Shown one piece after another: positions 1 to 64,000 of a stretch of DNA of 64,000 nt. Numbering within the stretch: position 1 is the stretch's first letter; each line of letters starts with the position of its first letter. Below the pieces are notes generated by a model that was not told the origin of the DNA, did not search any database, and saw nothing but the letters and a program-made list of their open reading frames with translations. Where the stretch lies: assembly GCA_903828565.1 (NCBI GenBank), contig CAIKMQ010000032.1, forward strand, positions 186,001 to 250,000, given 5' to 3'. This DNA is from an uncultured Leptolinea sp. (GTDB taxonomy: Bacteria; Chloroflexota; Anaerolineae; Anaerolineales; Anaerolineaceae). Both the position numbers and the translations under genes were made by a program.

Positions 1-1
1 T

Positions 2-391
2 CTGAACCGGCTCGTGGCCAAATATTACAGTGCGGGAGACCTGGTGCCGCAACCGATCGTTGATGTATTACAAGGTGCGAAAAATGGGATCATCACCTAT
101 GGTTCCTCCGACCCGGCTGTGATCGAAGCTCGAGATATTCTGGGCAAGAAGGGATTTAACTTCGACAAACTTCGGCTGCGGGCTGTTCCATTCACCAGCG
201 AAGTGGAAGACTTCCTCCGGTCACATGATACCGTGTATGTGGTGGAAAATAACCAGGATGGGCAGATGGCTCAGCTTTTATCACAGGAGTTCCCGGCACT
301 GGCAGGCAGGCTTGTGAAGGTCGCCCACAATGACGGGTTACCCTTATCTGCAGCTTGGATTGTGGAAAGCATCCTTAAGGAAGGTGAATGA
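2..391 (+). CDS. korA: 2-oxoacid:ferredoxin oxidoreductase, alpha subunit, C-terminal part (cut by window edge)
   Basis: This is the C-terminal ~129 residues of the alpha subunit of a 2-oxoacid:ferredoxin oxidoreductase, which with the beta subunit oxidatively decarboxylates a 2-oxoacid to an acyl-CoA and reduces ferredoxin in the cytoplasm. The reading frame is open to the left edge, so the GTG at 14 is not the true start. The segment matches the end of KorA-type subunits: an ITYGSSDPAVIEAR stretch, then a VVENNQDGQMAQLL stretch shared with the C-terminal domain of alpha subunits. Its stop overlaps the korB start (ATGA), so the two are translationally coupled. The substrate (2-oxoglutarate, pyruvate or another 2-oxoacid) cannot be fixed from this fragment. 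Confidence 0.85.
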   Translation: MNRLVAKYYSAGDLVPQPIVDVLQGAKNGIITYGSSDPAVIEARDILGKKGFNFDKLRLRAVPFTSEVEDFLRSHDTVYVVENNQDGQMAQLLSQEFPALAGRLVKVAHNDGLPLSAAWIVESILKEGE

Positions 392-1413
392 TGGAAGCAA
401 AGGTTGAAAGCAAGTACGCAAAGAATGATTATCGCGGGCTACCCTCGACACTCTGCCAGGGCTGCGGCCACAACTCCATTTCCAGCCAGATCATCAGTGC
501 CTGCTTTGAGCTCGGTATTCAACCCGAAAAAGTGGTGAAGTTCAGCGGTATCGGTTGTTCCAGCAAGAGCCCGACGTACTTCCTGAATCGCTCCTTTGGG
601 TTCAACGGGTTGCACGGCCGTATGGCTCCGCTTGCCCTGGGCACACTTTTCGCGGACACAAGCTTGAAAGGGATAGGCGTTAGTGGGGATGGCGACACAG
701 CCAGTATCGGGATGGGAGGTTTTAAGCATCTCGTTCGCAGAAATATGCCGATGGTATACATCGTTGAAAATAATGGCGTATACGGTTTGACCAAAGGACA
801 GTTCTCGGCGACCGCTGAGAAAGGGTTGATGTTGAAGAAGCAGGGAACCAATCCTTACCTGCCCGTGGATATTGCCATGGAAGCGCTGGTTTCGAATGCA
901 ACATTTGTTGCCAGGTCCTTCGCGGGTGATCCCCGGCAGGTAAAAGAATTGATCAAAGCAGCCCTCAGCCATAACGGTATTGCGGTAATCGATATTATTA
1001 GCCCCTGTGTGACCTTCAACAACCAGGAAGGCACGCTCCACTCATATACATGGGGAAAGGATAGGGAAGCTCCCTTACATGAGATCTCCTTCATCCCACC
1101 TCGGGATGAGATCATGGTTGAGGACTTTGAGGAAGGTTCCGTTCGCGAAGTGACCATGCATGACGGCTCATTGGTGCTGCTGAAGAAGCTGGAGAATGAC
1201 TACGATCCGACGGACCGGTGGCAGGCTCTCCGTATTCTAGAGGATGCCCAGCGGAATAACTGGTTGATCACGGGCTTGCTCTATATTAATCCAGAGATTC
1301 CTTCGCTTATAGATACGTATGATCTTCCCCAACAACCACTGAACCGGATGTCGCAAGAGCAATTGCGACCGGGAAGCAGTGTTTTGGATGAGATCAATGC
1401 AATGATGCAGTGA
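388..1413 (+). CDS. korB: 2-oxoacid:ferredoxin oxidoreductase, beta subunit
   Basis: This is the thiamine diphosphate- and iron-sulfur-binding beta subunit of a 2-oxoacid:ferredoxin oxidoreductase. The N-terminal CQGCGH motif lies at residues 23-28. The TPP/Mg site is seen as GDGDTASIG near 100-108 and continues with NNGVYGLTKGQ near 128-138; these are typical KorB signatures. About 341 residues is at the long end of the family. It overlaps the korA stop by 4 nt. A second ATG at 391 fits the AAGGAAGG ribosome site at 377-384 equally well, so the true start may be one codon later. With sucCD nearby, a 2-oxoglutarate role (succinyl-CoA then ATP) is attractive, but that is inference. Confidence 0.9.
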   Translation: MMEAKVESKYAKNDYRGLPSTLCQGCGHNSISSQIISACFELGIQPEKVVKFSGIGCSSKSPTYFLNRSFGFNGLHGRMAPLALGTLFADTSLKGIGVSGDGDTASIGMGGFKHLVRRNMPMVYIVENNGVYGLTKGQFSATAEKGLMLKKQGTNPYLPVDIAMEALVSNATFVARSFAGDPRQVKELIKAALSHNGIAVIDIISPCVTFNNQEGTLHSYTWGKDREAPLHEISFIPPRDEIMVEDFEEGSVREVTMHDGSLVLLKKLENDYDPTDRWQALRILEDAQRNNWLITGLLYINPEIPSLIDTYDLPQQPLNRMSQEQLRPGSSVLDEINAMMQ

Positions 1414-1440
1414 TCCGAAAAGATTAGGCTTTACTCTTGC

Positions 1441-1468
1441 TTGACCGCTGACTCTTTGTCAGTATAAT
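1441..1468 (+). promoter_or_regulatory. Sigma-70-type promoter for the STAS/anti-sigma/phosphatase operon
   Basis: TTGACC at 1441-1446 and a perfect TATAAT at 1463-1468 are separated by 16 bp. The box lies between the korB stop and the STAS gene, giving a short leader of about 25 nt before the ATG at 1499. Confidence 0.75.
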
Positions 1469-1498
1469 GATTAAAAATACAGAAAGGTAGAGACTGGC

Positions 1499-1834
1499 AT
1501 GGAGATAACTCAAAAACAGTATAAACATTGTGATCTCGTACAAGTCACCGGGCGGGTGGATAGCCAAACTTCCCCGCAGCTTGCGGATGTATTCAAAGCG
1601 ATCACGGATGATGGAAGATTCAAGATCGTCCTGGATTGTTCGGGGTTGGAATTCATCTCCAGCGCCGGTTTGTGGGTTCTGGTCAATGCTCAAAAACAAT
1701 GCAAGCGGTATAACCGTGGTGAAGTCGTTCTGGCAGCAGTCGATGACCGCATTCGCGGTTCACTAGACCTGGTCGGGTTTATCCCATACTTCCGCATTGT
1801 TGTGGACCAGACCGAAGCAGTCGGCCTCTTCTAA
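1499..1834 (+). CDS. STAS-domain anti-sigma factor antagonist
   Basis: This is a single-domain STAS protein of 111 residues, the size of SpoIIAA/RsbV-type antagonists. In this family the unphosphorylated protein sequesters an anti-sigma kinase, and phosphorylation of a conserved serine releases the kinase. The segment VLDCSGLEFISSAG (about 44-57) carries the expected serines at 54/55, within the usual D-x-S-x-x-x-F-I-S-S-A-G context. It is the first gene after a strong promoter. It is followed 5 nt later by the predicted kinase and then by a PP2C phosphatase, so the three should form one partner-switching module. No sigma factor gene is adjacent, so the output of the switch is unknown. Confidence 0.9.
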   Translation: MEITQKQYKHCDLVQVTGRVDSQTSPQLADVFKAITDDGRFKIVLDCSGLEFISSAGLWVLVNAQKQCKRYNRGEVVLAAVDDRIRGSLDLVGFIPYFRIVVDQTEAVGLF

Positions 1835-1839
1835 GACGA

Positions 1840-2256
1840 ATGACAACTTATCCAGCGATATTCGCCAGCCTGGCCAGTATCTGTAGCCAAGTACGCCAGG
1901 CGGCGAGTGTTGCAGGTTTTGAAAAGAATGAAGTTTATGAGATTGAACTGGCTGTGGATGAAGCCTGCTCCAATATCATTGAACATTCATACGGCGCAGA
2001 AGGACTGGGGGACATCCGCTGTGATTGCATAGAAACAACTGACAGTTTTTCCATAATATTACAGGATACAGGGTGTTGTTTCGATCCGGGGGATGTCCCT
2101 GAACCCGACCTTGTTTCACCAGTAGGAAAACGCCGAGAAGGAGGGCTAGGTATCTTCTTTATGCGGCAAGGGATGGACGAGGTTCATTTTGAGCCATGCG
2201 AAGGCACCGGGACCCGCCTGACTATGGTGAGATACAAAAAGCGCAAGATCCACTAG
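1840..2256 (+). CDS. Anti-sigma regulatory factor, RsbW-like serine kinase (HATPase_c)
   Basis: This is a 138-residue GHKL-fold ATPase of the RsbW/SpoIIAB type, predicted to phosphorylate the STAS protein encoded just upstream. The N box is visible as ELAVDEACSNIIEHSYG (about 36-52), with the Asp/Glu and Asn expected for Mg-ATP binding. The G1 box is DTGCCFDP (about 76-83) and the G2 region is GGLGIFFMRQGMD (about 101-113). The gene sits 5 nt after the STAS gene and 29 nt before the GAF/PP2C gene. RsbW-type proteins usually bind a sigma factor, but stand-alone kinases of this type also regulate other partners, and no sigma gene is seen here. Confidence 0.88.
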   Translation: MTTYPAIFASLASICSQVRQAASVAGFEKNEVYEIELAVDEACSNIIEHSYGAEGLGDIRCDCIETTDSFSIILQDTGCCFDPGDVPEPDLVSPVGKRREGGLGIFFMRQGMDEVHFEPCEGTGTRLTMVRYKKRKIH

Positions 2257-2285
2257 AGCGGATTCCCTGCGTGATAAATACTGGT

Positions 2286-5200
2286 ATGGATAAGCTAGTT
2301 AACCTGACGCAGTCGGTATTAAGTGAATCTACTATTCAGGGTCAAGCCGAAGCCATTCAGCGTTGTTTAATTCAGGATGGGGTATTCCAGGCAGATGTAT
2401 GGCTGGGAGAAGTGATCAGTAAACTTCCCGGGCAGTACAACCTTTCTCAATTTCCGGATATTCCACAAAACCCGTTGATGGCTAAAGCAGCCACAACAAG
2501 AAAAACCTGGATCATTGGGAAAAGCGGACGACAGTCTGCATATCAACAAGGTAGGCAAGTGTATGCAATCGCCTGTCCAATGGTATTACAGGGCAGTTTA
2601 TTGGGTGTGATACACGCAATCCGGAGTGATGCTCGCCCCTTGCAGGTTGAAGAAGTAAAATGGTTGGAAGCAATTGCCGGTCAGGCATCTCTTCCCCTGA
2701 TGATCAATCATCACACGGTAATCAAGAATTGGCGATTAGAACAGCTGGCACTCATTCGCCAGGTGAACGCTCAGATCGCCGGCAGTAAGGACCTGCCCGA
2801 TCTATGCCGTCAGGTCGTAGGCTATATCAATTCAGCGTTCAAATACCTGGCAGTTTGCCTCTTCACATTCTCACCAGATGGCATGCTGGTTTTTCAGGCA
2901 TCCAGTTATCCTGCATCCGGAGGGGGTATCCCAGGCTTATTTGATCATCTTTCGGAACAACAGACCCCGCTGCATGAAGCTGCCATTTCAGGCAGAGAAA
3001 AGTATATAGCAGATATTGCCCATGCCCCGGAAGGCGAAAAAGTCTGTATCTACCCTGGAACAAATTCACGGGTCATCATTCCACTTTCATTGGATGGTAC
3101 TGTTCATGGCGTGATGGATGTTCAGGCAGAACAGGCTTATGCTTTCCATGACATGGATATGCTGGTCTTACGCTCTCTGGCAGACACCATAGCACTGGCG
3201 GTACGAGATTCCCGGTTAAATGACGACCTGGTACGGCGGGTGGAAGAACTCTCCACGGTCGCAGAAGTAACCCGCGTCCTCTCCTCCATCCTGGATCTGG
3301 ATATTCTACTAGACCAGGTAGTCCAGATCATTCACGAAAAATTCCATTACCCTTTCGTTCATTTATATGTCGTGCAGCCTGAAGATGACCTGGTATTTTA
3401 CAAGGCTGGCGCTGGCAGCCGCAGCGACCACCTCGACCATGCCGGGTTGGAATACCAGATATCGGATGAACGGGGGATCATCCCCTGGGTGGCCAGAACG
3501 GGTGAAACCCGCATTGTCAATGATGTCCGTGCGGATGAACATTACCGTCCCGCCCCATATCTTCCGGAGCGCACTGCTGCTGAAATGGCTGTTCCGCTGA
3601 AATTTGGCGGCAGTGTTCTGGGCGTACTGGATATTCAATCAGATAAGATCAATGGTTTTCATCCCGCTGATGAAATGTTAATGGAAGCGATGGCGGATAC
3701 GATTGCCATTGCTGTGCGAAATGCTCGGCTGTATAACAGTGAACGCTGGCGAAGGCAGACAGCAGAGAGCTTACGGGAAGTTGCAAGCTTACTTTCAGCC
3801 AATGCGGAGTTGGACAAGTTATTGGAAAGCGTATTACAGGCATTGGAGAGTGTATTGCCGTGTGATGCGTCCGCGATCTGGTTATTGAACACAATGGATA
3901 CATCTGGGACCTCTTTACAACCGGTCGTTGTTCACGGGCTGGCACCCGGAGAGGTGGAGCAGTTGACCATCCAAACTCCAATGAGCATGGACTGGTTGCA
4001 GCGATCACTCTTTGCCCCGGAACCAGTCGTGCGCACAGAAAAAGATCATCCGGATCCGCTGGGTTTCGGTTTAAACTTCCCAGCAGAGTATTCAGCCATT
4101 GCAGTACCCTTGCGTTCGGGTAATCAGCCGCTGGGCTTATTGGAACTCATTCAAAGGCGGGAAGGGCGTTATGGGAGGGAATCTATCGCCCTGACCGCAA
4201 CGTTTGCTTCATATGCAGCCGCTGCCATCTACAACAACCGTCTCTACACTTCAGCGCAGGAGCAAGCATGGGTGTCCACTGTGCTTTTACAGGTAGCTGA
4301 AGCCATGCAGACCATCACTTCGATAGAAGACCTGATGGATACAGTCGTACGGTTTACTCCTATGCTAGTCGGTATCAAGAGCTGTGCTGCTTTATTGTGG
4401 GAGGAAGGCCTGGAAGAGTTCCAACTATACTCTCTATCTGGTTTCAAGGTTAGCGACGGCCAGAAACAGGTGAGCATCTCCCCGATGGATTCCGTTCCGC
4501 TTGCCAGGTTGCTGGCAGATGGGTTGCCGGTTTTCGTCGATGACCTTTCAACCGAACTGCCGCAATTGCAATTGGTATCCTCCGGGGATGATCCACTGCA
4601 GATCGTTGCAATCCCTTTGGCCACGCGTAAAAAAGTGCAAGGAGCAATGCTGGTAGCTTACTCTTCTCAGGGTATTGACCCGGCGACAGATCCCATCACC
4701 AGCGAGCGCCTGGCGATCATTCAGGGTATTGCCCATCAGGCGGGTGTAGCCATTGAGAACATGCGCCTGATCGAAAGCCAGCAGCAGGAGACCTACATTT
4801 CCGCAGCCCTGCTGCAGGTCGCTCAGACACTGGCTGGTGCGAACCATGTGGAGGACCTGTATGCGTCCATCGCGCAGATCACACCGATCCTGACAGGTTC
4901 TGAGATCTGCCTGATCTATGAACTGGATGATGAACACCGAAAATTCCAGCTGGTAGAACAGAGCGGATTACGACAATTAGATAAAGATGTGGAGAATATT
5001 AGCCATCCAAATCTTGTGGATTTCAAATTGCTAGAGAGTGTCACTGCCAGCCGTCAAGCGGCTTATATTGAACAGGTCGATAATCCTCACGATTGGTTTT
5101 CCCGTATACCACTTCCGCTCATTATCGAAAAACCGCCTTTGCTGGTTAACCCCATCCTGCTTGGTTTCCCGTTGGCGATCAAGAATGAGGTTTATGGCGT

Positions 5201-6074
5201 TCTGGTGGTTCAAGAATCTGCTGAGAATCGCCTGTACCTGCATAAACGGCTGGAGCTGCTGCAAGGAATTTCGCAACAAACTGCTTTGGCCATTCAGAAT
5301 GAAAGGCTGCAAGGTATGGAGCTATCGCGGGAGCGGATGGAAAAGGAATTTCAGATCGCCAGGGATATTCAACGCACCTTCCTTCCTTCGGAATTACCCA
5401 CCCATCCCGGTTGGGATCTGGACGTACGCTGGAGAACTGCCCGTGAGGTTGGTGGGGACTTCTATGATGTTTTCCCCATTCCGGACGGCAGGTTGGCAAT
5501 CCTGGTTGCGGATGTAACCGACAAGGGGATGAGCGCTGCTCTGTATATGACGGTGACACGTACCCTGCTGCGAACTGTCTGTCAGCAGATTTCAAATCCA
5601 GCCGAGATCTTATGCCGCGTGAATGAGTTGCTGCTGCGGGACACTCCCCATGGCATGTTCATTACTGCCTTCCTGGGTATTCTGGACAGACAGAGTGGTT
5701 TATTGGATTATTCAAATGCGGGTCATAACCTCCCAATTTGCCGGCGTGAGGATGGCAGGTTGGAGAAGCTGCTGAAAAGTGGAATGCCTCTCGGCATCCT
5801 TGAGGAACTTGTATTACTTGAGCACCAGATCCACTTAGATCACGGCGATACAATGGTGATGTTCACAGATGGGGTCACTGAATCGAGCACTGCTACGGAT
5901 TTCTTTGGGGATAGCCGGTTGGAAGATGCGATCCGCACTTCTGCGCAGAATACGGCATTAAATGTTTTACAGGCGGTCGAAGACGCCATGACAGAGTTCC
6001 TCGGTTCAGAGGATCCAGCGGATGATATGACCATCCTGGCTTTGCATCGCAAGGCAATGAAGTTGAGGGATTAA
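2286..6074 (+). CDS. Multi-GAF sensor protein with C-terminal SpoIIE-type PP2C phosphatase
   Basis: This soluble protein of 1262 residues consists of about six consecutive GAF-like repeats followed by a PP2C/SpoIIE phosphatase domain (about 1010-1262). The repeats span roughly 15-150, 155-325, 330-485, 490-655, 660-830 and 835-1010, and most end in a helix of the type ADTIAIAVRNARLY. In the phosphatase, EVGGDFYDVF, LVADVTDKGMSAAL, SNAGHNLP, FTDGVTE and DDMTILAL are the expected metal-binding and core motifs. Its likely substrate is the phosphorylated STAS protein two genes upstream. The ATG at 2286 is preferred over an in-frame start at 2196 that would overlap the kinase gene. There is no membrane segment. 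GAF ligands cannot be inferred. Confidence 0.9.
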   Translation: MDKLVNLTQSVLSESTIQGQAEAIQRCLIQDGVFQADVWLGEVISKLPGQYNLSQFPDIPQNPLMAKAATTRKTWIIGKSGRQSAYQQGRQVYAIACPMVLQGSLLGVIHAIRSDARPLQVEEVKWLEAIAGQASLPLMINHHTVIKNWRLEQLALIRQVNAQIAGSKDLPDLCRQVVGYINSAFKYLAVCLFTFSPDGMLVFQASSYPASGGGIPGLFDHLSEQQTPLHEAAISGREKYIADIAHAPEGEKVCIYPGTNSRVIIPLSLDGTVHGVMDVQAEQAYAFHDMDMLVLRSLADTIALAVRDSRLNDDLVRRVEELSTVAEVTRVLSSILDLDILLDQVVQIIHEKFHYPFVHLYVVQPEDDLVFYKAGAGSRSDHLDHAGLEYQISDERGIIPWVARTGETRIVNDVRADEHYRPAPYLPERTAAEMAVPLKFGGSVLGVLDIQSDKINGFHPADEMLMEAMADTIAIAVRNARLYNSERWRRQTAESLREVASLLSANAELDKLLESVLQALESVLPCDASAIWLLNTMDTSGTSLQPVVVHGLAPGEVEQLTIQTPMSMDWLQRSLFAPEPVVRTEKDHPDPLGFGLNFPAEYSAIAVPLRSGNQPLGLLELIQRREGRYGRESIALTATFASYAAAAIYNNRLYTSAQEQAWVSTVLLQVAEAMQTITSIEDLMDTVVRFTPMLVGIKSCAALLWEEGLEEFQLYSLSGFKVSDGQKQVSISPMDSVPLARLLADGLPVFVDDLSTELPQLQLVSSGDDPLQIVAIPLATRKKVQGAMLVAYSSQGIDPATDPITSERLAIIQGIAHQAGVAIENMRLIESQQQETYISAALLQVAQTLAGANHVEDLYASIAQITPILTGSEICLIYELDDEHRKFQLVEQSGLRQLDKDVENISHPNLVDFKLLESVTASRQAAYIEQVDNPHDWFSRIPLPLIIEKPPLLVNPILLGFPLAIKNEVYGVLVVQESAENRLYLHKRLELLQGISQQTALAIQNERLQGMELSRERMEKEFQIARDIQRTFLPSELPTHPGWDLDVRWRTAREVGGDFYDVFPIPDGRLAILVADVTDKGMSAALYMTVTRTLLRTVCQQISNPAEILCRVNELLLRDTPHGMFITAFLGILDRQSGLLDYSNAGHNLPICRREDGRLEKLLKSGMPLGILEELVLLEHQIHLDHGDTMVMFTDGVTESSTATDFFGDSRLEDAIRTSAQNTALNVLQAVEDAMTEFLGSEDPADDMTILALHRKAMKLRD

Positions 6075-7531
6075 CTTTCGCCGACTGTATGCAGCAGAGC
6101 GAAATTCGGGGGGCGCATTCGTGAAACGGGAAAACCTGCGATCAATACAACCTGGTGTCCAACCATTTCCGGGTAGATGCCTGTAATCGCTGCATCCACG
6201 GTTGTAATCATGGCATCTGTTGTGCCAACAAAGGGGATCAGCACAGGCATAACACCACGGTAAAGAGACATACGCCTGCAAGTTTCTGGGATGGGTGAAA
6301 AACCGAGAATCGGGTCGACAGGCTGGGCTTTAGACATGAGCAGGGCGGTTCTACCGGTTTGGGTGAAAACTGCGATCGCGCATACTTCTCTGTCCCGTGC
6401 CAGCTCTTTTGCTGCTTGCGTCATTGCAATGGCATCATCGGATGAACCCTGCGGTGTGGACGGCAGGCAACCACTCCACTCTGAAAAGTGGGCTTCTGCA
6501 TCGCGGACGATCATATCCATCATGTGAATACTTTCTACCGGGAACATTCCGCTGGCAGTTTCAGCGGAAAGCATGACAGCATCCGTACCATCGAAAACTG
6601 CATTGGCAACATCTGCTGCTTCAGCTCGGGTGGGGGATGGATTACCCACCATAGACTCCAACATTTGAGTGGCAGTGATCACCGGGCGGGCATGCTGATT
6701 AGCGGCCTGGATGATGCGTTTCTGAGCAACCGGCACCAGCGCGGGGGAGAGCTCCACACCCAGATCGCCACGGGCGACCATCACGGCATCTGCGCTTTCA
6801 ATGATCGCGGCCAGGTTGTCTAGCGCCTCGGGTCTCTCAAGTTTTGCGATGAGTGGCAGTTGAACCTGGTTCTTCGAGTAGGCAGCCATTTCATCCCGTA
6901 CTGCCTGAAGATCGGCAGGGGTGCGGACGAAAGAAACGGCAATAAAATCAACTCCGGCATCCATCGCGAAACGCAGGTCTTCGCGGTCTTTTTCTGTAAA
7001 AGCCGGCAAGTCCAGGGTGGCACCGGGGAGGTTAAAACCTTTTCTAGAGGTGATCGTCCCCCCGTAACGAGCTTCCACCACTACTTTATCAGGAAAGACG
7101 TGAACAAGCTCAAATTCCAACCGGCCATCATCCATTAAGATTTTCATACCGGGTTTCAATTGTGAGATGAGGCCGGGGATCGGTATATGGAGCGTGGGAC
7201 CACCCGAATCAGAAGAATTCGAGTTTTCAGCCAGAGGAGGGAATGTAACCGTGAGGGTATCACCAGGTTTCACCAGCAGGGAGCCGCCGGGTACTTCTCC
7301 TATGCGGACTTTTGGCCCCTGCAGGTCTGCCAGTATCCCAAGCTGGATGTGCTTATTTTGTGCCAGGCCGCGCAGCAGGGCTACCACGGCCTGGTGTTCT
7401 TCATGCGTTCCATGAGAAAAGTTCAGCCGGGCAACGTTCATTCCGGCATCCAACATGGCTGCCAAAATGCGCTCATCGCGACTGGCGGGGCCGATGGTGG
7501 CAACGATCTTTACTTTTCTCGTCTGTACCAT
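6071..7531 (-). CDS. pyk: Pyruvate kinase
   Basis: This 486-residue protein is a pyruvate kinase, catalysing PEP + ADP to pyruvate + ATP. Visible family motifs are KIVATIGPAS at the N terminus, NVARLNFSHGTHEEH (about 33-47), IAKLERPEALDN, MVARGDLGVEL and AMLSAETASGMFPVE, followed by the C-terminal allosteric domain. Length is normal. It is the last gene of a minus-strand run argF-rocD-pyk, with 6 nt between the rocD stop and the pyk start region. Its stop codon overlaps tail to tail with that of the GAF/PP2C gene inside the palindrome TTAA. No terminator was seen between the two convergent genes. Confidence 0.97.
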   Translation of the reverse strand: MVQTRKVKIVATIGPASRDERILAAMLDAGMNVARLNFSHGTHEEHQAVVALLRGLAQNKHIQLGILADLQGPKVRIGEVPGGSLLVKPGDTLTVTFPPLAENSNSSDSGGPTLHIPIPGLISQLKPGMKILMDDGRLEFELVHVFPDKVVVEARYGGTITSRKGFNLPGATLDLPAFTEKDREDLRFAMDAGVDFIAVSFVRTPADLQAVRDEMAAYSKNQVQLPLIAKLERPEALDNLAAIIESADAVMVARGDLGVELSPALVPVAQKRIIQAANQHARPVITATQMLESMVGNPSPTRAEAADVANAVFDGTDAVMLSAETASGMFPVESIHMMDMIVRDAEAHFSEWSGCLPSTPQGSSDDAIAMTQAAKELARDREVCAIAVFTQTGRTALLMSKAQPVDPILGFSPIPETCRRMSLYRGVMPVLIPFVGTTDAMITTVDAAITGIYPEMVGHQVVLIAGFPVSRMRPPNFALLHTVGES

Positions 7532-7537
7532 ACCGCT

Positions 7538-8740
7538 TTATTGCATGGTTAAAACTTCACGGATGATAGGCATTGCCCAATCGATCGTCTCTCTGTCTAT
7601 GACCAATGGCGGGGCGAAGCGGATGACATGCTGGTGAGTTTCTTTGGCCAGAATGCCTTTCTTCTCCAACGCTTCACAGAAGCGGCGGGCACCACCAGAA
7701 GCAGGTTGCAGTTCGACACCGATCAGCAAGCCTTTTCCGCGGATCTGTTTGATATGCGGGCTGTTCACCTCGCTCAGCTGATCCATGAAATACGCACCCA
7801 TTTCTTCAGCTCTCTGGGCGAGTTTCTCATCTTTCAAAACTTTGATCGATTCACGCGCTACCGCGGCAGCCAGGGGATTGCCGCCGAAGGTGGAGCCATG
7901 CTCACCAGGGACGAATAGGGACAGGATGGGGGCATCTGCCAGAACTGCGGAGACTGGATAAAAGCCACCCGCGAGTGCCTTGCCAATCGTTACAATATCT
8001 GCGCGCACATCTTCATGCTGGCATGCAAAGACCTTACCGGTACGGCACAGGCCGGTCTGGATCTCATCCGCGATGAAGAGCACGTTGTTGCGGGTGCAAA
8101 GATCGCGCACTTTCTTCAAGTAACCAGCGGGTGGGATTATGACTCCTGCTTCACCTTGAATAGGTTCAATGAAGACAGCTGCGGTATTGGGTGTGATGGC
8201 TTTTTCAATAGCGGCTGCGTCTCCGTAGGGGACAGTGATGAATCCGGGAGTGAAGGGACCGAAATCATCTTTATAAAGCGGTTCGGTTGAGAAGGAGATC
8301 GTGGAAATTGTGCGGCCGTGGAAGTTTCCTTCAGCGGTGATGATCTCGGCTTTGTACTTCGGTACTTTCTTTACCTGATATGCCCATTTCCGTGCGAGCT
8401 TGAGAGCAGTTTCAACAGCTTCAGCACCTGAATTCATCGGCAGGGACATTTCATAACCGGTGAACTCGCTCAATTCCTTATAGAAGAAGGGCAGCTGGTC
8501 ATTTCGGAATGCACGAGAAGTGAGCGTTACTTTTCCAGCTTGTTCAACCAGGGCTTTCAAGACACGGGGATGAACATGCCCCTGATTCACAGCTGAATAT
8601 GCGCTGAGGCAATCGAGATACTTATTTCCTTCGACATCATACACCCAGACGCCTTCACCACGCTCGATCACTACATCCAGCGGATGATAATTGTGCGCGC
8701 CGTATTGTTCTTCTAATTTTATGTAATCAGCAGTTTTCAT
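7538..8740 (-). CDS. rocD: Ornithine aminotransferase (PLP-dependent, class III)
   Basis: This 400-residue class III aminotransferase most resembles ornithine-oxo-acid transaminases, which convert ornithine and 2-oxoglutarate to glutamate semialdehyde and glutamate. The N-terminal half has the RocD-like stretch SAYSAVNQGHVHP (about 47-59) and PMNSGAEAVETALKLARKW (about 101-119). The PLP-contacting Asp is D225 in IADEIQTG and the Schiff-base lysine is K254 in TIGKALAGG. The start MKTADYI at 8740 is chosen because longer readings run into argF; only 1 nt separates it from the argF stop. Acetylornithine aminotransferase is the main alternative, but the pairing with argF and the motifs favour ornithine as substrate. 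Confidence 0.9.
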   Translation of the reverse strand: MKTADYIKLEEQYGAHNYHPLDVVIERGEGVWVYDVEGNKYLDCLSAYSAVNQGHVHPRVLKALVEQAGKVTLTSRAFRNDQLPFFYKELSEFTGYEMSLPMNSGAEAVETALKLARKWAYQVKKVPKYKAEIITAEGNFHGRTISTISFSTEPLYKDDFGPFTPGFITVPYGDAAAIEKAITPNTAAVFIEPIQGEAGVIIPPAGYLKKVRDLCTRNNVLFIADEIQTGLCRTGKVFACQHEDVRADIVTIGKALAGGFYPVSAVLADAPILSLFVPGEHGSTFGGNPLAAAVARESIKVLKDEKLAQRAEEMGAYFMDQLSEVNSPHIKQIRGKGLLIGVELQPASGGARRFCEALEKKGILAKETHQHVIRFAPPLVIDRETIDWAMPIIREVLTMQ

Positions 8741-8741
8741 T

Positions 8742-9668
8742 TTATGCAGCTCCAAGGATGGTGGCCACGACGGCCTTCTGAGCATGCAGGCGGTTATGGG
8801 CCTGCGGGAAAAGGCGGCTGTGAGATCCATCCGCCACGGCATCTGTGATCTCCTGCCCGCGATGAGCAGGTAGGCAGTGTAGAACGATCGCTTTCTTGTC
8901 GGCTTCCGCTACCAGGGCTTCATTCACCTGGTAAGGAGGGAAGACCAGCTCCCGTTTCTTGCTTTCGGCTTCCTGCCCCATACTGGTCCAGGTATCGGTG
9001 TAGATCACATGGGCATTCTTGACCGCAGCATGCGGGTCACGCAGCGCGGTAATGGTAGAGCCTGTGGATGCAGCCAATTTCTGGCCAATCTCCAGGGCTT
9101 TCGGGTCCACGTCATAGCCTTCGGGAGTTGCCAGGGTGTAATGAGCGCCGAGTTGAGCGCAAACATGCATCAGGGAAACTGCCACATTGTTGCCATCCCC
9201 GATATAGGTGACGTGCAAACCTTTCAGGGAGCCGAATTCCTCCTGGATTGTGAGGGCATCTGCCATCGCCTGGCAGGGATGATTGTAATCGCTCAGTCCG
9301 TTGATCACAGGGATGGAACACCATTTGGCCAGTTCCAGAATGTGGGCATGGTCAAAAACACGGGCCATGATCACATCCACATAGCCGCTTAAGACGCGCG
9401 ATACATCCGCAATGGATTCACGCTGACCGAGGCCGATCTCAGCGGGGGAAAGATAAAGGGCATCACCACCCAGGTGGCGCATTGCCATGTCAAAGGAAAC
9501 GCGGGTGCGCAGGGACGGCTTCTGGAAAATCATTGCCATGGTTTTTCCCTGCAAAATTGGCTTATTTTTTCCTTGGTTGTACTCTTTCTTCAACTGAACG
9601 GCCAGATCCAGCATATTTTGGATGTCTGCAGATGTGTAATCTGAGACTGCAAGGAAATCTCTTTTCAT
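8742..9668 (-). CDS. argF: Ornithine carbamoyltransferase
   Basis: This 308-residue transcarbamoylase makes citrulline from ornithine and carbamoyl phosphate. The carbamoyl-phosphate loop is SLRTR at 52-56 (usually STRTR in this family, so one position differs). HPCQ is at 130-133, and the ornithine-binding elements DTWTSMGQE (225-233) and HCLPAHRG (264-271) are intact, which separates it from aspartate carbamoyltransferase. The ATG at 9668 is preferred because the sequence CAGGAGCG lies just upstream; an in-frame start 30 nt earlier lacks this. It leads the argF-rocD-pyk run. With rocD next to it, ornithine could be used either for arginine synthesis or in catabolism. Confidence 0.95.
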
Positions 9669-9705
9669 GTACGCTCCTGTATGGATTGAAATGGGCAACG
9701 AATGA

Positions 9706-9714
9706 AGTATATCA
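9706..9714 (-). promoter_or_regulatory. Extended -10 promoter candidate for argF-rocD-pyk
   Basis: On the minus strand TGA directly precedes TATACT (9706-9711), an extended -10 arrangement, about 38 bp upstream of the argF start. No good -35 box was found. Confidence 0.45.
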
Positions 9715-9810
9715 CAGGCGACTGTTGCTTTCCGACGGGAACCGGCATGGTCATGTGAGAAAATCAGGCATTAATATGTGTAAATATGGGAGTCTACTGA
9801 TGGAAAGGTG

Positions 9811-9957
9811 GTGAAGATGGAGAGGAGAGCGGGTGATGGGGGTCGAATGCATCCCTCGACGGGGCTCACGAATGGGTGAAGATGGAGAGGAGAGCGGGTG
9901 ATGGGGGTCGAATGCATCCCTCGACGGGGCTTACGAATGGGTGAAGATGGAGAGGAG
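9811..9957. repeat. 65-bp tandem repeat sharing blocks with the tRNA-Gly 3' end
   Basis: Two complete 65-bp units (9811-9875 and 9876-9940) differ at one position, and a third begins at 9941 and runs straight into the tRNA-Gly gene. Each unit contains the block GCGGGTGATG (9829, 9894) and the block ACGAATGG that also occur in the tRNA (9959-9968 and 9981-9988), in the same register. Between the blocks the tRNA has 11 nt, while each repeat has about 28 nt containing a GTCGA...TCGAC inverted pair around ATGCAT. The repeat therefore looks like copies of the tRNA's acceptor and T-arm end with an altered T arm. No credible protein gene is present here. Confidence 0.85.
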
Positions 9958-10029
9958 AGCGGGTGATGAGATTCGAACTCACGAATGGTACCTTGGGAAG
10001 GTACTGCCTTACCACTTGGCGACACCCGC
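9958..10029 (-). tRNA. tRNA-Gly (anticodon CCC)
   Basis: On the minus strand this folds as a complete tRNA. The 7-bp acceptor stem GCGGGTG/CACCCGC is perfect, the D arm is GCC...GGC, and the anticodon loop TTCCCAA gives anticodon CCC. The T arm is GTGAG-TTCGAAT-CTCAT with one G-T pair. The discriminator is T, and CCA is not encoded. A canonical promoter lies 36 bp upstream. Confidence 0.97.
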
Positions 10030-10064
10030 ACGGGTTATCGGTTTCCCGAAAACTTGATGGCGTA

Positions 10065-10092
10065 ATTATAGCGGTTTTTTCCCCGCTGTCAA
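10065..10092 (-). promoter_or_regulatory. Consensus sigma-70 promoter for tRNA-Gly
   Basis: On the minus strand a perfect TTGACA (10087-10092) and a perfect TATAAT (10065-10070) are separated by 16 bp. The spacer itself is a small inverted repeat (GCGG, A-rich centre, CCGC). The expected start point is about 30 nt before the mature tRNA 5' end. Confidence 0.9.
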
Positions 10093-10214
10093 AAGATTAC
10101 TGGCGGTTTGAATTTTTCCCTATAAGCCGAATTTGCAGGGGGTTTTTCAGGGTGAGGTAAAATGAGGTATTCAACATCCGGTTTTTACCCCAAGCCCAAC
10201 AAGAGGTGGTAGGA

Positions 10215-11081
10215 ATGATTATTAGCCTTGCCGGTATCACCATTGCGATACTAGCGATATGCGTTTTCAGTAATTCCAACCAGCTGCTGATGCAGCCGCT
10301 CACAACGCCAGAGAGTTTTCTTGCAGGTATGCCGTACGTAAAATACTCCACAACCTCTGGCGAGATCATTTTTATTCAGCCGAGTTCATCCTTTCTGGTT
10401 TATGCCCTAGGCGCGATCCTGATTTGTTTTGGCATCTACTTTTATTTAACAAGAACCATGCATCTTTCCCGCAAATACTGGGGTGTGGGGTTGATCCTCT
10501 GGGGCATCAGCGCGATAGTGGCTGGTACCAGTTATCAAGCTTTCGGTTATGAACTGAAATGTGCGAGCCGGGACCTATGTTTATATACCAGTAATTTTGA
10601 GCTGGTGTATATGCTGCTGACTGCCTACAGTATCAACTATCTGGTTGCTGCAACAGCCTACACCAGCCTGAGAAGCGAGGGTAGAAAATGGCTGCTCCGT
10701 TTTGCCGTAATCGACAGCATCTTCTACACCATCTACCTCTTCATTGGCGCGGTTCTCCCAATCAGATTCCTGGTATCGTATGAAGGTTTCATGGCTTTTA
10801 TCGGTGCGAACTTTATACTCATGTTCATTCTGAATATCCTGCATTTCAAGAAACATCGGGATCCACTTAATAGAAACTTGATCTGGATCTGGCTCGGCTT
10901 CCTGGTTGTGAATCTTGGATATTTCGTTTTCCTATTTGGTGGTATTGGTCGGACACTCTACGAGAACAGCGGTTTCTGGTTCAATGAGAACGATATGCTG
11001 CATGTTCTTTTAATAAGCTGGGGCTTGATGGTTTTCTTCCTCCTAAGACGGAAACTATCTGACACCTGTATTGTTAAGTAA
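10215..11081 (+). CDS. Polytopic membrane protein of unknown function
   Basis: This 288-residue protein is not recognised. It has about eight hydrophobic segments: near residues 1-18, 50-70, 82-104, 118-140, 155-183, 190-210, 222-245 and 256-276. The loops are short and a basic RRKL stretch lies near the C terminus. A short polar loop with two cysteines (CASRDLC, about 118) could face the outside. The ATG at 10215 is chosen because GAGGTGG lies 5-11 nt upstream; a GTG at 10206 would fall inside that site. The gene stands alone: tRNA-Gly is on the opposite strand upstream and the convergent moaD-like gene lies downstream. A sensor-type seven-transmembrane role is possible but nothing in the sequence proves it. 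Confidence 0.8.
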   Translation: MIISLAGITIAILAICVFSNSNQLLMQPLTTPESFLAGMPYVKYSTTSGEIIFIQPSSSFLVYALGAILICFGIYFYLTRTMHLSRKYWGVGLILWGISAIVAGTSYQAFGYELKCASRDLCLYTSNFELVYMLLTAYSINYLVAATAYTSLRSEGRKWLLRFAVIDSIFYTIYLFIGAVLPIRFLVSYEGFMAFIGANFILMFILNILHFKKHRDPLNRNLIWIWLGFLVVNLGYFVFLFGGIGRTLYENSGFWFNENDMLHVLLISWGLMVFFLLRRKLSDTCIVK

Positions 11082-11100
11082 GGGCTATGCAGAAAAAGAA

Positions 11101-11127
11101 CAACCGCCACGAAACTCGTGGCGGTTG
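11101..11127 (-). terminator. Rho-independent terminator after the moaD-like gene
   Basis: A perfect 12-bp stem (CAACCGCCACGA/TCGTGGCGGTTG) with a 3-nt loop lies about 95 nt after the moaD-like stop. On the minus strand it is followed by TTCTTTTTCT. It may also stop read-through from the convergent membrane-protein gene. Confidence 0.85.
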
Positions 11128-11222
11128 AACTATCAATCAGACGAAAGATACCTTTACAATACCAACTCTCTAAGTTCTTTCTTAAGAGGTACTGATGGGT
11201 GATTGGAAGTGTAGTTGGTTGG

Positions 11223-11510
11223 TCATCCTCCGGCTACCGGGGGAATGAAATCAAGGATATCACCATCCTGTAATTCAGTGAGCATTCCATTGGGAAGAGT
11301 TGCGCTGTCACTCTGGTTGAGGTAGACATGCACATATTGTTGCAGCTGCCCGTTCATATCCAGCCAGTGGGATCTCAACATTGGGAGGGATGTCAGCAGC
11401 GCGAAACAGGCATCTTCTATGGTTTGCCCTGGCAGCACTTCCAGTATGATCTTATTCTTCCCGGCAATCGCCTTGAAGGTGGCAAATAGATGAGCTTCAA
11501 CCTGTACCAT
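11223..11510 (-). CDS. MoaD/ThiS-family sulfur-carrier protein
   Basis: This small beta-grasp protein of 95 residues ends in the di-glycine tail VAGG that MoaD/ThiS proteins need for C-terminal adenylation and thiocarboxylation. The segments VEAHLFATFKAIAG (about 3-16) and LQDGDILDFIPPVAGG at the end match the MoaD pattern. The start at 11510 is chosen because AGGAA lies just upstream; the frame could extend 14 codons further. It lies downstream of the aldehyde:ferredoxin oxidoreductase gene on the same strand, so a dedicated role in making the tungsto- or molybdopterin cofactor for that enzyme is likely (inference). A hairpin separates the two genes. Confidence 0.85.
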   Translation of the reverse strand: MVQVEAHLFATFKAIAGKNKIILEVLPGQTIEDACFALLTSLPMLRSHWLDMNGQLQQYVHVYLNQSDSATLPNGMLTELQDGDILDFIPPVAGG

Positions 11511-11583
11511 TTTGTTCCTGTCCATAATTCCATTATAGATGATGTCGAGCAAAGGTTAATTGCTTGATCGAATCGATAGTGAA

Positions 11584-11614
11584 ATTACGCCAGCGCGATC
11601 TGCACTGGCGTAAT
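11584..11614 (-). terminator. Hairpin between the aldehyde oxidoreductase and moaD-like genes
   Basis: A perfect 10-bp stem (ATTACGCCAG/CTGGCGTAAT) with an 11-nt loop lies 36 nt after the oxidoreductase stop. On the minus strand it is followed by a weak T run (TTTCACT). It could be a partial terminator that lowers moaD expression or a 3'-end stabiliser. Confidence 0.5.
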
Positions 11615-11649
11615 CTGATCAAACTAATCTGGCCTTGCTTACGGAAGAA

Positions 11650-13818
11650 CTATCCACCATGCGCGGCGGATACTGCCAGCGCTTCAGGCATATCAATCCC
11701 TAACCGTTTCAAAGTTTCCTGCGTGGGAACACCATCCTTGTTCCAACCCCTGCGCAGATACACAGCATCCATTAACTTCTCATACTGTGCTTCACGGTAC
11801 TGCCTGGTCAGAAAGATCTTTTCCTGAATGCTCTTGCCTTCCGGGTTTATACCGATTACTTCGCGCAACTGGGTATCATACCGTTCAGTCAGGTTCTCGT
11901 ATTCCTCAACCGTGGCCGGCCCGATCAACCGGTAAGGAGGGTAATCGTGTTGACGGGTGCCGTAACCCATCCGTGCGCTGAATAGGCGCTGGAAGTTATA
12001 AACCTTTTCAGATTGCCACATCAGGTCTTCAGGGGAAGTTTTCTTACCCGTCAATCCTTCGAACAGCCAACAATAATTCTCAACATGCTCGGGGATCTTG
12101 GCGGGTTCTTTCGCGGTTTTATTGGAGACAGGAATAATGTCGTTCCAGATCAACTTACATAATCCATGCAAGCTGAACCAGGTCCGCCAGATGGGGAAAT
12201 AGTGTAGCGCCTCCGCTTTCGCTTCGAAAGTAGGCAGCTGTTTATGAACCATATCCATAAAGATCAACCAGGCTTCGTCGTGCTGCGGGCCTTTTGTGGC
12301 CATCGAATAACCGCCTTGCTGCGCGAGCGATTCCCGCGAGATATATTCTGATATCTCGAGGCCTTTGATCTCCATCCCCATATCCTGCAGCATCTGTGGA
12401 TCGGCCCCATATTTTTCAATAAAGAGGGCTTTCATAGCCCGGACACCCTGCCCGACAGTCACACCAAACCCTTCACCTCTTGCCATCTGATGCAGTAATT
12501 CAAAGGCGACTGGCGCGTTTCCCCAGGTCAACTCAAGGCCACCGGTTTTTTGTTTGTCGAGGATGCCTTTCTCGTAGCATTCGAAAGCGAAGGCGATGGA
12601 ATTGCCCACTGAGATGGTATCGATGCCGTATGTGTCGCAATAGAAACACAATTCCAACATGGCCGGTGGATCAAAAATTCCCAGGTTGGAGCCCAGGGCA
12701 CCGAGCGATTCGTATTCAGGGCCATCCACAAAGACGGCTTCACCTTTATAGGGGCCGGATTGCAGGTGATAATGCGGTACACCATGTGCGCATTGTAATG
12801 AACAGCCGTACCAGCAGCCGTCCGGTCCTCTAAAGTCGAACATGGATTTCCACACCTCACCATTGATCTTGCTGGCTTCGGGGTCAGAGCCGAACCGGAA
12901 ATTCTGAACGGGGAGGATATTGAACCGGTTCATGATCTCAATCAGGTAGGGAGTACCGTAGTGACGCATATCATTTTGCGAAGCATCAAAATCAGCGATT
13001 TCTTTGTTGATGCGTTTTCCTGCCGCGCGGATGAGATCCATATTTGCGACACCGTTGCTATCACCACCGGCCTCAGAGTATTTGACTACGATGGCTTTGA
13101 TATGCTTATCACGCAAAACGGTTCCTACGCCACCACGGGCAGCTTGTTTGATGCGAATTTCCTGCCTGCGGGGATCCCAGTAGCTGATGTTCAAACCACA
13201 CATGGGGATGTGCTCAGCAGCTTGCCCGGCAGACAGGACAGAAATCGCACGCCGGCCTTTATCTGTATCACCACCGTAAAGATCGGTCAGTTGCTTGCTT
13301 AACAGGTGTGTGTTGACTTCATCCAATGGAGCGGCTTCAATTTTTACCGTCCCGGTATCCCCATCAATAAGGATGACCACATCTTCTTTGGCTTTTCCCT
13401 GGATTTCAAGAGCGTCAAACCCGCTGAACTTCAACAGGGGGCCAAAATATCCACCGCCGTTGCTGTCGATAATGGATTTTGTCAGAGGCGAGAGGGTCAC
13501 AACTGTGCATTTTCCGCTTCCGGGGTATGCGGTGATACCGCCAATCGGCCCACCAGCAATGACGAGCTCATTTTGGTTGTCATTCCATTTCACATCTTTG
13601 GAGATGGCATTCCAGAGCAGCCAGAGGCAAAAGCCTTTTCCACCTGTGAAGGTGTCTTTCATCTTTTGATCCACTGGTTTGATCGTCATATTGTTGGTGT
13701 CCAGCTGGATATGCAGGGTCCGATTCGCATAGCCATGCACAACTGGTTGCAAAGCATACTTGAATTCTTTGATCACATGGTGAGATTGCTGAAGTTGGGT
13801 GACTGTCGCTAGGTTCAT
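11650..13818 (-). CDS. aor: Aldehyde:ferredoxin oxidoreductase (tungsten/molybdopterin enzyme)
   Basis: This 722-residue protein belongs to the aldehyde ferredoxin oxidoreductase family, which oxidises aldehydes to acids (or the reverse) with ferredoxin, using a bis-pterin tungsten cofactor and one [4Fe-4S] cluster. The N-terminal domain begins after a ~35-residue lead (NRTLHIQLDTN, then TGGKGFCLWLLWN). The cluster cysteines are seen as CWYGCSLQC (about 310-318) plus the late cysteine in HGLCKLIWND. The length is longer than the ~605-residue archaeal enzymes. The ATG at 13818 has GGAG 8 nt upstream and is preferred to one at 13851. The adjacent MoaD-like gene supports a pterin enzyme. Which aldehyde is used cannot be told. 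Confidence 0.92.
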   Translation of the reverse strand: MNLATVTQLQQSHHVIKEFKYALQPVVHGYANRTLHIQLDTNNMTIKPVDQKMKDTFTGGKGFCLWLLWNAISKDVKWNDNQNELVIAGGPIGGITAYPGSGKCTVVTLSPLTKSIIDSNGGGYFGPLLKFSGFDALEIQGKAKEDVVILIDGDTGTVKIEAAPLDEVNTHLLSKQLTDLYGGDTDKGRRAISVLSAGQAAEHIPMCGLNISYWDPRRQEIRIKQAARGGVGTVLRDKHIKAIVVKYSEAGGDSNGVANMDLIRAAGKRINKEIADFDASQNDMRHYGTPYLIEIMNRFNILPVQNFRFGSDPEASKINGEVWKSMFDFRGPDGCWYGCSLQCAHGVPHYHLQSGPYKGEAVFVDGPEYESLGALGSNLGIFDPPAMLELCFYCDTYGIDTISVGNSIAFAFECYEKGILDKQKTGGLELTWGNAPVAFELLHQMARGEGFGVTVGQGVRAMKALFIEKYGADPQMLQDMGMEIKGLEISEYISRESLAQQGGYSMATKGPQHDEAWLIFMDMVHKQLPTFEAKAEALHYFPIWRTWFSLHGLCKLIWNDIIPVSNKTAKEPAKIPEHVENYCWLFEGLTGKKTSPEDLMWQSEKVYNFQRLFSARMGYGTRQHDYPPYRLIGPATVEEYENLTERYDTQLREVIGINPEGKSIQEKIFLTRQYREAQYEKLMDAVYLRRGWNKDGVPTQETLKRLGIDMPEALAVSAAHGG

Positions 13819-14134
13819 GCTTCTCCATACCTTGATAAGTTTTGGGTTCACTGCGGTGTGTGTCCAAGATTATGCACTTTAAGTACGATGCAGATAGATC
13901 CTCCGCAAAAGGAACTTGGGCTGTAAAGTATTAATTTCATACGGATAAAGGATTCCCATAAATAGGAAAATGCCCACCAATAATCCTGTGACCCATAGAT
14001 GTCACTAATGCAAAATCGCATATGTTTCAGACGCTGACCATTCAGTAGAGCTATATGGTCAGCGTGTATTTCCTATAGTATAGCATTTATCGGGTGAACT
14101 TGCTTTGAAGTGAGTGAATGAATTGGTGACCAGG
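13819..14134. other. Intergenic region upstream of the aldehyde oxidoreductase, with a hairpin
   Basis: This 316-bp stretch has no credible gene. It must hold the oxidoreductase promoter; only weak boxes were found (for example CATAAT on the minus strand at 13870-13875). At 14031-14065 there is a perfect 11-bp inverted repeat (ACGCTGACCAT/ATGGTCAGCGT) with a 13-nt loop. It lies about 70 nt beyond the prenyl synthase stop. Neither side has a convincing T run, so it may be a weak terminator or an operator. Confidence 0.6.
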
Positions 14135-15205
14135 TTATTTATTCCGGTTTAGCAACCATTCGGTAAGGTCAGGTAGATATGAAGTATGCGCACCCAGCGT
14201 AATTGCTTTTTGTAGACATGCAAAAGCCTTCAGGGTATGGTCTTTTGCCAGCATCAATACATCCGAAGCAACACCGGCATCTGTCAGCATATCTCTGAGC
14301 AGGTAAATATCTGAGGCCTGAATATCACCATTCACCCAGCGTTGTTGAAACGCAGAGCTACGTTCCAGCCCCCAGATGACGGGGATGCTGCGTTTATGAT
14401 TGATGAGGTCAGTGGCATTTGATTTCCCGGTCTGGGCAGAATCACCCCAGACGCCAAGATAATCATCCATCACCTGGAATGCTATCCCCAGATGGTAACC
14501 AAAGGCATCAAATGTAGCCTGCATTTCCTCCGTCGCTCCGGCAAGGATTGTTCCAATGTTGCAGCAGGCACGCAACATAGCGGTTGTCTTACCTTCTACC
14601 ATGCGGATATATTCATCCGCAGTAACCGGGAACTTCTGGCCTGAGGTGCCAGCGATAGCCACATCCCGAATGACCGGGCGAGTCTCAAATTCCATATCTT
14701 GGTACTGCCCGGCCGTAAGGTGTAAGCAGGTGAGGGTCAACTGTTCTGAACATTGGGCGATAATCTCCACGGAGAAGGCGGATCTCAATCTCCAGAGATG
14801 ATCCAGTGCCAGGCTGTACATGGCATCCCCGGCGTTGATCGCCTGGGCAATTCCATGGATCTTCCATAAAGCTGGCAAGCCGTGCCTTTCGTCACTCTGA
14901 TCCTGGATGTCATCATGGATCAGGGTAAAGTTATGCAGTAATTCCACACTCGCTGCTGCGGGTAATGTTCTTTGCCAGTCTGTGCCGCAGGCTTGCGCCA
15001 CCAAGCAAACAAGTAGCGGGCGGATACGCTTCCCCTTTTTTCCGGGGAGTGCGGGATCCCATCCCATGTGATAGCTGAGCATCTGAAATATCGCAGGTTC
15101 AGACAGCAGAATTTTGTGATTCAGAGATTCGCGGCAGGCAGATTCTACCGCGGCGAGCATGGTTTTTAGTTGTGGGGATGTTTCCAGTGGGTTGGACAAG
15201 GTCAC
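14135..15205 (-). CDS. Polyprenyl (geranylgeranyl/farnesyl-type) diphosphate synthase
   Basis: This 356-residue all-trans prenyl diphosphate synthase condenses isopentenyl diphosphate with allylic diphosphates. The first aspartate-rich motif is DDIQD (about 97-101) followed by an R-H-G stretch, and the second is DDYLGVWGD (about 243-251). KGKRIRPLLVC (about 58-68) gives the conserved Lys/Arg for IPP binding. It overlaps the type 2 IPP isomerase gene by 4 nt, so both are co-translated for isoprenoid supply (quinone, carotenoid or undecaprenyl-type precursors). Chain length cannot be predicted reliably; the residue set just before the first DDxxD (NFTLIH) would need structural modelling. Confidence 0.92.
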   Translation of the reverse strand: MTLSNPLETSPQLKTMLAAVESACRESLNHKILLSEPAIFQMLSYHMGWDPALPGKKGKRIRPLLVCLVAQACGTDWQRTLPAAASVELLHNFTLIHDDIQDQSDERHGLPALWKIHGIAQAINAGDAMYSLALDHLWRLRSAFSVEIIAQCSEQLTLTCLHLTAGQYQDMEFETRPVIRDVAIAGTSGQKFPVTADEYIRMVEGKTTAMLRACCNIGTILAGATEEMQATFDAFGYHLGIAFQVMDDYLGVWGDSAQTGKSNATDLINHKRSIPVIWGLERSSAFQQRWVNGDIQASDIYLLRDMLTDAGVASDVLMLAKDHTLKAFACLQKAITLGAHTSYLPDLTEWLLNRNK

Positions 15206-16254
15206 TCTACCGGTTCAATAAAGTCTGCGTGTGACAAACTTTGTAGGTTTTCTGAATTGGTGGCAAACATTGCAGTGATAAGTTCGATCCGCAGAGTTTG
15301 TAGTAGCTCATCAAGAATATTTTCAGAGGATGCAGCTGCCCGCAGCAAGGGGCTTGCCATGCCCGCCAGAGTTGCTCCCAGGGCTATGGATTTGGCAATA
15401 TCCAGCCCGGTGCGAATACCGCCGGAAGCAATGATAGGCAACCCGGGAGTACTGTTGCGGATTTGCAAGATGGATTCCAAGGTGGTCAATCCCCAGGCAC
15501 GGAAGGTGGCGGCTGCCCGCCGAACGGGTTCCTGGTTGGCTCTGTGCATTTCCACCTGAGACCAGGAAGTCCCACCCGCGCCGGCTACATCAATAGCAAA
15601 TATCCCGGCGTTTTGTAATGAACGGGCTACTTGGCCGCTGATCCCCCAGCCAACTTCCTTGATGATTACTGGAACGCTTAGAACGCGGCAGACCGTTTCG
15701 ATAGATGGCAGCAAGTTGCTAAAGTTCGTGTTTCCTTCCGGTTGCAATGCCTCTTGCATGGGGTTGAGATGCAAAATCAGTGCGTCCGCTTCGATTGCAT
15801 CCACCAATTGCTGACAATCGTCTGCACTTCGTCCGTAATTTAGCTGGACTGCTCCCAAATTTGCCATCAGCAGGATTTCAGGGGCATATCGCCGTAATGC
15901 AAATCCTGCCATTCTTTTTGGCTCTTCCAGCGCAGCGCGCATCGAGCCAACACCCAGAGCCAATCCATGCCTGGTTGCTGCTTCTGCAAGAACACGGTTC
16001 AATCGGTCACCGGCTTGTGTCCCGCCAGTCATAGATGATATGAGGAGGGGCATTTTCAGCTTGCGGCCCAGAAAAGTGACAGATGAATCGATCTGATGCA
16101 TGTCCAGATCGGGCAAGGCGCAATGGATGAAACGCAGGTTTTCAAAGCCGCTGCTCAGTTTTGAAGAGGTATCTTCCTCAAGATTGATGCGTAAATGGTC
16201 ATCCTTGCGGTTTAGTGTAGATGTATCTTTCCCATTATTCTGGTGTTCCATCAT
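15202..16254 (-). CDS. fni: Isopentenyl-diphosphate delta-isomerase, type 2 (FMN-dependent)
   Basis: This 350-residue protein is a type 2 IPP isomerase, interconverting IPP and DMAPP with FMN and NADPH. Typical stretches are NRKDDHLRI near the start, SSMTGGTQAGDRLNR (about 73-87), LGVGSMRAAL, and the FMN-phosphate-binding ASGGIRTGLDIAKSIALGA near 290-308. Two adjacent ATGs (16254, 16251) are possible starts. No convincing ribosome site lies close to them, and the best promoter places transcription start at or next to the ATG. The gene overlaps the prenyl synthase by 4 nt. DMAPP is also the substrate of MiaA encoded at 46.8 kb. Confidence 0.94.
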   Translation of the reverse strand: MMEHQNNGKDTSTLNRKDDHLRINLEEDTSSKLSSGFENLRFIHCALPDLDMHQIDSSVTFLGRKLKMPLLISSMTGGTQAGDRLNRVLAEAATRHGLALGVGSMRAALEEPKRMAGFALRRYAPEILLMANLGAVQLNYGRSADDCQQLVDAIEADALILHLNPMQEALQPEGNTNFSNLLPSIETVCRVLSVPVIIKEVGWGISGQVARSLQNAGIFAIDVAGAGGTSWSQVEMHRANQEPVRRAAATFRAWGLTTLESILQIRNSTPGLPIIASGGIRTGLDIAKSIALGATLAGMASPLLRAAASSENILDELLQTLRIELITAMFATNSENLQSLSHADFIEPVE

Positions 16255-16256
16255 GA

Positions 16257-16269
16257 GGATATCTTATCC
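16257..16269. promoter_or_regulatory. 13-bp dyad overlapping the fni -10 box
   Basis: GGATATCTTATCC is GGATA-TCT-TATCC, a perfect 5-bp inverted pair around 3 nt. It covers the -10 box of the fni promoter and ends 3 bp before the start codon, where a repressor could block initiation. A further GGATA occurs at 16275. Confidence 0.45.
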
Positions 16270-16289
16270 TTTCAGGATAGAAGAGTCAA
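16261..16289 (-). promoter_or_regulatory. fni: Promoter of the fni-prenyl synthase operon
   Basis: On the minus strand TTGACT (16284-16289) and TAAGAT (16261-16266) are separated by 17 bp. Seven bases past the -10 box is the A of the first ATG (16254), so the transcript would have almost no leader. Confidence 0.65.
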
Positions 16290-16307
16290 ATACCTTGCTC
16301 AGGTTAC

Positions 16308-16335
16308 TTGACAGATTATTCAGGCAAGATAAAAT
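16308..16335 (+). promoter_or_regulatory. Promoter of the acyl carrier protein gene
   Basis: A perfect TTGACA (16308-16313) is followed after 16 bp by TAAAAT (16330-16335). It lies in the divergent region shared with fni, with about 30 nt of leader before the ATG at 16373. Confidence 0.7.
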
Positions 16336-16372
16336 TCATACAACGTAATAAATGGATAACAGGAGGCCACGA

Positions 16373-16609
16373 ATGGCAAGTTCTATTGATGGTGTTAAGG
16401 AAGTTATTGCTGAGGTCATGAAGATCGATGCGAAAGATATTACGATGGATACCCGTTTCATTGAAGACCTGAAAGCGGATTCAATGGATCAGTTCTTCCT
16501 GATCGATGGTTTCTGTGATAAGTTCTCTCTGAATATCGGTGATGAGGATGCCCGCAATATTAAGACTGTGGGTGATGCCGTTCGTTATATCGACAGCCAC
16601 AAAGCTTAA
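16373..16609 (+). CDS. acpP: Acyl carrier protein
   Basis: This 78-residue acidic four-helix carrier protein bears a 4'-phosphopantetheine arm. The attachment serine lies in LKADSMDQFFLID (about 36-48), with DSM in place of the usual DSL. The helix II sequence is less typical than that of housekeeping ACPs (QFFLIDGF instead of VELVMALE), so it could serve a specialised acyl or polyketide-like system rather than general fatty acid synthesis. The ATG at 16373 follows an AGGAGG ribosome site at 16360-16365; an earlier in-frame ATG at 16352 lies upstream of that site. The gene is monocistronic, with its own promoter and terminator, and no fatty-acid genes are in the window. Confidence 0.88.
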   Translation: MASSIDGVKEVIAEVMKIDAKDITMDTRFIEDLKADSMDQFFLIDGFCDKFSLNIGDEDARNIKTVGDAVRYIDSHKA

Positions 16610-16627
16610 CATATAACCCAACCATTT

Positions 16628-16655
16628 AGAGCGCACGAAATTGTGCGCTCTTTTT
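16628..16655 (+). terminator. Rho-independent terminator after acpP
   Basis: A perfect 9-bp stem (AGAGCGCAC/GTGCGCTCT) with a GAAATT loop is followed by TTTTAC. It lies between the convergent acpP and sucD genes and touches the sucD stop. Confidence 0.88.
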
Positions 16656-17517
16656 ACTTTAACCAGGTTGCCAGTTCTTCCAGGTTGTGGCCGACTTTCA
16701 CGCCTGCATTTTCCAGGCTTGTGATCTTGGATACCGCATTCCCTCGTCCACCTTCGATGATAGCGCCTGCATGCCCCATCCGTTTTCCTGTAGGAGCAGA
16801 AACGCCCGCAATAAAAGCAAATACCGGTTTGGTCATGTTACGAGAGATGAATTCAGCAGCCGCTTCTTCATCCTGGCCGCCGATCTCACCAATCAACACC
16901 ACCTTCTCAGTGTCGGCATCATCTTCAAATAAGCCGAGGATCTGTGTGAAACCGGTACCGATGACCGGGTCTCCGCCAATACCCACACAGGTGGAGGTTC
17001 CCAAGCCGAGTTGTTTGAGCGCGTACACCATCTCGTAAGTCAATGTCCCGGAGCGCGAAACAACGCCGATGTTCCCTGGCATGGTAATATGCCCGGGAAT
17101 GATGCCTGCCTTGCTTTGGCCGGCAGAAAGGACACCCGGACAATTTGGGCCGATCACGCGGGCGCCTTTGGTGCCTGCATGGTGTTTGACTTTCATCATA
17201 TCTTGAACAGGGATCCCTTCCGTGATGCAGATCACCAGAGAAACCCCGCCATCCACGGCTTCCAGCATGGCATCAGCGGCATTCCGCGCCGGTACAAAGA
17301 TCACCGAGGTATTGGCACCCGTGGCGTCTACGGCGAGTTTCAAGCTGTCAAAAACCGGGTATTTCCCGTCCAATACCCATTCACCACCCTTGCCAGGAGA
17401 AGTTCCCCCGACGATATTGGAACCATAGGCAACCATGCTGCGGGTATGAAAAAGTCCTTCTTCACCGGTGATACCCTGGATGATGATGCGGGATTGTTTG
17501 TTCAGCAGTATGCTCAT
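16654..17517 (-). CDS. sucD: Succinyl-CoA synthetase, alpha subunit
   Basis: This is the 287-residue alpha subunit of ADP/GDP-forming succinyl-CoA synthetase, which makes a nucleoside triphosphate from succinyl-CoA. The N-terminal CoA-binding Rossmann domain begins [23 protein letters not shown] is present in the middle, and the phosphorylated histidine lies in [10 protein letters not shown] near residue 248. Length is standard. It overlaps the sucC gene by 4 nt. Together with KorAB it would give 2-oxoglutarate to succinate with ATP formation, although the direction in an anaerobe may be reversed. Confidence 0.97.
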
Positions 17518-18656
17518 GTGTGGCTCCCGGTGGAAAGTTCTACTGCTTTACGCGCAGCATCGCTTAGCGAATCCAGCGTATGCATGTTGGCATCTTCGAG
17601 GATCTTCTGACCTTCTGTTGCGTTGGTGCCGATCAACCTGGCAACAACTGGCACCTGACGTGACGCATCAGCCAAAGCCAGGGTTACACCGCGAGCCACT
17701 TCATCACATCGGGTGATACCCCCGAAGATATTAATGAGAACGCAGTTAACATTGCCATCTTCCAGGATGATGCGCATAGCTGATGCTACCTTGTCGGCTG
17801 ATGCTCCCCCGCCAATATCCAGAAAATTAGCCGGCTTTCCACCATAATACTGGATCATATCCATGACCGCCATCGCGAGGCCTGCACCATTCACAAGGCA
17901 GCCGATCTCGCCATCCAATTTGATATATGAGAGGCCATATTTATGAGCTTCCGTCTCAGCCGGATCCTCGACCTCCGTATCACCGATCTCATTAATATCC
18001 GGATGCCTGAAAAGGGCATTTTCATCGATGGTGGTCTTCGCATCCACGGCGAGTAACTCGTTCTCGGTTGAGATGACCAGAGGGTTGATCTCAGCCAATG
18101 TTGCATCCATGTCGCGGAAGAGCTGCCAGAGAGACTTGCAGATCTGCATGAACTGTTTCCAGTAGGAGTGGGGGAGGTTGATAGCTGATGCGAGGTCACG
18201 TACCTGGTAATCCCTCAACCCCAAGAGCGGATGGATGTTTTCAGATATGATCTTTTCCGGCGACATGTGCGCGACTTCTTCAATATCCATACCACCGGAT
18301 GCTGAAACCAAAATGGTCGGTGTGCCGCTCACGCGATTGTTCACAATTGCAAGGTATATCTCACGGTTGAACTGGATCGCCTCTTCGACGAGGACTTTTC
18401 TGACGGGCAAACCTTTAATATCCATACTAAGGATGGCGGTTGCCATCTCTTCAGCTTCACGCGGGTTGCGTGCCAGACGGATACCGCCGGCTTTGCCACG
18501 GCCACCGGTTAATACCTGTGATTTGATAATGACATTGGAACCGAGTTCTTCAGCGATCTGTTTTGCTTCGTATGCTGTGAGAGCTACCCTCCCCCTGGGA
18601 ATTTGGATACCATAACGAGAAAGAAACTGTTTTGCCTGATACTCGTGCAGTTTCAT
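17514..18656 (-). CDS. sucC: Succinyl-CoA synthetase, beta subunit
   Basis: This 380-residue beta subunit carries the ATP-grasp domain and the succinate/CoA site of succinyl-CoA synthetase. The N terminus [17 protein letters not shown] is diagnostic. Further motifs are [14 protein letters not shown] (about 45-58), NPLVI in the nucleotide domain, and [13 protein letters not shown] plus [10 protein letters not shown] in the C-terminal ligase domain. It is the first gene of sucCD, driven by a promoter that overlaps the terminator of the preceding gene pair. Nucleotide preference (ADP or GDP) is not predicted. Confidence 0.97.
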
Positions 18657-18696
18657 CCTTACTCCTGATTGCGAGGATTCAAGAAAGAACTTCGGT

Positions 18697-18726
18697 ATTG
18701 TATCACGGCAAGGGATCAGCCGGCAA
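18697..18726 (-). promoter_or_regulatory. Promoter of sucCD
   Basis: On the minus strand TTGCCG (18721-18726) and TACAAT (18697-18702) are 18 bp apart, and TGA directly precedes the -10 box (extended -10). The -35 box lies inside the T run that follows the upstream terminator hairpin. Confidence 0.65.
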
Positions 18727-18730
18727 CAAA

Positions 18731-18755
18731 AAAGGGCAGGTAAAACCTGCCCTTT
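18731..18755 (-). terminator. Rho-independent terminator after the SPFH gene
   Basis: A perfect 11-bp stem (AAAGGGCAGGT/ACCTGCCCTTT) with a 3-nt loop is followed on the minus strand by TTTTTTTGTTGCC. It ends the two-gene SPFH operon 15 nt after the stop. Confidence 0.92.
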
Positions 18756-18769
18756 CCAAGCGAAGTGGA

Positions 18770-19816
18770 TTAACCTTTTAAGTAGGTTTCAACAGCTTCT
18801 TTACTAATACGGTAGGCATTACCAATCTTACGAGCCTTCAACTCACCAGCAGTGATGGCTGCCATTACATCTTCTTCAGATACCTTCAATAAGGAAGCTG
18901 CTTCAGCCGGGGTCATTACATCGGGTATCCCCGCAGCTTTACCAGCAGCGGCAGCAGCACCTGCCGCATTTTGGCCGACACCCTGCAATGATTGGCTGAG
19001 TACATTTCCTATACCCATGCCTGCACCGATGCCTGCTGTGAGGCCGGCACCACCGTTAGGATTCTGGGCGGCATCCCGCATGGCGTCCGCAGCCTGAAGC
19101 TGGGTATAAGTAGCCATATCCAGCATACCCATCGCGCGAAGCTCTTCGGCGCTCTTTTCTGAAGGTTTGAGGTTGCCGATATAGAAGGATTTCAGCGTCA
19201 GACCGATGGCTTTGAAATCATCCTGGGCTTTGGCACGAATGCCGGCCCCCAGTTCTTCTGTGAGGGCCAGAAGTTGAGGGACGGAATTCTTGGCTGCAGT
19301 CTCTGATAGCAGATCCTGTAACTTGCTCAGCAGCATGGTGCGTAAGCGGTTTTCAATATCGGCCATCCGATAGATGCCTTGCGCGCCGCAGATCTGAACT
19401 ACGAACTGCTGCGGATCACTGACCTGAACGCTGTAGGAACCGAAGCCCTGAAGCAGCGCAACACCAAGCCCCATGCCTGGGTTGGTGACGATGATTGGTT
19501 GCGGGGTACCCCACTTGCGGTCAGCGAATTCACGCATGGATATATAGTAGACTTCAGCGGTGAATGGAGTGCGGTCATTGAATGCTTTTCCCACCAGGTC
19601 AATAACTTTGGGGATGTTGGCGGTGATGATGGTGTGCCGACCCGGACCGAATGCATCCAGAGCTTTACCATCGCGGAAGAAGATCACTTTTTGTGATTCA
19701 CGCACAATCACCTGGCTGCCGATGCGCAAATCCGCAATACCTTGCTCGGGAAAGCGGTGGACGATTTCATCGGCCATTTCACTTGGATATTCCACAACAT
19801 CAAAAATTCTAGCCAT
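18770..19816 (-). CDS. SPFH-domain protein (COG4260/YdjI-like) with C-terminal HTH domain
   Basis: This 348-residue protein has three parts. Residues ~1-250 form an SPFH/band-7-like domain of the COG4260 (YdjI, 'virion core protein-like') type: FDVVEYPSEMADEIVHRFP, then IRIGSQVIV-like and FGPGRHTI stretches, and FADRKWGTPQPI. Residues ~255-300 are Gly/Ala-rich. Residues 301-348 are an excisionase-type helix-turn-helix (MTPAEAASLLKVSEEDV..., ending with YRISKEAVETYLKG). COG4260 proteins more often end in a zinc ribbon or GYF-like segment. No transmembrane helix is evident. It is co-transcribed 23 nt after a 174-residue partner. In Bacillus, YdjI belongs to a PspA-linked membrane-stress operon; a similar role here is inference. 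Confidence 0.85.
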   Translation of the reverse strand: MARIFDVVEYPSEMADEIVHRFPEQGIADLRIGSQVIVRESQKVIFFRDGKALDAFGPGRHTIITANIPKVIDLVGKAFNDRTPFTAEVYYISMREFADRKWGTPQPIIVTNPGMGLGVALLQGFGSYSVQVSDPQQFVVQICGAQGIYRMADIENRLRTMLLSKLQDLLSETAAKNSVPQLLALTEELGAGIRAKAQDDFKAIGLTLKSFYIGNLKPSEKSAEELRAMGMLDMATYTQLQAADAMRDAAQNPNGGAGLTAGIGAGMGIGNVLSQSLQGVGQNAAGAAAAAGKAAGIPDVMTPAEAASLLKVSEEDVMAAITAGELKARKIGNAYRISKEAVETYLKG

Positions 19817-19839
19817 TATTTGCTCTCCGTTTCGATAAT

Positions 19840-20364
19840 TTACTGGGCAGTGGAATTGGTGATCACTTCACTGCGTTTATTAAAGACACTGACGCACTGA
19901 TCTGCAGCCACCGTAAGGTTGCGGATTGCAGCCGGCAATCCATCTGTACCAATGGATGTCTCGACATTATCGATCGCATGCCCGACAACTTCCACCTGAT
20001 CCACCATGGATAGATCGTAGTTATATAGTAATTCAAGTTCTTTCTCATTGATCTTCACCGCATCAAAAAAGCCTGAGTATCCGTATGTGGCAGCTTTGAC
20101 GCGATCGATCACCTGGCGGATTTTGATGGCACCAGCTTCCAGATCATCAATCATGGAAATCGCACCTTGCGAGATCAGGTCGCGTTGCAGAGTGGAAATT
20201 CGCCCCCATGCTTCTTCGAAACGGGCAGCCAGCATGTCGCGGACCAGTTTATCAGATGATCGGCGGTTCTCCCGTTCAAAATATCCCTTGAACCCCGGGA
20301 TCATTCCCAGCAATTTTCGGATGGCATCCTGTTGGTTTACCACTTGGTTAAAAAGGTTATCCAT
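19840..20364 (-). CDS. Helical protein of unknown function, partner of the SPFH protein
   Basis: This 174-residue protein is not recognised. It looks largely alpha-helical and soluble, with a charged central part (RDMLAARFEEAWGRISTLQRD, broken here as about residues 43-63, and IRQVIDRVKAATYGYSGFFD about 82-101) that could form a helical bundle. There is no membrane segment or signal peptide. The ATG at 20364 is chosen because of the excellent AGGAGGAGC site directly upstream; longer readings run through the promoter. It has its own consensus promoter and lies 23 nt ahead of the SPFH-HTH gene, with one terminator after both, so the two proteins probably act together. PspA-like scaffolding is a possibility but not shown. 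Confidence 0.8.
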   Translation of the reverse strand: MDNLFNQVVNQQDAIRKLLGMIPGFKGYFERENRRSSDKLVRDMLAARFEEAWGRISTLQRDLISQGAISMIDDLEAGAIKIRQVIDRVKAATYGYSGFFDAVKINEKELELLYNYDLSMVDQVEVVGHAIDNVETSIGTDGLPAAIRNLTVAADQCVSVFNKRSEVITNSTAQ

Positions 20365-20395
20365 TGCTCCTCCTGTTGATCTTTTCAATGAATTC

Positions 20396-20424
20396 ATTAT
20401 AGATAATAATACATTCCTGCACAA
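20396..20424 (-). promoter_or_regulatory. Sigma-70-type promoter of the SPFH operon
   Basis: On the minus strand TTGTGC (20419-20424) and a perfect TATAAT (20396-20401) are exactly 17 bp apart, about 32 bp before the ATG of the 174-residue protein. Confidence 0.8.
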
Positions 20425-20472
20425 CTCATATACGCAAATCAGAAGGACAGGTTTCATTAAAGGAAGACAATC

Positions 20473-20542
20473 AAAACCTAACAATAATTAGGAAATTGTA
20501 AGGTTTTTGTAATACAATATATGAGAAATATGTATACAATAT
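20473..20542. promoter_or_regulatory. Dyad and direct repeats upstream of the pilin gene
   Basis: AAAACCTAACAAT (20473-20485) and ATTGTAAGGTTTT (20495-20507) form a 13-bp inverted repeat with one mismatch around a 9-nt centre. It is followed by two direct copies of ATACAATAT (20512-20520, 20534-20542) placed 22 bp apart, two helical turns. No standard promoter is obvious, so these may be regulator sites for the flp/tad operon. As RNA the dyad followed by TTTTTG could also act as a terminator. Confidence 0.5.
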
Positions 20543-20583
20543 TAATAACAGAACATTCGTTAGACATAGACAAGGAGACTATC

Positions 20584-20736
20584 ATGAAACTGTTCACCCG
20601 TAATGAAAAAGGTCAAACCCTGATTGAATACGCTCTAATCATCGCCCTGGTTGCTATTGTGGTGGTTGTTGCGCTGAAATTGCTTGGCCCAGCCATCAGC
20701 AATACCTTCACTGGCATCGCTACTCAGCTCCCGTAA
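20584..20736 (+). CDS. flp: Flp/Fap-type pilin (class IVb)
   Basis: This 50-residue pilin subunit of a Tad-type pilus has a short basic leader MKLFTRNEKG ending in glycine 10. The mature hydrophobic helix begins QTLIEYALIIALVAIVVVV, with the conserved glutamate at mature position 5 (E15) followed by tyrosine. Prepilin peptidase would cut after G10; no such peptidase gene is in the window. The ATG at 20584 is chosen because AAGGAG lies 8-13 nt upstream; an in-frame ATG at 20521 would add a polar leader unlike any pilin. A strong terminator directly follows, so pilin is made in excess over the assembly proteins. Confidence 0.93.
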   Translation: MKLFTRNEKGQTLIEYALIIALVAIVVVVALKLLGPAISNTFTGIATQLP

Positions 20737-20759
20737 AATAGTCCTGCCAAAAAAAGGAT

Positions 20760-20790
20760 CCCGCAAGAACAGCTGCGGGTTCTTTTTTTT
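20760..20790 (+). terminator. Terminator between flp and the tad assembly genes
   Basis: A short CCCGCA/TGCGGG stem with an 8-nt loop is followed by TTCTTTTTTTTT. It lies 24 nt after the flp stop and before cpaB, and would separate pilin and assembly-gene expression. Confidence 0.8.
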
Positions 20791-20815
20791 TATTAATGAT
20801 TAGATGTACTATAAT
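20787..20815 (+). promoter_or_regulatory. Candidate promoter of cpaB-tadC
   Basis: A perfect TATAAT (20810-20815) has a weak TTTTTA 17 bp upstream, inside the T run of the flp terminator. It precedes the cpaB ATG by 35 bp. Confidence 0.5.
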
Positions 20816-20850
20816 AATTAATAAGATTGAATCTCAAACTGGAGGGTACC

Positions 20851-21933
20851 ATGCCGCAGAAAACAAAAAATAGAGGGCGTATCCTAATCTACTTGGGTCT
20901 ACTGCTCATCATGGGTGTTGCCCTCATGTGGGTACTGGTACTTTCACCACAGACTAGCCAGCCTCCACTTGCCGGAAGCGAGGCTCAACCGGTGGAAGAA
21001 ATGACCAGCATCGTTATCAGTGTGCAGCCTGTTCAATACGGACAGGTGATCACCGCAGATATGGTTACCCTGATCCCTTATCCGCAGCGCCTCATTGTGC
21101 CGGGATTATTCTTTACTGATATCAATGATGTGATCGGCCAACGGGTGACCATGGATATTGATGCGAAAACTCCGCTGACCAGCACATTGATCACTACCGA
21201 CCTGACAGGATCATTAAACTCCTATAAGATCCCGGATGGCATGGTTGCTGTCACGATTCCCGTTATTAGCCCCATAGCCAGTGTGGGTTACCTGGTACAA
21301 CCGGGTGACCATGTCAATGTCATCGGTACGATGCTATATGTGGATGTAGATTCCGAATTCCAGAGCCGGCTACCCAACCTGATGGTGGCTGTTCAAGCTC
21401 CCGGGATGGGAGCAGTTCCTTCCATGACAGCCCTGGTGGATTCTGGTACCGTGGTAGGCACAGATGGCAGGGCAGAACAAGACCCATCTCTGGGTCAGCC
21501 CGTCTATCTCATCCCTTCTGAACCACAGCGGCCTCGGATCGTCAGCCAGACACTTCTGCAGAATATTCTGGTGCTGGATATTGGTGAGAACGAGCCTGCC
21601 GAAGCCGATCAGCTGGAAGCATCAAATACTGCCACTCAGAACCCCGATTCAACTGTCACTATCAATACAACCGTACGGCCGAGGATTGTCACCTTGGTTG
21701 TTTCGCCGCAGGATGCAGTGGCTTTGAACTACCTCATGTATAGTGGTGTGCAGATGAACCTGGCATTACGCGGAGCCGGGGATACCATTCTTGCGGAAAC
21801 GAATACCGTTTCATTGCAATATGCGCTGGATCTGTACAACATCGTTCTACCTGCGCAGATCCCGTACAGTCTGGAACCTGCAGTGACGGCATTAAGCCTA
21901 CCCAGCGTTGAAACATTCGCTACGCCGTATTAA
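20851..21933 (+). CDS. cpaB: Flp pilus assembly protein CpaB (RcpC) with SAF domain
   Basis: This 360-residue protein is of the CpaB/RcpC type. After a short basic start (MPQKTKNRGR), a single membrane helix spans about 11-30 (LIYLGLLLIMGVALMWVLV). The SAF-like domain follows (about 55-125, with VQPVQYGQVITADMV and IGQRVTMDIDAKTPL). A longer C-terminal domain has a VAVTIPV stretch near 130 and LVVSPQDAVALNYL near 280. In diderms CpaB works with the CpaC secretin; no secretin gene is present here. The ATG at 20851 follows GGAGGG. It is the first of four closely spaced assembly genes. Confidence 0.88.
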   Translation: MPQKTKNRGRILIYLGLLLIMGVALMWVLVLSPQTSQPPLAGSEAQPVEEMTSIVISVQPVQYGQVITADMVTLIPYPQRLIVPGLFFTDINDVIGQRVTMDIDAKTPLTSTLITTDLTGSLNSYKIPDGMVAVTIPVISPIASVGYLVQPGDHVNVIGTMLYVDVDSEFQSRLPNLMVAVQAPGMGAVPSMTALVDSGTVVGTDGRAEQDPSLGQPVYLIPSEPQRPRIVSQTLLQNILVLDIGENEPAEADQLEASNTATQNPDSTVTINTTVRPRIVTLVVSPQDAVALNYLMYSGVQMNLALRGAGDTILAETNTVSLQYALDLYNIVLPAQIPYSLEPAVTALSLPSVETFATPY

Positions 21934-21957
21934 ACCCTGCGGATCAGGAGATCCATC

Positions 21958-23346
21958 ATGGCGTCCATTTTAGACCGTATAAACTCGGGGCCAGCAGCCC
22001 CAAAACCGACAGGGGATAATCCGCAGCCTACGCCGGCTCCCGCGCCTAAACCAGCTCCTGCTGTACCGCAGGATGGTACTGGATCCATGTACGATTTGAG
22101 GAACAGGGTCCAGGCAAAACTACTGGCTGAATTGGATATCTCCGCGGACCTTGGAAAACCAGAAGCCCTCCATAAAAAGATCTTCGACCTTTTCGAACAG
22201 ATCCTGGCTGACGAAAAACTTCCGCTTACATCTAGAGAACGCAGCCAGTTGTTCGAGCAGATCATTGCTGAGATCCTCGGTTTCGGGCCACTGGATAGTT
22301 TACTCGCGGACCCGGAAATAAGTGAGATCATGGTCAATGGATCGCAGGAGTTGTATGTTGAAAAGCGGGGTAAGATCACCCGCGTCCCCGTTGTCTTTGA
22401 AGACAATGCGCATGTCATGCGGATCATTGAAAAGATTGTTGCGCCCCTGGGGCGGCGAATTGATGAGACTAGTCCGTATGTAGATGCCCGCCTGCCGGAT
22501 GGCTCTCGTGTGAATGCAGTCATTCCTCCTGTCTCACTCGTAGGGCCGGTACTCACGATCCGCAAATTTGCCAAGATCCCGATCACGATCGAGAAGCTGA
22601 TTCAGAATAGTACTTTAACCCCCGAAGCTGTTTACTTTATTAAAGCCTGTGTTGAAGGACGTATTAACATTATGATATCCGGTGGCACCGGCTCAGGTAA
22701 GACGACCCTGCTGAACGCCCTATCGTCATATATCCCGGAGGATGAGCGCATCATTACCATTGAAAATGCTGCCGAGCTTCAATTGCAGCAGGAGCATGTG
22801 ATCACTCTGGAATCACGGCCTGTGAATATTGAAGGAAAAGGAGAGGTAACGGTACGTGAACTAGTGATTAATGCGTTGCGGATGCGGCCAGACCGGATCA
22901 TCGTTGGTGAGATCCGAGATGGCGCGGCATTCGATATGCTGCAGGCTATGAATACCGGCCATGAAGGATCCATGTCCACTTTACATTCAAATAGTCCACG
23001 AGACACGCTCGCCAGATTGGAAAACATGGTATTGATGGCTGGGATGGACCTACCATCGAGAGCTATCCGCGAGCAAATCGCCAGCGCTCTGGATATGATT
23101 ATCCACATTGAAAGATTGCGGGATGGCACTCGTAAGGTGACATCCATCAGTGAAGTTCTGGGGATCAAAGAAGGCGAGATCGAACTGAAGGATATTTACA
23201 AATTCCAGTATAAAGGATTTAAAGAAGGATTGGTTCAGGGAAATCTGACACCTTCTGGTTATGTTCCTTCGCTTCTGAAGAAACTTGATTCAGCCGGTGT
23301 AGTCTTGCCGGAACAACTATTCTCAACACACTCTACTCATAAGTAA
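21958..23346 (+). CDS. cpaF: Tad pilus secretion ATPase CpaF/TadA
   Basis: This 462-residue secretion ATPase powers Flp pilus assembly at the cytoplasmic membrane. A Pro/Ala-rich N-terminal ~45 residues precede the N-terminal domain (VNGSQELYVEKRGKI is the typical 'MVNG' region, about 125-140). The Walker A motif is GGTGSGKTTLLNA (about 242-254), the Asp box ENAAELQL, and the Walker B region MRPDRIIVGEIRDGAAFD. TGHEGSMSTLHSN supplies the conserved histidines. It follows cpaB by 24 nt and precedes tadB by 12 nt. All catalytic motifs are intact. Confidence 0.96.
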   Translation: MASILDRINSGPAAPKPTGDNPQPTPAPAPKPAPAVPQDGTGSMYDLRNRVQAKLLAELDISADLGKPEALHKKIFDLFEQILADEKLPLTSRERSQLFEQIIAEILGFGPLDSLLADPEISEIMVNGSQELYVEKRGKITRVPVVFEDNAHVMRIIEKIVAPLGRRIDETSPYVDARLPDGSRVNAVIPPVSLVGPVLTIRKFAKIPITIEKLIQNSTLTPEAVYFIKACVEGRINIMISGGTGSGKTTLLNALSSYIPEDERIITIENAAELQLQQEHVITLESRPVNIEGKGEVTVRELVINALRMRPDRIIVGEIRDGAAFDMLQAMNTGHEGSMSTLHSNSPRDTLARLENMVLMAGMDLPSRAIREQIASALDMIIHIERLRDGTRKVTSISEVLGIKEGEIELKDIYKFQYKGFKEGLVQGNLTPSGYVPSLLKKLDSAGVVLPEQLFSTHSTHK

Positions 23347-23358
23347 CCATTCAACCAC

Positions 23359-24336
23359 ATGATGCCTACCTCCACCCTCCTTATGATCATCGTTGGTTCC
23401 CTGGCAGTTCTTATTCTGCTGGCGGGGATCTTAACCTCCCTGAGGAATCGCGGATCAGCTGAAGAAGGGGAAGAGGAGAAGCATGGAACGGACCAGGTAG
23501 AGCAGCAGGAGGATGGATCGACTGAATTAAAAGATTTCACCTTGCTTGACCGGATCAACGACCGGATGATCGCTTCGGATTGGGGCGCAGGTATTGCCCA
23601 ATCTCTGGCTCGAGCAGACCTTAAAATGCGGCCTGGTGAGTATATTGGGTTGAACATCCTTGCAATTGCTGTTGGAGCGCTTCTAACCTCCCTGATAGGC
23701 GGGTTCGTTTGGCATGTTGCTCTGGCAGGTGGTTTGGTAGGCGGCCTGATCCCCGGGATGTATCTGCGAAGAACACAGGCAAAACGTCAGACCAAATTCA
23801 TCTTTCAGTTACCGGATATGCTCAACCTGATGGTAAATGGGTTGCGGGCTGGTAATTCCAATCTTCAGGCGATGGAATCCATCAGCCGTGAAATGCCTTC
23901 CCCCATTTCCGATGAATTTCACCGCGTCGTGCAAGAAGTCCAACTCGGCATCAGTATGAGCCGGGCATTGGATAACCTATGCAAACGCATACCAAGCGAT
24001 GACTTGGATCTGATCGTCACCGCTATGAATGTCCACCACGAGGTAGGCGGAAACCTGAGCGAGATCCTCGATACCATTTCCTATACCATTCGGGACAGGG
24101 TGCGTATCCAGGGTGAGATCCGAGTGCTGACCGCACAGGCTATGTTCTCCGGACAGTTCCTTTCGCTGATGCCGGTCGTTCTGTTATTCGGGCTTTACCT
24201 GATCGATCGTAACTATATTATGGAATTTTTCAAGCCCGAAAATGTCCCCTGCGGGTACTTTGCATTGGGTGCTGCAGGATTGATGATCATTTTCGGTTAT
24301 CTGGCGATGAAAAAACTAGCCAAGGTGGAAGTATAG
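23359..24336 (+). CDS. tadB: Tad pilus inner-membrane platform protein TadB
   Basis: This 325-residue T2SSF-type membrane protein is a platform subunit of the Tad machine. It has an N-terminal helix (about 8-28), a charged linker rich in Glu (about 30-55), two helices near 90-135, the cytoplasmic GspF-like four-helix domain (about 150-255: LPDMLNLMVNGLRAGNSN, EVQLGISMSRALDNLCKR, VHHEVGGNLSEILD) and two C-terminal helices. The order and size match TadB rather than TadC. Two ATGs (23359 and 23362) are equally possible starts. Confidence 0.9.
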   Translation: MMPTSTLLMIIVGSLAVLILLAGILTSLRNRGSAEEGEEEKHGTDQVEQQEDGSTELKDFTLLDRINDRMIASDWGAGIAQSLARADLKMRPGEYIGLNILAIAVGALLTSLIGGFVWHVALAGGLVGGLIPGMYLRRTQAKRQTKFIFQLPDMLNLMVNGLRAGNSNLQAMESISREMPSPISDEFHRVVQEVQLGISMSRALDNLCKRIPSDDLDLIVTAMNVHHEVGGNLSEILDTISYTIRDRVRIQGEIRVLTAQAMFSGQFLSLMPVVLLFGLYLIDRNYIMEFFKPENVPCGYFALGAAGLMIIFGYLAMKKLAKVEV

Positions 24337-24349
24337 GAGCGGCACGAAG

Positions 24350-25291
24350 ATGAACATTGTACCTCTCTTGTTGGGTGTGGCTGTCATCATCGGAATTGTC
24401 ATCCTCTTTGTAGGGATCCGCTTCCCTTACCATGCCGGGGCTATCGAAGATCGATTGCAGGAAGCGATCAACATGCAGCCGCGGACGTTGGAAGAACTGG
24501 AAATGGAGAAGCCGTTTTCAGAACGTGTCATATTCCCTTTGCTTAAGCGGCTGGGTGAAGCCGGGAACCGTCTCTTTCCCCGCGACCCGCAAGACCAATT
24601 ACGGAAAAAACTGGATAAAGCCGGCTACGCAGGAAAGTTGGAACCTGGAACGATCTTCCTGCTGCAGGCAGCTTGCCTGATCGTTTTTGGCGGTCTGGGT
24701 TGGGCAGCCCTGTACCTGGTGAACCTGGATTTCACGATTGAATTGAAACTGGCAATCACTGGCGGACTGGCATTTATCGGTTTTGCATACCCGCGCAGCT
24801 GGCTCAATCAAAAGATCGCCCGCAGGCAAAAATCCATCCGCTTGAGTATGCCGGATGCATTGGACCTTCTGACCATCTGCGTAGAAGCCGGTTTGGGCTT
24901 TGACCTGGCTCTGGCTAAAGTAGTGGGAAAATGGCAGAACGATTTGTCTGTCGCATTTGGGCGTGCCTTGAAAGAGATGCAGCTCGGAAAGTCCCGCCGT
25001 GAGGCTTTAAAAGCGATGGCAGAACGGATCGATATCCCTGAGATGACCAGTTTTATCGCTGCAATTATCCAGAGTGAACAACTGGGAGCAAGCATGGCAA
25101 AGATCTTGCGGATCCAGTCAGATCAGATGCGATTGCGACGCCGGCAGCATGCCGAAGAAGAAGCCCACAAAGTACCGGTGAAGATGCTCATACCTATGGC
25201 ATTATTAATATTTCCTTCCATCGTAATCCTGATCATGGCACCAGCTGCTTTCAAATTGATGAATTCTGCCGCGGGTGCTTTGTTTAAATAA
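24350..25291 (+). CDS. tadC: Tad pilus inner-membrane platform protein TadC
   Basis: This 313-residue second T2SSF-type platform protein is paired with TadB. It has an N-terminal helix (about 5-25), helices near 105-150, the cytoplasmic helical domain (LPMPDALDLLTICVEAGLG-type stretch at about 163-180, EMQLGKSRREALKAMAER, IIQSEQLGASMAKILR) and a C-terminal helix pair. The segment VPVKMLIPMALLIFPSIVI near 280 is typical of TadC. It ends just before the comF-like gene. Confidence 0.9.
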   Translation: MNIVPLLLGVAVIIGIVILFVGIRFPYHAGAIEDRLQEAINMQPRTLEELEMEKPFSERVIFPLLKRLGEAGNRLFPRDPQDQLRKKLDKAGYAGKLEPGTIFLLQAACLIVFGGLGWAALYLVNLDFTIELKLAITGGLAFIGFAYPRSWLNQKIARRQKSIRLSMPDALDLLTICVEAGLGFDLALAKVVGKWQNDLSVAFGRALKEMQLGKSRREALKAMAERIDIPEMTSFIAAIIQSEQLGASMAKILRIQSDQMRLRRRQHAEEEAHKVPVKMLIPMALLIFPSIVILIMAPAAFKLMNSAAGALFK

Positions 25292-25310
25292 AGAACAGCA
25301 GGAGGGGGAA

Positions 25311-26036
25311 ATGGCAAATAATCTCTACCGAATCTACCAGACTACCTGGAATTGCCTCGATTGGGTGTTTCCCCCCTTTTGTTCAGGCTGCGGCAAAGCA
25401 GGCGTGAGATGGTGTGATGATTGCGAGATCAGCCTGGGAACCCTTCCTCCGCCAGTTTGTCAGCGCTGCGGCTTACCGCTTCGTATCGGAGAAAAATGTC
25501 CGGACTGTGCGATTGAAACTTTTCTCTTCACCAGAGCTGCATCCAGATATTCTTATGAAGGCCCAATAAAAAACGCACTTCACCGGTTGAAGTACAACAA
25601 TGATCTGGGAATAGCTGATGTACTTGCCATGAGAATGAGCGATCATTTAGAAGATCTTCAATGGCGGATAGATCTGGTCGTCCCTGTACCCTTAGGAAGG
25701 GAGCGAAGGAAAGAACGCGGCTACAACCAATCCGCTATGCTAGCATACCCACTCGCCATGAAGCTGGGATTGAAGTATTCATCCCATATTTTGAAGCGTA
25801 TCCGGGAGACCGGGTCGCAGGTAAATCTTACCGGGGAAGAACGCCGAAAAAATGTAGCTAGAGCTTTTGGCGCTAATAGAGTGGCGGTAAAGGGGATGGT
25901 GGTACTCGTAGTGGATGACATCATTACAACCGGAGCAACCATGCAGGAGTGCTCCCGGGCATTGCTGGATGCTGGAGCAAGCGAGGTCTATGGCCTTTCT
26001 GTAGCAAGGACTGGAAATAGAATGTCTGCTACTTGA
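25311..26036 (+). CDS. comF: ComF-family phosphoribosyltransferase-like protein
   Basis: This 241-residue ComF-type protein has an N-terminal double zinc-ribbon (CSGCGKAGVRWCDDC about 23-37; CQRCG and CPDC about 47-67) and a C-terminal type I phosphoribosyltransferase domain. The domain carries the PRPP motif VLVVDDIITTGATM near 199-212. Family members are linked to DNA uptake in some bacteria, but the biochemical role is poorly defined. The ATG at 25311 follows GGAGGGGG; an earlier in-frame start at 25275 lies inside tadC. It begins 19 nt after the tadC stop and may be co-transcribed with the pilus genes, which is suggestive of transformation (inference). Confidence 0.88.
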   Translation: MANNLYRIYQTTWNCLDWVFPPFCSGCGKAGVRWCDDCEISLGTLPPPVCQRCGLPLRIGEKCPDCAIETFLFTRAASRYSYEGPIKNALHRLKYNNDLGIADVLAMRMSDHLEDLQWRIDLVVPVPLGRERRKERGYNQSAMLAYPLAMKLGLKYSSHILKRIRETGSQVNLTGEERRKNVARAFGANRVAVKGMVVLVVDDIITTGATMQECSRALLDAGASEVYGLSVARTGNRMSAT

Positions 26037-26090
26037 TTTATCAGGCAATTAGGTATTTAATTTATATATATCAACACCACGGAGGATACG

Positions 26091-26654
26091 ATGGCAATAG
26101 AGATGGAAATCACTGGCAAGAACATGGAGATATCGGATCGTATCAAGGAATACGTAGGCAAGAAGGTAGAGAAGTTCAATCGCATGTTGAATAACATGGA
26201 TGAAATTAAAGTAGACCTTGCCCACGTAAAAACCGCCCGCAGTGCGGCTGACCGGCATGTTGCTCAGCTGACCATACGCGGCAAAGGTTTTATCCTGCGC
26301 ACCGAGGAACGCGCGGATGACCTCTTTGCAGCTTTCGATGCAGCTGTAGAAAAGATGCAACGGCAAATCGAGCGCTACAAAGGCAAACACTTCAAAGGCC
26401 GCGGCGATGGCCGTAGCGCTGCTGAAGTCACACCCATTGAGGGGATGACCGGTGAGCCTGAAGTTCTCCCATCCATCATGCGAAGGAAGGTCTTCCGCAT
26501 GGTTCCAATGGATGAAAATGAGGCTATTGAGCAGATGAACCTGCTGGGTCACGAGAGTTTCTTCGTCTTCTTCAATGTCGATACCAATAATGTGAATGTA
26601 CTTTATCACCGCCGGGATGGTACGTATGGTTTGATCATCCCTGAGATCGGGTAG
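26091..26654 (+). CDS. hpf: Ribosome hibernation promoting factor, long form
   Basis: This 187-residue long-form HPF (RaiA/YfiA family) dimerises 70S ribosomes in stationary phase. The N-terminal S30AE domain (about 1-100) begins MEIEMTGK-like with MEISDRIKEYVGKKVEKFNR. After a short linker the C-terminal dimerisation domain (about 125-187) starts with RRKVFRMVPMDENEAIEQM and ends GTYGLIIPEIG. Domain order and length are standard. A GGAGG ribosome site precedes the ATG. A short hairpin lies downstream, before folE. Confidence 0.96.
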   Translation: MAIEMEITGKNMEISDRIKEYVGKKVEKFNRMLNNMDEIKVDLAHVKTARSAADRHVAQLTIRGKGFILRTEERADDLFAAFDAAVEKMQRQIERYKGKHFKGRGDGRSAAEVTPIEGMTGEPEVLPSIMRRKVFRMVPMDENEAIEQMNLLGHESFFVFFNVDTNNVNVLYHRRDGTYGLIIPEIG

Positions 26655-26699
26655 GTTCGGGTTCCTGTCAGATATAAGCAAGCAAGTACATATTTTGGT

Positions 26700-26716
26700 G
26701 TGGGTGCTGAACCCAC
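26700..26716 (+). terminator. Weak hairpin between hpf and folE
   Basis: GTGGGT and ACCCAC form a 6-bp stem with a 5-nt loop, followed by CCCTTTCTG. It lies 45 nt after the hpf stop. The T run is poor, so termination would be partial at best. Confidence 0.35.
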
Positions 26717-26737
26717 CCCTTTCTGATAAAGGTGAAA

Positions 26738-27373
26738 ATGTTTGGAGACAATGAAAGTGTATATCAGGCCGCTCAGCTGTTGAACGGCACTCAGCTGGAT
26801 CAGGATGCGTTGGAGAAAGCAATCGCTTCGATCTTGACGGCTGTGGGCGAGGACCCGGACCGTGACGGTTTAAAGCGGACACCTGTAAGGGTTGCTCGCA
26901 TGTATGAGGAATTACTGGCCGGTTACCGCATAGACCCTGTTGCCATGGTCAATGACGCGATCTTTGAGGTGGCATATGACCAGATGGTCATTGTGAGGGA
27001 TATCGAGTTCTACAGCCTGTGTGAACACCACATGCTCCCATTCATCGGCCGTGCGCATGTTGCCTACGTCCCGGATGGGAAGGTGATTGGTCTATCCAAG
27101 ATTCCGCGTGTGGTCGATATGTTCGCCAAACGGCTGCAGGTTCAAGAAAGGCTTACCAGCCAGGTTGCAGACTTCTTGAATGAATTGCTGCACCCCAAAG
27201 GCGTAGCCGTGGTCGTGGAGGCATTGCATCTATGCTCCATGATGCGCGGTGTAAAGAAGACGGATGCCCGCATGACCACTTCGGCTGTACACGGCTACTT
27301 CCGCACGAATATGGCTACACGGATGGAATTCTTTGATAATATTTCTCGTGGGGCTGAACCACTTCATATCTAG
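26738..27373 (+). CDS. folE: GTP cyclohydrolase I
   Basis: This 211-residue GTP cyclohydrolase I turns GTP into 7,8-dihydroneopterin triphosphate, the first step of folate synthesis. The zinc ligands are seen in [14 protein letters not shown] (Cys and two His near 91-103) and CSMMRGVKK (second Cys near 164). [17 protein letters not shown] is the usual core stretch. The N-terminal ~25 residues are family-typical helical extension. The ATG at 26738 sits 6 nt after AAAGG; a GTG at 26732 is possible but closer. Convergent folK, folB and a pteridine reductase-like gene follow on the other strand. Confidence 0.96.
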
Positions 27374-27847
27374 TTAGAACGAAATATCCACCTTGTGGAG
27401 CCATGTACTTCTTGCCAGTCTGGATGCCAGGCTGGCAAGATTATTCTCTGGTGTGGGGACGATCAAATCAGGATACAACTGTGCAACGGGGATTGAAATG
27501 AATGCCATTTCTAGCAGTTTTTGATCCATGATGCGGTGATTGAAGAGGATGATGTCGATATCCGCGGTGCGCGGCGCATTTCTATCCTCTGAACGAATAC
27601 GCCCAAGGCTGGTTTCTATCTCCTTGAGGTGATCCCGTAATATGGCGTAGGTATCTGCACACTCAATTTCCACGGCAAGATTGAGGTAATGACCACCTTC
27701 TCCTCCAACTGGAAGACTCTCATACACATCCGATTTGCTCCGGAGTGTGTACACTGTCCTCAATGCCTGGAGAATTGCAGGCAGGTTCTGTAATGGGGCA
27801 ATATTGGAGCCCAACAAAAGAACGGCCTGGTTAATAGCTGGGCTCAT
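27374..27847 (-). CDS. folK: 2-amino-4-hydroxy-6-hydroxymethyldihydropteridine pyrophosphokinase
   Basis: This 157-residue HPPK transfers pyrophosphate from ATP to the pterin alcohol in folate synthesis. LLLGSNIAPLQNL near the start and RTADIDIILFNHRIM (about 93-107) are the family signatures; the two aspartates in DIDI bind magnesium. The start at 27847 makes an ATGA overlap with folB and is preferred over an ATG three codons upstream. It ends directly against the folE stop on the other strand, so the genes are convergent with no gap. Confidence 0.94.
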   Translation of the reverse strand: MSPAINQAVLLLGSNIAPLQNLPAILQALRTVYTLRSKSDVYESLPVGGEGGHYLNLAVEIECADTYAILRDHLKEIETSLGRIRSEDRNAPRTADIDIILFNHRIMDQKLLEMAFISIPVAQLYPDLIVPTPENNLASLASRLARSTWLHKVDISF

Positions 27848-28197
27848 TTCCTCCAACGTTCAATTTCAACACCCACAGACCCGGCAAAGCGAACTGCGCC
27901 GGGTTTTTCAACCCGCACCCGGATGCCGTTTGCCAGCGGATTGGTCAGCACCAGTGAGGCAATATCCTCTGCCAGCGCTTCCACTGTCAGGCGTTTAGCT
28001 GTTTCTGCCAGGCGAATAACCTGTTGGGTGGTTGTTTTATAATTGACACCTTTTTCAATATTATCTTCGCTTGCCGCTTGAGATATATCTGTAAAGACGA
28101 TCAAATTGATCAAGATGTCCTGCGGGTTCACCCGTTCATTATCATTGACCCCGATGATCCCGCGGGCGAGGATGTCTTTGATGAGTATCTGATCCAT
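27844..28197 (-). CDS. folB: Dihydroneopterin aldolase
   Basis: This 117-residue FolB aldolase splits dihydroneopterin to the pterin alcohol and glycolaldehyde. The N terminus (ILIKDILARGIIGVNDNER) matches the typical 'L-x-x-I-G-V-x-x-x-E/R' pattern. The tyrosine in GVNYKTT (about 50-56) and the lysine near the C terminus (EKPGAVRFAGSVGVEIER) are the expected catalytic region. It overlaps folK by 4 nt and follows the SDR gene by 12 nt, giving SDR-folB-folK as one transcript. Confidence 0.92.
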   Translation of the reverse strand: MDQILIKDILARGIIGVNDNERVNPQDILINLIVFTDISQAASEDNIEKGVNYKTTTQQVIRLAETAKRLTVEALAEDIASLVLTNPLANGIRVRVEKPGAVRFAGSVGVEIERWRK

Positions 28198-28209
28198 AAT
28201 GCCTCTCTG

Positions 28210-28962
28210 TTAAGCCAGGTGTCTGCCGCCATCCACATGGATGATCTCGCCGGTGATATAGGCAGGTGCGGTCAGCAAGAAAGTAAAAACTGTCTGTAAT
28301 TCAGCAGGTAATGCCCATCTACCTGCTGGTACCAGGCGGGTGATGTCAACCTCCTCCTTCTGGCCTTCGGGTGGAAGGATAGCCCCCAGAGCCAAGCCGT
28401 TCACCTGAATGCGAGGAGCAAGTTTGTAAGCCAGTGCTTCTGTCATGGCTGCCAGGCCGGCTTTACTGATGGTGTATGGAAAATGATCGCGTCCTGGCCG
28501 TAAGGCACGCCAATCCAGAATATTGATGATCCTGCCGGCGGCCTCTACTGGCAGTTGGCGGGCGAATGCCTGGCTCAGAAGGAAAGGCGCGGTAAGGTTG
28601 ATATTCATGTGGCGCTGCCAATCTTCCAGGGTGGTTGAGAAGACATCAACCGGCTCGAAGATGGCTGCATTATTCACCAGGGTATCGATCGGGCCGAACT
28701 TGTTGGCAGCAGAGAATAGATCCACAGCCTGATCTTGGAGAGAGAGGTCCGCTGTTAAAATATGCGCCTGATGGCCCATTGCCTGGATCTCCTCCTGTGT
28801 CTCTACAGCGAGGGCGTGGGATTTATTCGTGTGGATGATGACATCCGCACCAGCTGCCGCCGCCGCAAGGGAAAGGAGCCTCCCGATACGTCTGGCGCCG
28901 CCTGTAATGAAGACGGTTCTTCCACTGCAGGGGAGGGAGGAAGATTGCGTTTGACTTTCCAT
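28210..28962 (-). CDS. SDR-family reductase, pteridine reductase/FolM-like
   Basis: This 250-residue short-chain dehydrogenase has the features of pteridine reductases. The NADPH-binding glycine loop TGGARRIG (about 20-27) has the double arginine typical of PTR1/FolM. NNAA is near 96. The catalytic YxxxK is in PYTISKAG (about 162-169), and the usual catalytic serine position appears to be aspartate (ILDWRAL, about 148-154), as in PTR1. It heads the SDR-folB-folK transcript, and no conventional dihydrofolate reductase is in the window, so it may supply dihydrofolate or dihydropterin reduction. A general SDR role cannot be excluded without structure or assay. Confidence 0.8.
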   Translation of the reverse strand: MESQTQSSSLPCSGRTVFITGGARRIGRLLSLAAAAAGADVIIHTNKSHALAVETQEEIQAMGHQAHILTADLSLQDQAVDLFSAANKFGPIDTLVNNAAIFEPVDVFSTTLEDWQRHMNINLTAPFLLSQAFARQLPVEAAGRIINILDWRALRPGRDHFPYTISKAGLAAMTEALAYKLAPRIQVNGLALGAILPPEGQKEEVDITRLVPAGRWALPAELQTVFTFLLTAPAYITGEIIHVDGGRHLA

Positions 28963-29074
28963 ACTTCGATAAGTTTAGAAGTGTTTTGGATGTCTGTCAA
29001 GCTTGCCTCTGTATAATCCTTATTTGGGCATTGCCTGATAACGGGATTAAAATAAATGTGAAAGGAACATGTAT

Positions 29075-29278
29075 ATGGAAAAGACAATGTATTTGGTCCC
29101 GAATATCAACTGCATGCACTGCGTGCACACGATCAAGACCGAGTTGAGCGAACTGGAGGGCGTCAGCAGCGTGGATGCTGACAAGGACAGCAAGCAGGTG
29201 GTTGTTACATTCAACGCTCCGGCAACAGATGCCAAGATCAAGGGTTTGTTGAAAGAAATCAACTACCCGGCAGCCTAA
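29075..29278 (+). CDS. Heavy-metal-associated (HMA) domain protein, CopZ-like
   Basis: This 67-residue single HMA domain has the metal-binding NCMHCVHTI motif (Cys at about 12 and 15). Such proteins carry Cu(I) or similar soft metals between membrane transporters and other proteins. The beta-alpha-beta-beta-alpha-beta pattern is complete, ending with KGLLKEINYPA. The ATG at 29075 lies 8 nt after AAAGGA and is preferred over an ATG at 29069 that is too close. No copper ATPase is next to it, so the partner lies elsewhere. A terminator follows immediately. A TATAAT at 29012-29017 may be its -10 box. Confidence 0.88.
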   Translation: MEKTMYLVPNINCMHCVHTIKTELSELEGVSSVDADKDSKQVVVTFNAPATDAKIKGLLKEINYPAA

Positions 29279-29288
29279 AGACCCGATC

Positions 29289-29312
29289 AATGAGCCGCAA
29301 GGCTCATTTTTA
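29289..29312 (+). terminator. Rho-independent terminator after the HMA gene
   Basis: A perfect 8-bp stem (AATGAGCC/GGCTCATT) with a GCAA loop is followed by TTTATT. It separates the HMA gene from the tkt operon. Confidence 0.85.
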
Positions 29313-29326
29313 TTACCTATTTCGGC

Positions 29327-29332
29327 TATAAT
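29327..29332 (+). promoter_or_regulatory. Candidate -10 box for the tkt operon
   Basis: A perfect TATAAT lies 42 bp before the tkt ATG. No convincing -35 box was found; the expected position falls inside the preceding terminator. Confidence 0.4.
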
Positions 29333-29373
29333 CGAATACGATCATCAATAACCGAAGCAGGAGCTGTCAATTC

Positions 29374-31392
29374 ATGGATAGTACTTTTCAAGAGAAAGCG
29401 ATATCAGCATTACGGTTCTTAGCGGTAGATGGCGTTCAAAATGCCAATTCCGGACACCCGGGGTTACCAATGGGGGCCGCAGCAATGGCTTTTACCATTT
29501 GGACCAGGCATTTGAAGCACAATCCTGCGAATCCCAACTGGCATGATCGTGACCGTTTCATCCTTTCGGGCGGTCATGGCTCGATGATGTTGTATGCTCT
29601 GCTTTACCTGACGGGCTATCCCGTTAGCATGGATGATTTGAAGAGTTTCAGACAGCTCGGATCGATTACGCCGGGACACCCGGAATTTGGGCTGACATCA
29701 GGGGTAGAAACAACTACAGGACCATTAGGCCAGGGTTTCGCCAACGGCGTGGGCATGGCCATCGCTGAAACGCACCTTGCTGCGCGGTTCAACCTGCCTG
29801 CTAGGAAGTTGATCGATCACACGGTGTTTGCCATCGTGACTGATGGAGACCTGATGGAGGGGGTAACCTCAGAAGCAGCTTCGCTAGCTGGTCATTTAGG
29901 TTTGAGCAAGCTCATCTACCTGTATGATGATAACCGCATCAGCATTGATGGCTCAACCGAATTGTCATTTACAGAAGACAGGGGAAAGCGATTTGAAGCA
30001 TACGGCTGGCAAGTACTGCGCGTAGCTGATGGAAACAATGTAGACGAGATCGATCAAGCTATTCAACTTGCTAAACCAGACCCACGGCCTTCGCTAATCA
30101 TTTGCCGTACTCATATTGGCTACGGCTTACCCACAAGACAGGATACATCCAAAGCCCATGGCGAACCGCCGGGGGATGAGGAGTTGAATGGGGCAAAGAT
30201 GAAAGCCGGTTGGCCGCTGGAACCGCGGTTCTATGTGCCTGAAGACGTACTCGCTTTCTACCGCAAAGCACAGGAACGCGGAATCGCATGGGAAGGTGAG
30301 TGGAACCTGGTTTTGGATGATCTGAAACAGAAACAACCGGACCAGTATTCTCTGTTCACTGAAATGATGAATGGTGATCTACCAGAAGGATGGTCCGATA
30401 GCCTGCCTGTGTTCCCTGCGGATCTGAAGGGGATGGCAACCAGAGCAGCTTCAGGGCAGGTAATCAATTCACTAGCTGAAACCATTCCCGGGTTGATCGG
30501 GGGATCTGCGGACCTGGCTCCTTCTACCCTTACCTGGATCAAATCCAGCATTGCTTTCCAGAAAGAAACCCCCGGGGGAAAGAATTTCCATTTTGGTGTG
30601 CGAGAACATGGTATGGGCTCTTTAGTAAATGGAATTGCCTACCATGGCGGGCTCATACCCTTTGGAGCAACCTTTCTGGTTTTTTCAGACTATATGCGCC
30701 CAGCAGTGCGGATTTCAGCTCTTTCACACCTTCATTCCATCTGGGTATTTACACACGATAGTATCGGCCTGGGTGAAGACGGCCCGACCCACCAACCGGT
30801 CGAGCATCTGGCAGCATTGCGATCCATACCGCACCTGGTTGTTTTACGCCCTGCGGATGCGAATGAGACCGTTGCAGCCTGGAAGCAGGCCATGGCGAGG
30901 AAAAATGGGCCAACAGCATTGATCTTATCCAGACAGGCGATCCCAACAATCGATCGGGCGATATATAACTCCGCAGAGAATCTGCAAAAAGGTGCATATA
31001 TCCTCGCTGATCTGGGTAAAGGTAAACCGGACATCATCCTGATGGCAAGCGGAGCTGAAGTGAATTTAATCATCCAGGCGGGTGAAAAACTGGCTATAAC
31101 GGGTATAAACGTGCGCCTGGTATCTTTTCCCAGCTGGGAATTGTTCCGCGAACAATCAGCAGCCTATCAACAATCTGTATTGCCTGATAACATCAAAACC
31201 CGGCTTGCAGTGGAAGCCGGCATCAGCCAGGGATGGCATGAATGGGTTGGCAAGGATGGCAGTATGATCATCATGGAAGGGTATGGAGCATCCGCTCCTG
31301 CCGTTGATCTATTTAGAAAATTCGGTTTTACTGTAGAAAACATCATCCAAAAGGCTGAGGATTTGATCAGTCGTGGAGGTACGTCTAAATGA
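29374..31392 (+). CDS. tkt: Transketolase
   Basis: This 672-residue thiamine-dependent transketolase moves two-carbon units between sugar phosphates in the pentose phosphate pathway. [16 protein letters not shown] near 23-38, the TPP motif [18 protein letters not shown] (starting VTDGDL about 153) and the pyrimidine-domain stretch [14 protein letters not shown] are typical. [19 protein letters not shown] carries the conserved histidine. GCAGGAG lies upstream of the ATG. It is the first of a six-gene run: tkt, rpiB, tal/pgi, ruvX, mltG, ppgK. Confidence 0.97.
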
Positions 31393-31838
31393 AGATTGCT
31401 ATAGGTACGGATCATGCAGGTTATCCGCTTAAAGAAACAGTTATTGCCGCTGTGAAGGCATCCGGACATGAAGTAATAGACCTGGGTATTCACACCTTAG
31501 AAAAAGCAGATTTTCCGGATCTGGCTGAACTCGTCGGGAATACCATCCAATCCGGTCGGGCAGAGCGGGGAATATTAATATGCGGATCAGGTGTCGGCGT
31601 CTGTATTGCAGCTAATAAAATGCGGGGCGTGTATGCCTCCACCTGCCATGATACGTATTCTGCTCATCAGGGTGTTGAACATGACGGCATGAATGTCCTC
31701 TGCATGGGGGGACGCGTAATCGGGATCGAGCCTGCAGCTGAGATCGTACGGGCGTTCTTATCAGCCTGTTTTATCCATGATGAGAGGTTCACCCGCCGGT
31801 TCAATAAGATCAAAGAGATCGAAGCACGAGGGAAGTAA
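31389..31838 (+). CDS. rpiB: Ribose-5-phosphate isomerase B
   Basis: This 149-residue RpiB/LacA-B-type isomerase interconverts ribose-5-phosphate and ribulose-5-phosphate. [11 protein letters not shown] (about 5-15) and [21 protein letters not shown] (split here: active cysteine in CGSG near 65, then NKMRGVYA) are the family signatures. GGRVIG follows near 115. It overlaps tkt by 4 nt and is followed after 5 nt by the transaldolase fusion, so the non-oxidative pentose phosphate steps are encoded together. Confidence 0.95.
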
Positions 31839-31843
31839 GTCGC

Positions 31844-34618
31844 ATGAATACAAGTATTCAGTTGAGGAATGCAGGGCAGGCGATCTGGTTTGATAACATC
31901 CAACGTTCCATACTAATGGATGGCAGTCTCAGTGGAATGATCACCCGCGGCGAGATCTACGGTGTCACATCCAACCCTTCTATATTCAATCAGGCGATCA
32001 CCAGGACAAGTGATTACGATATGGCTCTCCAGTCACTGGCACTTTCCGGTTTTAATGCTGAGGAGATTTATGCTCAGCTAGCAATGGAGGATATTCGGGC
32101 GGCAGCGGACGCTTTCTTACCCCTCTACCATTCATCAAAAAAGAAGGATGGGTATGTAAGTATCGAGGTCAATCCTCTCAACGCGTTGGATGCAGAGAAG
32201 ATGCTGGCAGAAGCGCGAAAAATATGGAAGGATTATTCGCGGCCGAACCTGATGATCAAGATCCCTGCCACGCATGCAGGTATCCAGGTAGTGAGGGGAC
32301 TGATCCGGGACGGGATCAATGTAAATGTCACCCTGATCTTTACGCTCTCGCAATATGCACAAGTCATGGAAGCTTATCAACTAGGTCTGGAGGAACGGCT
32401 TCGGGCTGGCGGGGATCTTACTCATGTAGCCTCAGTTGCATCCTTTTTTGTTTCCAGGGTTGATACCCGTGTTGATAAAATGCTTCAGGAACTGGCGGAG
32501 CGTGACCCCTCACAGGCACTTCTGGCGACAAGCCTGATCGGTAAAGCCGCCATTGCCAACACCCGGTTGGCTTATGAATCCTTCCAACTTTGGCTAGGCA
32601 GTCCCGCCTTAAAGGGTTTGTTGGAGCATGGAGCCCAGGTCCAAAGACCGTTATGGGCAAGTACAGGCACAAAAAACCCAACTTACCCTGATGTCTTGTA
32701 TGTAAATGAGTTGGTGGCCGCGGATACTGTGAATACGGTTCCCCCGGTGACATTGAAAGCTTTACTGGATCATGGTCAGGCTGCGGGATCGATCGTACCC
32801 AATCTCAATATTGCGCATCAAATAGTTGAAGATCTGGAAAAGGCCGGCATCAATCTTGAGGTTGTTGGTGCGGATCTTGAGCGTGAGGGGGTGGCCATTT
32901 TCGCGGATGCTCATCGGAACCTGCTGGAAGCAATTGAAAAGAAAAGCCATGAGCAGGTAACGCGGATGGGCAGCCTGGCAGGCAAAGTCACCCGGATGGT
33001 GAAGCAACTGGCAGATCAGAATAAATTAGAAAAGATCTGGCAGCACGACCCGGCTGCCTGGGAACAAGCACCGGGAACTGCGGATCTCACCAATCGTTTG
33101 GGATGGATGGATCTCCCGGAGAGAATGGCGCCGGTCCTGAAAGAGATACAGACATTCAAGGATGAATTGTTCCAGGATGGGATCACCCAGATTTTCGTTC
33201 TTGGCATGGGTGGTTCTTCCCTTGCGCCAGAAGTATTCAAGCTGGTTTTTCCATCAATAAATGGTATGGAACTGAAGATCGTAGATTCCACAGATCCGAA
33301 CCAAATTTCGCAAGTAACTAAGGGGCTACATCCCGCCAACAACCTGGTCATCGTGTCTTCCAAATCAGGTGGAACCAGTGAAGTCAAAGCCTTCTTTGAA
33401 TACTTCTGGGGACGGTTCGAGGAAGTTCTAAAGGGAGGTACTGGGAATCATTTTATTGCGATCACGGACCCGGGGACAGGGTTGTACCAACTGGCAAGTG
33501 AGCATCATTTCAGGAAGGTATTCCTATCGGATCCGAATGTGGGTGGACGTTTCTCCGCGCTCACTGCTTTCGGTTTAGTACCGGCGGGATTATTGGGATT
33601 ACCTCTCGCAAAACTGCTTGAACAGTCGCTGATGATGGAGAATGAGTGTAAAAGCACTCATCCTGTAGGCCGAAATCCCGGTTTCGTTTTAGGGTGCCTA
33701 CTGGCAGCGGCTGCAGTCAACGGTAAGGATAAGCTCAGTTTACTGATGGATGACGAGATCCGGCCTTTCGGTGCGTGGCTGGAGCAGCTGATCGCTGAAA
33801 GCAGCGGCAAGAATGGAAAAGGTATTCTGCCAATCGTGGAAGAGTTTTGCCTGCCGGTAGAAACCTACGGGAATGACAGGCTTTTTGTTTACATTCGGTT
33901 TAATGGATTGTTCGATCAACAAATAACCCAACTGCAGATGGCAGGGCATCCTGTTCTTATGATTGATCTGAAAGAAAAAGAAGACCTGTTCAAAGAGTTC
34001 TACCTCTGGGAATTTGCAACAGCTGTAGCCTGTGCTGCTCTTGGGGAAAACGCCTTTGATCAACCGGATGTGCAGGATAACAAAACCCGCACTATTGCCA
34101 AAATTGCACAATTCAAAACAGATTTGTGCTTTGTGGAACCGGATCTTATCCTGGAAAATTCTGAGGTTCAGGTATATGCACCCAATTGGATGGGATTGAC
34201 GAAGGATATGGATCTTAAGCAGGTGCTTCGTTCCCTGTTGAAGTTGGCAAAACCCGGTGATTACCTGGCTATCAATGCATATCTTCCGTATACGTCTGAG
34301 ATCACTTTGGGGCTGGCAGAAATGAGGAAAGCCACTCAAGCCAAAACAGGAATAGCTACAACTTCCGGGTTTGGTCCCAGGTTCCTGCACTCCACCGGAC
34401 AATATCACAAGGGCGGTCCGGATACAGGCATTTTCCTGCAGATCACGGCTGATGCCGATCAGGATATACAGTATGGGGATCTGACATTCGGACAGTTGGA
34501 AAGAGCCCAGGCATTGGGTGATTATGAATCACTGGCAGACCGGAAACGCCGGATCGTTCGGATACATTTGAAGACATTGTCTGTAAGCAGGATGGCGGAT
34601 GTTTTCAATAGCATATAA
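31844..34618 (+). CDS. tal-pgi: Bifunctional transaldolase / glucose-6-phosphate isomerase
   Basis: This 924-residue fusion has transaldolase in residues ~1-370 and glucose-6-phosphate isomerase in ~400-924. The transaldolase Schiff-base lysine is K139 in LMIKIPAT, with D18 in WFDNIQRS and a final TLKALLDHG region. The isomerase part shows LGMGGSSLAPEVF, then SSKSGGTSEVKAFFEYFW and, near the end, FLHSTGQYHKGGP. Such fusions occur in several Gram-positive and cyanobacterial lineages and join the end of the pentose phosphate pathway to glycolysis. Both halves keep their key motifs. Neighbouring tkt and rpiB support the assignment. Confidence 0.95.
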   Translation: MNTSIQLRNAGQAIWFDNIQRSILMDGSLSGMITRGEIYGVTSNPSIFNQAITRTSDYDMALQSLALSGFNAEEIYAQLAMEDIRAAADAFLPLYHSSKKKDGYVSIEVNPLNALDAEKMLAEARKIWKDYSRPNLMIKIPATHAGIQVVRGLIRDGINVNVTLIFTLSQYAQVMEAYQLGLEERLRAGGDLTHVASVASFFVSRVDTRVDKMLQELAERDPSQALLATSLIGKAAIANTRLAYESFQLWLGSPALKGLLEHGAQVQRPLWASTGTKNPTYPDVLYVNELVAADTVNTVPPVTLKALLDHGQAAGSIVPNLNIAHQIVEDLEKAGINLEVVGADLEREGVAIFADAHRNLLEAIEKKSHEQVTRMGSLAGKVTRMVKQLADQNKLEKIWQHDPAAWEQAPGTADLTNRLGWMDLPERMAPVLKEIQTFKDELFQDGITQIFVLGMGGSSLAPEVFKLVFPSINGMELKIVDSTDPNQISQVTKGLHPANNLVIVSSKSGGTSEVKAFFEYFWGRFEEVLKGGTGNHFIAITDPGTGLYQLASEHHFRKVFLSDPNVGGRFSALTAFGLVPAGLLGLPLAKLLEQSLMMENECKSTHPVGRNPGFVLGCLLAAAAVNGKDKLSLLMDDEIRPFGAWLEQLIAESSGKNGKGILPIVEEFCLPVETYGNDRLFVYIRFNGLFDQQITQLQMAGHPVLMIDLKEKEDLFKEFYLWEFATAVACAALGENAFDQPDVQDNKTRTIAKIAQFKTDLCFVEPDLILENSEVQVYAPNWMGLTKDMDLKQVLRSLLKLAKPGDYLAINAYLPYTSEITLGLAEMRKATQAKTGIATTSGFGPRFLHSTGQYHKGGPDTGIFLQITADADQDIQYGDLTFGQLERAQALGDYESLADRKRRIVRIHLKTLSVSRMADVFNSI

Positions 34619-34641
34619 CGGGAGTACGGAGCACCTGCAGC

Positions 34642-35055
34642 ATGCGAATACTGGCAATTGACCCTGGCGATAAGCGGATCGGATTGGCGATCACCGATCC
34701 TACCGGCACGATCGCGACTCCTCTGCAGGTGTTGTTGCATGTCTCTCGTGAGCAGGATGCACAGACAATAAAGGAATTGGCGACCCGGAACCAGGTTGTA
34801 CTCGTCGTCATTGGGGTCGCACTGGATGAAGATGGGGGAGACACACCATCCAGCCGAAAGGCACGGCGTTTAGGGGATACACTGGCGAGCATTCTAGATG
34901 TCAAAATCATCTATGAAGATGAAGCTGGCTCCACCCGCGAGGCACGTGAGACTGCCCTGACAGCCGGATTTCGCCAACGGGAGCGTAAGGGACACCTGGA
35001 TCAGATGGCAGCAGCGATATTGCTGCAGAGGTACCTCGACAAGGTGGATCGGTAG
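34642..35055 (+). CDS. ruvX: YqgF/RuvX-family Holliday junction resolvase-like protein
   Basis: This 137-residue RNase H-fold protein is of the YqgF/RuvX family, proposed to act in 16S rRNA 5' processing and/or junction resolution. LAIDPGDKRIGLAITDPTG at the N terminus supplies the first acidic residue, and EDEAGSTREA (about 93-102) and DQMAAAILLQRYL at the end supply the others. The length is usual. It sits 23 nt after tal/pgi and 4 nt before mltG; the ruvX-mltG pairing is common in bacteria. Confidence 0.93.
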   Translation: MRILAIDPGDKRIGLAITDPTGTIATPLQVLLHVSREQDAQTIKELATRNQVVLVVIGVALDEDGGDTPSSRKARRLGDTLASILDVKIIYEDEAGSTREARETALTAGFRQRERKGHLDQMAAAILLQRYLDKVDR

Positions 35056-35059
35056 ATTT

Positions 35060-36190
35060 ATGTCCATGGCTCGCAAGAAGCAAGGGTCACTGTTCATCAT
35101 TCTTTTTATCCTCGCATTTGGTGGTTTATTGATCAGCGGCTACATCTGGGAGGTTGACCGTATCCAAGCAGTATACGGGAAGCCAGGCAGAGATCTGGGT
35201 ATCATTGAAAAGATCTCATTGAACAGCCGCTTACTCCTTGCGGGGGACTACCTGCTTTCGCCGGGGGGTGAACTTAGAACAGGCCTCTTTGAAGTATCTG
35301 AAGGGGAATCCGCTGGTTCTATCGCAGAAAGATTAGAGCAGAATGGATGGATCCGTGATGCACAATCATTCCTGGTGTTTCTGCAATACTCCGGTATCGA
35401 CCGGGAGTTACTCCCGGGAATGTATTCCCTTAAGGCAGGTGACAACGGCATACAACTAGCACATGAACTTCACGCTGGCAAAGGCAGGCTGGTGCGATTT
35501 GTCATCCTGCCGGGCTGGCGAAACGAAGAGATTGCTTTCGCATTGGAGGGATATGACCTTGGCTTCTCACAGGAAGATTTCATCCATGCCGTTAAGGACC
35601 CCGGTCCATTTTCGGGGATAGCAGGTGTATCACCAAGCACCAAAAGCCTTGAAGGCAGGCTTTTCCCGGGGTCATACTATTTATCGCGGCAGATTACACT
35701 GGATGAATTCACCAGGGATTTGCTGTTGGCATTTTCCAACGCCCTCACACCTCAGATGGAACTGGCATATCGAAACAATGGACTGACACTGGACCAGGCT
35801 ATTGTGCTGGCGTCCATAGTAGAAAAAGAAACCGTCCTGGATGTGGAAGCTCCATTGATCGCCTCGGTATTCTTTAACCGCCTCGCAGCCGGCATGCGAT
35901 TGGAAAGTGATCCGACTGTCCAGTATGCTGTGGGATACGATAACACTGCGGGCAGCTGGTGGAAGAATCCATTATCCTACGAAGACTTACGTTTTAATTC
36001 AGTTTATAATACCTATATTGTCGCCGGATTACCACCTACCGCCATCTGTAACCCCGGAGAGGTATCATTGCAGGCAGTGGCAAAACCGGCGATCACGAAT
36101 TACTATTACTTTAGGGCTGCGTGTGATGGCTCTGGAAAACATGAATTTTCTTACACATATGAAGAGCACCTGAGTAAGGGTTGCCCGTAG
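35060..36190 (+). CDS. mltG: Endolytic peptidoglycan transglycosylase MltG
   Basis: This 376-residue membrane-anchored lytic transglycosylase terminates nascent glycan strands. A single N-terminal helix lies at about 12-30 (LFIILFILAFGGLLISGY), followed by a LysM-like region (about 70-130, with GESAGSIAERLEQNGWI) and the YceG catalytic domain. The catalytic glutamate is in VLASIVEKET near 252-261, and the end has NSVYNTYIVAGLPPTAICNP, where family members place the substrate loop. Two starts (35060, 35066) are equivalent. It overlaps no neighbour; ppgK follows after 9 nt. Confidence 0.94.
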   Translation: MSMARKKQGSLFIILFILAFGGLLISGYIWEVDRIQAVYGKPGRDLGIIEKISLNSRLLLAGDYLLSPGGELRTGLFEVSEGESAGSIAERLEQNGWIRDAQSFLVFLQYSGIDRELLPGMYSLKAGDNGIQLAHELHAGKGRLVRFVILPGWRNEEIAFALEGYDLGFSQEDFIHAVKDPGPFSGIAGVSPSTKSLEGRLFPGSYYLSRQITLDEFTRDLLLAFSNALTPQMELAYRNNGLTLDQAIVLASIVEKETVLDVEAPLIASVFFNRLAAGMRLESDPTVQYAVGYDNTAGSWWKNPLSYEDLRFNSVYNTYIVAGLPPTAICNPGEVSLQAVAKPAITNYYYFRAACDGSGKHEFSYTYEEHLSKGCP

Positions 36191-36199
36191 AGGAGACGA

Positions 36200-36943
36200 A
36201 TGGCTGAAATACTTGGCATCGATGTGGGTGGTTCAGGGATCAAAGGTGGCGTGATCGATACAGCTCTGGGAGAATTCGTCCAGGATCGCATCAAGATCGA
36301 TACACCGAATCCATCGAAACCGGATGCTGTAGCAAGAGTGATCAAACAAATGGTAGATCACTTCCACTGGCAAGGAAAGATTGGGATCGGCTTCCCTGCG
36401 GTCATTAAGAATGGTGTTTGCTATACAGCCGCGAATGTGCATAAATCCTGGATTGGTGCGAATATCGAGGAGATCATCCATAATGCTACCGGATGCCCCG
36501 TCAAAGCATTGAATGATGCGGATGCTGCCGGACTGGCAGAAATGAAATTTGGCGCTGGGAAAGGGATCGATAAAGGTGTAGTGCTGATTCTGACCCTGGG
36601 AACCGGCATCGGGTCTGCCATTTTTGTGAACGGCCAACTATTACCGAACGCTGAATTAGGCCACCTCGAGATGGATGGAAAAGATGCTGAGAAAGTAGCT
36701 GCAGCCAATGTCAAGGAAACGAAAAAGTTATCCTGGAAGGATTGGGGAAAAAGGTTGAAGGACTACCTGAAAACAGTTGAGAACCTGATCTACCCGGATT
36801 TGATTATCCTGGGTGGAGGAGTCAGCAGCCGATACGAGAAATACCAGCAATTCTTGAACATCCGCACCCGGTTGACGCCAGCAGAATTGCAAAATAATGC
36901 CGGTATTATTGGTGCCGCATTGGCGGCTGCGGAAGAAGAATAA
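36200..36943 (+). CDS. ppgK: Polyphosphate glucokinase (ROK family)
   Basis: This 247-residue ROK-family kinase resembles polyphosphate glucokinases, which phosphorylate glucose from inorganic polyphosphate (and often ATP). ILGIDVGGSGIKGGVID at the start is the phosphate-binding loop. NDADAAGLAEMKFG (about 98-111) holds the catalytic aspartate, and LTLGTGIGSAIFVNG and AELGHLEMDG follow. It lacks the zinc CxCGxxGC motif of regulatory ROK proteins, as PpgK does. It ends the pentose phosphate operon, where glucose-6-phosphate entry makes sense. Confidence 0.92.
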   Translation: MAEILGIDVGGSGIKGGVIDTALGEFVQDRIKIDTPNPSKPDAVARVIKQMVDHFHWQGKIGIGFPAVIKNGVCYTAANVHKSWIGANIEEIIHNATGCPVKALNDADAAGLAEMKFGAGKGIDKGVVLILTLGTGIGSAIFVNGQLLPNAELGHLEMDGKDAEKVAAANVKETKKLSWKDWGKRLKDYLKTVENLIYPDLIILGGGVSSRYEKYQQFLNIRTRLTPAELQNNAGIIGAALAAAEEE

Positions 36944-36959
36944 CAGACTATAAAGAAAA

Positions 36960-36985
36960 AGCGGGAGGGCGAAAGCCTTCCCGCT
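36960..36985. terminator. Bidirectional terminator between ppgK and the ferredoxin gene
   Basis: An 11-bp stem with one G-T pair (AGCGGGAGGGC/GCCTTCCCGCT) and a GAAA loop lies between convergent genes. On the minus strand it is followed by TTTTTCTTT; on the plus strand the T run is weak (CATCTTTGTTT). Confidence 0.82.
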
Positions 36986-37002
36986 CATCTTTGTTTAGCA
37001 GA

Positions 37003-37410
37003 TCACTGAGATTTGTACCCGGGGCCGTTTTTGAAGTAGTCCGCATTTGCTTTAATGGCGTCAGTCAGATCCACAATTTCACCGGCTTTTAAAGTACGCG
37101 TGGTTTTCAGGTGAACAGCATCACCGTGGTGATTGGTGCCATCGTATGCTTCTGTGTAGCCTGCGGTTCCCTCAGGAGCAGCGATCTTTTCACCGCCTTT
37201 GGCTTTATAGGAGGCTGATACCTCATCTTCGGGGAAGATGGCCTCGAACGGGCATTCAGGTACGCACGCGCCACAGTCTATGCAGGTATCCGGGTCAATA
37301 TAATAGAGCGGCCATTCTGATTCTGGTTTCCCGGGAACAATACATTCCACAGGGCAAACCGTCTGGCAGCCGGAATCACGTAAGCAGAGTTTGGTAATTA
37401 CATGGGTCAT
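37003..37410 (-). CDS. Ferredoxin with two iron-sulfur sites (FdxA-like)
   Basis: This 135-residue ferredoxin has two cysteine groups: C9, C15, C19 and C23 (CLRDSGCQTVCPVEC) and the classical CIDCGACVPEC at 43-53. That spacing resembles 7Fe/8Fe ferredoxins of the FdxA type. A C-terminal tail of ~75 residues without cysteines is much longer than in small clostridial ferredoxins and contains a KTTRTLKAGEIVDLTDAI stretch. It follows sodA by 12 nt, so the pair is co-expressed, perhaps in oxygen stress. It is also a candidate electron acceptor for KorAB or the aldehyde oxidoreductase (inference). Confidence 0.9.
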   Translation of the reverse strand: MTHVITKLCLRDSGCQTVCPVECIVPGKPESEWPLYYIDPDTCIDCGACVPECPFEAIFPEDEVSASYKAKGGEKIAAPEGTAGYTEAYDGTNHHGDAVHLKTTRTLKAGEIVDLTDAIKANADYFKNGPGYKSQ

Positions 37411-37422
37411 TTCTTCCTCCTG

Positions 37423-38028
37423 TTATTTGTTGAAACGGTTTTGAACGACATCCCAATTTACAATGTTCCACCAGCTGTTCAGGTATTCGGCACGGCGGTT
37501 CTGGTATTTTAGATAGTAGGCATGTTCCCAGACATCCACGACCAACAGGGGTTTCAAGTCATCTGAAAGCGGGCAATCTTGATTTAAAGTGGCGAGGACC
37601 ACAAGAGTGCCGTCTTTTTTCTGGCAAAGCCAGCTATAGCCGGAGCCCAGGCGCCCTAACCCGGTTTTTTCCATTTCAGCTTTGAGGTTCGTAAAACTAC
37701 CAAATGTGGATTCGATCTTGCTGAGCAGGGTGCCGGTTGGTTCCTTCGCACCGGATAGGTTCATGTTCTCCCAGTACAAGTTATGGTTGTAGAACCCGCC
37801 GCCATTGTTTTTTACAACCGTACGGATCTCTTCGGGAAGTTGATCCAGGTTTGATAGGATCCATTCAATGGATTTTTCAGAGAATTGTGGATGTGCTTCC
37901 AGCGCTTTATTGCAGTTAGCCAGGTAAGTTGCATGATGCTTGGTATAATGAATCTCAACGGTACGCGTGTCTATATGTGGTTCAAGACCATCAAACGTGT
38001 ATGGCAGTTTCGGTAGCTCAAAAACCAT
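37423..38028 (-). CDS. sodA: Superoxide dismutase (Fe/Mn family)
   Basis: This 201-residue Fe/Mn superoxide dismutase removes superoxide in the cytoplasm. Metal ligands are in VEIHYTKHHATYLANCNKAL (His near 26) and HNLYWENM (second His near 78), and the late motif DVWEHAYYLKYQNRRAEYL gives the Asp and third His. LNQDCPL near 150 places glutamine where Mn-type enzymes have it, so manganese is likelier than iron, though cambialistic activity is possible. GGAGG precedes the ATG. Together with the ferredoxin it suggests some oxygen exposure. Confidence 0.95.
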   Translation of the reverse strand: MVFELPKLPYTFDGLEPHIDTRTVEIHYTKHHATYLANCNKALEAHPQFSEKSIEWILSNLDQLPEEIRTVVKNNGGGFYNHNLYWENMNLSGAKEPTGTLLSKIESTFGSFTNLKAEMEKTGLGRLGSGYSWLCQKKDGTLVVLATLNQDCPLSDDLKPLLVVDVWEHAYYLKYQNRRAEYLNSWWNIVNWDVVQNRFNK

Positions 38029-38080
38029 AGATCCTCCAGTTATAATCGGAATAAAATGATTTTAGCGTCCAAAGAAGGTA

Positions 38081-39079
38081 GTGTCAAGTCAGCACAATTC
38101 CAACCGCTTCCACAACAGAGTACTGTCCATGTTAAGTGACCGTCCCCGGGCTATTCGCTTGCTGGTACTGGCCGGGGGTGTATTGTGCATATCGACCGCG
38201 GCCATATTCATCCGGTTCGCACAGAGGGAAGCATCCTCTCTTGTGATCGCGGCTGGGCGAATGATCATTTCTACTTTTCCCCTGCTGGTATATGTCCTTC
38301 TACGTAGACCGGGCTCCCTAAAGCAACTACGTGGTAAAGATATGAAGCTGAGTGTTCTTTCAGGGGTCTTCCTTGCATTTCACTTTGCAGCCTGGATCAG
38401 TTCTCTTGAATTGACCAGCATCACCAGTTCTGTGGTTATCGTCTGCACCACACCTGTCTGGGTGACCCTGGCCGATGTAGCCCTTTTTAAGACGAAAATA
38501 GCCTGGCGAACCATTATCGGCATCGGGTTGACTCTGCTCGGTGGAATTTTGATTGGAGCGAGTGAAACGTGTGCCATCAGCCGTGCAGGGGTCGAATGTC
38601 AGAATGTCGTCATAACCAACAACAGCCGGGTGATGGCAGGAAATCTACTCGCGTTGATCGGCGCATGGATGGCAGCGGGTTATCTGCTGATTGGTAGAGT
38701 CGTACGGCAACGAGTCAATCTCTCAACTTATGCACTGGTCGTGTATGGTACGGCAGCGATACTACTGAGTGGCACTGTTCTCCTGGCTCAATTAAAATTT
38801 ACCGGTTACTCCTTATACTTTTATGGATTCATTATCCTTCTGGCGGTATTTCCTCAGTTAATCGGCCATTCTACTTTGAATTGGGCATTAAAATACTTGC
38901 CCGTAACATATGTGACAATTGCCAATATGGGTGAGCCGATCGGTTCTACGATCTTTGCAATCATTCTTTTTAAAGAAATCCCAACACCGTTGAAGGTGTT
39001 GGGAGCAATCATTATCTTGCTGGGTATACTGACGGTCACAAAGACAGGTTTAACCGCTGGCAATCATTCTGGGGTGTGA
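38081..39079 (+). CDS. EamA/DMT-family transporter
   Basis: This 332-residue membrane protein has ten predicted helices in two EamA repeats (about 25-160 and 190-325), as in the drug/metabolite transporter superfamily. Substrates of this family range from amino acids to nucleosides and cannot be predicted. FHFAAWISSLELTSITSSVVI and STLNWALKYLPVTYVTIAN are typical core stretches. The start is uncertain: GTG at 38081 has AGAAGG very close by (2 nt), and ATG at 38129 has no ribosome site. Its 3' end overlaps the malQ stop region by 16 nt, tail to tail. Confidence 0.88.
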   Translation: MSSQHNSNRFHNRVLSMLSDRPRAIRLLVLAGGVLCISTAAIFIRFAQREASSLVIAAGRMIISTFPLLVYVLLRRPGSLKQLRGKDMKLSVLSGVFLAFHFAAWISSLELTSITSSVVIVCTTPVWVTLADVALFKTKIAWRTIIGIGLTLLGGILIGASETCAISRAGVECQNVVITNNSRVMAGNLLALIGAWMAAGYLLIGRVVRQRVNLSTYALVVYGTAAILLSGTVLLAQLKFTGYSLYFYGFIILLAVFPQLIGHSTLNWALKYLPVTYVTIANMGEPIGSTIFAIILFKEIPTPLKVLGAIIILLGILTVTKTGLTAGNHSGV

Positions 39080-40569
39080 TTGATACGGCTGTAGAGTTGG
39101 TTGAGACGCCTGATATTCTTCAATAGATCATTGTCTGGATAATCCAACCGCATTCGCCAGTTCCAGTTATTTGCCTGTGTTCCGGGGTAATTCATCCTGG
39201 CTTCAGTTCCCAGTCGTAAAAAATCCTGCATGGGGGCAATTGCCATATTGGCAACAGAACGCCAGATACCCCGGATCATGTCCCAGGAAATATCTTTGCC
39301 ATCCGTACCAAGATAATCCAGACAATAGGCCTGGATAGACTCAGGTGAACTGGTGAACCAGCCAATGACCGTATCATTGTCATGAACACCAGTGTATGCC
39401 ACGGTATTCCGAGTATAGTTGTGGGGCAGGAAGCTATTCGCATCATCACCGTAGAAGGCAAAAGTAAAAATACGCATTCCCGGCAGTTCGAATTTATTTA
39501 ACAGGTCAGTGACAGCTGGTACAACCACTCCCAAGTCTTCAGCGATGATAGGCAACTTGCCAAGGCGGTTTTTGATCGCCTGAAAAAGATCTTCTCCAGG
39601 ACCCTGTTTCCATTCACCGATCTGAGCTGTGGGACTGCCTCCGGGAATCTCAAAGTAGCGGCAGAAACCAATGAAGTGATCAAGCCGGATAATATCCACT
39701 GTTTCCAGGCAAGAAGTAATGCGGTTGATCCACCATTCATATCCGGAGGATTTGTGTACTTCCCAGCGGTAATGCGGGTTTCCCCATAATTGTCCCGTTT
39801 CAGAGAAGCCATCCGGTGGTACACCAGCTATTGAGGATGGTGAACCGTCAGGGTTCAGCGTAAACATATACGGTGAAACCCAGGCATCCGCACTGTCATG
39901 GGCAATAAATATGGGAATATCACCAATGATCAGCAACCCGCGTTCATTGGCATATTGCTTCAATGCTTTCCACTGACGGAAGAATAAAAACTGTTCGTAG
40001 ATTACTTCGTCTATCTTCCGGGGATGTGTTGACTTGAACCTCTCAATTACATCTGGCTTGCGCGAGCGGTAATCTTCCGGCCAGTCAACCCAGGAACAAC
40101 CGCCATGTTCATCTTTTAGCGCAGTGAATAATGCATATTCAGGTAACCAACTCACATGGTTATCCTGGAAATCCTTGTATTCATCCAGTAAGTGTTTGTT
40201 TGTTGACTTGATGAAATGCTCGTAGGAGCGTTTCACTATCTTTTTCTTCCACTCAATGACGGGTCCGTAATCTACTTTTTCGGGATTGAAAATTGGCCTG
40301 TCCTCCAGATCCTGGAGAGAAAGTAATCCTTCATTGAGCAATAAGGCTGCTGAAACCAGATACGGGTTGCCGGCAAAGGCGGAAAAGCACTGGTACGGGG
40401 AGTCACCATATCCGGTAGGGTTAAGCGGCAATATCTGCCAGTACGTGCAGCCGGAATCAGCGACAAAATCAACCCAGCGATATGCTTCGGGGCCAAGATC
40501 ACCAATGCCATCCGGTCCGGGGAGACTGGTGGGATGTAAAAGAATGCCTGAGGATCGTTTAAATGTCAT
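39064..40569 (-). CDS. malQ: 4-alpha-glucanotransferase (amylomaltase)
   Basis: This 501-residue GH77 4-alpha-glucanotransferase moves glucan segments between maltodextrins. SGILLHPTSLPGPDGIGDLG at the start (20 residues), YWQILPLNPTGYGDSPYQC, the nucleophile region VDIIRLDHFIGF near 284-295, PIIAEDLGVVVP (acid/base) and HDNDTVIGWF are all present. Length is standard for the bacterial enzyme. It closes the minus-strand run cinA-like, deaminase, glgA, glgC, malQ and overlaps glgC by 11 nt, fitting glycogen synthesis and remodelling. Confidence 0.96.
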   Translation of the reverse strand: MTFKRSSGILLHPTSLPGPDGIGDLGPEAYRWVDFVADSGCTYWQILPLNPTGYGDSPYQCFSAFAGNPYLVSAALLLNEGLLSLQDLEDRPIFNPEKVDYGPVIEWKKKIVKRSYEHFIKSTNKHLLDEYKDFQDNHVSWLPEYALFTALKDEHGGCSWVDWPEDYRSRKPDVIERFKSTHPRKIDEVIYEQFLFFRQWKALKQYANERGLLIIGDIPIFIAHDSADAWVSPYMFTLNPDGSPSSIAGVPPDGFSETGQLWGNPHYRWEVHKSSGYEWWINRITSCLETVDIIRLDHFIGFCRYFEIPGGSPTAQIGEWKQGPGEDLFQAIKNRLGKLPIIAEDLGVVVPAVTDLLNKFELPGMRIFTFAFYGDDANSFLPHNYTRNTVAYTGVHDNDTVIGWFTSSPESIQAYCLDYLGTDGKDISWDMIRGIWRSVANMAIAPMQDFLRLGTEARMNYPGTQANNWNWRMRLDYPDNDLLKNIRRLNQLYSRINHTPE

Positions 40570-41821
40570 AAATCGTTTTCTTCGTTATGATGGTTTGACC
40601 TGTCTTGACATGCAGGGATAAATAATCTTCCGGGAGTACATCTGCCTCTACCTCAACTCCCGGTTCAAGGATAGCATCATCCGGAACGAAGCTATTCTTT
40701 CCAATTGTCGTGATCGTGGGTATTTCTGTTTTACTGGCAGCGCCAACCTTGGATCTTGCTCCGATTATAACCCGCTTATCAGTGATTGCGTTATAAACGA
40801 CAGCACCTTCTTTGACACATGTGTCTGTGAATAAAATGCTGTTGACCACCCGTGCACCAGCGCCGATAGTTACACCCGGCGATAGGATGCAATTCACCAC
40901 CTCAGCTCCGGGAGCGATCACACAGCCGTCAGATACCATACTGTTTGTGATTGTGTGGTTGCTGGATAGAAAGACTGGCGGCCGCTCTTCGGTGCGGGTA
41001 TGGATAATCCATTCCCGATTGTTGAGATCGATTGGGGCTGGGCTTTTGAGAAGGTCCATATGCGCCTGCCAGTATGAAAGGCTGGTGCCAACATCCACCC
41101 AGTAACCTGAATAGGGATAACCGAATACCCGGGCGTTTTCTCGAATTAACTTTGGAATGATATCTTTGCCAAAATCATGTGACGACTGGTCGTTCTGCGT
41201 ATCTTCCAGCAGGGCTTGATCCAGCACAGATTGATTGAAGAGGTATACGCCCATGTTTGCCAGATTCGAAGGGGGAACAGCGGGTTTCTCAACAAATGAT
41301 TTCACCCGGTAATCCGGTCCGGTATCCAGAATGCCAAACCGTGGGGCTTCTGTTGTAGGGACTTTGATGGTAGCCATTGTCATGTCTGCTTGATGATCCA
41401 GGTGGAATGTGATCAATGGCTCATAATCCATGGTGTAAATGTGATCTCCGGATAGAATCAGAATAAGATCCGGGCTGCCTTTCTTGATGAAAGCAAAATT
41501 CTGTTGAATGGCATCAGCAGTGCCGGTAAACCATTCACTGCCGCGGCGGGCAGTATATGGGGTGTATATGCGGACTCCACCAGAGAAATCCCGGTTAAGG
41601 TCCCAGGGGCTACCGGCACCAATATGCTCGATCAACGAATGCGGGCGATACTGGGCAATGAGCGTCACATCATAAATACCAGAGTTGACACAATTAGAAA
41701 GTGTAAAATCAATGATCCGGTATTTACCTGCAAATGGAACTGCTGGTTTAGTACGCTTACTGGTAAGCACTCCGAGACGTGAACCTTCTCCACCTGCCAG
41801 AATTACTGCTCGAATTTTCAT
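40559..41821 (-). CDS. glgC: Glucose-1-phosphate adenylyltransferase
   Basis: This 420-residue enzyme makes ADP-glucose from glucose-1-phosphate and ATP for glycogen synthesis. The nucleotide-binding start is [20 protein letters not shown], and [14 protein letters not shown] carries the conserved core. The glucose-1-phosphate region shows FVEKP (about 135-139), followed by the C-terminal left-handed beta-helix ([29 protein letters not shown]). It overlaps glgA by 4 nt and malQ by 11 nt. Regulation by sugar phosphates is usual for the family but not deducible here. Confidence 0.96.
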
Positions 41822-43269
41822 ACCGCCTCCATGTGCTTTGAGTTTTCCAGCAACTGTAGGTAAGCCTGGATGTGAAGATTGGCGGAAGATCGCCAGGAGA
41901 CATCCATTGACATGGCCCTCTTCTGTCCAAGCTGCCAGATTTTCTTATTATTGTAATCCTTGATAGCCTGCAGGATAGTAGCTGCCAGGGTTGCGGCATC
42001 CAGTTTCGTAAACAGGTAGCCTGTGCCGGTAGCAGCACCACCGGGAAAGATGGTATCTTTCAAGCCGCCTGTGGCGCGCGCAACGGGTAAAGCACCATAC
42101 CGCTGTGAGATCAACTGGGAAATACCGCAGGGTTCGTAGCGCGAAGGCATGAGGAAGATATCCGCTCCCGCATAGATCTGGTGCGCAAGGGGGTTATCAA
42201 ATGTCAGCAGGGCTCTGAATTTTTCAGGATACTTTTCTTGAAGGATTTTTGCCTGCTCTTCCAGCCCAAGATTGCCGGTACCGAGGAGGATGCACTGCCA
42301 GGGAACATCCGCAGGCAGAAGCAGCAGGGCTTCAAAGAGCACATCGATCCCTTTCTGGTAGTCCAGTCTGGAGATGGCTGCAAGCAGCGGTATCTCCGGT
42401 GCAAGCTGTAGCCCTGTTATCTTCTGGATGGCGCTTTTATTTTCGGAGCGATCTGAAAGTGTGCTTGCTGTAAAATTGCTGGAAAGGTAAGGGTCTGCAG
42501 AAGGATCCCAGGTGGTGGTATCTATGCCATTCACAATGCCTTTGGTATCAGTCTTGCGAGAATTGAGGAAAGCCTCCAGACCGCAACCAAATTCGGGGGT
42601 TAGGATTTCCGCAGCGTAGCCAGGGGAAACGGGAACGATCAGATCCGCAGCAGAAATACCCATTGGAAGAGGAAGCATCTCTGCCCAGTCCGGTAAGAAA
42701 GGTTCGTGAGCCGGTTGAAAGCCGTAAGCTGGTAATGCCGCTGAGGTACCCCCTCCGAGGAAAGCCAGGTTGTGAATGGATAGCACGGCTTTTGGTCGCG
42801 GTTCCGGTTTGGATTTGAGGTAGTATAAAGTCAGGGCGGTGTGCCAATCATTGGCATGGATAATTTCTACAGTGTGGTTGATGAATGCGGGGAATGCGAC
42901 CGCAGCCAATGAAAAGAAAGCATATTTCCTGCCATCCATCAAATCATCTGAGCTATACGCAGAAGGGGTTGATGAAATGGTTTTGCTGGAAAGCAGGTAG
43001 TATGTCGCGTTCCGTGATCCCACCCGGTAGACAGTGACCTCTTCCTGACCGGCAGATGTCCGTACTTGAAACGAGCCCAATTCATCTGGGCTTGTTGGGA
43101 GGTGCAAGGCAGGGTGATAGGGAATAACCACCTCTACCTGCAATTGGATCCCTGACTGCTGCGCAGCCAGGTTGATCTCACCCGGTAAAGTACCCGCGAC
43201 ATCACCCAACCCGCCTACTTTTATGAAGGGGTCTGCTTCGGCTGCCAGGTAGAGAACAGATACGGCCAT
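41818..43269 (-). CDS. glgA: Glycogen (starch) synthase, ADP-glucose type
   Basis: This 483-residue GT5 glycogen synthase extends alpha-1,4-glucan from ADP-glucose. The N-terminal [13 protein letters not shown] (about 17-29) is the donor-binding motif. [23 protein letters not shown] and the C-terminal [17 protein letters not shown] with [10 protein letters not shown] complete the family pattern. It lies between the deaminase-CYTH gene (7 nt gap) and glgC (4 nt overlap). The enzyme is cytoplasmic and of normal length. Confidence 0.96.
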
Positions 43270-43276
43270 TAAGGGT

Positions 43277-45247
43277 TCAGTCCACCATATCCAGGTAATC
43301 GTCAGTGATGAATTGATCCGGGTGATCTATCAAGAGGGTAAGCAGTTGAGAGGCTTTCATGGCTTTCTGCTCAGCATCTTGCCGGCTCCAAGTTCGGCTC
43401 TTGATCTCGAGGAATGTACCCAGAGAAGGTTTTGTGACCGTATCGATATTGATGAAGAATTCAGTATCCTGGAATTTTACGAGGTAGCGTAAACGTTCCT
43501 TTTCGATCTCAAATTCTGATTGAGGTCTGAAATACTCGCGGTAGAATCTCAGGCTCTGCCCGGCTGGTGCAAAGTAGCGGCTGCGTGAGAGGAGAGAATT
43601 ACTTTCAATTTCATGGTCCTTAGAAGGACCGATCAGGGTCAAGCGGTAACGGACAGTATCCACCTGGCCATCTTCATTGATGAAATCATCTTCCCGGTAC
43701 CTGAGTCGGTTATCTTCTTCATCGTTGAATATGAAATAAGTGTCATATTCGTGATATTTGCGTTTACGGATGATCTCTATCTGATCATTTGTGAGGGCAT
43801 GGATGATGGCATGGGGGTCATTGATCTTCAGTTTAACCTGAACCTCGAAACTTTCTTCTTCCAGCGCGCCACCAATAGCAATCAGCTTGGAGAGGACAGA
43901 CTTTTCACGTATGAAGAGGAATTTATCGATCTTTTTGGCATATTCCTGAGCGCCATCGATCAGGCCTTTTTCATCGAGAGTGAGCAATTGCTTATTACGC
44001 ATGACAAATCGACCGTTGATCATCACATCCGTGACATCGCTAGCTTTCGAAGCATAAATGATCTGGGCATACACCCCATTGGGATCACGCTCGAAACGGG
44101 GTGAGTTATGTACCGGTGAGAGATCCACCAGAATGAGATCTGCGCGCTTTCCGGGTTCCAATGAGCCGGTAAGGTGCCCGATATGAAGGGCACGTGCACC
44201 GATTCGGGTGGCCATGGAAAGGATCATCCGTGCCGGCAGCGCGGTCGGATCATTACTGAATCCTTTTGCCAGCAGCGCAGCAAGCCGGATCTCTTCGAAC
44301 ATATCCAGGTCATTATTTGATGCCGGGCCATCAGTACCAATACCTACATTTAGGCCAGTTTCAAGCATTTGTTTGATCGGAGCGACCCCGGATGCCAGTT
44401 TTAAATTGGAGGAGGGGTTATGCGCAACTCCAGCGCCTACATGCAGCAGTGTGCGCATCTCGCCTTTGTCAATGTGAACGCAGTGGGCTGCAAGTACTTT
44501 GGCTTCAAACAATCCCTGTTTCTTGACATAAGGGATGACGGGCATCCCGTGTTCATTGCGCATATTCTCTACTTCCAACGCTGTCTCTGCGAGATGGGTG
44601 TGCAGAGGGATATCGAACTCGGCAGCCAGTTGGGCAGTAGCTTTGAAGATCTCAGGTGTGCAGGTGTATGGGGCATGTGGGGCCACCGAAGGTACAATGA
44701 GCGGATGCCCTTTCCAGCGCTGAATGAAAGCCCGGGAGTATTCCAGAGATTCTTCAAATGAATGAGCATCCGGGGTTGGGAATTTCATGACAGATTGTGA
44801 GCAGACGGCCCGCATGCCCGCATTGGCTGTCGCTTTTGCTATATCTTCTTCAAAATAATACATATCCGCGAAACTGGTGACCCCACTGCGAATCATTTCT
44901 GCACAGGCGAGAGATGTACCGAGTGTAACAAAATCGGGTGAAACAAACTCCCGCTCGACGGGCATCATATAACCCATCAGCCAGACATCCAGCCTGAGAT
45001 CATCTGCCAGGCCGCGCAACAGGGTCATGGGTACATGGGTGTGGGCATTGACCAGACCCGGCATGAGTACCTTGCCGCCGCAGTCCACAATTTGATGCGC
45101 GGAGTAATCAGCTTGCAGTACTTTGGCATCTCCGACGGCAATAATGCTGTCTCCGTCCACAGCGACAGCCCCCGGATTGTAGAGGTTGTAATCTTCGTCC
45201 ATCGTCAGAACGATGGCATTTATAAAAAGTGTATCGATATTTTTCAT
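43277..45247 (-). CDS. mtaD: Amidohydrolase (MTA/SAH deaminase type) fused to a C-terminal CYTH domain
   Basis: This is a 656-residue fusion. Residues ~1-450 form an amidohydrolase of the MtaD/SsnA/guanine-deaminase class, likely deaminating methylthioadenosine or S-adenosylhomocysteine. Metal ligands are H69 and H71 in NAHTHVPMTLLRG, His in THLAETALEVE, His in LAAHCVHID, and Asp in IGTDGPASNNDLDMF. Residues ~467-656 match a CYTH/triphosphate-tunnel domain: EVQVK (468-472, a variant of ExExK), RLRYREDD, VRYRLTLIG and FLEIKSRTW. CYTH domains bind triphosphates or act as adenylate cyclase/thiamine triphosphatase. The first-exon-like signature has Gln where the second Glu is usual. It sits 4 nt inside the cinA-like gene and 7 nt before glgA. 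Confidence 0.88.
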   Translation of the reverse strand: MKNIDTLFINAIVLTMDEDYNLYNPGAVAVDGDSIIAVGDAKVLQADYSAHQIVDCGGKVLMPGLVNAHTHVPMTLLRGLADDLRLDVWLMGYMMPVEREFVSPDFVTLGTSLACAEMIRSGVTSFADMYYFEEDIAKATANAGMRAVCSQSVMKFPTPDAHSFEESLEYSRAFIQRWKGHPLIVPSVAPHAPYTCTPEIFKATAQLAAEFDIPLHTHLAETALEVENMRNEHGMPVIPYVKKQGLFEAKVLAAHCVHIDKGEMRTLLHVGAGVAHNPSSNLKLASGVAPIKQMLETGLNVGIGTDGPASNNDLDMFEEIRLAALLAKGFSNDPTALPARMILSMATRIGARALHIGHLTGSLEPGKRADLILVDLSPVHNSPRFERDPNGVYAQIIYASKASDVTDVMINGRFVMRNKQLLTLDEKGLIDGAQEYAKKIDKFLFIREKSVLSKLIAIGGALEEESFEVQVKLKINDPHAIIHALTNDQIEIIRKRKYHEYDTYFIFNDEEDNRLRYREDDFINEDGQVDTVRYRLTLIGPSKDHEIESNSLLSRSRYFAPAGQSLRFYREYFRPQSEFEIEKERLRYLVKFQDTEFFINIDTVTKPSLGTFLEIKSRTWSRQDAEQKAMKASQLLTLLIDHPDQFITDDYLDMVD

Positions 45248-46395
45248 TCATCCTCTTTATTGAGTAAATGTTCTCGCATCAAATTCATGATTGTATTGAT
45301 TGCCCATTGTAAGCCATTGGCTGGTGGACCACCAAACTTTCTATTACAAAAATTATACTTGCCACCCGAGAAAACTCCAAAGTCAAGGTTGAGGAGATTC
45401 GATTCAGGGTGGATACTGGCATAGTAAATTGTTTGCCTATTGTTTTCCCCACTCTTTGAGCAGAGATGTGTTTCTACAGGATCAGGCAGGGGATGGGGAA
45501 GAGTTTCCAGTTGGATCGATCTGATCTGTTGGAATACTTGAACGGCATCCACAGACCACCCTGCACAAAGTAAGAGTGACCTGGATCCAATCGGGATTGC
45601 GTTTTGGACCGCCTGTGCTAATGTTTGTTCATCCACACCAAAGATCGTATTACCCAGAAGGTGCCTGAGTTCGCTCTCTACCTGGCCGAGCATAGCTGCG
45701 GCATCTGGCACCGTATTCGCTTTCGCAGTGATGCGAATATCCACCGTACCTGCATGTGCAGCCAGCCCGACAGTGGGATTGGACATTCTCTCGTATTCGC
45801 CAAGTAGAAGGTCCAACTGGGATTCTCCCATCCCTGCTGTGTGGATGATACGGGTGACTAATACCTGACGGGATGGGAAAGATATTTCAATTGCGGGTAT
45901 CACATAGGTCGTCATCATCTCTTCCATTTCCCGTGGAACTCCCGGGAGAAAGAAAGCCTGTGCCCGGCCGATATTTACCCGTATTCCTGGGGCTGTCCCA
46001 TGCCAATTGGGGATGGCCAGAGCACTCCGGGGCAAGGTAGCCTGGGTTTTGTTGTTCTCAGACGGAATCCTTTCCAATCGTTGGAAGTATGAATATATGC
46101 TTTGCCACAGATCAGGGCGAAATTCCAGCGGTTCGTGGAGGACCAGTGATAAGGCATCACGGGTTGGATCATCCACAGTGGGGCCGAGGCCGCCCGTACA
46201 GATCAATATATCTGCTCTCTTAGCGGCTTCAGATAGCATATCTGCGACGCGGCCAGGATTATCACCAACAACCTGCGTCCGGTAGAGATCTACCCCTACG
46301 GAACGTAAACAGCGCGCAATGTATGCTGTGTTCGTATCCTGGATTTCTCCCAGCAACAACTCGGTTCCGATGGTGATGATTTCAGCAGTTGGCAT
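45244..46395 (-). CDS. cinA: CinA-like protein with intact N-terminal and degenerate C-terminal domain
   Basis: This 383-residue protein has a good CinA/MoaB-fold N-terminal domain (TIGTELLLGEIQDTNTAYIA about 8-27; CTGGLGPTVDDPTRDA about 66-81; LPGVPREM near 150). From ~255 onward the NMN-amidohydrolase domain normally found in CinA is not recognisable: the family's TAESCTGG motif is absent, and the region reads LLLCAGWSVDAVQVFQQI instead. It may have lost nucleotide-salvage activity while keeping ADP-ribose-pyrophosphatase-like function of the N-terminal part (inference). It heads a five-gene overlapping run with the deaminase-CYTH fusion and the glycogen genes. Confidence 0.85.
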   Translation of the reverse strand: MPTAEIITIGTELLLGEIQDTNTAYIARCLRSVGVDLYRTQVVGDNPGRVADMLSEAAKRADILICTGGLGPTVDDPTRDALSLVLHEPLEFRPDLWQSIYSYFQRLERIPSENNKTQATLPRSALAIPNWHGTAPGIRVNIGRAQAFFLPGVPREMEEMMTTYVIPAIEISFPSRQVLVTRIIHTAGMGESQLDLLLGEYERMSNPTVGLAAHAGTVDIRITAKANTVPDAAAMLGQVESELRHLLGNTIFGVDEQTLAQAVQNAIPIGSRSLLLCAGWSVDAVQVFQQIRSIQLETLPHPLPDPVETHLCSKSGENNRQTIYYASIHPESNLLNLDFGVFSGGKYNFCNRKFGGPPANGLQWAINTIMNLMREHLLNKEDE

Positions 46396-46494
46396 GTTGT
46401 TTCCATGATTTTATCATTCCTGATAATAAACTTGTATCATGCATTCTTCCTATCTTTATTATCCAGCCACGGTTAGAATAACAGCGGAGGCAGG

Positions 46495-46863
46495 ATGACA
46501 GGGCATAACCAGTCGATCGGAAAATGGGGCGAGCGTATCGCAGCGGAGTATTTATCTGGGCTCGGATATGAGGTCCTTGCGGTCAATCACCGCACACCCT
46601 TTGGTGAGTTGGATCTCATCACCCTTCAAGCCGGAATGCTGGTGTTTATTGAAGTAAAAACTCGAACCAGCACCTCATTGGGCTATCCGGAAGGATCAGT
46701 CACCCCAGCCAAACAAGCACATATCACAAATGCCGCCCTTTACTTCATGGCAAATACAGATCGACCAGAAACCGACTGGCGGGTGGATGTGGTGGCGATC
46801 ACCGGCAGCCCTGCAAACGGCTTCCAGGATATTCAGGTATTTCAGAATGCTTTACAAGCGTGA
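46495..46863 (+). CDS. yraN: UPF0102/YraN-family nuclease-like protein
   Basis: This 122-residue protein is of the YraN family, with a restriction-endonuclease-like fold and no settled role. GKWGERIAAEYLSGLGYEVL (about 9-28) and GELDLITLQAGMLVFIEVKTR (split: D at ~41 and E-x-K at ~54-56) give the PD-(D/E)xK-like set. GGAGGCAGG precedes the ATG. The first of a three-gene plus-strand run, it overlaps miaA by 17 nt. Confidence 0.9.
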   Translation: MTGHNQSIGKWGERIAAEYLSGLGYEVLAVNHRTPFGELDLITLQAGMLVFIEVKTRTSTSLGYPEGSVTPAKQAHITNAALYFMANTDRPETDWRVDVVAITGSPANGFQDIQVFQNALQA

Positions 46864-47791
46864 ACAAAATCCACTCATTGTGGTTCTTGGCCCTACTGCT
46901 TCCGGGAAAACGGATTTGGCGATCCACATCGCGGAACAGCTGGGAGGAGAGATCATCTCAGGCGATTCGCGCCTATTCTACCGTGGCATGGATATCGGTA
47001 CCGCAAAACCCACGGCTGCTCAACTTGCGCGTGTGCCGCATTATCTGGTGGATATCCTTGATCCGGATGAACCTTTCAGTCTGGCATTATTTCAGCAGCT
47101 CTGTACCGAAAAGATAGTAGATATTCGATCTCGCGGGCTTTTACCTATTCTGGTGGGTGGAACCGGACAGTACATTCAAGCAATTACCCAGGCTTGGCAG
47201 ATTCCTGAGCAGGCAGCAGACTTGCGGTTGCGGGAAGTGCTGGAGAAGATCGGTCGCGAACAAGGAGTGGATACCCTCTTTCGATACCTGCAAAAGGTGG
47301 ATCCCCCGGCAGCTGAAGTGATCGATCGCCGGAATTTAAGGCGTGTTGTCAGGGCACTCGAAGTAATCTATCATACTGGCCGGCGGTTTTCCAGCCAAAA
47401 GGTCAGAGGGGATTCACCCTACGATCTGATCCAAATTGGCATCTCCTGGACCCGCGAGGATCTATATCAAAGGATCGATACCAGGATCGACCAAATGTTG
47501 AGCGAAGGACTGGTGGACGAAGTAAAACGATTAATGACGAAAGGATATACACCAGCTTTACCCTCCATGAGTGCCATTGGCTATAATGAGATCTATGCAT
47601 ATCTGGTGAATGAAATTACGCTTGAAGATGCAATTGTTCTGGTCAAACGTAAAACACGGCAATTCGTTCGGCGGCAGGCTAATTGGTTTAAGCCATACGC
47701 AGAAGATATCAATTGGTTTGAACAGGGGCAAGATCTCCACGAAAATGTCTGCAGGTATATCCAGAGTCGCCTCACACAAACAATACCATAA
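46847..47791 (+). CDS. miaA: tRNA dimethylallyltransferase
   Basis: This 314-residue MiaA adds a dimethylallyl group to A37 of tRNAs that read codons starting with U, using DMAPP. The P-loop is GPTASGKTDLA (about 12-22), followed by SGDSRLFYRGMDIGTAKP (about 40-57). VGGTGQYIQAI and the later RNLRRVVRALEV and FVRRQANWF stretches are typical. The start at 46847 makes a normal N terminus (MLYKREQNPLIVVLGPTASG); longer readings would lie inside yraN. DMAPP comes from the pathway served by the type 2 IPP isomerase in this window. Confidence 0.95.
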   Translation: MLYKREQNPLIVVLGPTASGKTDLAIHIAEQLGGEIISGDSRLFYRGMDIGTAKPTAAQLARVPHYLVDILDPDEPFSLALFQQLCTEKIVDIRSRGLLPILVGGTGQYIQAITQAWQIPEQAADLRLREVLEKIGREQGVDTLFRYLQKVDPPAAEVIDRRNLRRVVRALEVIYHTGRRFSSQKVRGDSPYDLIQIGISWTREDLYQRIDTRIDQMLSEGLVDEVKRLMTKGYTPALPSMSAIGYNEIYAYLVNEITLEDAIVLVKRKTRQFVRRQANWFKPYAEDINWFEQGQDLHENVCRYIQSRLTQTIP

Positions 47792-47814
47792 TACAGGTTC
47801 AGGATCTAAACTTC

Positions 47815-49416
47815 ATGTCTTTCAAGTATCCACACATCACACTTCAGGATTTACTGACAGCGGCCCAAAAAGAAAGCCCTAATCTGCCGGCACTTCATTA
47901 TCGCAACCTGACATGGACGTATACCGACCTGACTAAGAAAGCTTGCGTTGTCAGTACCGGATTGCGCAAAATAGGTTTTCAGAAAGGCGATCGGGTAGCC
48001 CTCATGCTTCCGAATATCCCGGAGTTTGTAAGCACTTATTTCGGTATCCTGCAAATGGGTGGCATTGTAGTGGCGATCAATCCATCTTACACTGTTACAG
48101 AAGCCGTGCAACTACTACGCATCTCCGGTGCAGGATGTTTGATCGCATTGGAGGCGCAACGCTCGCAGTTCCAGAAAATTCTGGGAGAAACAGATGTAAA
48201 GACCATTGTCGTCTTATCTGAAGATGGTACTCTGGATAAGGAGATAGAAGATCGAAATGGAACAGATAATGAGATCGTCTCTTATCACGATGCTTTTCTC
48301 GAACAAACCCCGAATCATGTGGTCTTTCCTCTTGTAAAACCTGAGGATCCGGCGATCTTTCAATTCAGCGGAGGTACGACCGGTACCCCGAAGGCAGCCA
48401 TCGGGTTGCATCGCAATGTGATCGCTAATGTTTATCAGTTTCGCGAATGGTTGAAGCCTGCAGATGTGGAGGGAAAACCCATATTGACTGCCATTCCGCT
48501 CTTCCATGTTTACGGGATGGTACTGGCAATGGCACTTGGCCTATTGATGCGGTCTCCAATCGTCCTGATCCGGTCAGCTGGTGAGCTACCGGCGATATTT
48601 GATGCCATTCGCCAGCATAGGCCCGCGATTTTCCCTTGCGTACCCAGCCTTTACGCCGGATTGTTACGGCATCCCCTACTAAAAGATTATTCAGCAGACC
48701 TCAAAAGCTTACAGTTATGTATCTCCGGATCGGCTCCACTGCCATCCTCAGTCAAAGAAGCTTTTGAAGGGTTGATAGGCGGCTACCTGGTGGAAGGGTA
48801 TGGGCTATCAGAAGCACCAACGGCTACTCATTGCAATCCAGTTGATGGTGAGAATAAGGTTGGTTCGATCGGGTTACCCCTGCCGGGAGTGGAATGCCGC
48901 CTTGTCGACTTACTAACGCAAAGGTTGGATGTTTCACCAGGTGAGCAAGGCGAGCTCTTGATTCGTGGTCCCCAGGTTATGGCAGGTTACCATGATCAAC
49001 CTCTGGAAACAGAGAATGCATTGAAGGACGGCTGGTTATTTACCGGGGATATTGCCATGGTCGATGCCAGCGGATATTTCTATATCAAAGGCAGAAAGAA
49101 AGACTTGATCAAAGTAGGCGGGTTGCAGGTTTGGCCGCAGGAGATCGAGGACGTGCTCCTCTCTTATCACGGTGTCAAGGAAGCCGCCGTTGCAGGAATC
49201 CCTGATGAGGTGTTAGGGGAAGTCCCATGCGCATGGATCACCAGTGAGGAGGGAATCCACCTAGATCTAATCTCCATCATGGGACATTGCAGGCAGAATC
49301 TGGCCCGTTATAAGCTGCCCGTGAAAATCAGGATTGTGAAGAAGATCCCCAGAAGCACAGTCGGTAAAGTACTTCGACGGGAGATGATCGCATACGAAAT
49401 AAAAAACCTGGAGTGA
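47815..49416 (+). CDS. fadD: Long-chain acyl-CoA ligase (AMP-forming)
   Basis: This 533-residue adenylate-forming ligase couples a fatty acid to CoA. FQFSGGTTGTPKAAIGLH (about 181-198) is the P-loop-like AMP motif, and VEGYGLSEAPTATHCNP and GWLFTGDIAMVDASGYFYI follow. GRKKDLIKVGGLQVWPQEIE near 420-439 and the final KIPRSTVGKVLRRE with the catalytic lysine complete the enzyme. Chain-length specificity is not certain, so the symbol is tentative. Its last codons form one arm of a terminator shared with the convergent ftsH gene. Confidence 0.9.
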   Translation: MSFKYPHITLQDLLTAAQKESPNLPALHYRNLTWTYTDLTKKACVVSTGLRKIGFQKGDRVALMLPNIPEFVSTYFGILQMGGIVVAINPSYTVTEAVQLLRISGAGCLIALEAQRSQFQKILGETDVKTIVVLSEDGTLDKEIEDRNGTDNEIVSYHDAFLEQTPNHVVFPLVKPEDPAIFQFSGGTTGTPKAAIGLHRNVIANVYQFREWLKPADVEGKPILTAIPLFHVYGMVLAMALGLLMRSPIVLIRSAGELPAIFDAIRQHRPAIFPCVPSLYAGLLRHPLLKDYSADLKSLQLCISGSAPLPSSVKEAFEGLIGGYLVEGYGLSEAPTATHCNPVDGENKVGSIGLPLPGVECRLVDLLTQRLDVSPGEQGELLIRGPQVMAGYHDQPLETENALKDGWLFTGDIAMVDASGYFYIKGRKKDLIKVGGLQVWPQEIEDVLLSYHGVKEAAVAGIPDEVLGEVPCAWITSEEGIHLDLISIMGHCRQNLARYKLPVKIRIVKKIPRSTVGKVLRREMIAYEIKNLE

Positions 49417-49430
49417 ACTCCAGGTTTTTT
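49401..49430. terminator. Bidirectional terminator made from the end of the acyl-CoA ligase gene
   Basis: A perfect 13-bp stem (AAAAAACCTGGAG/CTCCAGGTTTTTT) has the loop TGAA, in which the ligase stop codon TGA (49414-49416) lies. The left arm encodes the last residues of the ligase. Both strands end in a run of T, and the ftsH stop begins 5 nt beyond, so it should terminate both genes. Confidence 0.92.
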
Positions 49431-49435
49431 CGTGT

Positions 49436-51277
49436 TTATGATAAAAGCGGGGTTCCGCTTCGCTTACTGGTTGGCGGGGGGAAGATCTTCTCAAATTCCT
49501 CGCGGCTCATTGTTTCCACTTCGAGCAAACGCTGCGCTGTGGCGTCCAACTGGCTGCGATAGGTGGTCATTAATTCCTTCGCAGTCTTGTAGGCTGAATC
49601 TACCAGTTTGCGAACTTCCTGATCGATCTTCTCTGCAACCGCTTCGGAATAATCACGCTGTTCAGAGATCTCACGCCCCAGGAAGATCATCTCTTCTTTC
49701 TGGCCAAAAACCATGGGGCCGAGGTCACTCATACCGAGACGGGTAACCATGTTCCGCGCAAGTTGTGTGACGCGTTCAATATCATTCGAAGCGCCAGAAG
49801 TAACATCATCAAAGACGAGTTCCTCAGCCACACGCCCACCCAGCAGGCCGACCATCTCTGCCATGAGTTTCTTGCGTGAAACCAGGGTCAGATCTTCAGC
49901 CGGCAGGCCGCGGGTGAAGCCGCCATACATGCCCCGTGGGACAATGGTTATTTTCTGTACAGGATTGGATTCGGGCATGGCGGTCATCAGGATGGCATGA
50001 CCGGCTTCATGGTATGCCACCACGCGTTTCTCATCACTGGTGATCAGGCGGCTTTTTCGTTCAGGGCCGGCAATGACACGTTCGATCGCTTCTTCCAACT
50101 CCAGCTGACCAACGACCTTTTTATTGCGGCGAGCTGCCAGGATAGCGCCTTCATTGACCATATTCTCGAGATCTGCGCCAACAAAGCCGGGAGTGGATTT
50201 TGCCAACACGGATAGATCGATATCTGGAGCCAGGGGTTTACCCTTGACATGGACACGTAAAATGGCTTCACGGCCACGAACATCCGGTCGATCCAGTACG
50301 ACGCGACGGTCGAAACGGCCGGGGCGCAGTAAGGCTGGGTCCAAGATGTCTGGACGGTTTGTGGCTGCCATAATGATGACATTGGTATCGGTATCAAAAC
50401 CATCCATTTCAACAAGCATCTGGTTCAGGGTTTGCTCACGTTCATCGTGGCTTCCGCCCAGTCCAGCCCCGCGGTGACGGCCTACGGCATCGATCTCATC
50501 CACAAAGACGATACAGGGAGAGTGCCTTTTTGCCTGCTCGAACAGGTCGCGGACCCGGCTAGCGCCAACGCCGACAAACATCTCGACAAATTCAGAACCA
50601 CTGATCGAGAAGAATGGCACACCCGCCTCACCGGAAACGGCCTTGGCCATGAGGGTTTTACCAGTACCTGGAGGGCCGACCAGAAGAACGCCTTTTGGGA
50701 TCCGCGCACCCAGGGTGATAAATTTTTGTGGTTCTTTCAAGAACTCTACTACTTCTTGCAGTTCTTCTTTTGCTTCTTCAACACCGGCAACATCCGCAAA
50801 AGTAACAGTGGGTTGATCACCCGAGAACATGCGGGCGCGAGATTTACCAAAGGACATGGCGGCATTGTTGCTTCCCTGAGCCTGCCTGAAAATGATCCAG
50901 ATGAAGCCGGCAAATAAAATGACCGGAAGGATCACCCCAAGTATGCTTAGAACGTTCACCCAGGCACCGGGGGCTTTGACTTCGATGATGGTGGATTGAA
51001 GCTCTGCCGGAGTCACTCCCAAGTTGATTAGTTGTTCCACCAGAGTGGCTTCGGGTTCTTTCTGAGTTTGCTTTTCTCCATCCGCATAGATGGCCCGCAG
51101 TTTGTTTTCATCTACAACAACACGGCTCACTTTCCCCGCCTGAATATCTGCAGCCAGTTGATTGATGGTCAGGCCGACCTCAGTGGTCGTGGTTTGACGT
51201 GCGCTATAGAAAAGCATCACCGCTATGGCAACCATCAATAGAATGTAAACAAAAAATGATTGATTACGTGGTTTCAC
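49436..51277 (-). CDS. ftsH: ATP-dependent zinc metalloprotease FtsH
   Basis: This 613-residue membrane-anchored AAA+ protease degrades membrane and regulatory proteins. The first helix is near 7-25 ([19 protein letters not shown]) and the second near 105-128. The Walker A motif [14 protein letters not shown] lies near 204-217, Walker B is [16 protein letters not shown], the second region of homology is [17 protein letters not shown], and the zinc motif is HEAGHAI near 430. The GTG at 51277 is chosen because GGAGGTG lies 6 nt upstream. The shortest consistent frame begins MKPRNQ. Downstream it shares a terminator with the ligase. Confidence 0.97.
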
Positions 51278-51312
51278 GAACACCTCCAGTATTCTTACAG
51301 AAACAATATTGA

Positions 51313-51321
51313 TTATACCAA
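51313..51321 (-). promoter_or_regulatory. Extended -10 promoter of ftsH
   Basis: On the minus strand TGG precedes a perfect TATAAT (51313-51318), an extended -10. It is about 36 bp before the GTG start. No good -35 box was found. Confidence 0.55.
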
Positions 51322-51376
51322 CCGTGGCGCCCAAAAAACTGTTTTTGTGAAAGGGTCTGCGCGGTTCTAATAGAAT

Positions 51377-52108
51377 TCATATAAACGACGATCTGGACTT
51401 GGTGTTTAGGTCGGACAGCCAGGGGAGAACTCCTGCGTGAGAGCCGGAAGCACGGTGAAGATCATCGTCCTTCTGAATATTATTGCATATATGATACGCC
51501 TGAATGCCTGCGGCAATAGCCGGATATATGTCCATTTCAAGATCATTACCAACCATGACGCATTCTTCGGGTTTAGCCTGCAGGAGATCCAGGATATCCT
51601 GATAATAGCCGGTGTATGGTTTAGCAAAATGGAAGATCTCATAACTAGCAATCAGGTCATATGGAATATCTTTTTCACTGAGGCCAGCCCATTCCAATCT
51701 GTGCAGAACAGCTGCCCTGGGGAACAGGGAGTTAGTGGCTATCACCAACCGATAACCGGCTTTGATCAGCCCATCTACCAGATCCTGCCCGGCTGGCAGC
51801 GGGCGGGTGTAACTGGACAGGGATGGGAAAACCTGCTCGTAGAATTTAGCAATTTGTACATGCAGGCGTTCTTTTCTTATTCCAAGTGCAGGGTAAAAGA
51901 TAGAATCGAAAACTTGTTCAAGAGTGACACTGGGATCTGAGTTTCTTTGCATAGCTTCTGTCCCTGACTGTAGGGCTGGCAGCAGGATGCGTGGTAAAAC
52001 GTATGGTTCCAGATAATCAGCCAGAGCCTTGAAATACGGTGGAATAAATGTTTCCATCGAATTGCGCAATAATGTGTCATCTAAATCCAGCAGAACATAC
52101 CGGACCAT
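51377..52108 (-). CDS. HAD-superfamily hydrolase
   Basis: This 243-residue haloacid dehalogenase-type phosphatase has the nucleophile motif LLDLDDTLLRNSMETF at the N terminus (first Asp ~8), motif II in VIATNSLFP (about 121-129), and the later metal-binding stretch VMVGNDLEMDIYPAIAAG (about 193-210). A helical cap (about 20-90) separates them. The substrate is unknown; small sugar phosphates or nucleotides are usual for such proteins. It lies between efp and ftsH on the same strand. A terminator of the efp gene lies just upstream, so its expression may depend on read-through or a promoter I could not identify. Confidence 0.88.
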   Translation of the reverse strand: MVRYVLLDLDDTLLRNSMETFIPPYFKALADYLEPYVLPRILLPALQSGTEAMQRNSDPSVTLEQVFDSIFYPALGIRKERLHVQIAKFYEQVFPSLSSYTRPLPAGQDLVDGLIKAGYRLVIATNSLFPRAAVLHRLEWAGLSEKDIPYDLIASYEIFHFAKPYTGYYQDILDLLQAKPEECVMVGNDLEMDIYPAIAAGIQAYHICNNIQKDDDLHRASGSHAGVLPWLSDLNTKSRSSFI

Positions 52109-52123
52109 TTTCCCTCTATAAAA

Positions 52124-52147
52124 AGAAGCAGGTTTTCACCTGCTTCT
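52124..52147 (-). terminator. Terminator after efp
   Basis: A perfect 10-bp stem (AGAAGCAGGT/ACCTGCTTCT) with a TTTC loop is followed on the minus strand by TTTTATAG. It lies 39 nt after the efp stop and 16 nt ahead of the HAD gene start. Confidence 0.85.
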
Positions 52148-52185
52148 TCCACAAGTGATATGCAGTTGAAAGGTTGAGTATCAAC

Positions 52186-52743
52186 CTATACACGAGTGAC
52201 GTAGTCGCCGGTGCGTGTATCCACCCGGATGGTATCGCCAGCTGTGACAAAATAAGGGCAGCTGACTTCAAGCCCGGTTTCGGTTTTTACTTTTTTAGTT
52301 ACGCCTGTGGCAGTATCGCCTTTCACAGCATTTTCAGCCCAGGTGACTTTCAGGTCTACAGATGTAGGCAGATCAATGTCAATGGCTTCGTTCTCAAAGA
52401 AGGTGAGCTTTACTTCCATGCCTTCCTTGAGGAAGCCTGCTGCTTCACCAATCACCTTACTGGCGATGGCAGGCTGTTCGAAGGTCTCATTATCCATAAA
52501 ATGATAGCTTTCGCCATCCGTGTATAAGAATTGAACGTTATGGAAATCAAGCCGGACATCCTGCACACGATCGCCAGATTGGAAGGTCTTTTCAAGTGTT
52601 GTTCCGGTGCGCACATTGCGAGCTTTTACTTTAATAGATGCGTTACCGCGTCCGGTTTTATTATGGGAATAATCCAGGACTTTATAGAGAGTTCCATCCA
52701 AAACGAAGGTTACACCTTTTCGTAGATCATTTACATCAATCAT
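52186..52743 (-). CDS. efp: Elongation factor P
   Basis: This 185-residue elongation factor P rescues ribosomes stalled at proline runs. The N-terminal KOW-like domain (MIDVNDLRKGVTFVLDG) and two OB domains are complete, ending VDTRTGDYVTRV. The domain I tip reads HNKTGRGNAS (residues 27-36), so arginine 32 stands at the residue that is modified in other EF-Ps, and the usual P-G pair before it is K-T-G. The start at 52743 is chosen because upstream in-frame ATG extensions run into the promoter. It has its own consensus promoter and terminator. Confidence 0.96.
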   Translation of the reverse strand: MIDVNDLRKGVTFVLDGTLYKVLDYSHNKTGRGNASIKVKARNVRTGTTLEKTFQSGDRVQDVRLDFHNVQFLYTDGESYHFMDNETFEQPAIASKVIGEAAGFLKEGMEVKLTFFENEAIDIDLPTSVDLKVTWAENAVKGDTATGVTKKVKTETGLEVSCPYFVTAGDTIRVDTRTGDYVTRV

Positions 52744-52777
52744 AGTAGTTCCTTGTGAAGTGAAATTCAGACCACAT

Positions 52778-52806
52778 ATTATACCGCAGCGATTATACCA
52801 TCGCAA
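52778..52806 (-). promoter_or_regulatory. efp: Promoter of efp
   Basis: On the minus strand TTGCGA (52801-52806) and a perfect TATAAT (52778-52783) are 17 bp apart. A second TATAAT-like box overlaps at 52793-52798. The leader would be about 28 nt. Confidence 0.8.
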
Positions 52807-52865
52807 GGTAGCTTCACGCTCGCAGCTTACTGGGTTTGTTACGACCCGAAACATTTCCCCCGGTA

Positions 52866-53375
52866 TTAATGGGGGTGGACGGTATGATCTTGTGAATTAT
52901 CCAGACCGCGCAGCTGAGCGATGGCATGCGGCAAAACATCCGCGACAAGGGAAAGGCTTTCAACTGCTCCACGCGGGCTCCCTGGCAGATTCAGGATCAG
53001 GCAACGGTTGCGTTGGACACATACGGCTCGAGACAGAAGCGCATGCATAGTTTTTTCGGCGCTTTTCATCCGTATGAACTCGCTGATCCCCGGAATAACT
53101 GACTCACCGACTTCCAACGTTGCTTCAGGGGTCACGTCACGGATGGTCAAACCAGTTCCACCTGTGGTGAGAATGACATGGATCCCAGGATCATCCGAAT
53201 GCATTAATAACTCTCTCTTGATCCATTCCTTCTCATCGGGGATGATGGATGTATATTTTACCTGCCAGCCTCGCGTTCGTATGAAATCAACCAGGGCAGG
53301 GCCGGAAAGGTCTTCCCTTTCACCTTTGGAGGAACGGTCGGAAATGGTCAAGATTGCAAAACACGGTGTTGTCAT
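52866..53375 (-). CDS. mogA: MogA/MoaB-family molybdopterin adenylyltransferase
   Basis: This 169-residue protein of the MogA/MoaB type prepares molybdopterin for metal insertion. ILTISDRSSKGEREDLSGP (about 8-26) and TTGGTGLTIRDVTPEAT (about 69-85) are the family signatures, with LPGSPRGAVESL near 135. It would provide cofactor for the tungsten/molybdenum enzymes such as the aldehyde oxidoreductase. It overlaps the GNAT gene upstream by 4 nt and is the last gene of the hsp20-lon-PHP-GNAT-mogA chain. Confidence 0.93.
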   Translation of the reverse strand: MTTPCFAILTISDRSSKGEREDLSGPALVDFIRTRGWQVKYTSIIPDEKEWIKRELLMHSDDPGIHVILTTGGTGLTIRDVTPEATLEVGESVIPGISEFIRMKSAEKTMHALLSRAVCVQRNRCLILNLPGSPRGAVESLSLVADVLPHAIAQLRGLDNSQDHTVHPH

Positions 53376-53797
53376 CCCAACTCCTTTGCCATGAGGATCA
53401 CATCATGGTTATGCCAGCCTTCATTTTCATAATAGGGAACGAGAGTATTGTTATCGTGAGTTACCATCAGGTAAGCCTTAAGACATCCAAGATCCTGCAG
53501 GCGTTTCTCAACTTCATGCAGCAAGGCTTTACCCGTTCCCTGCTTTTGATATTCAGGGAGAACAGCAAGATGATATATCATTCCACGACGGCCATCAAAT
53601 CCACCGATGACAGTCCCAATAATCCGGCCACCATCTTCAGCTACAAGGATCAATTCGGGTGAATAAGCCAGCTTTTTGATGATCTCAGCAGGTTCATCCG
53701 ATTGGTTGAAGGTGACACCCGGTTTACTGTTTTTCCATACCTGGGCACAGCCTGCATAGTCCTCCGGGAACTGGAAAGTGCGAATTATGGGTGCCAC
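53372..53797 (-). CDS. GNAT-family N-acetyltransferase
   Basis: This 141-residue acetyltransferase resembles the YpeA/RimI branch of the GNAT family. The pyrophosphate-binding motif A is in IYHLAVLPEYQKQGTGKALL (about 76-95), with Q-x-x-G-x-G/A pattern. VAEDGGRIIGTVIGG (about 54-68) is the preceding beta-hairpin and YYENEGW (about 124-130) the late aromatic motif. Substrate unknown. It starts 2 nt after the PHP/AlbA gene and overlaps mogA by 4 nt. Confidence 0.88.
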   Translation of the reverse strand: MAPIIRTFQFPEDYAGCAQVWKNSKPGVTFNQSDEPAEIIKKLAYSPELILVAEDGGRIIGTVIGGFDGRRGMIYHLAVLPEYQKQGTGKALLHEVEKRLQDLGCLKAYLMVTHDNNTLVPYYENEGWHNHDVILMAKELG

Positions 53798-53799
53798 GA

Positions 53800-55557
53800 T
53801 TAATCTTCCAGGCCGGTAACGTGTTTCCAGTCGCCGTGGATGCCGTTAGCGGTAACACCAAAGAAAAAGCGATTTCCTGCAGGTGTTTTCACTACCAGAT
53901 CATAAAAAGCGCCTTTTTTCTGATCCGCGCGGTGTACCAGCCCGAAATCCCCGGTCCAATCAATGGTATATATTTCGGGTTTCGCTGTTAATTCTTCGTA
54001 GCGGTCTATGGCATAATGCCAAAGCCTGCGGGCAGAGGCGCGGGTGACATTCTTTACAGTGCTGCCATTACGCAGATCGCGCATGGAATAGTACTTCACA
54101 CCATTTCTGATATCCAGCGGTAAGACTTCCACCCCGGTACGTGGAGCAATGTCTCCCTCGGGTTCTTTTTCGGGATGGGTACTCTCCTCCCGCGCTGTTT
54201 TCGGTTCAGGGGATGAATGTACAGGAGCCGTGTCTGGTTGAGTTTGCGCGTTTCGGCGCAGCACCAGACTGACGATCTCATCACGGACTGCCAACCCCGT
54301 TTCGGCTTCATCCCGGATATAGATTTTGTTATCATCCACAGCATAAGGAGAATCCGCTCCTCGTGGGATGAGCACACGCAGTAATTTCTTGCCTTTGTAT
54401 TCACTGATATCCATGGAGCAATGCAGAGGGGGGGAGATTTTGTAATTAATCTCTTTTTCCAGTGCGCTAAAGGACCCTTCCGGATCTGAAATACCCACAG
54501 GCGGCTTCTGAGTGTCGTGACTCACCCCGATGTAGAGGGTTCCGCCATTCGTATTGGCAAAGGCGCAGATATCACATACGATGGCAAAAAGCTTTCCACC
54601 TTTGGGTGACATTGATTCGTGGAAATCTTGAATGATACTGGGTCCATCTTCGAGCGCTGACTGGATAAAGTCGTAGGCAGGTTCTTCTTTCTGACGATGC
54701 GGGCGGGTTCGGGAAAAATCATTGCTCTTGAACAATTCCGCAATGGCTGAGAAACTCAGTTCAGACAGGAAAAAGTCGGTGGTTCTGTCGCCGATGCCCG
54801 GGTTTTTCTTTTTTTGCGGGTCGGAAATGATCCTGTGAGAATCTGAACCCTGGATGCAGTGCATACGCCGGGGATACTCGGGCTTTGTGCCATTGAAGAA
54901 CCAGGCAGTTGCGCGAGGTCCTTTGACCTCCAGATCCGTCACTTCCAATGCATCCAAATTAGGGTCTTGCGTGTAGGCGATTTTTGTCTGGCCACCAAAA
55001 TTGAAACCACGCATGGCAACCCCATTAGATGAATTGGCATGTGCTGCAATCGTGATACCACCAGCCATTTTGATCAGCCGATACGCGGTGATAACATCGC
55101 TGGTAGCTCCGACAGTGGCTGAGCCTTCATCCAGCAACTCAGGTGGGATGTTAAGGTTTAGCAGAAGGTGTTCGATCTCACGAACTGGTTTATCGGGAGA
55201 AAAGAGCGCAATAATGTGGAATCCGAAGGTGGCTGTAAATTCAAAGGCAGGAAGGAGGTAGATCTTGCTCAGCAGGCGGCGGTATTCATCCAGCTTGTTC
55301 TTTTCCGCTGGCATTAAGCGGTTAAGCTTTTCAAGCAGGGTGAGCTGGTCCACTTCATCGCGCATCCGGCGGTACCCGGCGACCGTATTGTGATCCGTGA
55401 TCGCAAGGACCTGGATATCCCTGGTTTCCGCCCGTTGCAGGATTTCGAGGTAAGTCGCGTCAGATTGTTGAAAATCCATGGATGCCTGGCTGTGTATATG
55501 CAGGTCCGCATTGTACCAACGCATTGTTGTTTTAGTAGGTTGTTTTCTCACAGGCAT
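53800..55557 (-). CDS. PHP-domain phosphoesterase fused to an AlbA/Schlafen-like domain
   Basis: This 585-residue protein joins two domains. Residues ~15-290 are a PHP-type metal-dependent phosphoesterase: [10 protein letters not shown] (about 17-26), [10 protein letters not shown] (about 57-66), [13 protein letters not shown] and GSDSHRI. Residues ~295-430 resemble an AlbA_2/Schlafen nucleic-acid-binding domain ([23 protein letters not shown] near 330-352, then [12 protein letters not shown]). The C-terminal ~120 residues (about 460-585) are unassigned. The combination suggests processing of nucleic acid ends or nucleotides, possibly in stress. It lies in a chain with lon and hsp20. The start at 55557 has AAGGA upstream. 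Confidence 0.82.
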
Positions 55558-55606
55558 CGTCCTTATTCGGTGAAGCGTTGATCATTCGTTGAGTTGATAG
55601 GAACTA

Positions 55607-58219
55607 TCATATCTCAGGTGTTGTTCCCTGCACACCTTTTACGGGTGGTGTTTCGGTTTTCTTTTTTATTGGCTTGCTCTGCGCTTTTTTTGGTGGAGAT
55701 TTGATCAAGGCAGCTTTTAAGACTTCATCCACAGTATCAGCAAAAATGAATTTTAGGGAGCCGCGAACATCTGCGGGTAATTCGTCCAGGTCGATCTCGT
55801 TTCTGCTTGGTAGGATGACCCTTTTCAAACCTGCACGATGTGCTGCCAGTACTTTTTCTTTGATCCCACCGACAGGCATGACCAGGCCGCGTAATGTGAT
55901 CTCGCCGGTCATTGCGACAAGTGGATCCACCTGTTTACCGGTGATGAGTGAAATCAGGGCGGTCGCCATGGTCACTCCAGCAGATGGGCCATCTTTCGGC
56001 TGAGCGCCCGCGGGTATATGCAGGTGCAGATCGTGCTTTTCAAAGAAATCCGGTTTGATGTTGTATGCATCCGCTTTGGAGCGAACATAAGAAAGGGCAG
56101 CTCGTGCAGATTCCTGCATGACATTACCGATGGAACCGGTAACCTGAAAGCCTTTCGCGCCGGGCATTTTGGTCGCTTCGATGAAGAGGATATCCCCGCC
56201 AACGGGGGTCCATGCCAGGCCGGTTGCCACACCGGGAAGTGAGGTGCGCATAGCAACTTCGTCATTACCGTAGTGGGTCGGTTTCCCCAGCAGATCGCGG
56301 ACCGTTCGCGCATTGACGGTTAACCGGCGGGCTTTTACTTCTGTCATTTTTGTCACGAATTTGCGGCAGATGGAGCCGATTTCACGTTCCAAATTACGCA
56401 CACCGGCTTCACGAGTATAGCTGTGGATGATCGACAGGATACCTTCATCTGTGAAAGCAATCTCTTTTTCACGTAAGCCGCTTTCCTTCAGTTGTCTGGG
56501 GATCAGGTATGTTCTGGCAATGGCTAGTTTCTCATTCTCCGTATACCCTGAGATGTCGATGATCTCCATACGGTCCAGCAGGGGACCGGGGATGGTATCC
56601 AGCTGATTGGCTGTTGTGATGAACATCACCTGGGATAAGTCGAAAGCGACTTCCATGTAATGATCACGGAAATCCGAATTCTGTTCGGGATCAAGTACTT
56701 CGAGCAGCGCGGATCCGGGATCACCATGAAAATCGAATGTCAGCTTGTCGATCTCGTCGAGCATGAACACAGGATTGCGCGAATCGGATCTGCGGATGGC
56801 TTGTAATACTCGACCCGGCATAGAGCCGATATAGGTGCGCCTGTGGCCACGAATCTCTGCCTCATCTCGAACACCACCAAGAGAAACACGAATGAATTTC
56901 CGTCCGAGTGCGCGAGCGATTGATTGGCCCAGGGATGTCTTGCCAACGCCCGGTGGCCCGACAAAGCACAGGATGACCCCTTCGCGCATTTTTCGGATAT
57001 AGTCTTTGGACTGGTTCTTTACTTTGTCTGCCTGTCTTTCCTGACGTAACCTGCGGACTGCCAGGTATTCCAGTATTCTTTCTTTCACATCCGTCAATCC
57101 GTAATGATCTTCGTCCAGAACCTGGCGGGCATGTGCAATATCCAGGTTATCTTCGGTGCTGTGAGACCAGGGCAGAGTGACCAGCCAATCCAGATAGGTG
57201 CGAATGACACCATACTCCGCTGCAGCGGATGGCAGGCGGGAAAGCCGTTCCAACTCGCGCCGGGCTTGTTTGTGTGCTTCATCCGGCATATGAGCTGCTT
57301 CGATCTTTTTCCTGAATTCTTCTACATCAGCAGACTGCTCATCTCCCTCGCCCAATTCATTTTGGATGGCTTTCAACTGCTCGCGTAAAAAGTATTCACG
57401 TTGTACTTTATCAATCTCTGAACGGGCCTTGTTCTGGATCATCTGGCCCAGTTCCAACACTTCACCTTCGCGAGCCAGAATGGCAACCAGCTTATGCAGC
57501 TTATCTGTGGTGGAATCCATTTCAAGGATTTCTTGCGCCTCTTCTACTTCCATCCGTTGGAAATTAGATATGACGTATGCCGTCTGAAGCGGATCTTCGA
57601 GAGATGAGATGGAGGATGCAAGTTCTGAGGGGATCGAGGGGACCAGTTCAGAGATGTGCTCAAACTGATTGCGGGCATTTCGCGCAAGAGCTTCGATCTC
57701 CAGGCCTGTTTCCTGTTTTTCAGGGATTAGTTCGATGTGGGCTTTGAGGAATGGCTCCTTCTGGGTGAATTCCTTTAATTTGAAGCGAGCCAATCCCTGT
57801 ATCAGTAGGCGAATGGTGCCGTCGGGTGCTCTGAAAAGACGGCTGATCACCGCTACTGTACCGATGGTGTACAGGTCATCAGGGCCGGGTGCTTCGATTT
57901 CAGGATCCCTGGAAGCCACCAGGCCGACAATCCGATCCTTGGATACCACATCATCCACCAGGCGGATGGAGCGTTGTTGACCGATCGTCAGAGGGACGGT
58001 CGTCTCTGGGTAAACGACGACGCCACGGAGGGGAAGGATGGGCATTTCTTGTGGCAAATTTGCCAGCAGGTCATCTTCAGAGCTGTTGTCTTCATCCTGT
58101 CCCGGATTGATGGTTGTCATGATCGGCTCGAGCAGCATTTCCTGCATATTCCGATAATCATCACTGATCCAGTCCATGTCTTCTTCAAAGTCAAACCATT
58201 TCGATGCGGGCATTTTCAC
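55607..58219 (-). CDS. lon: ATP-dependent protease Lon
   Basis: This 870-residue Lon protease degrades damaged proteins. An acidic ~55-residue N-terminal extension precedes the LON substrate domain ([19 protein letters not shown], about 63-81). The AAA+ module has Walker [16 protein letters not shown] near 421, and the proteolytic domain has the catalytic serine in [14 protein letters not shown] near 749, with the lysine in [15 protein letters not shown] near 788. It overlaps the hsp20 gene by 4 nt. Lon with a small heat shock protein suggests a shared stress-protection transcript. Confidence 0.96.
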
Positions 58220-58650
58220 TCTTCTTTGATCTTTATATGAATGGGTTTTACCCTGGGCATGGTGATTATTAAAAAACCATCTTCGTATTCTGCCAGAACC
58301 TGTTCTACTTCAACAGGGGTGGGTAATTGGATCACAGTGCGGAAGTTACCGTAAGGAATTTCCATTTGATGATAACCGCGAGGCATGGGCAGGTCCGGAC
58401 GGATGCCGCTAACTTCCAGTCGCTGGTCTGCCAGGCTGATAACAAATTCTTCAGTATTCATACCGGCGATCTCGATCCTTACAAGGTAACTATCTTCTGT
58501 TTCGTATAGATCCGTTGGCGGATGCCAGTTGTGCGGCCGCGACGGATGCTTGGTAATAGATTTAGGCTCTCGAAGCTCGATATATCCACCACCGGATTTA
58601 TCTGCTGAATACAGAATTGATATGTGCATTAAGATATTCATTTCACACAC
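58216..58650 (-). CDS. Small heat shock protein (Hsp20/alpha-crystallin)
   Basis: This protein of up to 144 residues has an alpha-crystallin domain from about 40 to 135. [18 protein letters not shown] (about 47-64) begins it, [10 protein letters not shown] (about 101-110) carries the conserved core strand, and the C terminus [10 protein letters not shown] has the I-x-I-type anchoring motif. Alternative starts exist at 58650 (GTG), 58641 and 58629 (ATG), none with a strong ribosome site, so the N terminus is uncertain. It is the first gene of the chain that continues into lon. Confidence 0.88.
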
Positions 58651-58695
58651 GCAGAGAAAGGAAATTCGGATACATTGAGATGATCATACATCTTT

Positions 58696-58701
58696 ATTAT
58701 A
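58696..58701 (-). promoter_or_regulatory. Candidate -10 box of hsp20-lon
   Basis: A perfect TATAAT on the minus strand lies about 46-67 bp before the possible hsp20 starts. No good -35 box was seen, and no clear CIRCE or HAIR element was found. Confidence 0.4.
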
Positions 58702-58745
58702 TAAAATTTATTGGAACAAAGATAATGATTTATCCCCTGAATAGG

Positions 58746-58818
58746 TGCCCCGGGAGAGACTCGAACTCTCAACCAACAGCTTAGAAGGCTGCTGCTCTGT
58801 CCATTGAGCTACCAGGGC
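58746..58818 (-). tRNA. tRNA-Arg (anticodon TCT)
   Basis: On the minus strand this folds as a complete 73-nt tRNA. The acceptor stem is GCCCTGG/CCGGGGC with one T-G pair. The D arm is present. The anticodon loop CTTCTAA gives anticodon TCT, and the T arm GAGAG-TTCGAGT-CTCTC is intact. The discriminator is A, and CCA is not encoded. Confidence 0.97.
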
Positions 58819-58830
58819 AGGCAAGTCAAA

Positions 58831-58877
58831 ATTCTACCATATTCTATGATGAATATGGACAATGCTGTTTCGCATTG
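58831..58877 (-). promoter_or_regulatory. Two hairpins and an extended -10 upstream of tRNA-Arg
   Basis: On the minus strand TGG precedes TAGAAT (58831-58836), a possible tRNA promoter. Two perfect inverted repeats lie between it and the 144-residue gene: CAATGC/GCATTG (58860-58877) and CCATATTC/GAATATGG (58837-58858). The second is followed by TAGAATTTTG, so one or both may be a weak terminator for that gene. Confidence 0.5.
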
Positions 58878-58886
58878 AGCTTAGAA

Positions 58887-59321
58887 CTATTGATGGCAGG
58901 GGCGGATGCCCATAAAAACGCGTCCACCGGAAAGCAGGCGCAGGATGGTATCCCCGGTTTTACCGGTGAGCGCTGCCAGATCATTGGGAGTCATGGGGGT
59001 ATTCCCGGTCGACAGGAAAATCCGGAAAACATTATCCACGACACTGTGAGTGGCTTCCACAAACCCTTCCTGTCGTGAACAGTGCGTCATCAGGTTTTGC
59101 TGCAAACCATCTACCTGATGGATTTCCGCTGTTACCGGATCTACAAAATCGATCAGTTTTCCTTCTTCTTCGAGGGAGAATAGTTGCTGGTGTTCAAGGC
59201 AGAGGTAATCGTGAAGGAAAACACGCCAGTTGCTGTCATGGTCTTTCCACCAGGCGAAGTCTATATGGAAGGGAGTACTCGGTGTCGGGCGGACAATGCT
59301 AAAGGATGGTTGGTCTGGCAT
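58887..59321 (-). CDS. Protein of unknown function
   Basis: This 144-residue protein is not recognised. A central segment (about 20-70) is aromatic and acidic (WWKDHDSNWRVFLHDYLCLEH), and the C-terminal ~40 residues (PMTPNDLAALTGKTGDTILRLL, about 108-129) look like a helix-turn-helix. No signal peptide or membrane segment is seen. The ATG at 59321 follows AGGAG by 5 nt; a GTG at 59327 would overlap the upstream gene by 4 nt. It is the second of a pair with the 527-residue unknown gene, and the two share one promoter. It may therefore be a small DNA-binding partner (inference). Confidence 0.75.
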   Translation of the reverse strand: MPDQPSFSIVRPTPSTPFHIDFAWWKDHDSNWRVFLHDYLCLEHQQLFSLEEEGKLIDFVDPVTAEIHQVDGLQQNLMTHCSRQEGFVEATHSVVDNVFRIFLSTGNTPMTPNDLAALTGKTGDTILRLLSGGRVFMGIRPCHQ

Positions 59322-59323
59322 GA

Positions 59324-60907
59324 TCACTCCTGAGATGTTTCTTCATTCAAGCGGAAGTACAGATCGCCAACATGGGTAAATTGCGGATCCTGTACAAGGT
59401 GCTTAAAAATGACAGCCAGTGGAATCCGGCGGATGACATTGACCGTGGCAAACAATTCAATTGCGTGTAAATTCCCCTGCGGGTTGAGCTTGGTTAATTC
59501 GCGGGCAATATGCAATATCGCCTGGTCGGTTGCCTGGCGGGATTTACTGCCTTGCGACCAGGACCGATCCAGGGCATCTATATCCGGGATGGCCGTAGTC
59601 ATTTGTTCATCATACTGGGTGTTGATCTGTTGCTTCAATAGCGCCAGCACAACGCCGCCATCCGCACCTACAAGAGCTGTGCGTACCCATTCTTTGGCGG
59701 GGCGTCGTTTGTTTGCATTGACCAATACTTTACCGTCCGGGTCTGCCTGATAGATTGTGAGCACGCTGCCTGGTAGGAGCCCGTTATCCAGATACCATTT
59801 TCTCAAGCCGGCGACATAATGATGCGGGCGAACAACCCAGCCCGGAATGAGGGTTTTTGTGTCCTGGTCGATGAATTCAAACTTTATCCGGGGTGATTCA
59901 AAAGATGTTGGGAAGAGGTGATCCGTGCGGCAATTGAGCGGTAACGTCCCGGCGCGCCAGTGCGGGAAGGTCAGCACAAGCGTAACTTCTTTTTCTTCCT
60001 TAACTTCAGTTCCGTCAAAACAATCATCATCCAGTTGTGAGATGGCGCGCATCATCTGCACACTGAAGCCACTACCATCCACTTCTTCCTCGGGATACTG
60101 CAGATAGGAAGGTGTTTTACGAACGTCTTCAGGTTCTAGCTTTTCAAGAAACCATAATACTTCACCCGCTGGGCCGACTTCATCGAAACGGGAATCATCG
60201 TGCAGTGCCTGGTTCAGTGAGAATTCAAGCAATACCTGGTTAGCCATCCCCTTCAGATCTAATTGATCGATGAGATTGGCAGTTGTCAGGGGTCCACCGC
60301 CAGCCATATCCAAGATTGCCTCTGCTAGGTTCAGGTGACCTACATTGATATCCATCAGAAGGGAGCGATGGAACCAGAGAGCAGCCACGGTAACCAGGTC
60401 CTCATCCTGCTCCATGGCAGCAACCAGGTTGTTTGTCAATGGCGTAGTGAAATCCTGCAGTATTTTCTTTGCATCCAGGTATTCCATACCGGGGAGAGTA
60501 TCTTGTGAGTTGTTCAGCTCATGTTCAGGAAGGTAGCTGGCAAAAGAACGAATGAGGCCATTTTCAAATTCGACATCGATCACCTGAAAAGGAGACATAC
60601 CGGGGTTATTAGCCGGGCGGATGGATTTCACCTGGCCGCGTTCCCAGTTGTGACGGCTGAAGATTAAAAATTCGCCGGGAGTGTGAGTATCCTGCGGCAG
60701 ATAAAGCCGGCCTGCATTGCTTTTGGAACTGGAAAGATGCTTCTTCTCAATGGCTACCCGTTTTTCTATGGTGAGCCTTAGGAGAACCTCAATACTCTGT
60801 GGGGTCTCAAGCTCAAAAAGGGTATTCTTGATGAAATCCAGGTCTTCAGTGGAAAACTGGTAAGTTAACCAAAAATTACTATCGATGGAAATTGGGGCAG
60901 ATGACAT
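59324..60907 (-). CDS. Large protein of unknown function
   Basis: This 527-residue protein is not recognised. It is soluble and acidic, with no membrane helix, signal peptide or cofactor motif. A central part (about 200-290) has helical stretches of winged-helix-like appearance (GGPLTTANLIDQLDLKGM), and the C-terminal ~110 residues include a helical stretch (QATDQAILHIARELTKLNPQG). A mid-region PHHYVAGLRKWYLDNGLLPG near 375-394 is unusual. The gene has its own consensus promoter and is followed by the 144-residue gene with a 4-nt overlap option. A DNA- or RNA-linked role is only a guess. Confidence 0.78.
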   Translation of the reverse strand: MSSAPISIDSNFWLTYQFSTEDLDFIKNTLFELETPQSIEVLLRLTIEKRVAIEKKHLSSSKSNAGRLYLPQDTHTPGEFLIFSRHNWERGQVKSIRPANNPGMSPFQVIDVEFENGLIRSFASYLPEHELNNSQDTLPGMEYLDAKKILQDFTTPLTNNLVAAMEQDEDLVTVAALWFHRSLLMDINVGHLNLAEAILDMAGGGPLTTANLIDQLDLKGMANQVLLEFSLNQALHDDSRFDEVGPAGEVLWFLEKLEPEDVRKTPSYLQYPEEEVDGSGFSVQMMRAISQLDDDCFDGTEVKEEKEVTLVLTFPHWRAGTLPLNCRTDHLFPTSFESPRIKFEFIDQDTKTLIPGWVVRPHHYVAGLRKWYLDNGLLPGSVLTIYQADPDGKVLVNANKRRPAKEWVRTALVGADGGVVLALLKQQINTQYDEQMTTAIPDIDALDRSWSQGSKSRQATDQAILHIARELTKLNPQGNLHAIELFATVNVIRRIPLAVIFKHLVQDPQFTHVGDLYFRLNEETSQE

Positions 60908-60951
60908 GCGCTGTCATGATCCTTCGTGCAAAAGTCTATTGTTGCGAATGA

Positions 60952-60980
60952 ATTATACCTTAGGGAAGTACCACCGGCAA
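60952..60980 (-). promoter_or_regulatory. Promoter of the two unknown genes
   Basis: On the minus strand TTGCCG (60975-60980) and a perfect TATAAT (60952-60957) are 17 bp apart, about 45 bp before the 527-residue protein's ATG. The -35 box lies beside the terminator of the next gene. Confidence 0.75.
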
Positions 60981-60982
60981 GA

Positions 60983-61018
60983 AAAAACACGGGTGTGGTT
61001 GCCCACACCCGTGTTTTT
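60983..61018 (-). terminator. Terminator after the decarboxylase operon's last visible gene
   Basis: A perfect 16-bp stem (AAAAACACGGGTGTGG/CCACACCCGTGTTTTT) with a TTGC loop lies 14 nt after the stop of the 245-residue gene. The T run on the minus strand is supplied by the stem's own T-rich arm. It also works in the opposite direction by sequence. Confidence 0.88.
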
Positions 61019-61031
61019 GACGTTGAGACGA

Positions 61032-61769
61032 TTATACAGTGATCTCGTCTGGAGCGCGCATGACAGCATTGGCTTTCTTGACGCTGTCGGGGACATTGAA
61101 GTCCAGGTCGGCGCCGACCATCTGCTGGATGTATTTCTTGACAGCGGAATCCCAGTACTTCTTGGTGACGTAGTACACGCGCGCGCCACCCAGCTCGTGC
61201 TGGTATTCTGGCCAGGGGTAAGAAGGCTGAGCCATGCCGAGGCCCCAGCGCATCCAACCATTGTAGCTTTCGTAGGTTGCCCACCATTCCTTGTTCTTCA
61301 GGATCTCGAAACCGTAGTAGGCCTTGGCATAGTACATAACTGCGCCAATGCGTCCGCCACGGGTGAGAGCCATGGTGTGCAGGGAAATGTTGACATCTTC
61401 GTTCATCAAGCGGCCATTAGCCAGGCCGACCCACAAGCCGTCGATCAGACCGACCAGGTGATAGGGATCCTTGAGGCGCTGGCGATACCAGCCAAGGATC
61501 TCGGCATAGACACGGGCACCAACGATATCATAGAAGTCATGATCCACGTCCATATACTTCTTGATGTGTTCCATCATCAGCGGTGCTTCTTCCAGCTTGG
61601 CTTCGCGGATGTACAGGATCTGTTCTTTACCTTCTTTGGTCTTCATCTTCACCATGGCATCCGGGAAATGCGGGATGTTCATGGGAGGAGCCTGGAGCAG
61701 GGGTTCGACTTCGCGTACGTCGATCTTCAGCTCTTCAACAGATACTTTCTCGGGGGGTTCAAGTCTCAC
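61032..61769 (-). CDS. GNAT-like protein of a decarboxylase operon
   Basis: This 245-residue protein is not assigned with certainty. The central part (about 50-150) looks GNAT-like: ILYIREAKLEEAPLMMEHI (about 51-69) as first strand and helix, VGLIDGLWVGLANGR (about 105-119), and a GGRIGAVMYYAKAYYGFE stretch (about 138-155) where acetyltransferases bind CoA phosphates. The C-terminal ~70 residues (PWPEYQHELGGARVYYVTK) are aromatic and unusual. It is the last gene of the run carrier-decarboxylase beta-cyclase-this, with a 40-nt gap, and a strong terminator follows. Its link to decarboxylation is unknown; CoA binding would be consistent with a CoA-ester pathway (inference). Confidence 0.6.
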   Translation of the reverse strand: MRLEPPEKVSVEELKIDVREVEPLLQAPPMNIPHFPDAMVKMKTKEGKEQILYIREAKLEEAPLMMEHIKKYMDVDHDFYDIVGARVYAEILGWYRQRLKDPYHLVGLIDGLWVGLANGRLMNEDVNISLHTMALTRGGRIGAVMYYAKAYYGFEILKNKEWWATYESYNGWMRWGLGMAQPSYPWPEYQHELGGARVYYVTKKYWDSAVKKYIQQMVGADLDFNVPDSVKKANAVMRAPDEITV

Positions 61770-61809
61770 TTTAGTTCTCCTTCATAGAAAATTGATAAAT
61801 GTGTCCAGA

Positions 61810-62682
61810 TCAGATCTTGGACAGTTTGTTCAGCCTATCTACGTGGGTTGGATCGTAGGCATCACCAAATTTAGTTTTTGGCAGCGTGGCAGCTTTTTTC
61901 ATGATCTCGTCGTATTCATTATCTTCGACGAAAGCAACTGCACGGCCAATGGAGGCTTCCCCATCTACAAAGCGCCAGGGGAAGAAACCGATCTTCACGC
62001 GCCGGTTCAACAGCAGGTCAATCTGACCGCCAAAGCATTCAGCGTGGATGATGGATTTGGGGAAGAGGTCAATATGCATCAGCTGATACTTGGAAGGGTC
62101 GTAGAATTCAGCGATGGGTTTTTTGTAGAGTTTTTCAAAGACTTTTTCGGCTTCGGCGCGCTGACGCGGCATCCAGTCGCGGATGATGGTATTCATCGGG
62201 TGATCGGCGGAACCACAGTCAACGGCGATCCAGCGCAGTTTTTTGGCTTTTGCCCAGTCGGCAAATTCCTGATCTGGACCTGGATGTTTCACCATATAGC
62301 GGATCTCGTCAGCAGTGGGCATATCCCAGCCGAAGTGATGATAACCGGTGTGGATGACGAGAATATCGCCTTCTTTGACTTCCACACGATCTTCAATCAT
62401 CTTGGGGGTGTAGACCTGGTAGTCACCGACTGCATCGGAAAGATCAACGATGGCAGCATCGTGTACCAGATAGTCAAGATCCAATTCGGCCATATCTTTA
62501 CCAGCGGTAAAGAAGTGGATCTCGCCATCCATGTGAGTGCCCAGATGGTTGGAGTGCGTGAGCAGCTGGCCATTTGCGCCATTGGGAGCAAGCCGCTTGA
62601 AGTACTTTACCTGGAGAGGCTCGTAAGTCGGCCAGGCGGGTGTACCAATACCCAGGGGGATGGTCAAATCAATCAGTTTCAT
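61810..62682 (-). CDS. Cyclase-family (kynurenine formamidase-like) metal hydrolase
   Basis: This 290-residue protein belongs to the cyclase/KynB-type hydrolases, which open amide or cyclic ester bonds with metal. The HxGTHxD motif is seen as NHLGTHMDGEIHF (about 46-58). LVIHTGYHHFGW (about 108-119) and the late SIIHAECFGGQIDLL (about 212-226) give further His/Glu. The length is slightly longer than bacterial formamidases. It lies between the decarboxylase beta subunit and the GNAT-like gene on the same strand. Because the pathway is unknown, the substrate is not assigned; a ring-opening or amide-cleaving step before or after decarboxylation is plausible. Confidence 0.85.
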   Translation of the reverse strand: MKLIDLTIPLGIGTPAWPTYEPLQVKYFKRLAPNGANGQLLTHSNHLGTHMDGEIHFFTAGKDMAELDLDYLVHDAAIVDLSDAVGDYQVYTPKMIEDRVEVKEGDILVIHTGYHHFGWDMPTADEIRYMVKHPGPDQEFADWAKAKKLRWIAVDCGSADHPMNTIIRDWMPRQRAEAEKVFEKLYKKPIAEFYDPSKYQLMHIDLFPKSIIHAECFGGQIDLLLNRRVKIGFFPWRFVDGEASIGRAVAFVEDNEYDEIMKKAATLPKTKFGDAYDPTHVDRLNKLSKI

Positions 62683-62765
62683 ATCTATCTCCTTGTCTTA
62701 TCGATTCGAACGCTCATTGATTAACACTGCAAAGTTGAATTGGACACTCTACCTTGCAGTAAGGA

Positions 62766-63890
62766 TTACATGGCACCGCTCATCACGGCCAGAACAATAC
62801 CTCCAGCAATTACGCTGGCTACCTGGCCAGCAGCATTCGCTCCCATGGCATGCATCAGCAGGAAGTTCTCAAAATCATGTTCAGAAACAAAGCGCTGTAC
62901 GATGCGGGCGGACATCGGGAAGGCGGAATCGCCAGCCGCACCGATCAAGGGGTTGAACTTTCCACCTGAGAAGAAGTTCATCATCTTGCCAAGCAGAATA
63001 CCACCGACAGCGTCCATCACGAAAGCAAACAAACCCATTGCAAAGATGAGCAGCGTTTGGGGTTGGAGGAAGGAATGACCTTCCATTGTTGAGCCAATGA
63101 CGATACCCAGGAAGAGAGATACCAGGTTGGCGAGAGTGGATTCAGCGGCTTCACTCAGGCTATCCACTACCAATGCTTCACGCAGCAGGTTACCAAACAT
63201 CAGAGCAGCAATCAATGGAGAAGCCTGGGGAGCAATGAGCGAGACGATGATCGTCATCACGATCGGGAAGAGGATGCGCAGGGTGCGGGAGAGTTTTTTG
63301 CGGGAATACGGCATACGAATAGTTCGCTCAGCCTTGGATGTCATCAGGCGCATGACAGGAGGCTTGATGATGGGGATGAGCGACATGTATGTATAGGCGC
63401 AGACCGTGATTGGCGCCATCAACTCTGGAGCCAGCTTAGAAGAGACATAAATGGATGTTGGCCCATCGATCGCGCCGATGATACCAATCGAAGCTGCCTG
63501 TTTGAGCGGGAACCCGAGCAGGATAGCGATCATCAACGTGATAAAGATGCCAAACTGACCGGCAGCACCGAGGATTGCCATCTTCGGGTTTTCCATCAGG
63601 GGGCCGAAATCTGTCATGGCTCCAACGGAGATGAAAATGAAGATCGGGAATAACTCGGTATCGATACCAGCTGATTTCAGAATACCCAGGAAACCGCCTG
63701 CATCCGTAACACCGGTGAGAGGTAAATTAGCCAGAATGGCACCAAAACCGATAGGGAGAAGCAGGATAGGCTCGTAGTCCTTGTTGATGGCTAGCCAGAT
63801 TAGGACGCCACCGATCAACATCATGACTACGTTCTGCCACTCCAGGCTAGATATGGCTTGAGCGAGAACGCGGAGGTTAGATAAATCCAT
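62766..63890 (-). CDS. Sodium-pumping decarboxylase beta subunit (OadB/GcdB family)
   Basis: This 374-residue integral membrane subunit belongs to the biotin-dependent decarboxylases that couple carboxyl-group removal from biotin to sodium export. It has about nine hydrophobic helices. The family signatures IGAIDGPTSIYVSSKLAPEL (about 136-155) and GAAGDSAFPMSARIVQRF (about 318-335) are intact, and NAAGQVASVIAGGIVLA closes the protein. The biotin carrier fragment begins 7 nt upstream, as in oadA-carrier-oadB type loci. Whether the partner carboxyltransferase uses oxaloacetate, methylmalonyl-CoA, glutaconyl-CoA or another substrate cannot be told from this window. Confidence 0.93.
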   Translation of the reverse strand: MDLSNLRVLAQAISSLEWQNVVMMLIGGVLIWLAINKDYEPILLLPIGFGAILANLPLTGVTDAGGFLGILKSAGIDTELFPIFIFISVGAMTDFGPLMENPKMAILGAAGQFGIFITLMIAILLGFPLKQAASIGIIGAIDGPTSIYVSSKLAPELMAPITVCAYTYMSLIPIIKPPVMRLMTSKAERTIRMPYSRKKLSRTLRILFPIVMTIIVSLIAPQASPLIAALMFGNLLREALVVDSLSEAAESTLANLVSLFLGIVIGSTMEGHSFLQPQTLLIFAMGLFAFVMDAVGGILLGKMMNFFSGGKFNPLIGAAGDSAFPMSARIVQRFVSEHDFENFLLMHAMGANAAGQVASVIAGGIVLAVMSGAM

Positions 63891-63897
63891 ATCAACC

Positions 63898-64000
63898 TCA
63901 CTCGAACGATACGAGCATATCGTTGAATTGAACTTTTTGTCCGTCCGTCACATGCACTGCTTTGACCACAGCATCCACGGGGGATTTGATGGAGTTTTTC
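63898..64000 (-). CDS. Biotin/lipoyl attachment domain protein, C-terminal fragment (cut by window edge)
   Basis: The minus-strand frame at the window end encodes at least 33 residues and a stop, beginning with KNSIKSPVDAVVKAVHVTDG and ending QKVQFNDMLVSFE. This matches the end of a biotin carboxyl carrier domain (biotinyl domain C-terminal half, after the AMKM motif, which would lie outside the window). It precedes the decarboxylase beta subunit by 7 nt and should carry the biotin that shuttles carboxyl groups to it. The upstream part, including any carboxyltransferase gene, is not visible. Confidence 0.8.
   Translation of the reverse strand, partial: KNSIKSPVDAVVKAVHVTDGQKVQFNDMLVSFE

What the first reader, a model, noticed from the sequence alone, without database searches (positions are those of the whole stretch)
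18770..20364. Two-gene unit: SPFH protein with a DNA-binding-type tail plus an unknown helical partner
A COG4260-type SPFH protein ends in a complete excisionase-type HTH (residues 301-348) instead of the zinc ribbon or GYF-like tail I know for this group. It is co-transcribed with an unrecognised 174-residue helical protein from a strong promoter and closed by one terminator. SPFH proteins scaffold membranes, so a DNA-binding tail suggests linking membrane state, or a large SPFH assembly, to DNA or transcription.
Basis: partly seen in the sequence, partly recalled or inferred. Interest (0 to 1): 0.65.

Follow-up and report, generated by a model that had tools for sequence, protein, structure and literature searches.

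The report
Membrane scaffold with repurposed DNA-binding-type tail
A bacterial membrane-scaffold protein and its small helical partner form a widely conserved pair in one group of bacteria, and the scaffold ends in a DNA-binding-type fold whose DNA-reading surface has turned acidic, so it probably grips proteins rather than DNA.

Summary
The anatomy is right: an SPFH protein (348 aa) ends in a complete HTH_17 domain and follows a 174-aa helical gene by 23 bp, behind a TATAAT promoter and before one strong terminator. The pair is real: of 120 class genomes both genes occur in 99, neither in 17, one alone in 4; in 85 of 95 the partner lies upstream on the same strand. The DNA-tether reading is not supported. 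The HTH is one of five exchanged C-terminal modules (HTH 40, SHOCT-like 31, zinc ribbon 29, helical 7, GYF_2 1 of 108 orthologs; 18 changes on the tree), and its recognition helix is acidic (mean -2.9 against +1.1 in 30 ordinary HTH_17 domains). Best reading: a YdjI-like SPFH scaffold with a near-constant helical companion, its wHTH recycled as a protein-binding or self-assembly module. In 4 relatives PspA sits between the two genes, hinting at phage-shock/ESCRT-III biology; the window genome has no detectable PspA. In a sister family molybdenum-hydroxylase genes lie beside or between them. New variant of a known kind; function unproven.

The parts
19840..20364 (-). helical partner, 174 aa; four long predicted helices; distant relative of the LIMLP_15305 family
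   Evidence: ortholog upstream of SPFH in 85 of 95 class genomes
18770..19816 (-). SPFH (Band_7_1) protein, 348 aa, YdjI-like group
   Evidence: predicted fold matches stomatin, prohibitin and HflK/C
19151..19762 (-). SPFH/Band_7_1 domain, residues 19-222
18920..19066 (-). Gly/Ala-rich low-complexity linker, residues 251-299 (13 G, 12 A of 49)
   Evidence: pLDDT block means under 60
18773..18916 (-). C-terminal winged HTH (HTH_17), residues 301-348, with acidic recognition helix 313-323 and basic wing 324-340
20419..20424 (-). -35-like TTGTGC (3 of 6)
20396..20401 (-). -10 TATAAT, 17-nt spacer
20369..20374 (-). ribosome-binding site AGGAGG of the partner gene
18728..18757 (-). intrinsic terminator closing the unit, before a sucC-like gene (named by eye)
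   Evidence: -21.3 kcal/mol, z -3.8

Best explanation
The two genes encode a cytoplasmic SPFH scaffold of the YdjI/COG4260 group and its companion. The SPFH protein assembles into a ring or cage at the membrane (inferred from the family fold). The helical partner, probably made from the same mRNA, works with it as a subunit or adaptor (co-occurrence shown, contact inferred). Beyond the SPFH domain a flexible Gly/Ala linker presents a small C-terminal module that decides what the ring binds or how it closes. In the class this module is swapped among zinc ribbon, SHOCT-like, GYF_2, a helical segment and a winged HTH. In the window's lineage it is a winged HTH that has lost the DNA-reading residues of its recognition helix and become an acidic helix beside a basic wing; it most likely binds protein, either a client or the neighbouring tail of the same ring. 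Shown: the architecture, the pairing, the module swapping, and loss of DNA-contact residues with conservation of the fold. Inferred: ring assembly, partner contact, what the tail binds, and a membrane-stress role.
For: Both genes in 99, neither in 17, one alone in 4 of 120 class genomes (phi 0.87); among the 87 genomes at least 90% complete and at most 5% contaminated SPFH in 79 and partner in 78, 86 of 87 agreeing (read). Partner upstream on the same strand in 85 of 95, within 250 bp in 78. Tail types of 108 orthologs: HTH 40, SHOCT-like 31, ZnR 29, helical 7, GYF 1, with 18 changes on the SPFH-core tree, HTH 11 of which at least 6 are forced by well supported branches. Representative tails by Pfam: DZR, SHOCT, GYF_2, HTH_17. 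Recognition helix mean charge -2.9 against +1.1 in 30 ordinary HTH_17 domains, wing equal (+4.3 against +4.0); repeated with a filter on the wing only: 64 distinct tails, mean -3.0, Asp at position 16 in 63 of 64. Predicted SPFH half resembles stomatin, prohibitin and HflK/C structures, E down to 7.8e-10. YdjI, a soluble SPFH protein with low-complexity region and zinc finger, self-interacts and binds PspA (passages of PMC8581546). PspA lies between partner and SPFH in 4 genomes.
Against: No complex prediction or binding test was possible. The wing stays basic (K27 in 37 of 39, A28 39, K/R29 39, K/R30 35, R36 39) and could still touch nucleic acid or phosphate. The 30 comparison domains are high-scoring HTH_17 hits of the class and two of them are identical in sequence, so they lean to the canonical type. 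Genes that lie side by side drop out together from incomplete genomes, which inflates the co-occurrence; the SPFH counts include four genomes with fragments only. Outside the class some SPFH relatives have no partner found by the single-sequence search (e.g. G150, G166, G066). What the modules bind is unknown; SHOCT was tested by its authors and did not appear to act as an oligomerisation domain (passages of PMC3581485).
Confidence: 0.6

Rival explanations
1. The HTH tethers DNA: the SPFH assembly at the membrane binds promoters or the nucleoid and links membrane state to transcription.
For: Scores above the curated cut-offs of HTH_17 and TIGR01764; wing as basic as in ordinary HTH_17 domains and its Arg36 invariant in 39 of 39; conserved in 25 of 25 family and order genomes; the one HTH structure among the 50 listed fold matches is DNA-bound BldC, E 0.019, rmsd 1.8 over 50 columns, 32% identity.
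Against: Recognition helix net acidic in 39 of 39 tails; equivalents of BldC Lys26, Thr27, Thr29, Arg30 and Lys33 are mostly E/A/Q, D, L/I/V/M, A/S and E/N/Q/D; in BldC R30A alone essentially abolished binding. The module is exchanged for SHOCT-like, GYF_2 or zinc-ribbon tails in relatives.
Confidence: 0.12
2. The tails of neighbouring SPFH subunits pack head to tail, as BldC and RdfS do, so that the wHTH is a self-assembly cap of the ring, with the acidic helix against the basic wing of the next tail (a special case of the best explanation).
For: Charge pattern; BldC's Arg22-Glu16' bridge positions are K/R in 32 of 39 and E in 32 of 39 tails, against 13 of 30 and 19 of 30 in ordinary domains (Fisher p 0.001 and 0.10); RdfS oligomerises head to tail without DNA (passages of PMC11963761).
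Against: Other BldC interface residues are not kept (Trp31 to A/L/M, Ile40 to K/R by the ungapped alignment); the Glu enrichment is not significant; no oligomer was modelled. BldC is a monomer without DNA.
Confidence: 0.2
3. The partner is a divergent PspA/ESCRT-III protein, or stands in for PspA, so the pair is a minimal phage-shock system.
For: PspA not detected in the window genome nor in the four order genomes (family f2); PspA sits between partner and SPFH in 4 relatives, and in these 4 the partner is fused to DUF4178, a domain found in some PspA operons (PMC11237479, section 19). These are the 4 longest of 116 partner proteins.
Against: Profile comparison finds no similarity to those PspA proteins (probability 0.1%; the PspA profile has 4 sequences only). 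In those 4 genomes partner and PspA are both present. PspA presence is not tied to SPFH in the class (64 of 101 SPFH genomes against 9 of 19 without; p 0.21).
Confidence: 0.12
4. The pair assists assembly or maturation of a molybdenum hydroxylase or similar complex.
For: In family f2 the partner heads an XdhB-small-XdhA cluster in 9 of 9 genomes looked at (of 17), and XdhC lies upstream of SPFH in 7 of 8; in G046 the order is partner-XdhB-small-XdhA-XdhC-SPFH on one strand.
Against: One family, so probably one event; no such genes beside the pair in the window; in G028 an alpha/beta-hydrolase stands in the place of XdhC.
Confidence: 0.06

Closest known systems
B. subtilis YdjI (SPFH) with PspA, YdjG and YdjH
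   Same: [quoted passage not shown] pspA lies beside the SPFH gene in 4 relatives of the window's pair (passages of PMC8581546)
   Different: HTH in place of the zinc finger; a helical partner gene without detected similarity to PspA; no PspA found in the window genome
PF13421 Band_7_1 proteins with SHOCT or zinc-ribbon tails
   Same: Same core; SHOCT is most commonly associated with this domain (passages of PMC3581485)
   Different: Winged-HTH tail
BldC / excisionase-type winged HTH (HTH_17)
   Same: Fold and wing; 6ama_B E 0.019, rmsd 1.8, 32% identity
   Different: C-terminal module of a scaffold; recognition helix acidic, DNA-contact residues lost
NCBIfam NF047596 LIMLP_15305 family (partner)
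   Same: Detectable over 7-168 of 174 residues; 45 of 45 aligned partners match at E 0.001 or better
   Different: Score 56.7 against a cut-off of 210; the only paper found lists the gene in a table of non-coding RNAs, without a function (passage of PMC7567364)
Phage-shock operons with band-7 proteins (PMC11237479)
   Same: Band-7 protein with zinc ribbon next to PspA; DUF4178 in some operons (section 19)
   Different: That section names neither this helical partner nor an HTH-tailed band-7 protein

Membership tests
PF13421 / YdjI-like SPFH | Band_7_1 domain over the gathering score | tested here: met
   148.9 bits against 24
PF13421 / YdjI-like SPFH | Low-complexity region after the SPFH domain | tested here: met
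   Residues 251-299, 13 G and 12 A of 49
PF13421 / YdjI-like SPFH | C-terminal zinc finger as in YdjI | tested here: not met
   HTH_17 instead; zinc ribbon in 29 of 108 orthologs
PF13421 / YdjI-like SPFH | Recruits PspA to the membrane | not testable with these tools
   No PspA detected in the window genome
HTH_17 / excisionase-type DNA-binding domain | Profile match over cut-off | tested here: met
   45.7 against 27 and 44.4 against 28.8 bits
HTH_17 / excisionase-type DNA-binding domain | Basic or polar DNA-contacting recognition helix | tested here: not met
   Net acidic in 39 of 39 tails
BldC family | Residues that contact DNA (Lys26, Thr27, Thr29, Arg30, Lys33) | tested here: not met
   Replaced in most tails
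BldC family | Head-to-tail oligomer | not testable with these tools
NF047596 LIMLP_15305 family | Score at or over the curated cut-off of 210 bits | tested here: not met
   56.7 bits; distant homolog only
Phage-shock (PSP) system | PspA (PF04012) in the genome or operon | tested here: not met
   0 in the window genome, with control genomes ringing; present between the two genes in 4 relatives
ESCRT-III/PspA superfamily (for the partner) | Profile similarity to PspA | tested here: inconclusive
   hhalign probability 0.1% against a profile of only four PspA proteins of the same loci
Anti-phage defence systems (PADLOC) | Match of the pair to a defence model | tested here: inconclusive
   Only the HTH matches mad1, weakly (18.3 bits, E 5e-4); partner none

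The most novel reading that the evidence does not exclude
A DNA-binding fold recycled as an assembly cap: winged-HTH tails on an SPFH ring polymerise head to tail, acidic helix on basic wing, without DNA, and exchanging this cap for SHOCT, GYF or zinc-ribbon modules retargets one membrane scaffold and its near-constant helical companion to different clients, with PspA/ESCRT-III or a molybdenum hydroxylase as such clients in particular lineages.
Probability: 0.18. Interest if true: 0.72.

Novelty: new variant of a known kind. Interest (0 to 1): 0.46.

Why it matters
SPFH proteins scaffold membranes, but what the tails of this group do is, to my knowledge, poorly known. Here one conserved core with one conserved companion carries five kinds of exchangeable tail, a natural domain-swap series that makes the question testable. 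A winged HTH that keeps its fold and wing while its DNA-reading helix turns acidic warns against calling such proteins DNA-binding from a profile match. The companion gives a handle on a Band_7 partner family for which I found no function, and its placement beside PspA in a few relatives hints at membrane-stress systems.

Tried and rejected
Rejected: DNA tether as leading idea (acidic recognition helix). Partner as PspA relative: hhalign probability 0.1%, with a thin PspA profile, so not excluded. A known fold for the partner: no Foldseek match at E 0.001 or better; best second-look Z 13.0 (4u5a_D, 135 residues, rmsd 3.2), at the level that tool calls usual for helical models, so no function read from it. 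By sequence no solved relative of the SPFH profile at E 0.01 and only weak hits (best E 0.037) for the partner profile. Partner on plasmids: no match with two queries. HTH tail as replacement of the neighbouring PCI-like protein: tail type and presence of that gene do not exclude each other (16 of 26 HTH loci have it). Defence system: nothing convincing. Prior description: searches for SPFH + YdjI + PspA, SPFH + helix-turn-helix + SHOCT, SPFH + excisionase, LIMLP_15305, DUF4178 + PspA, and Band_7_1 + SPFH + SHOCT + zinc ribbon + GYF in the held PMC library; from listings and the passages opened I saw no description of an HTH-tailed SPFH protein or of this partner's function. Subscription papers and domain databases were not searchable. 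Position 16 counts are partly circular (the filter demanded D/E there); searches are not.

Rows dropped or uneven: duplicate loci L001, L027-L031; L069 left out of the charge comparison because its tail is interrupted by unread bases, so 39 of 40; of the 30 comparison domains L154 and L155 are identical; 6 of 101 class genomes with only fragments or contig-end pieces of SPFH left out of the linkage counts, so 95. For L116 and L121 the partner is counted as absent, although a weak match lies just upstream of SPFH. Tail labels were set by pattern and, for 15 of 108 rows, by eye; only representatives were checked by Pfam, and the one SHOCT-like tail of the commonest sort that was scanned matched SHOCT only at E 0.078 (L054). 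The SPFH tree has long branches and was a quick search.

Full report
OBSERVATION. The finding is in the sequence at its coordinates. On the minus strand a TATAAT -10 with a weak -35 (TTGTGC, 17-nt spacer) and AGGAGG precede a 174-codon gene (20364-19840); 23 bp later comes a 348-codon gene (19816-18770), closed by a hairpin of -21.3 kcal/mol with a U run. The larger protein is Band_7_1 (PF13421, E 2e-43) plus HTH_17 (PF12728, E 8e-12). The smaller has no Pfam family but is a distant homolog of the LIMLP_15305 family of NCBIfam, far below its cut-off. Each has one match in the window's genome.

THE PAIR. In a sample of 120 genomes of the class, SPFH rings in 101 and the partner profile in 101: both 99, neither 17, SPFH alone 2, partner alone 2 (Fisher p 1.5e-16). 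Since neighbours vanish together from incomplete genomes this is inflated, but among the 87 good genomes 86 still agree (read). Of 95 class genomes with usable SPFH sequence the partner is upstream on the same strand in 85, within 250 bp in 78. In a phylum sample all 25 genomes of the window's family and order have both genes and an HTH tail. In the window's family (7) and in f3 (1) the genes are adjacent; in f2 (17) they are not, by the coordinates. Family f11 (4 genomes) is also unlinked. The class is probably Anaerolineae: L166, whose partner is 100% identical to that of G317 on a contig of the same length, is titled so. Over the whole phylum sample the partner was found in 43 of 301 genomes (single-sequence search).

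THE TAILS. After the SPFH core and a Gly/Ala-rich linker, 108 orthologs carry HTH (40), SHOCT-like (31), zinc ribbons (29), a helical segment (7) or GYF_2 (1) (Pfam on representatives). A few more GYF-like tails are visible by eye in the titled contigs. On a tree of the cores the labels need 18 changes (4 would be the least), HTH 11, at least 6 forced by well supported branches. Gain and loss cannot be told apart, as the tree is unrooted, and long branches make some joins unsure. The shared signature of the HTH tails suggests one origin of the module and repeated exchange (inference).

IS THE HTH A DNA READER? Against 30 high-scoring HTH_17 domains of the class, 39 SPFH tails have a recognition helix of mean charge -2.9 (range -5 to -1) against +1.1 (-1 to +4), no K/R in 36 of 39 against at least one in 30 of 30, and Asp at position 16 in 38 of 39 where 29 of 30 have Thr. 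The wing is equally basic (+4.3 against +4.0). With a filter on the wing alone, 64 distinct tails give the same picture. From passages of the BldC paper (PMC5859096), DNA contacts include Lys26, Thr27, Thr29, Arg30, Trp31, Lys33 and wing residues His46, Arg47, Arg48; by the alignment (tail position = BldC number minus 11) the helix contacts are lost and Arg47 is kept. Two positions of the BldC head-to-tail bridge are kept (E 32 of 39, K/R 32 of 39), other interface positions are not. The tail is predicted with pLDDT about 90 and resembles BldC.

STRUCTURE. The SPFH half matches stomatin, prohibitin and HflK/C structures (E down to 7.8e-10). A distant bacterial SPFH homolog forms a 24-mer enclosing a compartment on the membrane (passage of PMC10936438). 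The partner is predicted as four long helices and a short N-terminal one, pLDDT 84, without a telling match.

WIDER NEIGHBOURHOOD. Of 102 distinct loci with at least 1.8 kb upstream of the partner, 65 have on the same strand a small protein with two hydrophobic stretches, a PCI-like winged helix (over the Pfam cut-off in one of four scanned) and a zinc ribbon, and 52 a DUF2207 protein. The window genome and the three others of its family gave no match to the former. In four genomes (G358, G383, G399, G401) PspA lies between partner and SPFH, and in all four the partner carries a C-terminal DUF4178; they are the four longest of 116 partner proteins. PspA is not detected in the window genome and present in 73 of 120 class genomes, without significant association with SPFH. 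In family f2 molybdenum-hydroxylase genes stand beside the two genes: partner-XdhB-small-XdhA in 9 of 9 genomes looked at (of 17), XdhC upstream of SPFH in 7 of 8, all in one run in G046.

MECHANISM. Best supported: a YdjI-like SPFH scaffold and a near-constant helical companion; the C-terminal module, exchangeable, recruits clients or closes the ring; in this lineage the module is a winged HTH that has given up reading DNA. YdjI in B. subtilis self-interacts and binds PspA (passages of PMC8581546); phage-shock band-7 operons are described in PMC11237479 (section 19). What the tail binds, and that partner and SPFH touch, is inference.

VERDICT. Observation confirmed; DNA-link interpretation not supported, the pair strongly supported. 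New variant of a known kind. Of the papers I saw listings, abstracts, passages and, for PMC11237479, section 19.

Noticed in passing
L288 3717-10237; also L280-L287, L289-L292, L295, L296: In family f2 a xanthine-dehydrogenase-type molybdenum-hydroxylase cluster (XdhB, a small unknown protein of about 140 aa, XdhA, XdhC) lies between or beside partner and SPFH genes.
   Followed up: partly
L095, L106, L084, L107: PspA gene between partner and SPFH; in these four loci the partner carries a C-terminal DUF4178 domain.
   Followed up: partly
e.g. L079:2876-3409, L207:4142-4684, L093:2720-3262: Small protein with two hydrophobic stretches, PCI-like winged helix and zinc ribbon, on the same strand near the pair in 65 of 102 loci; DUF2207 protein in 52.
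   Followed up: partly
L103, L105, L106, L112, L115, L116: A C-terminal helical segment of SPFH proteins (about 100 aa, no Pfam match in L112) that may be an undescribed tail module.
   Followed up: no
window 20584-20736 and onward, + strand: Flp-type pilin-like small gene followed by CpaB/TadA/TadB/TadC-like genes, divergent from the pair; judged by eye from the translations.
   Followed up: no
window 11650-13851, - strand: Aldehyde:ferredoxin oxidoreductase-like gene, judged by eye.
   Followed up: no
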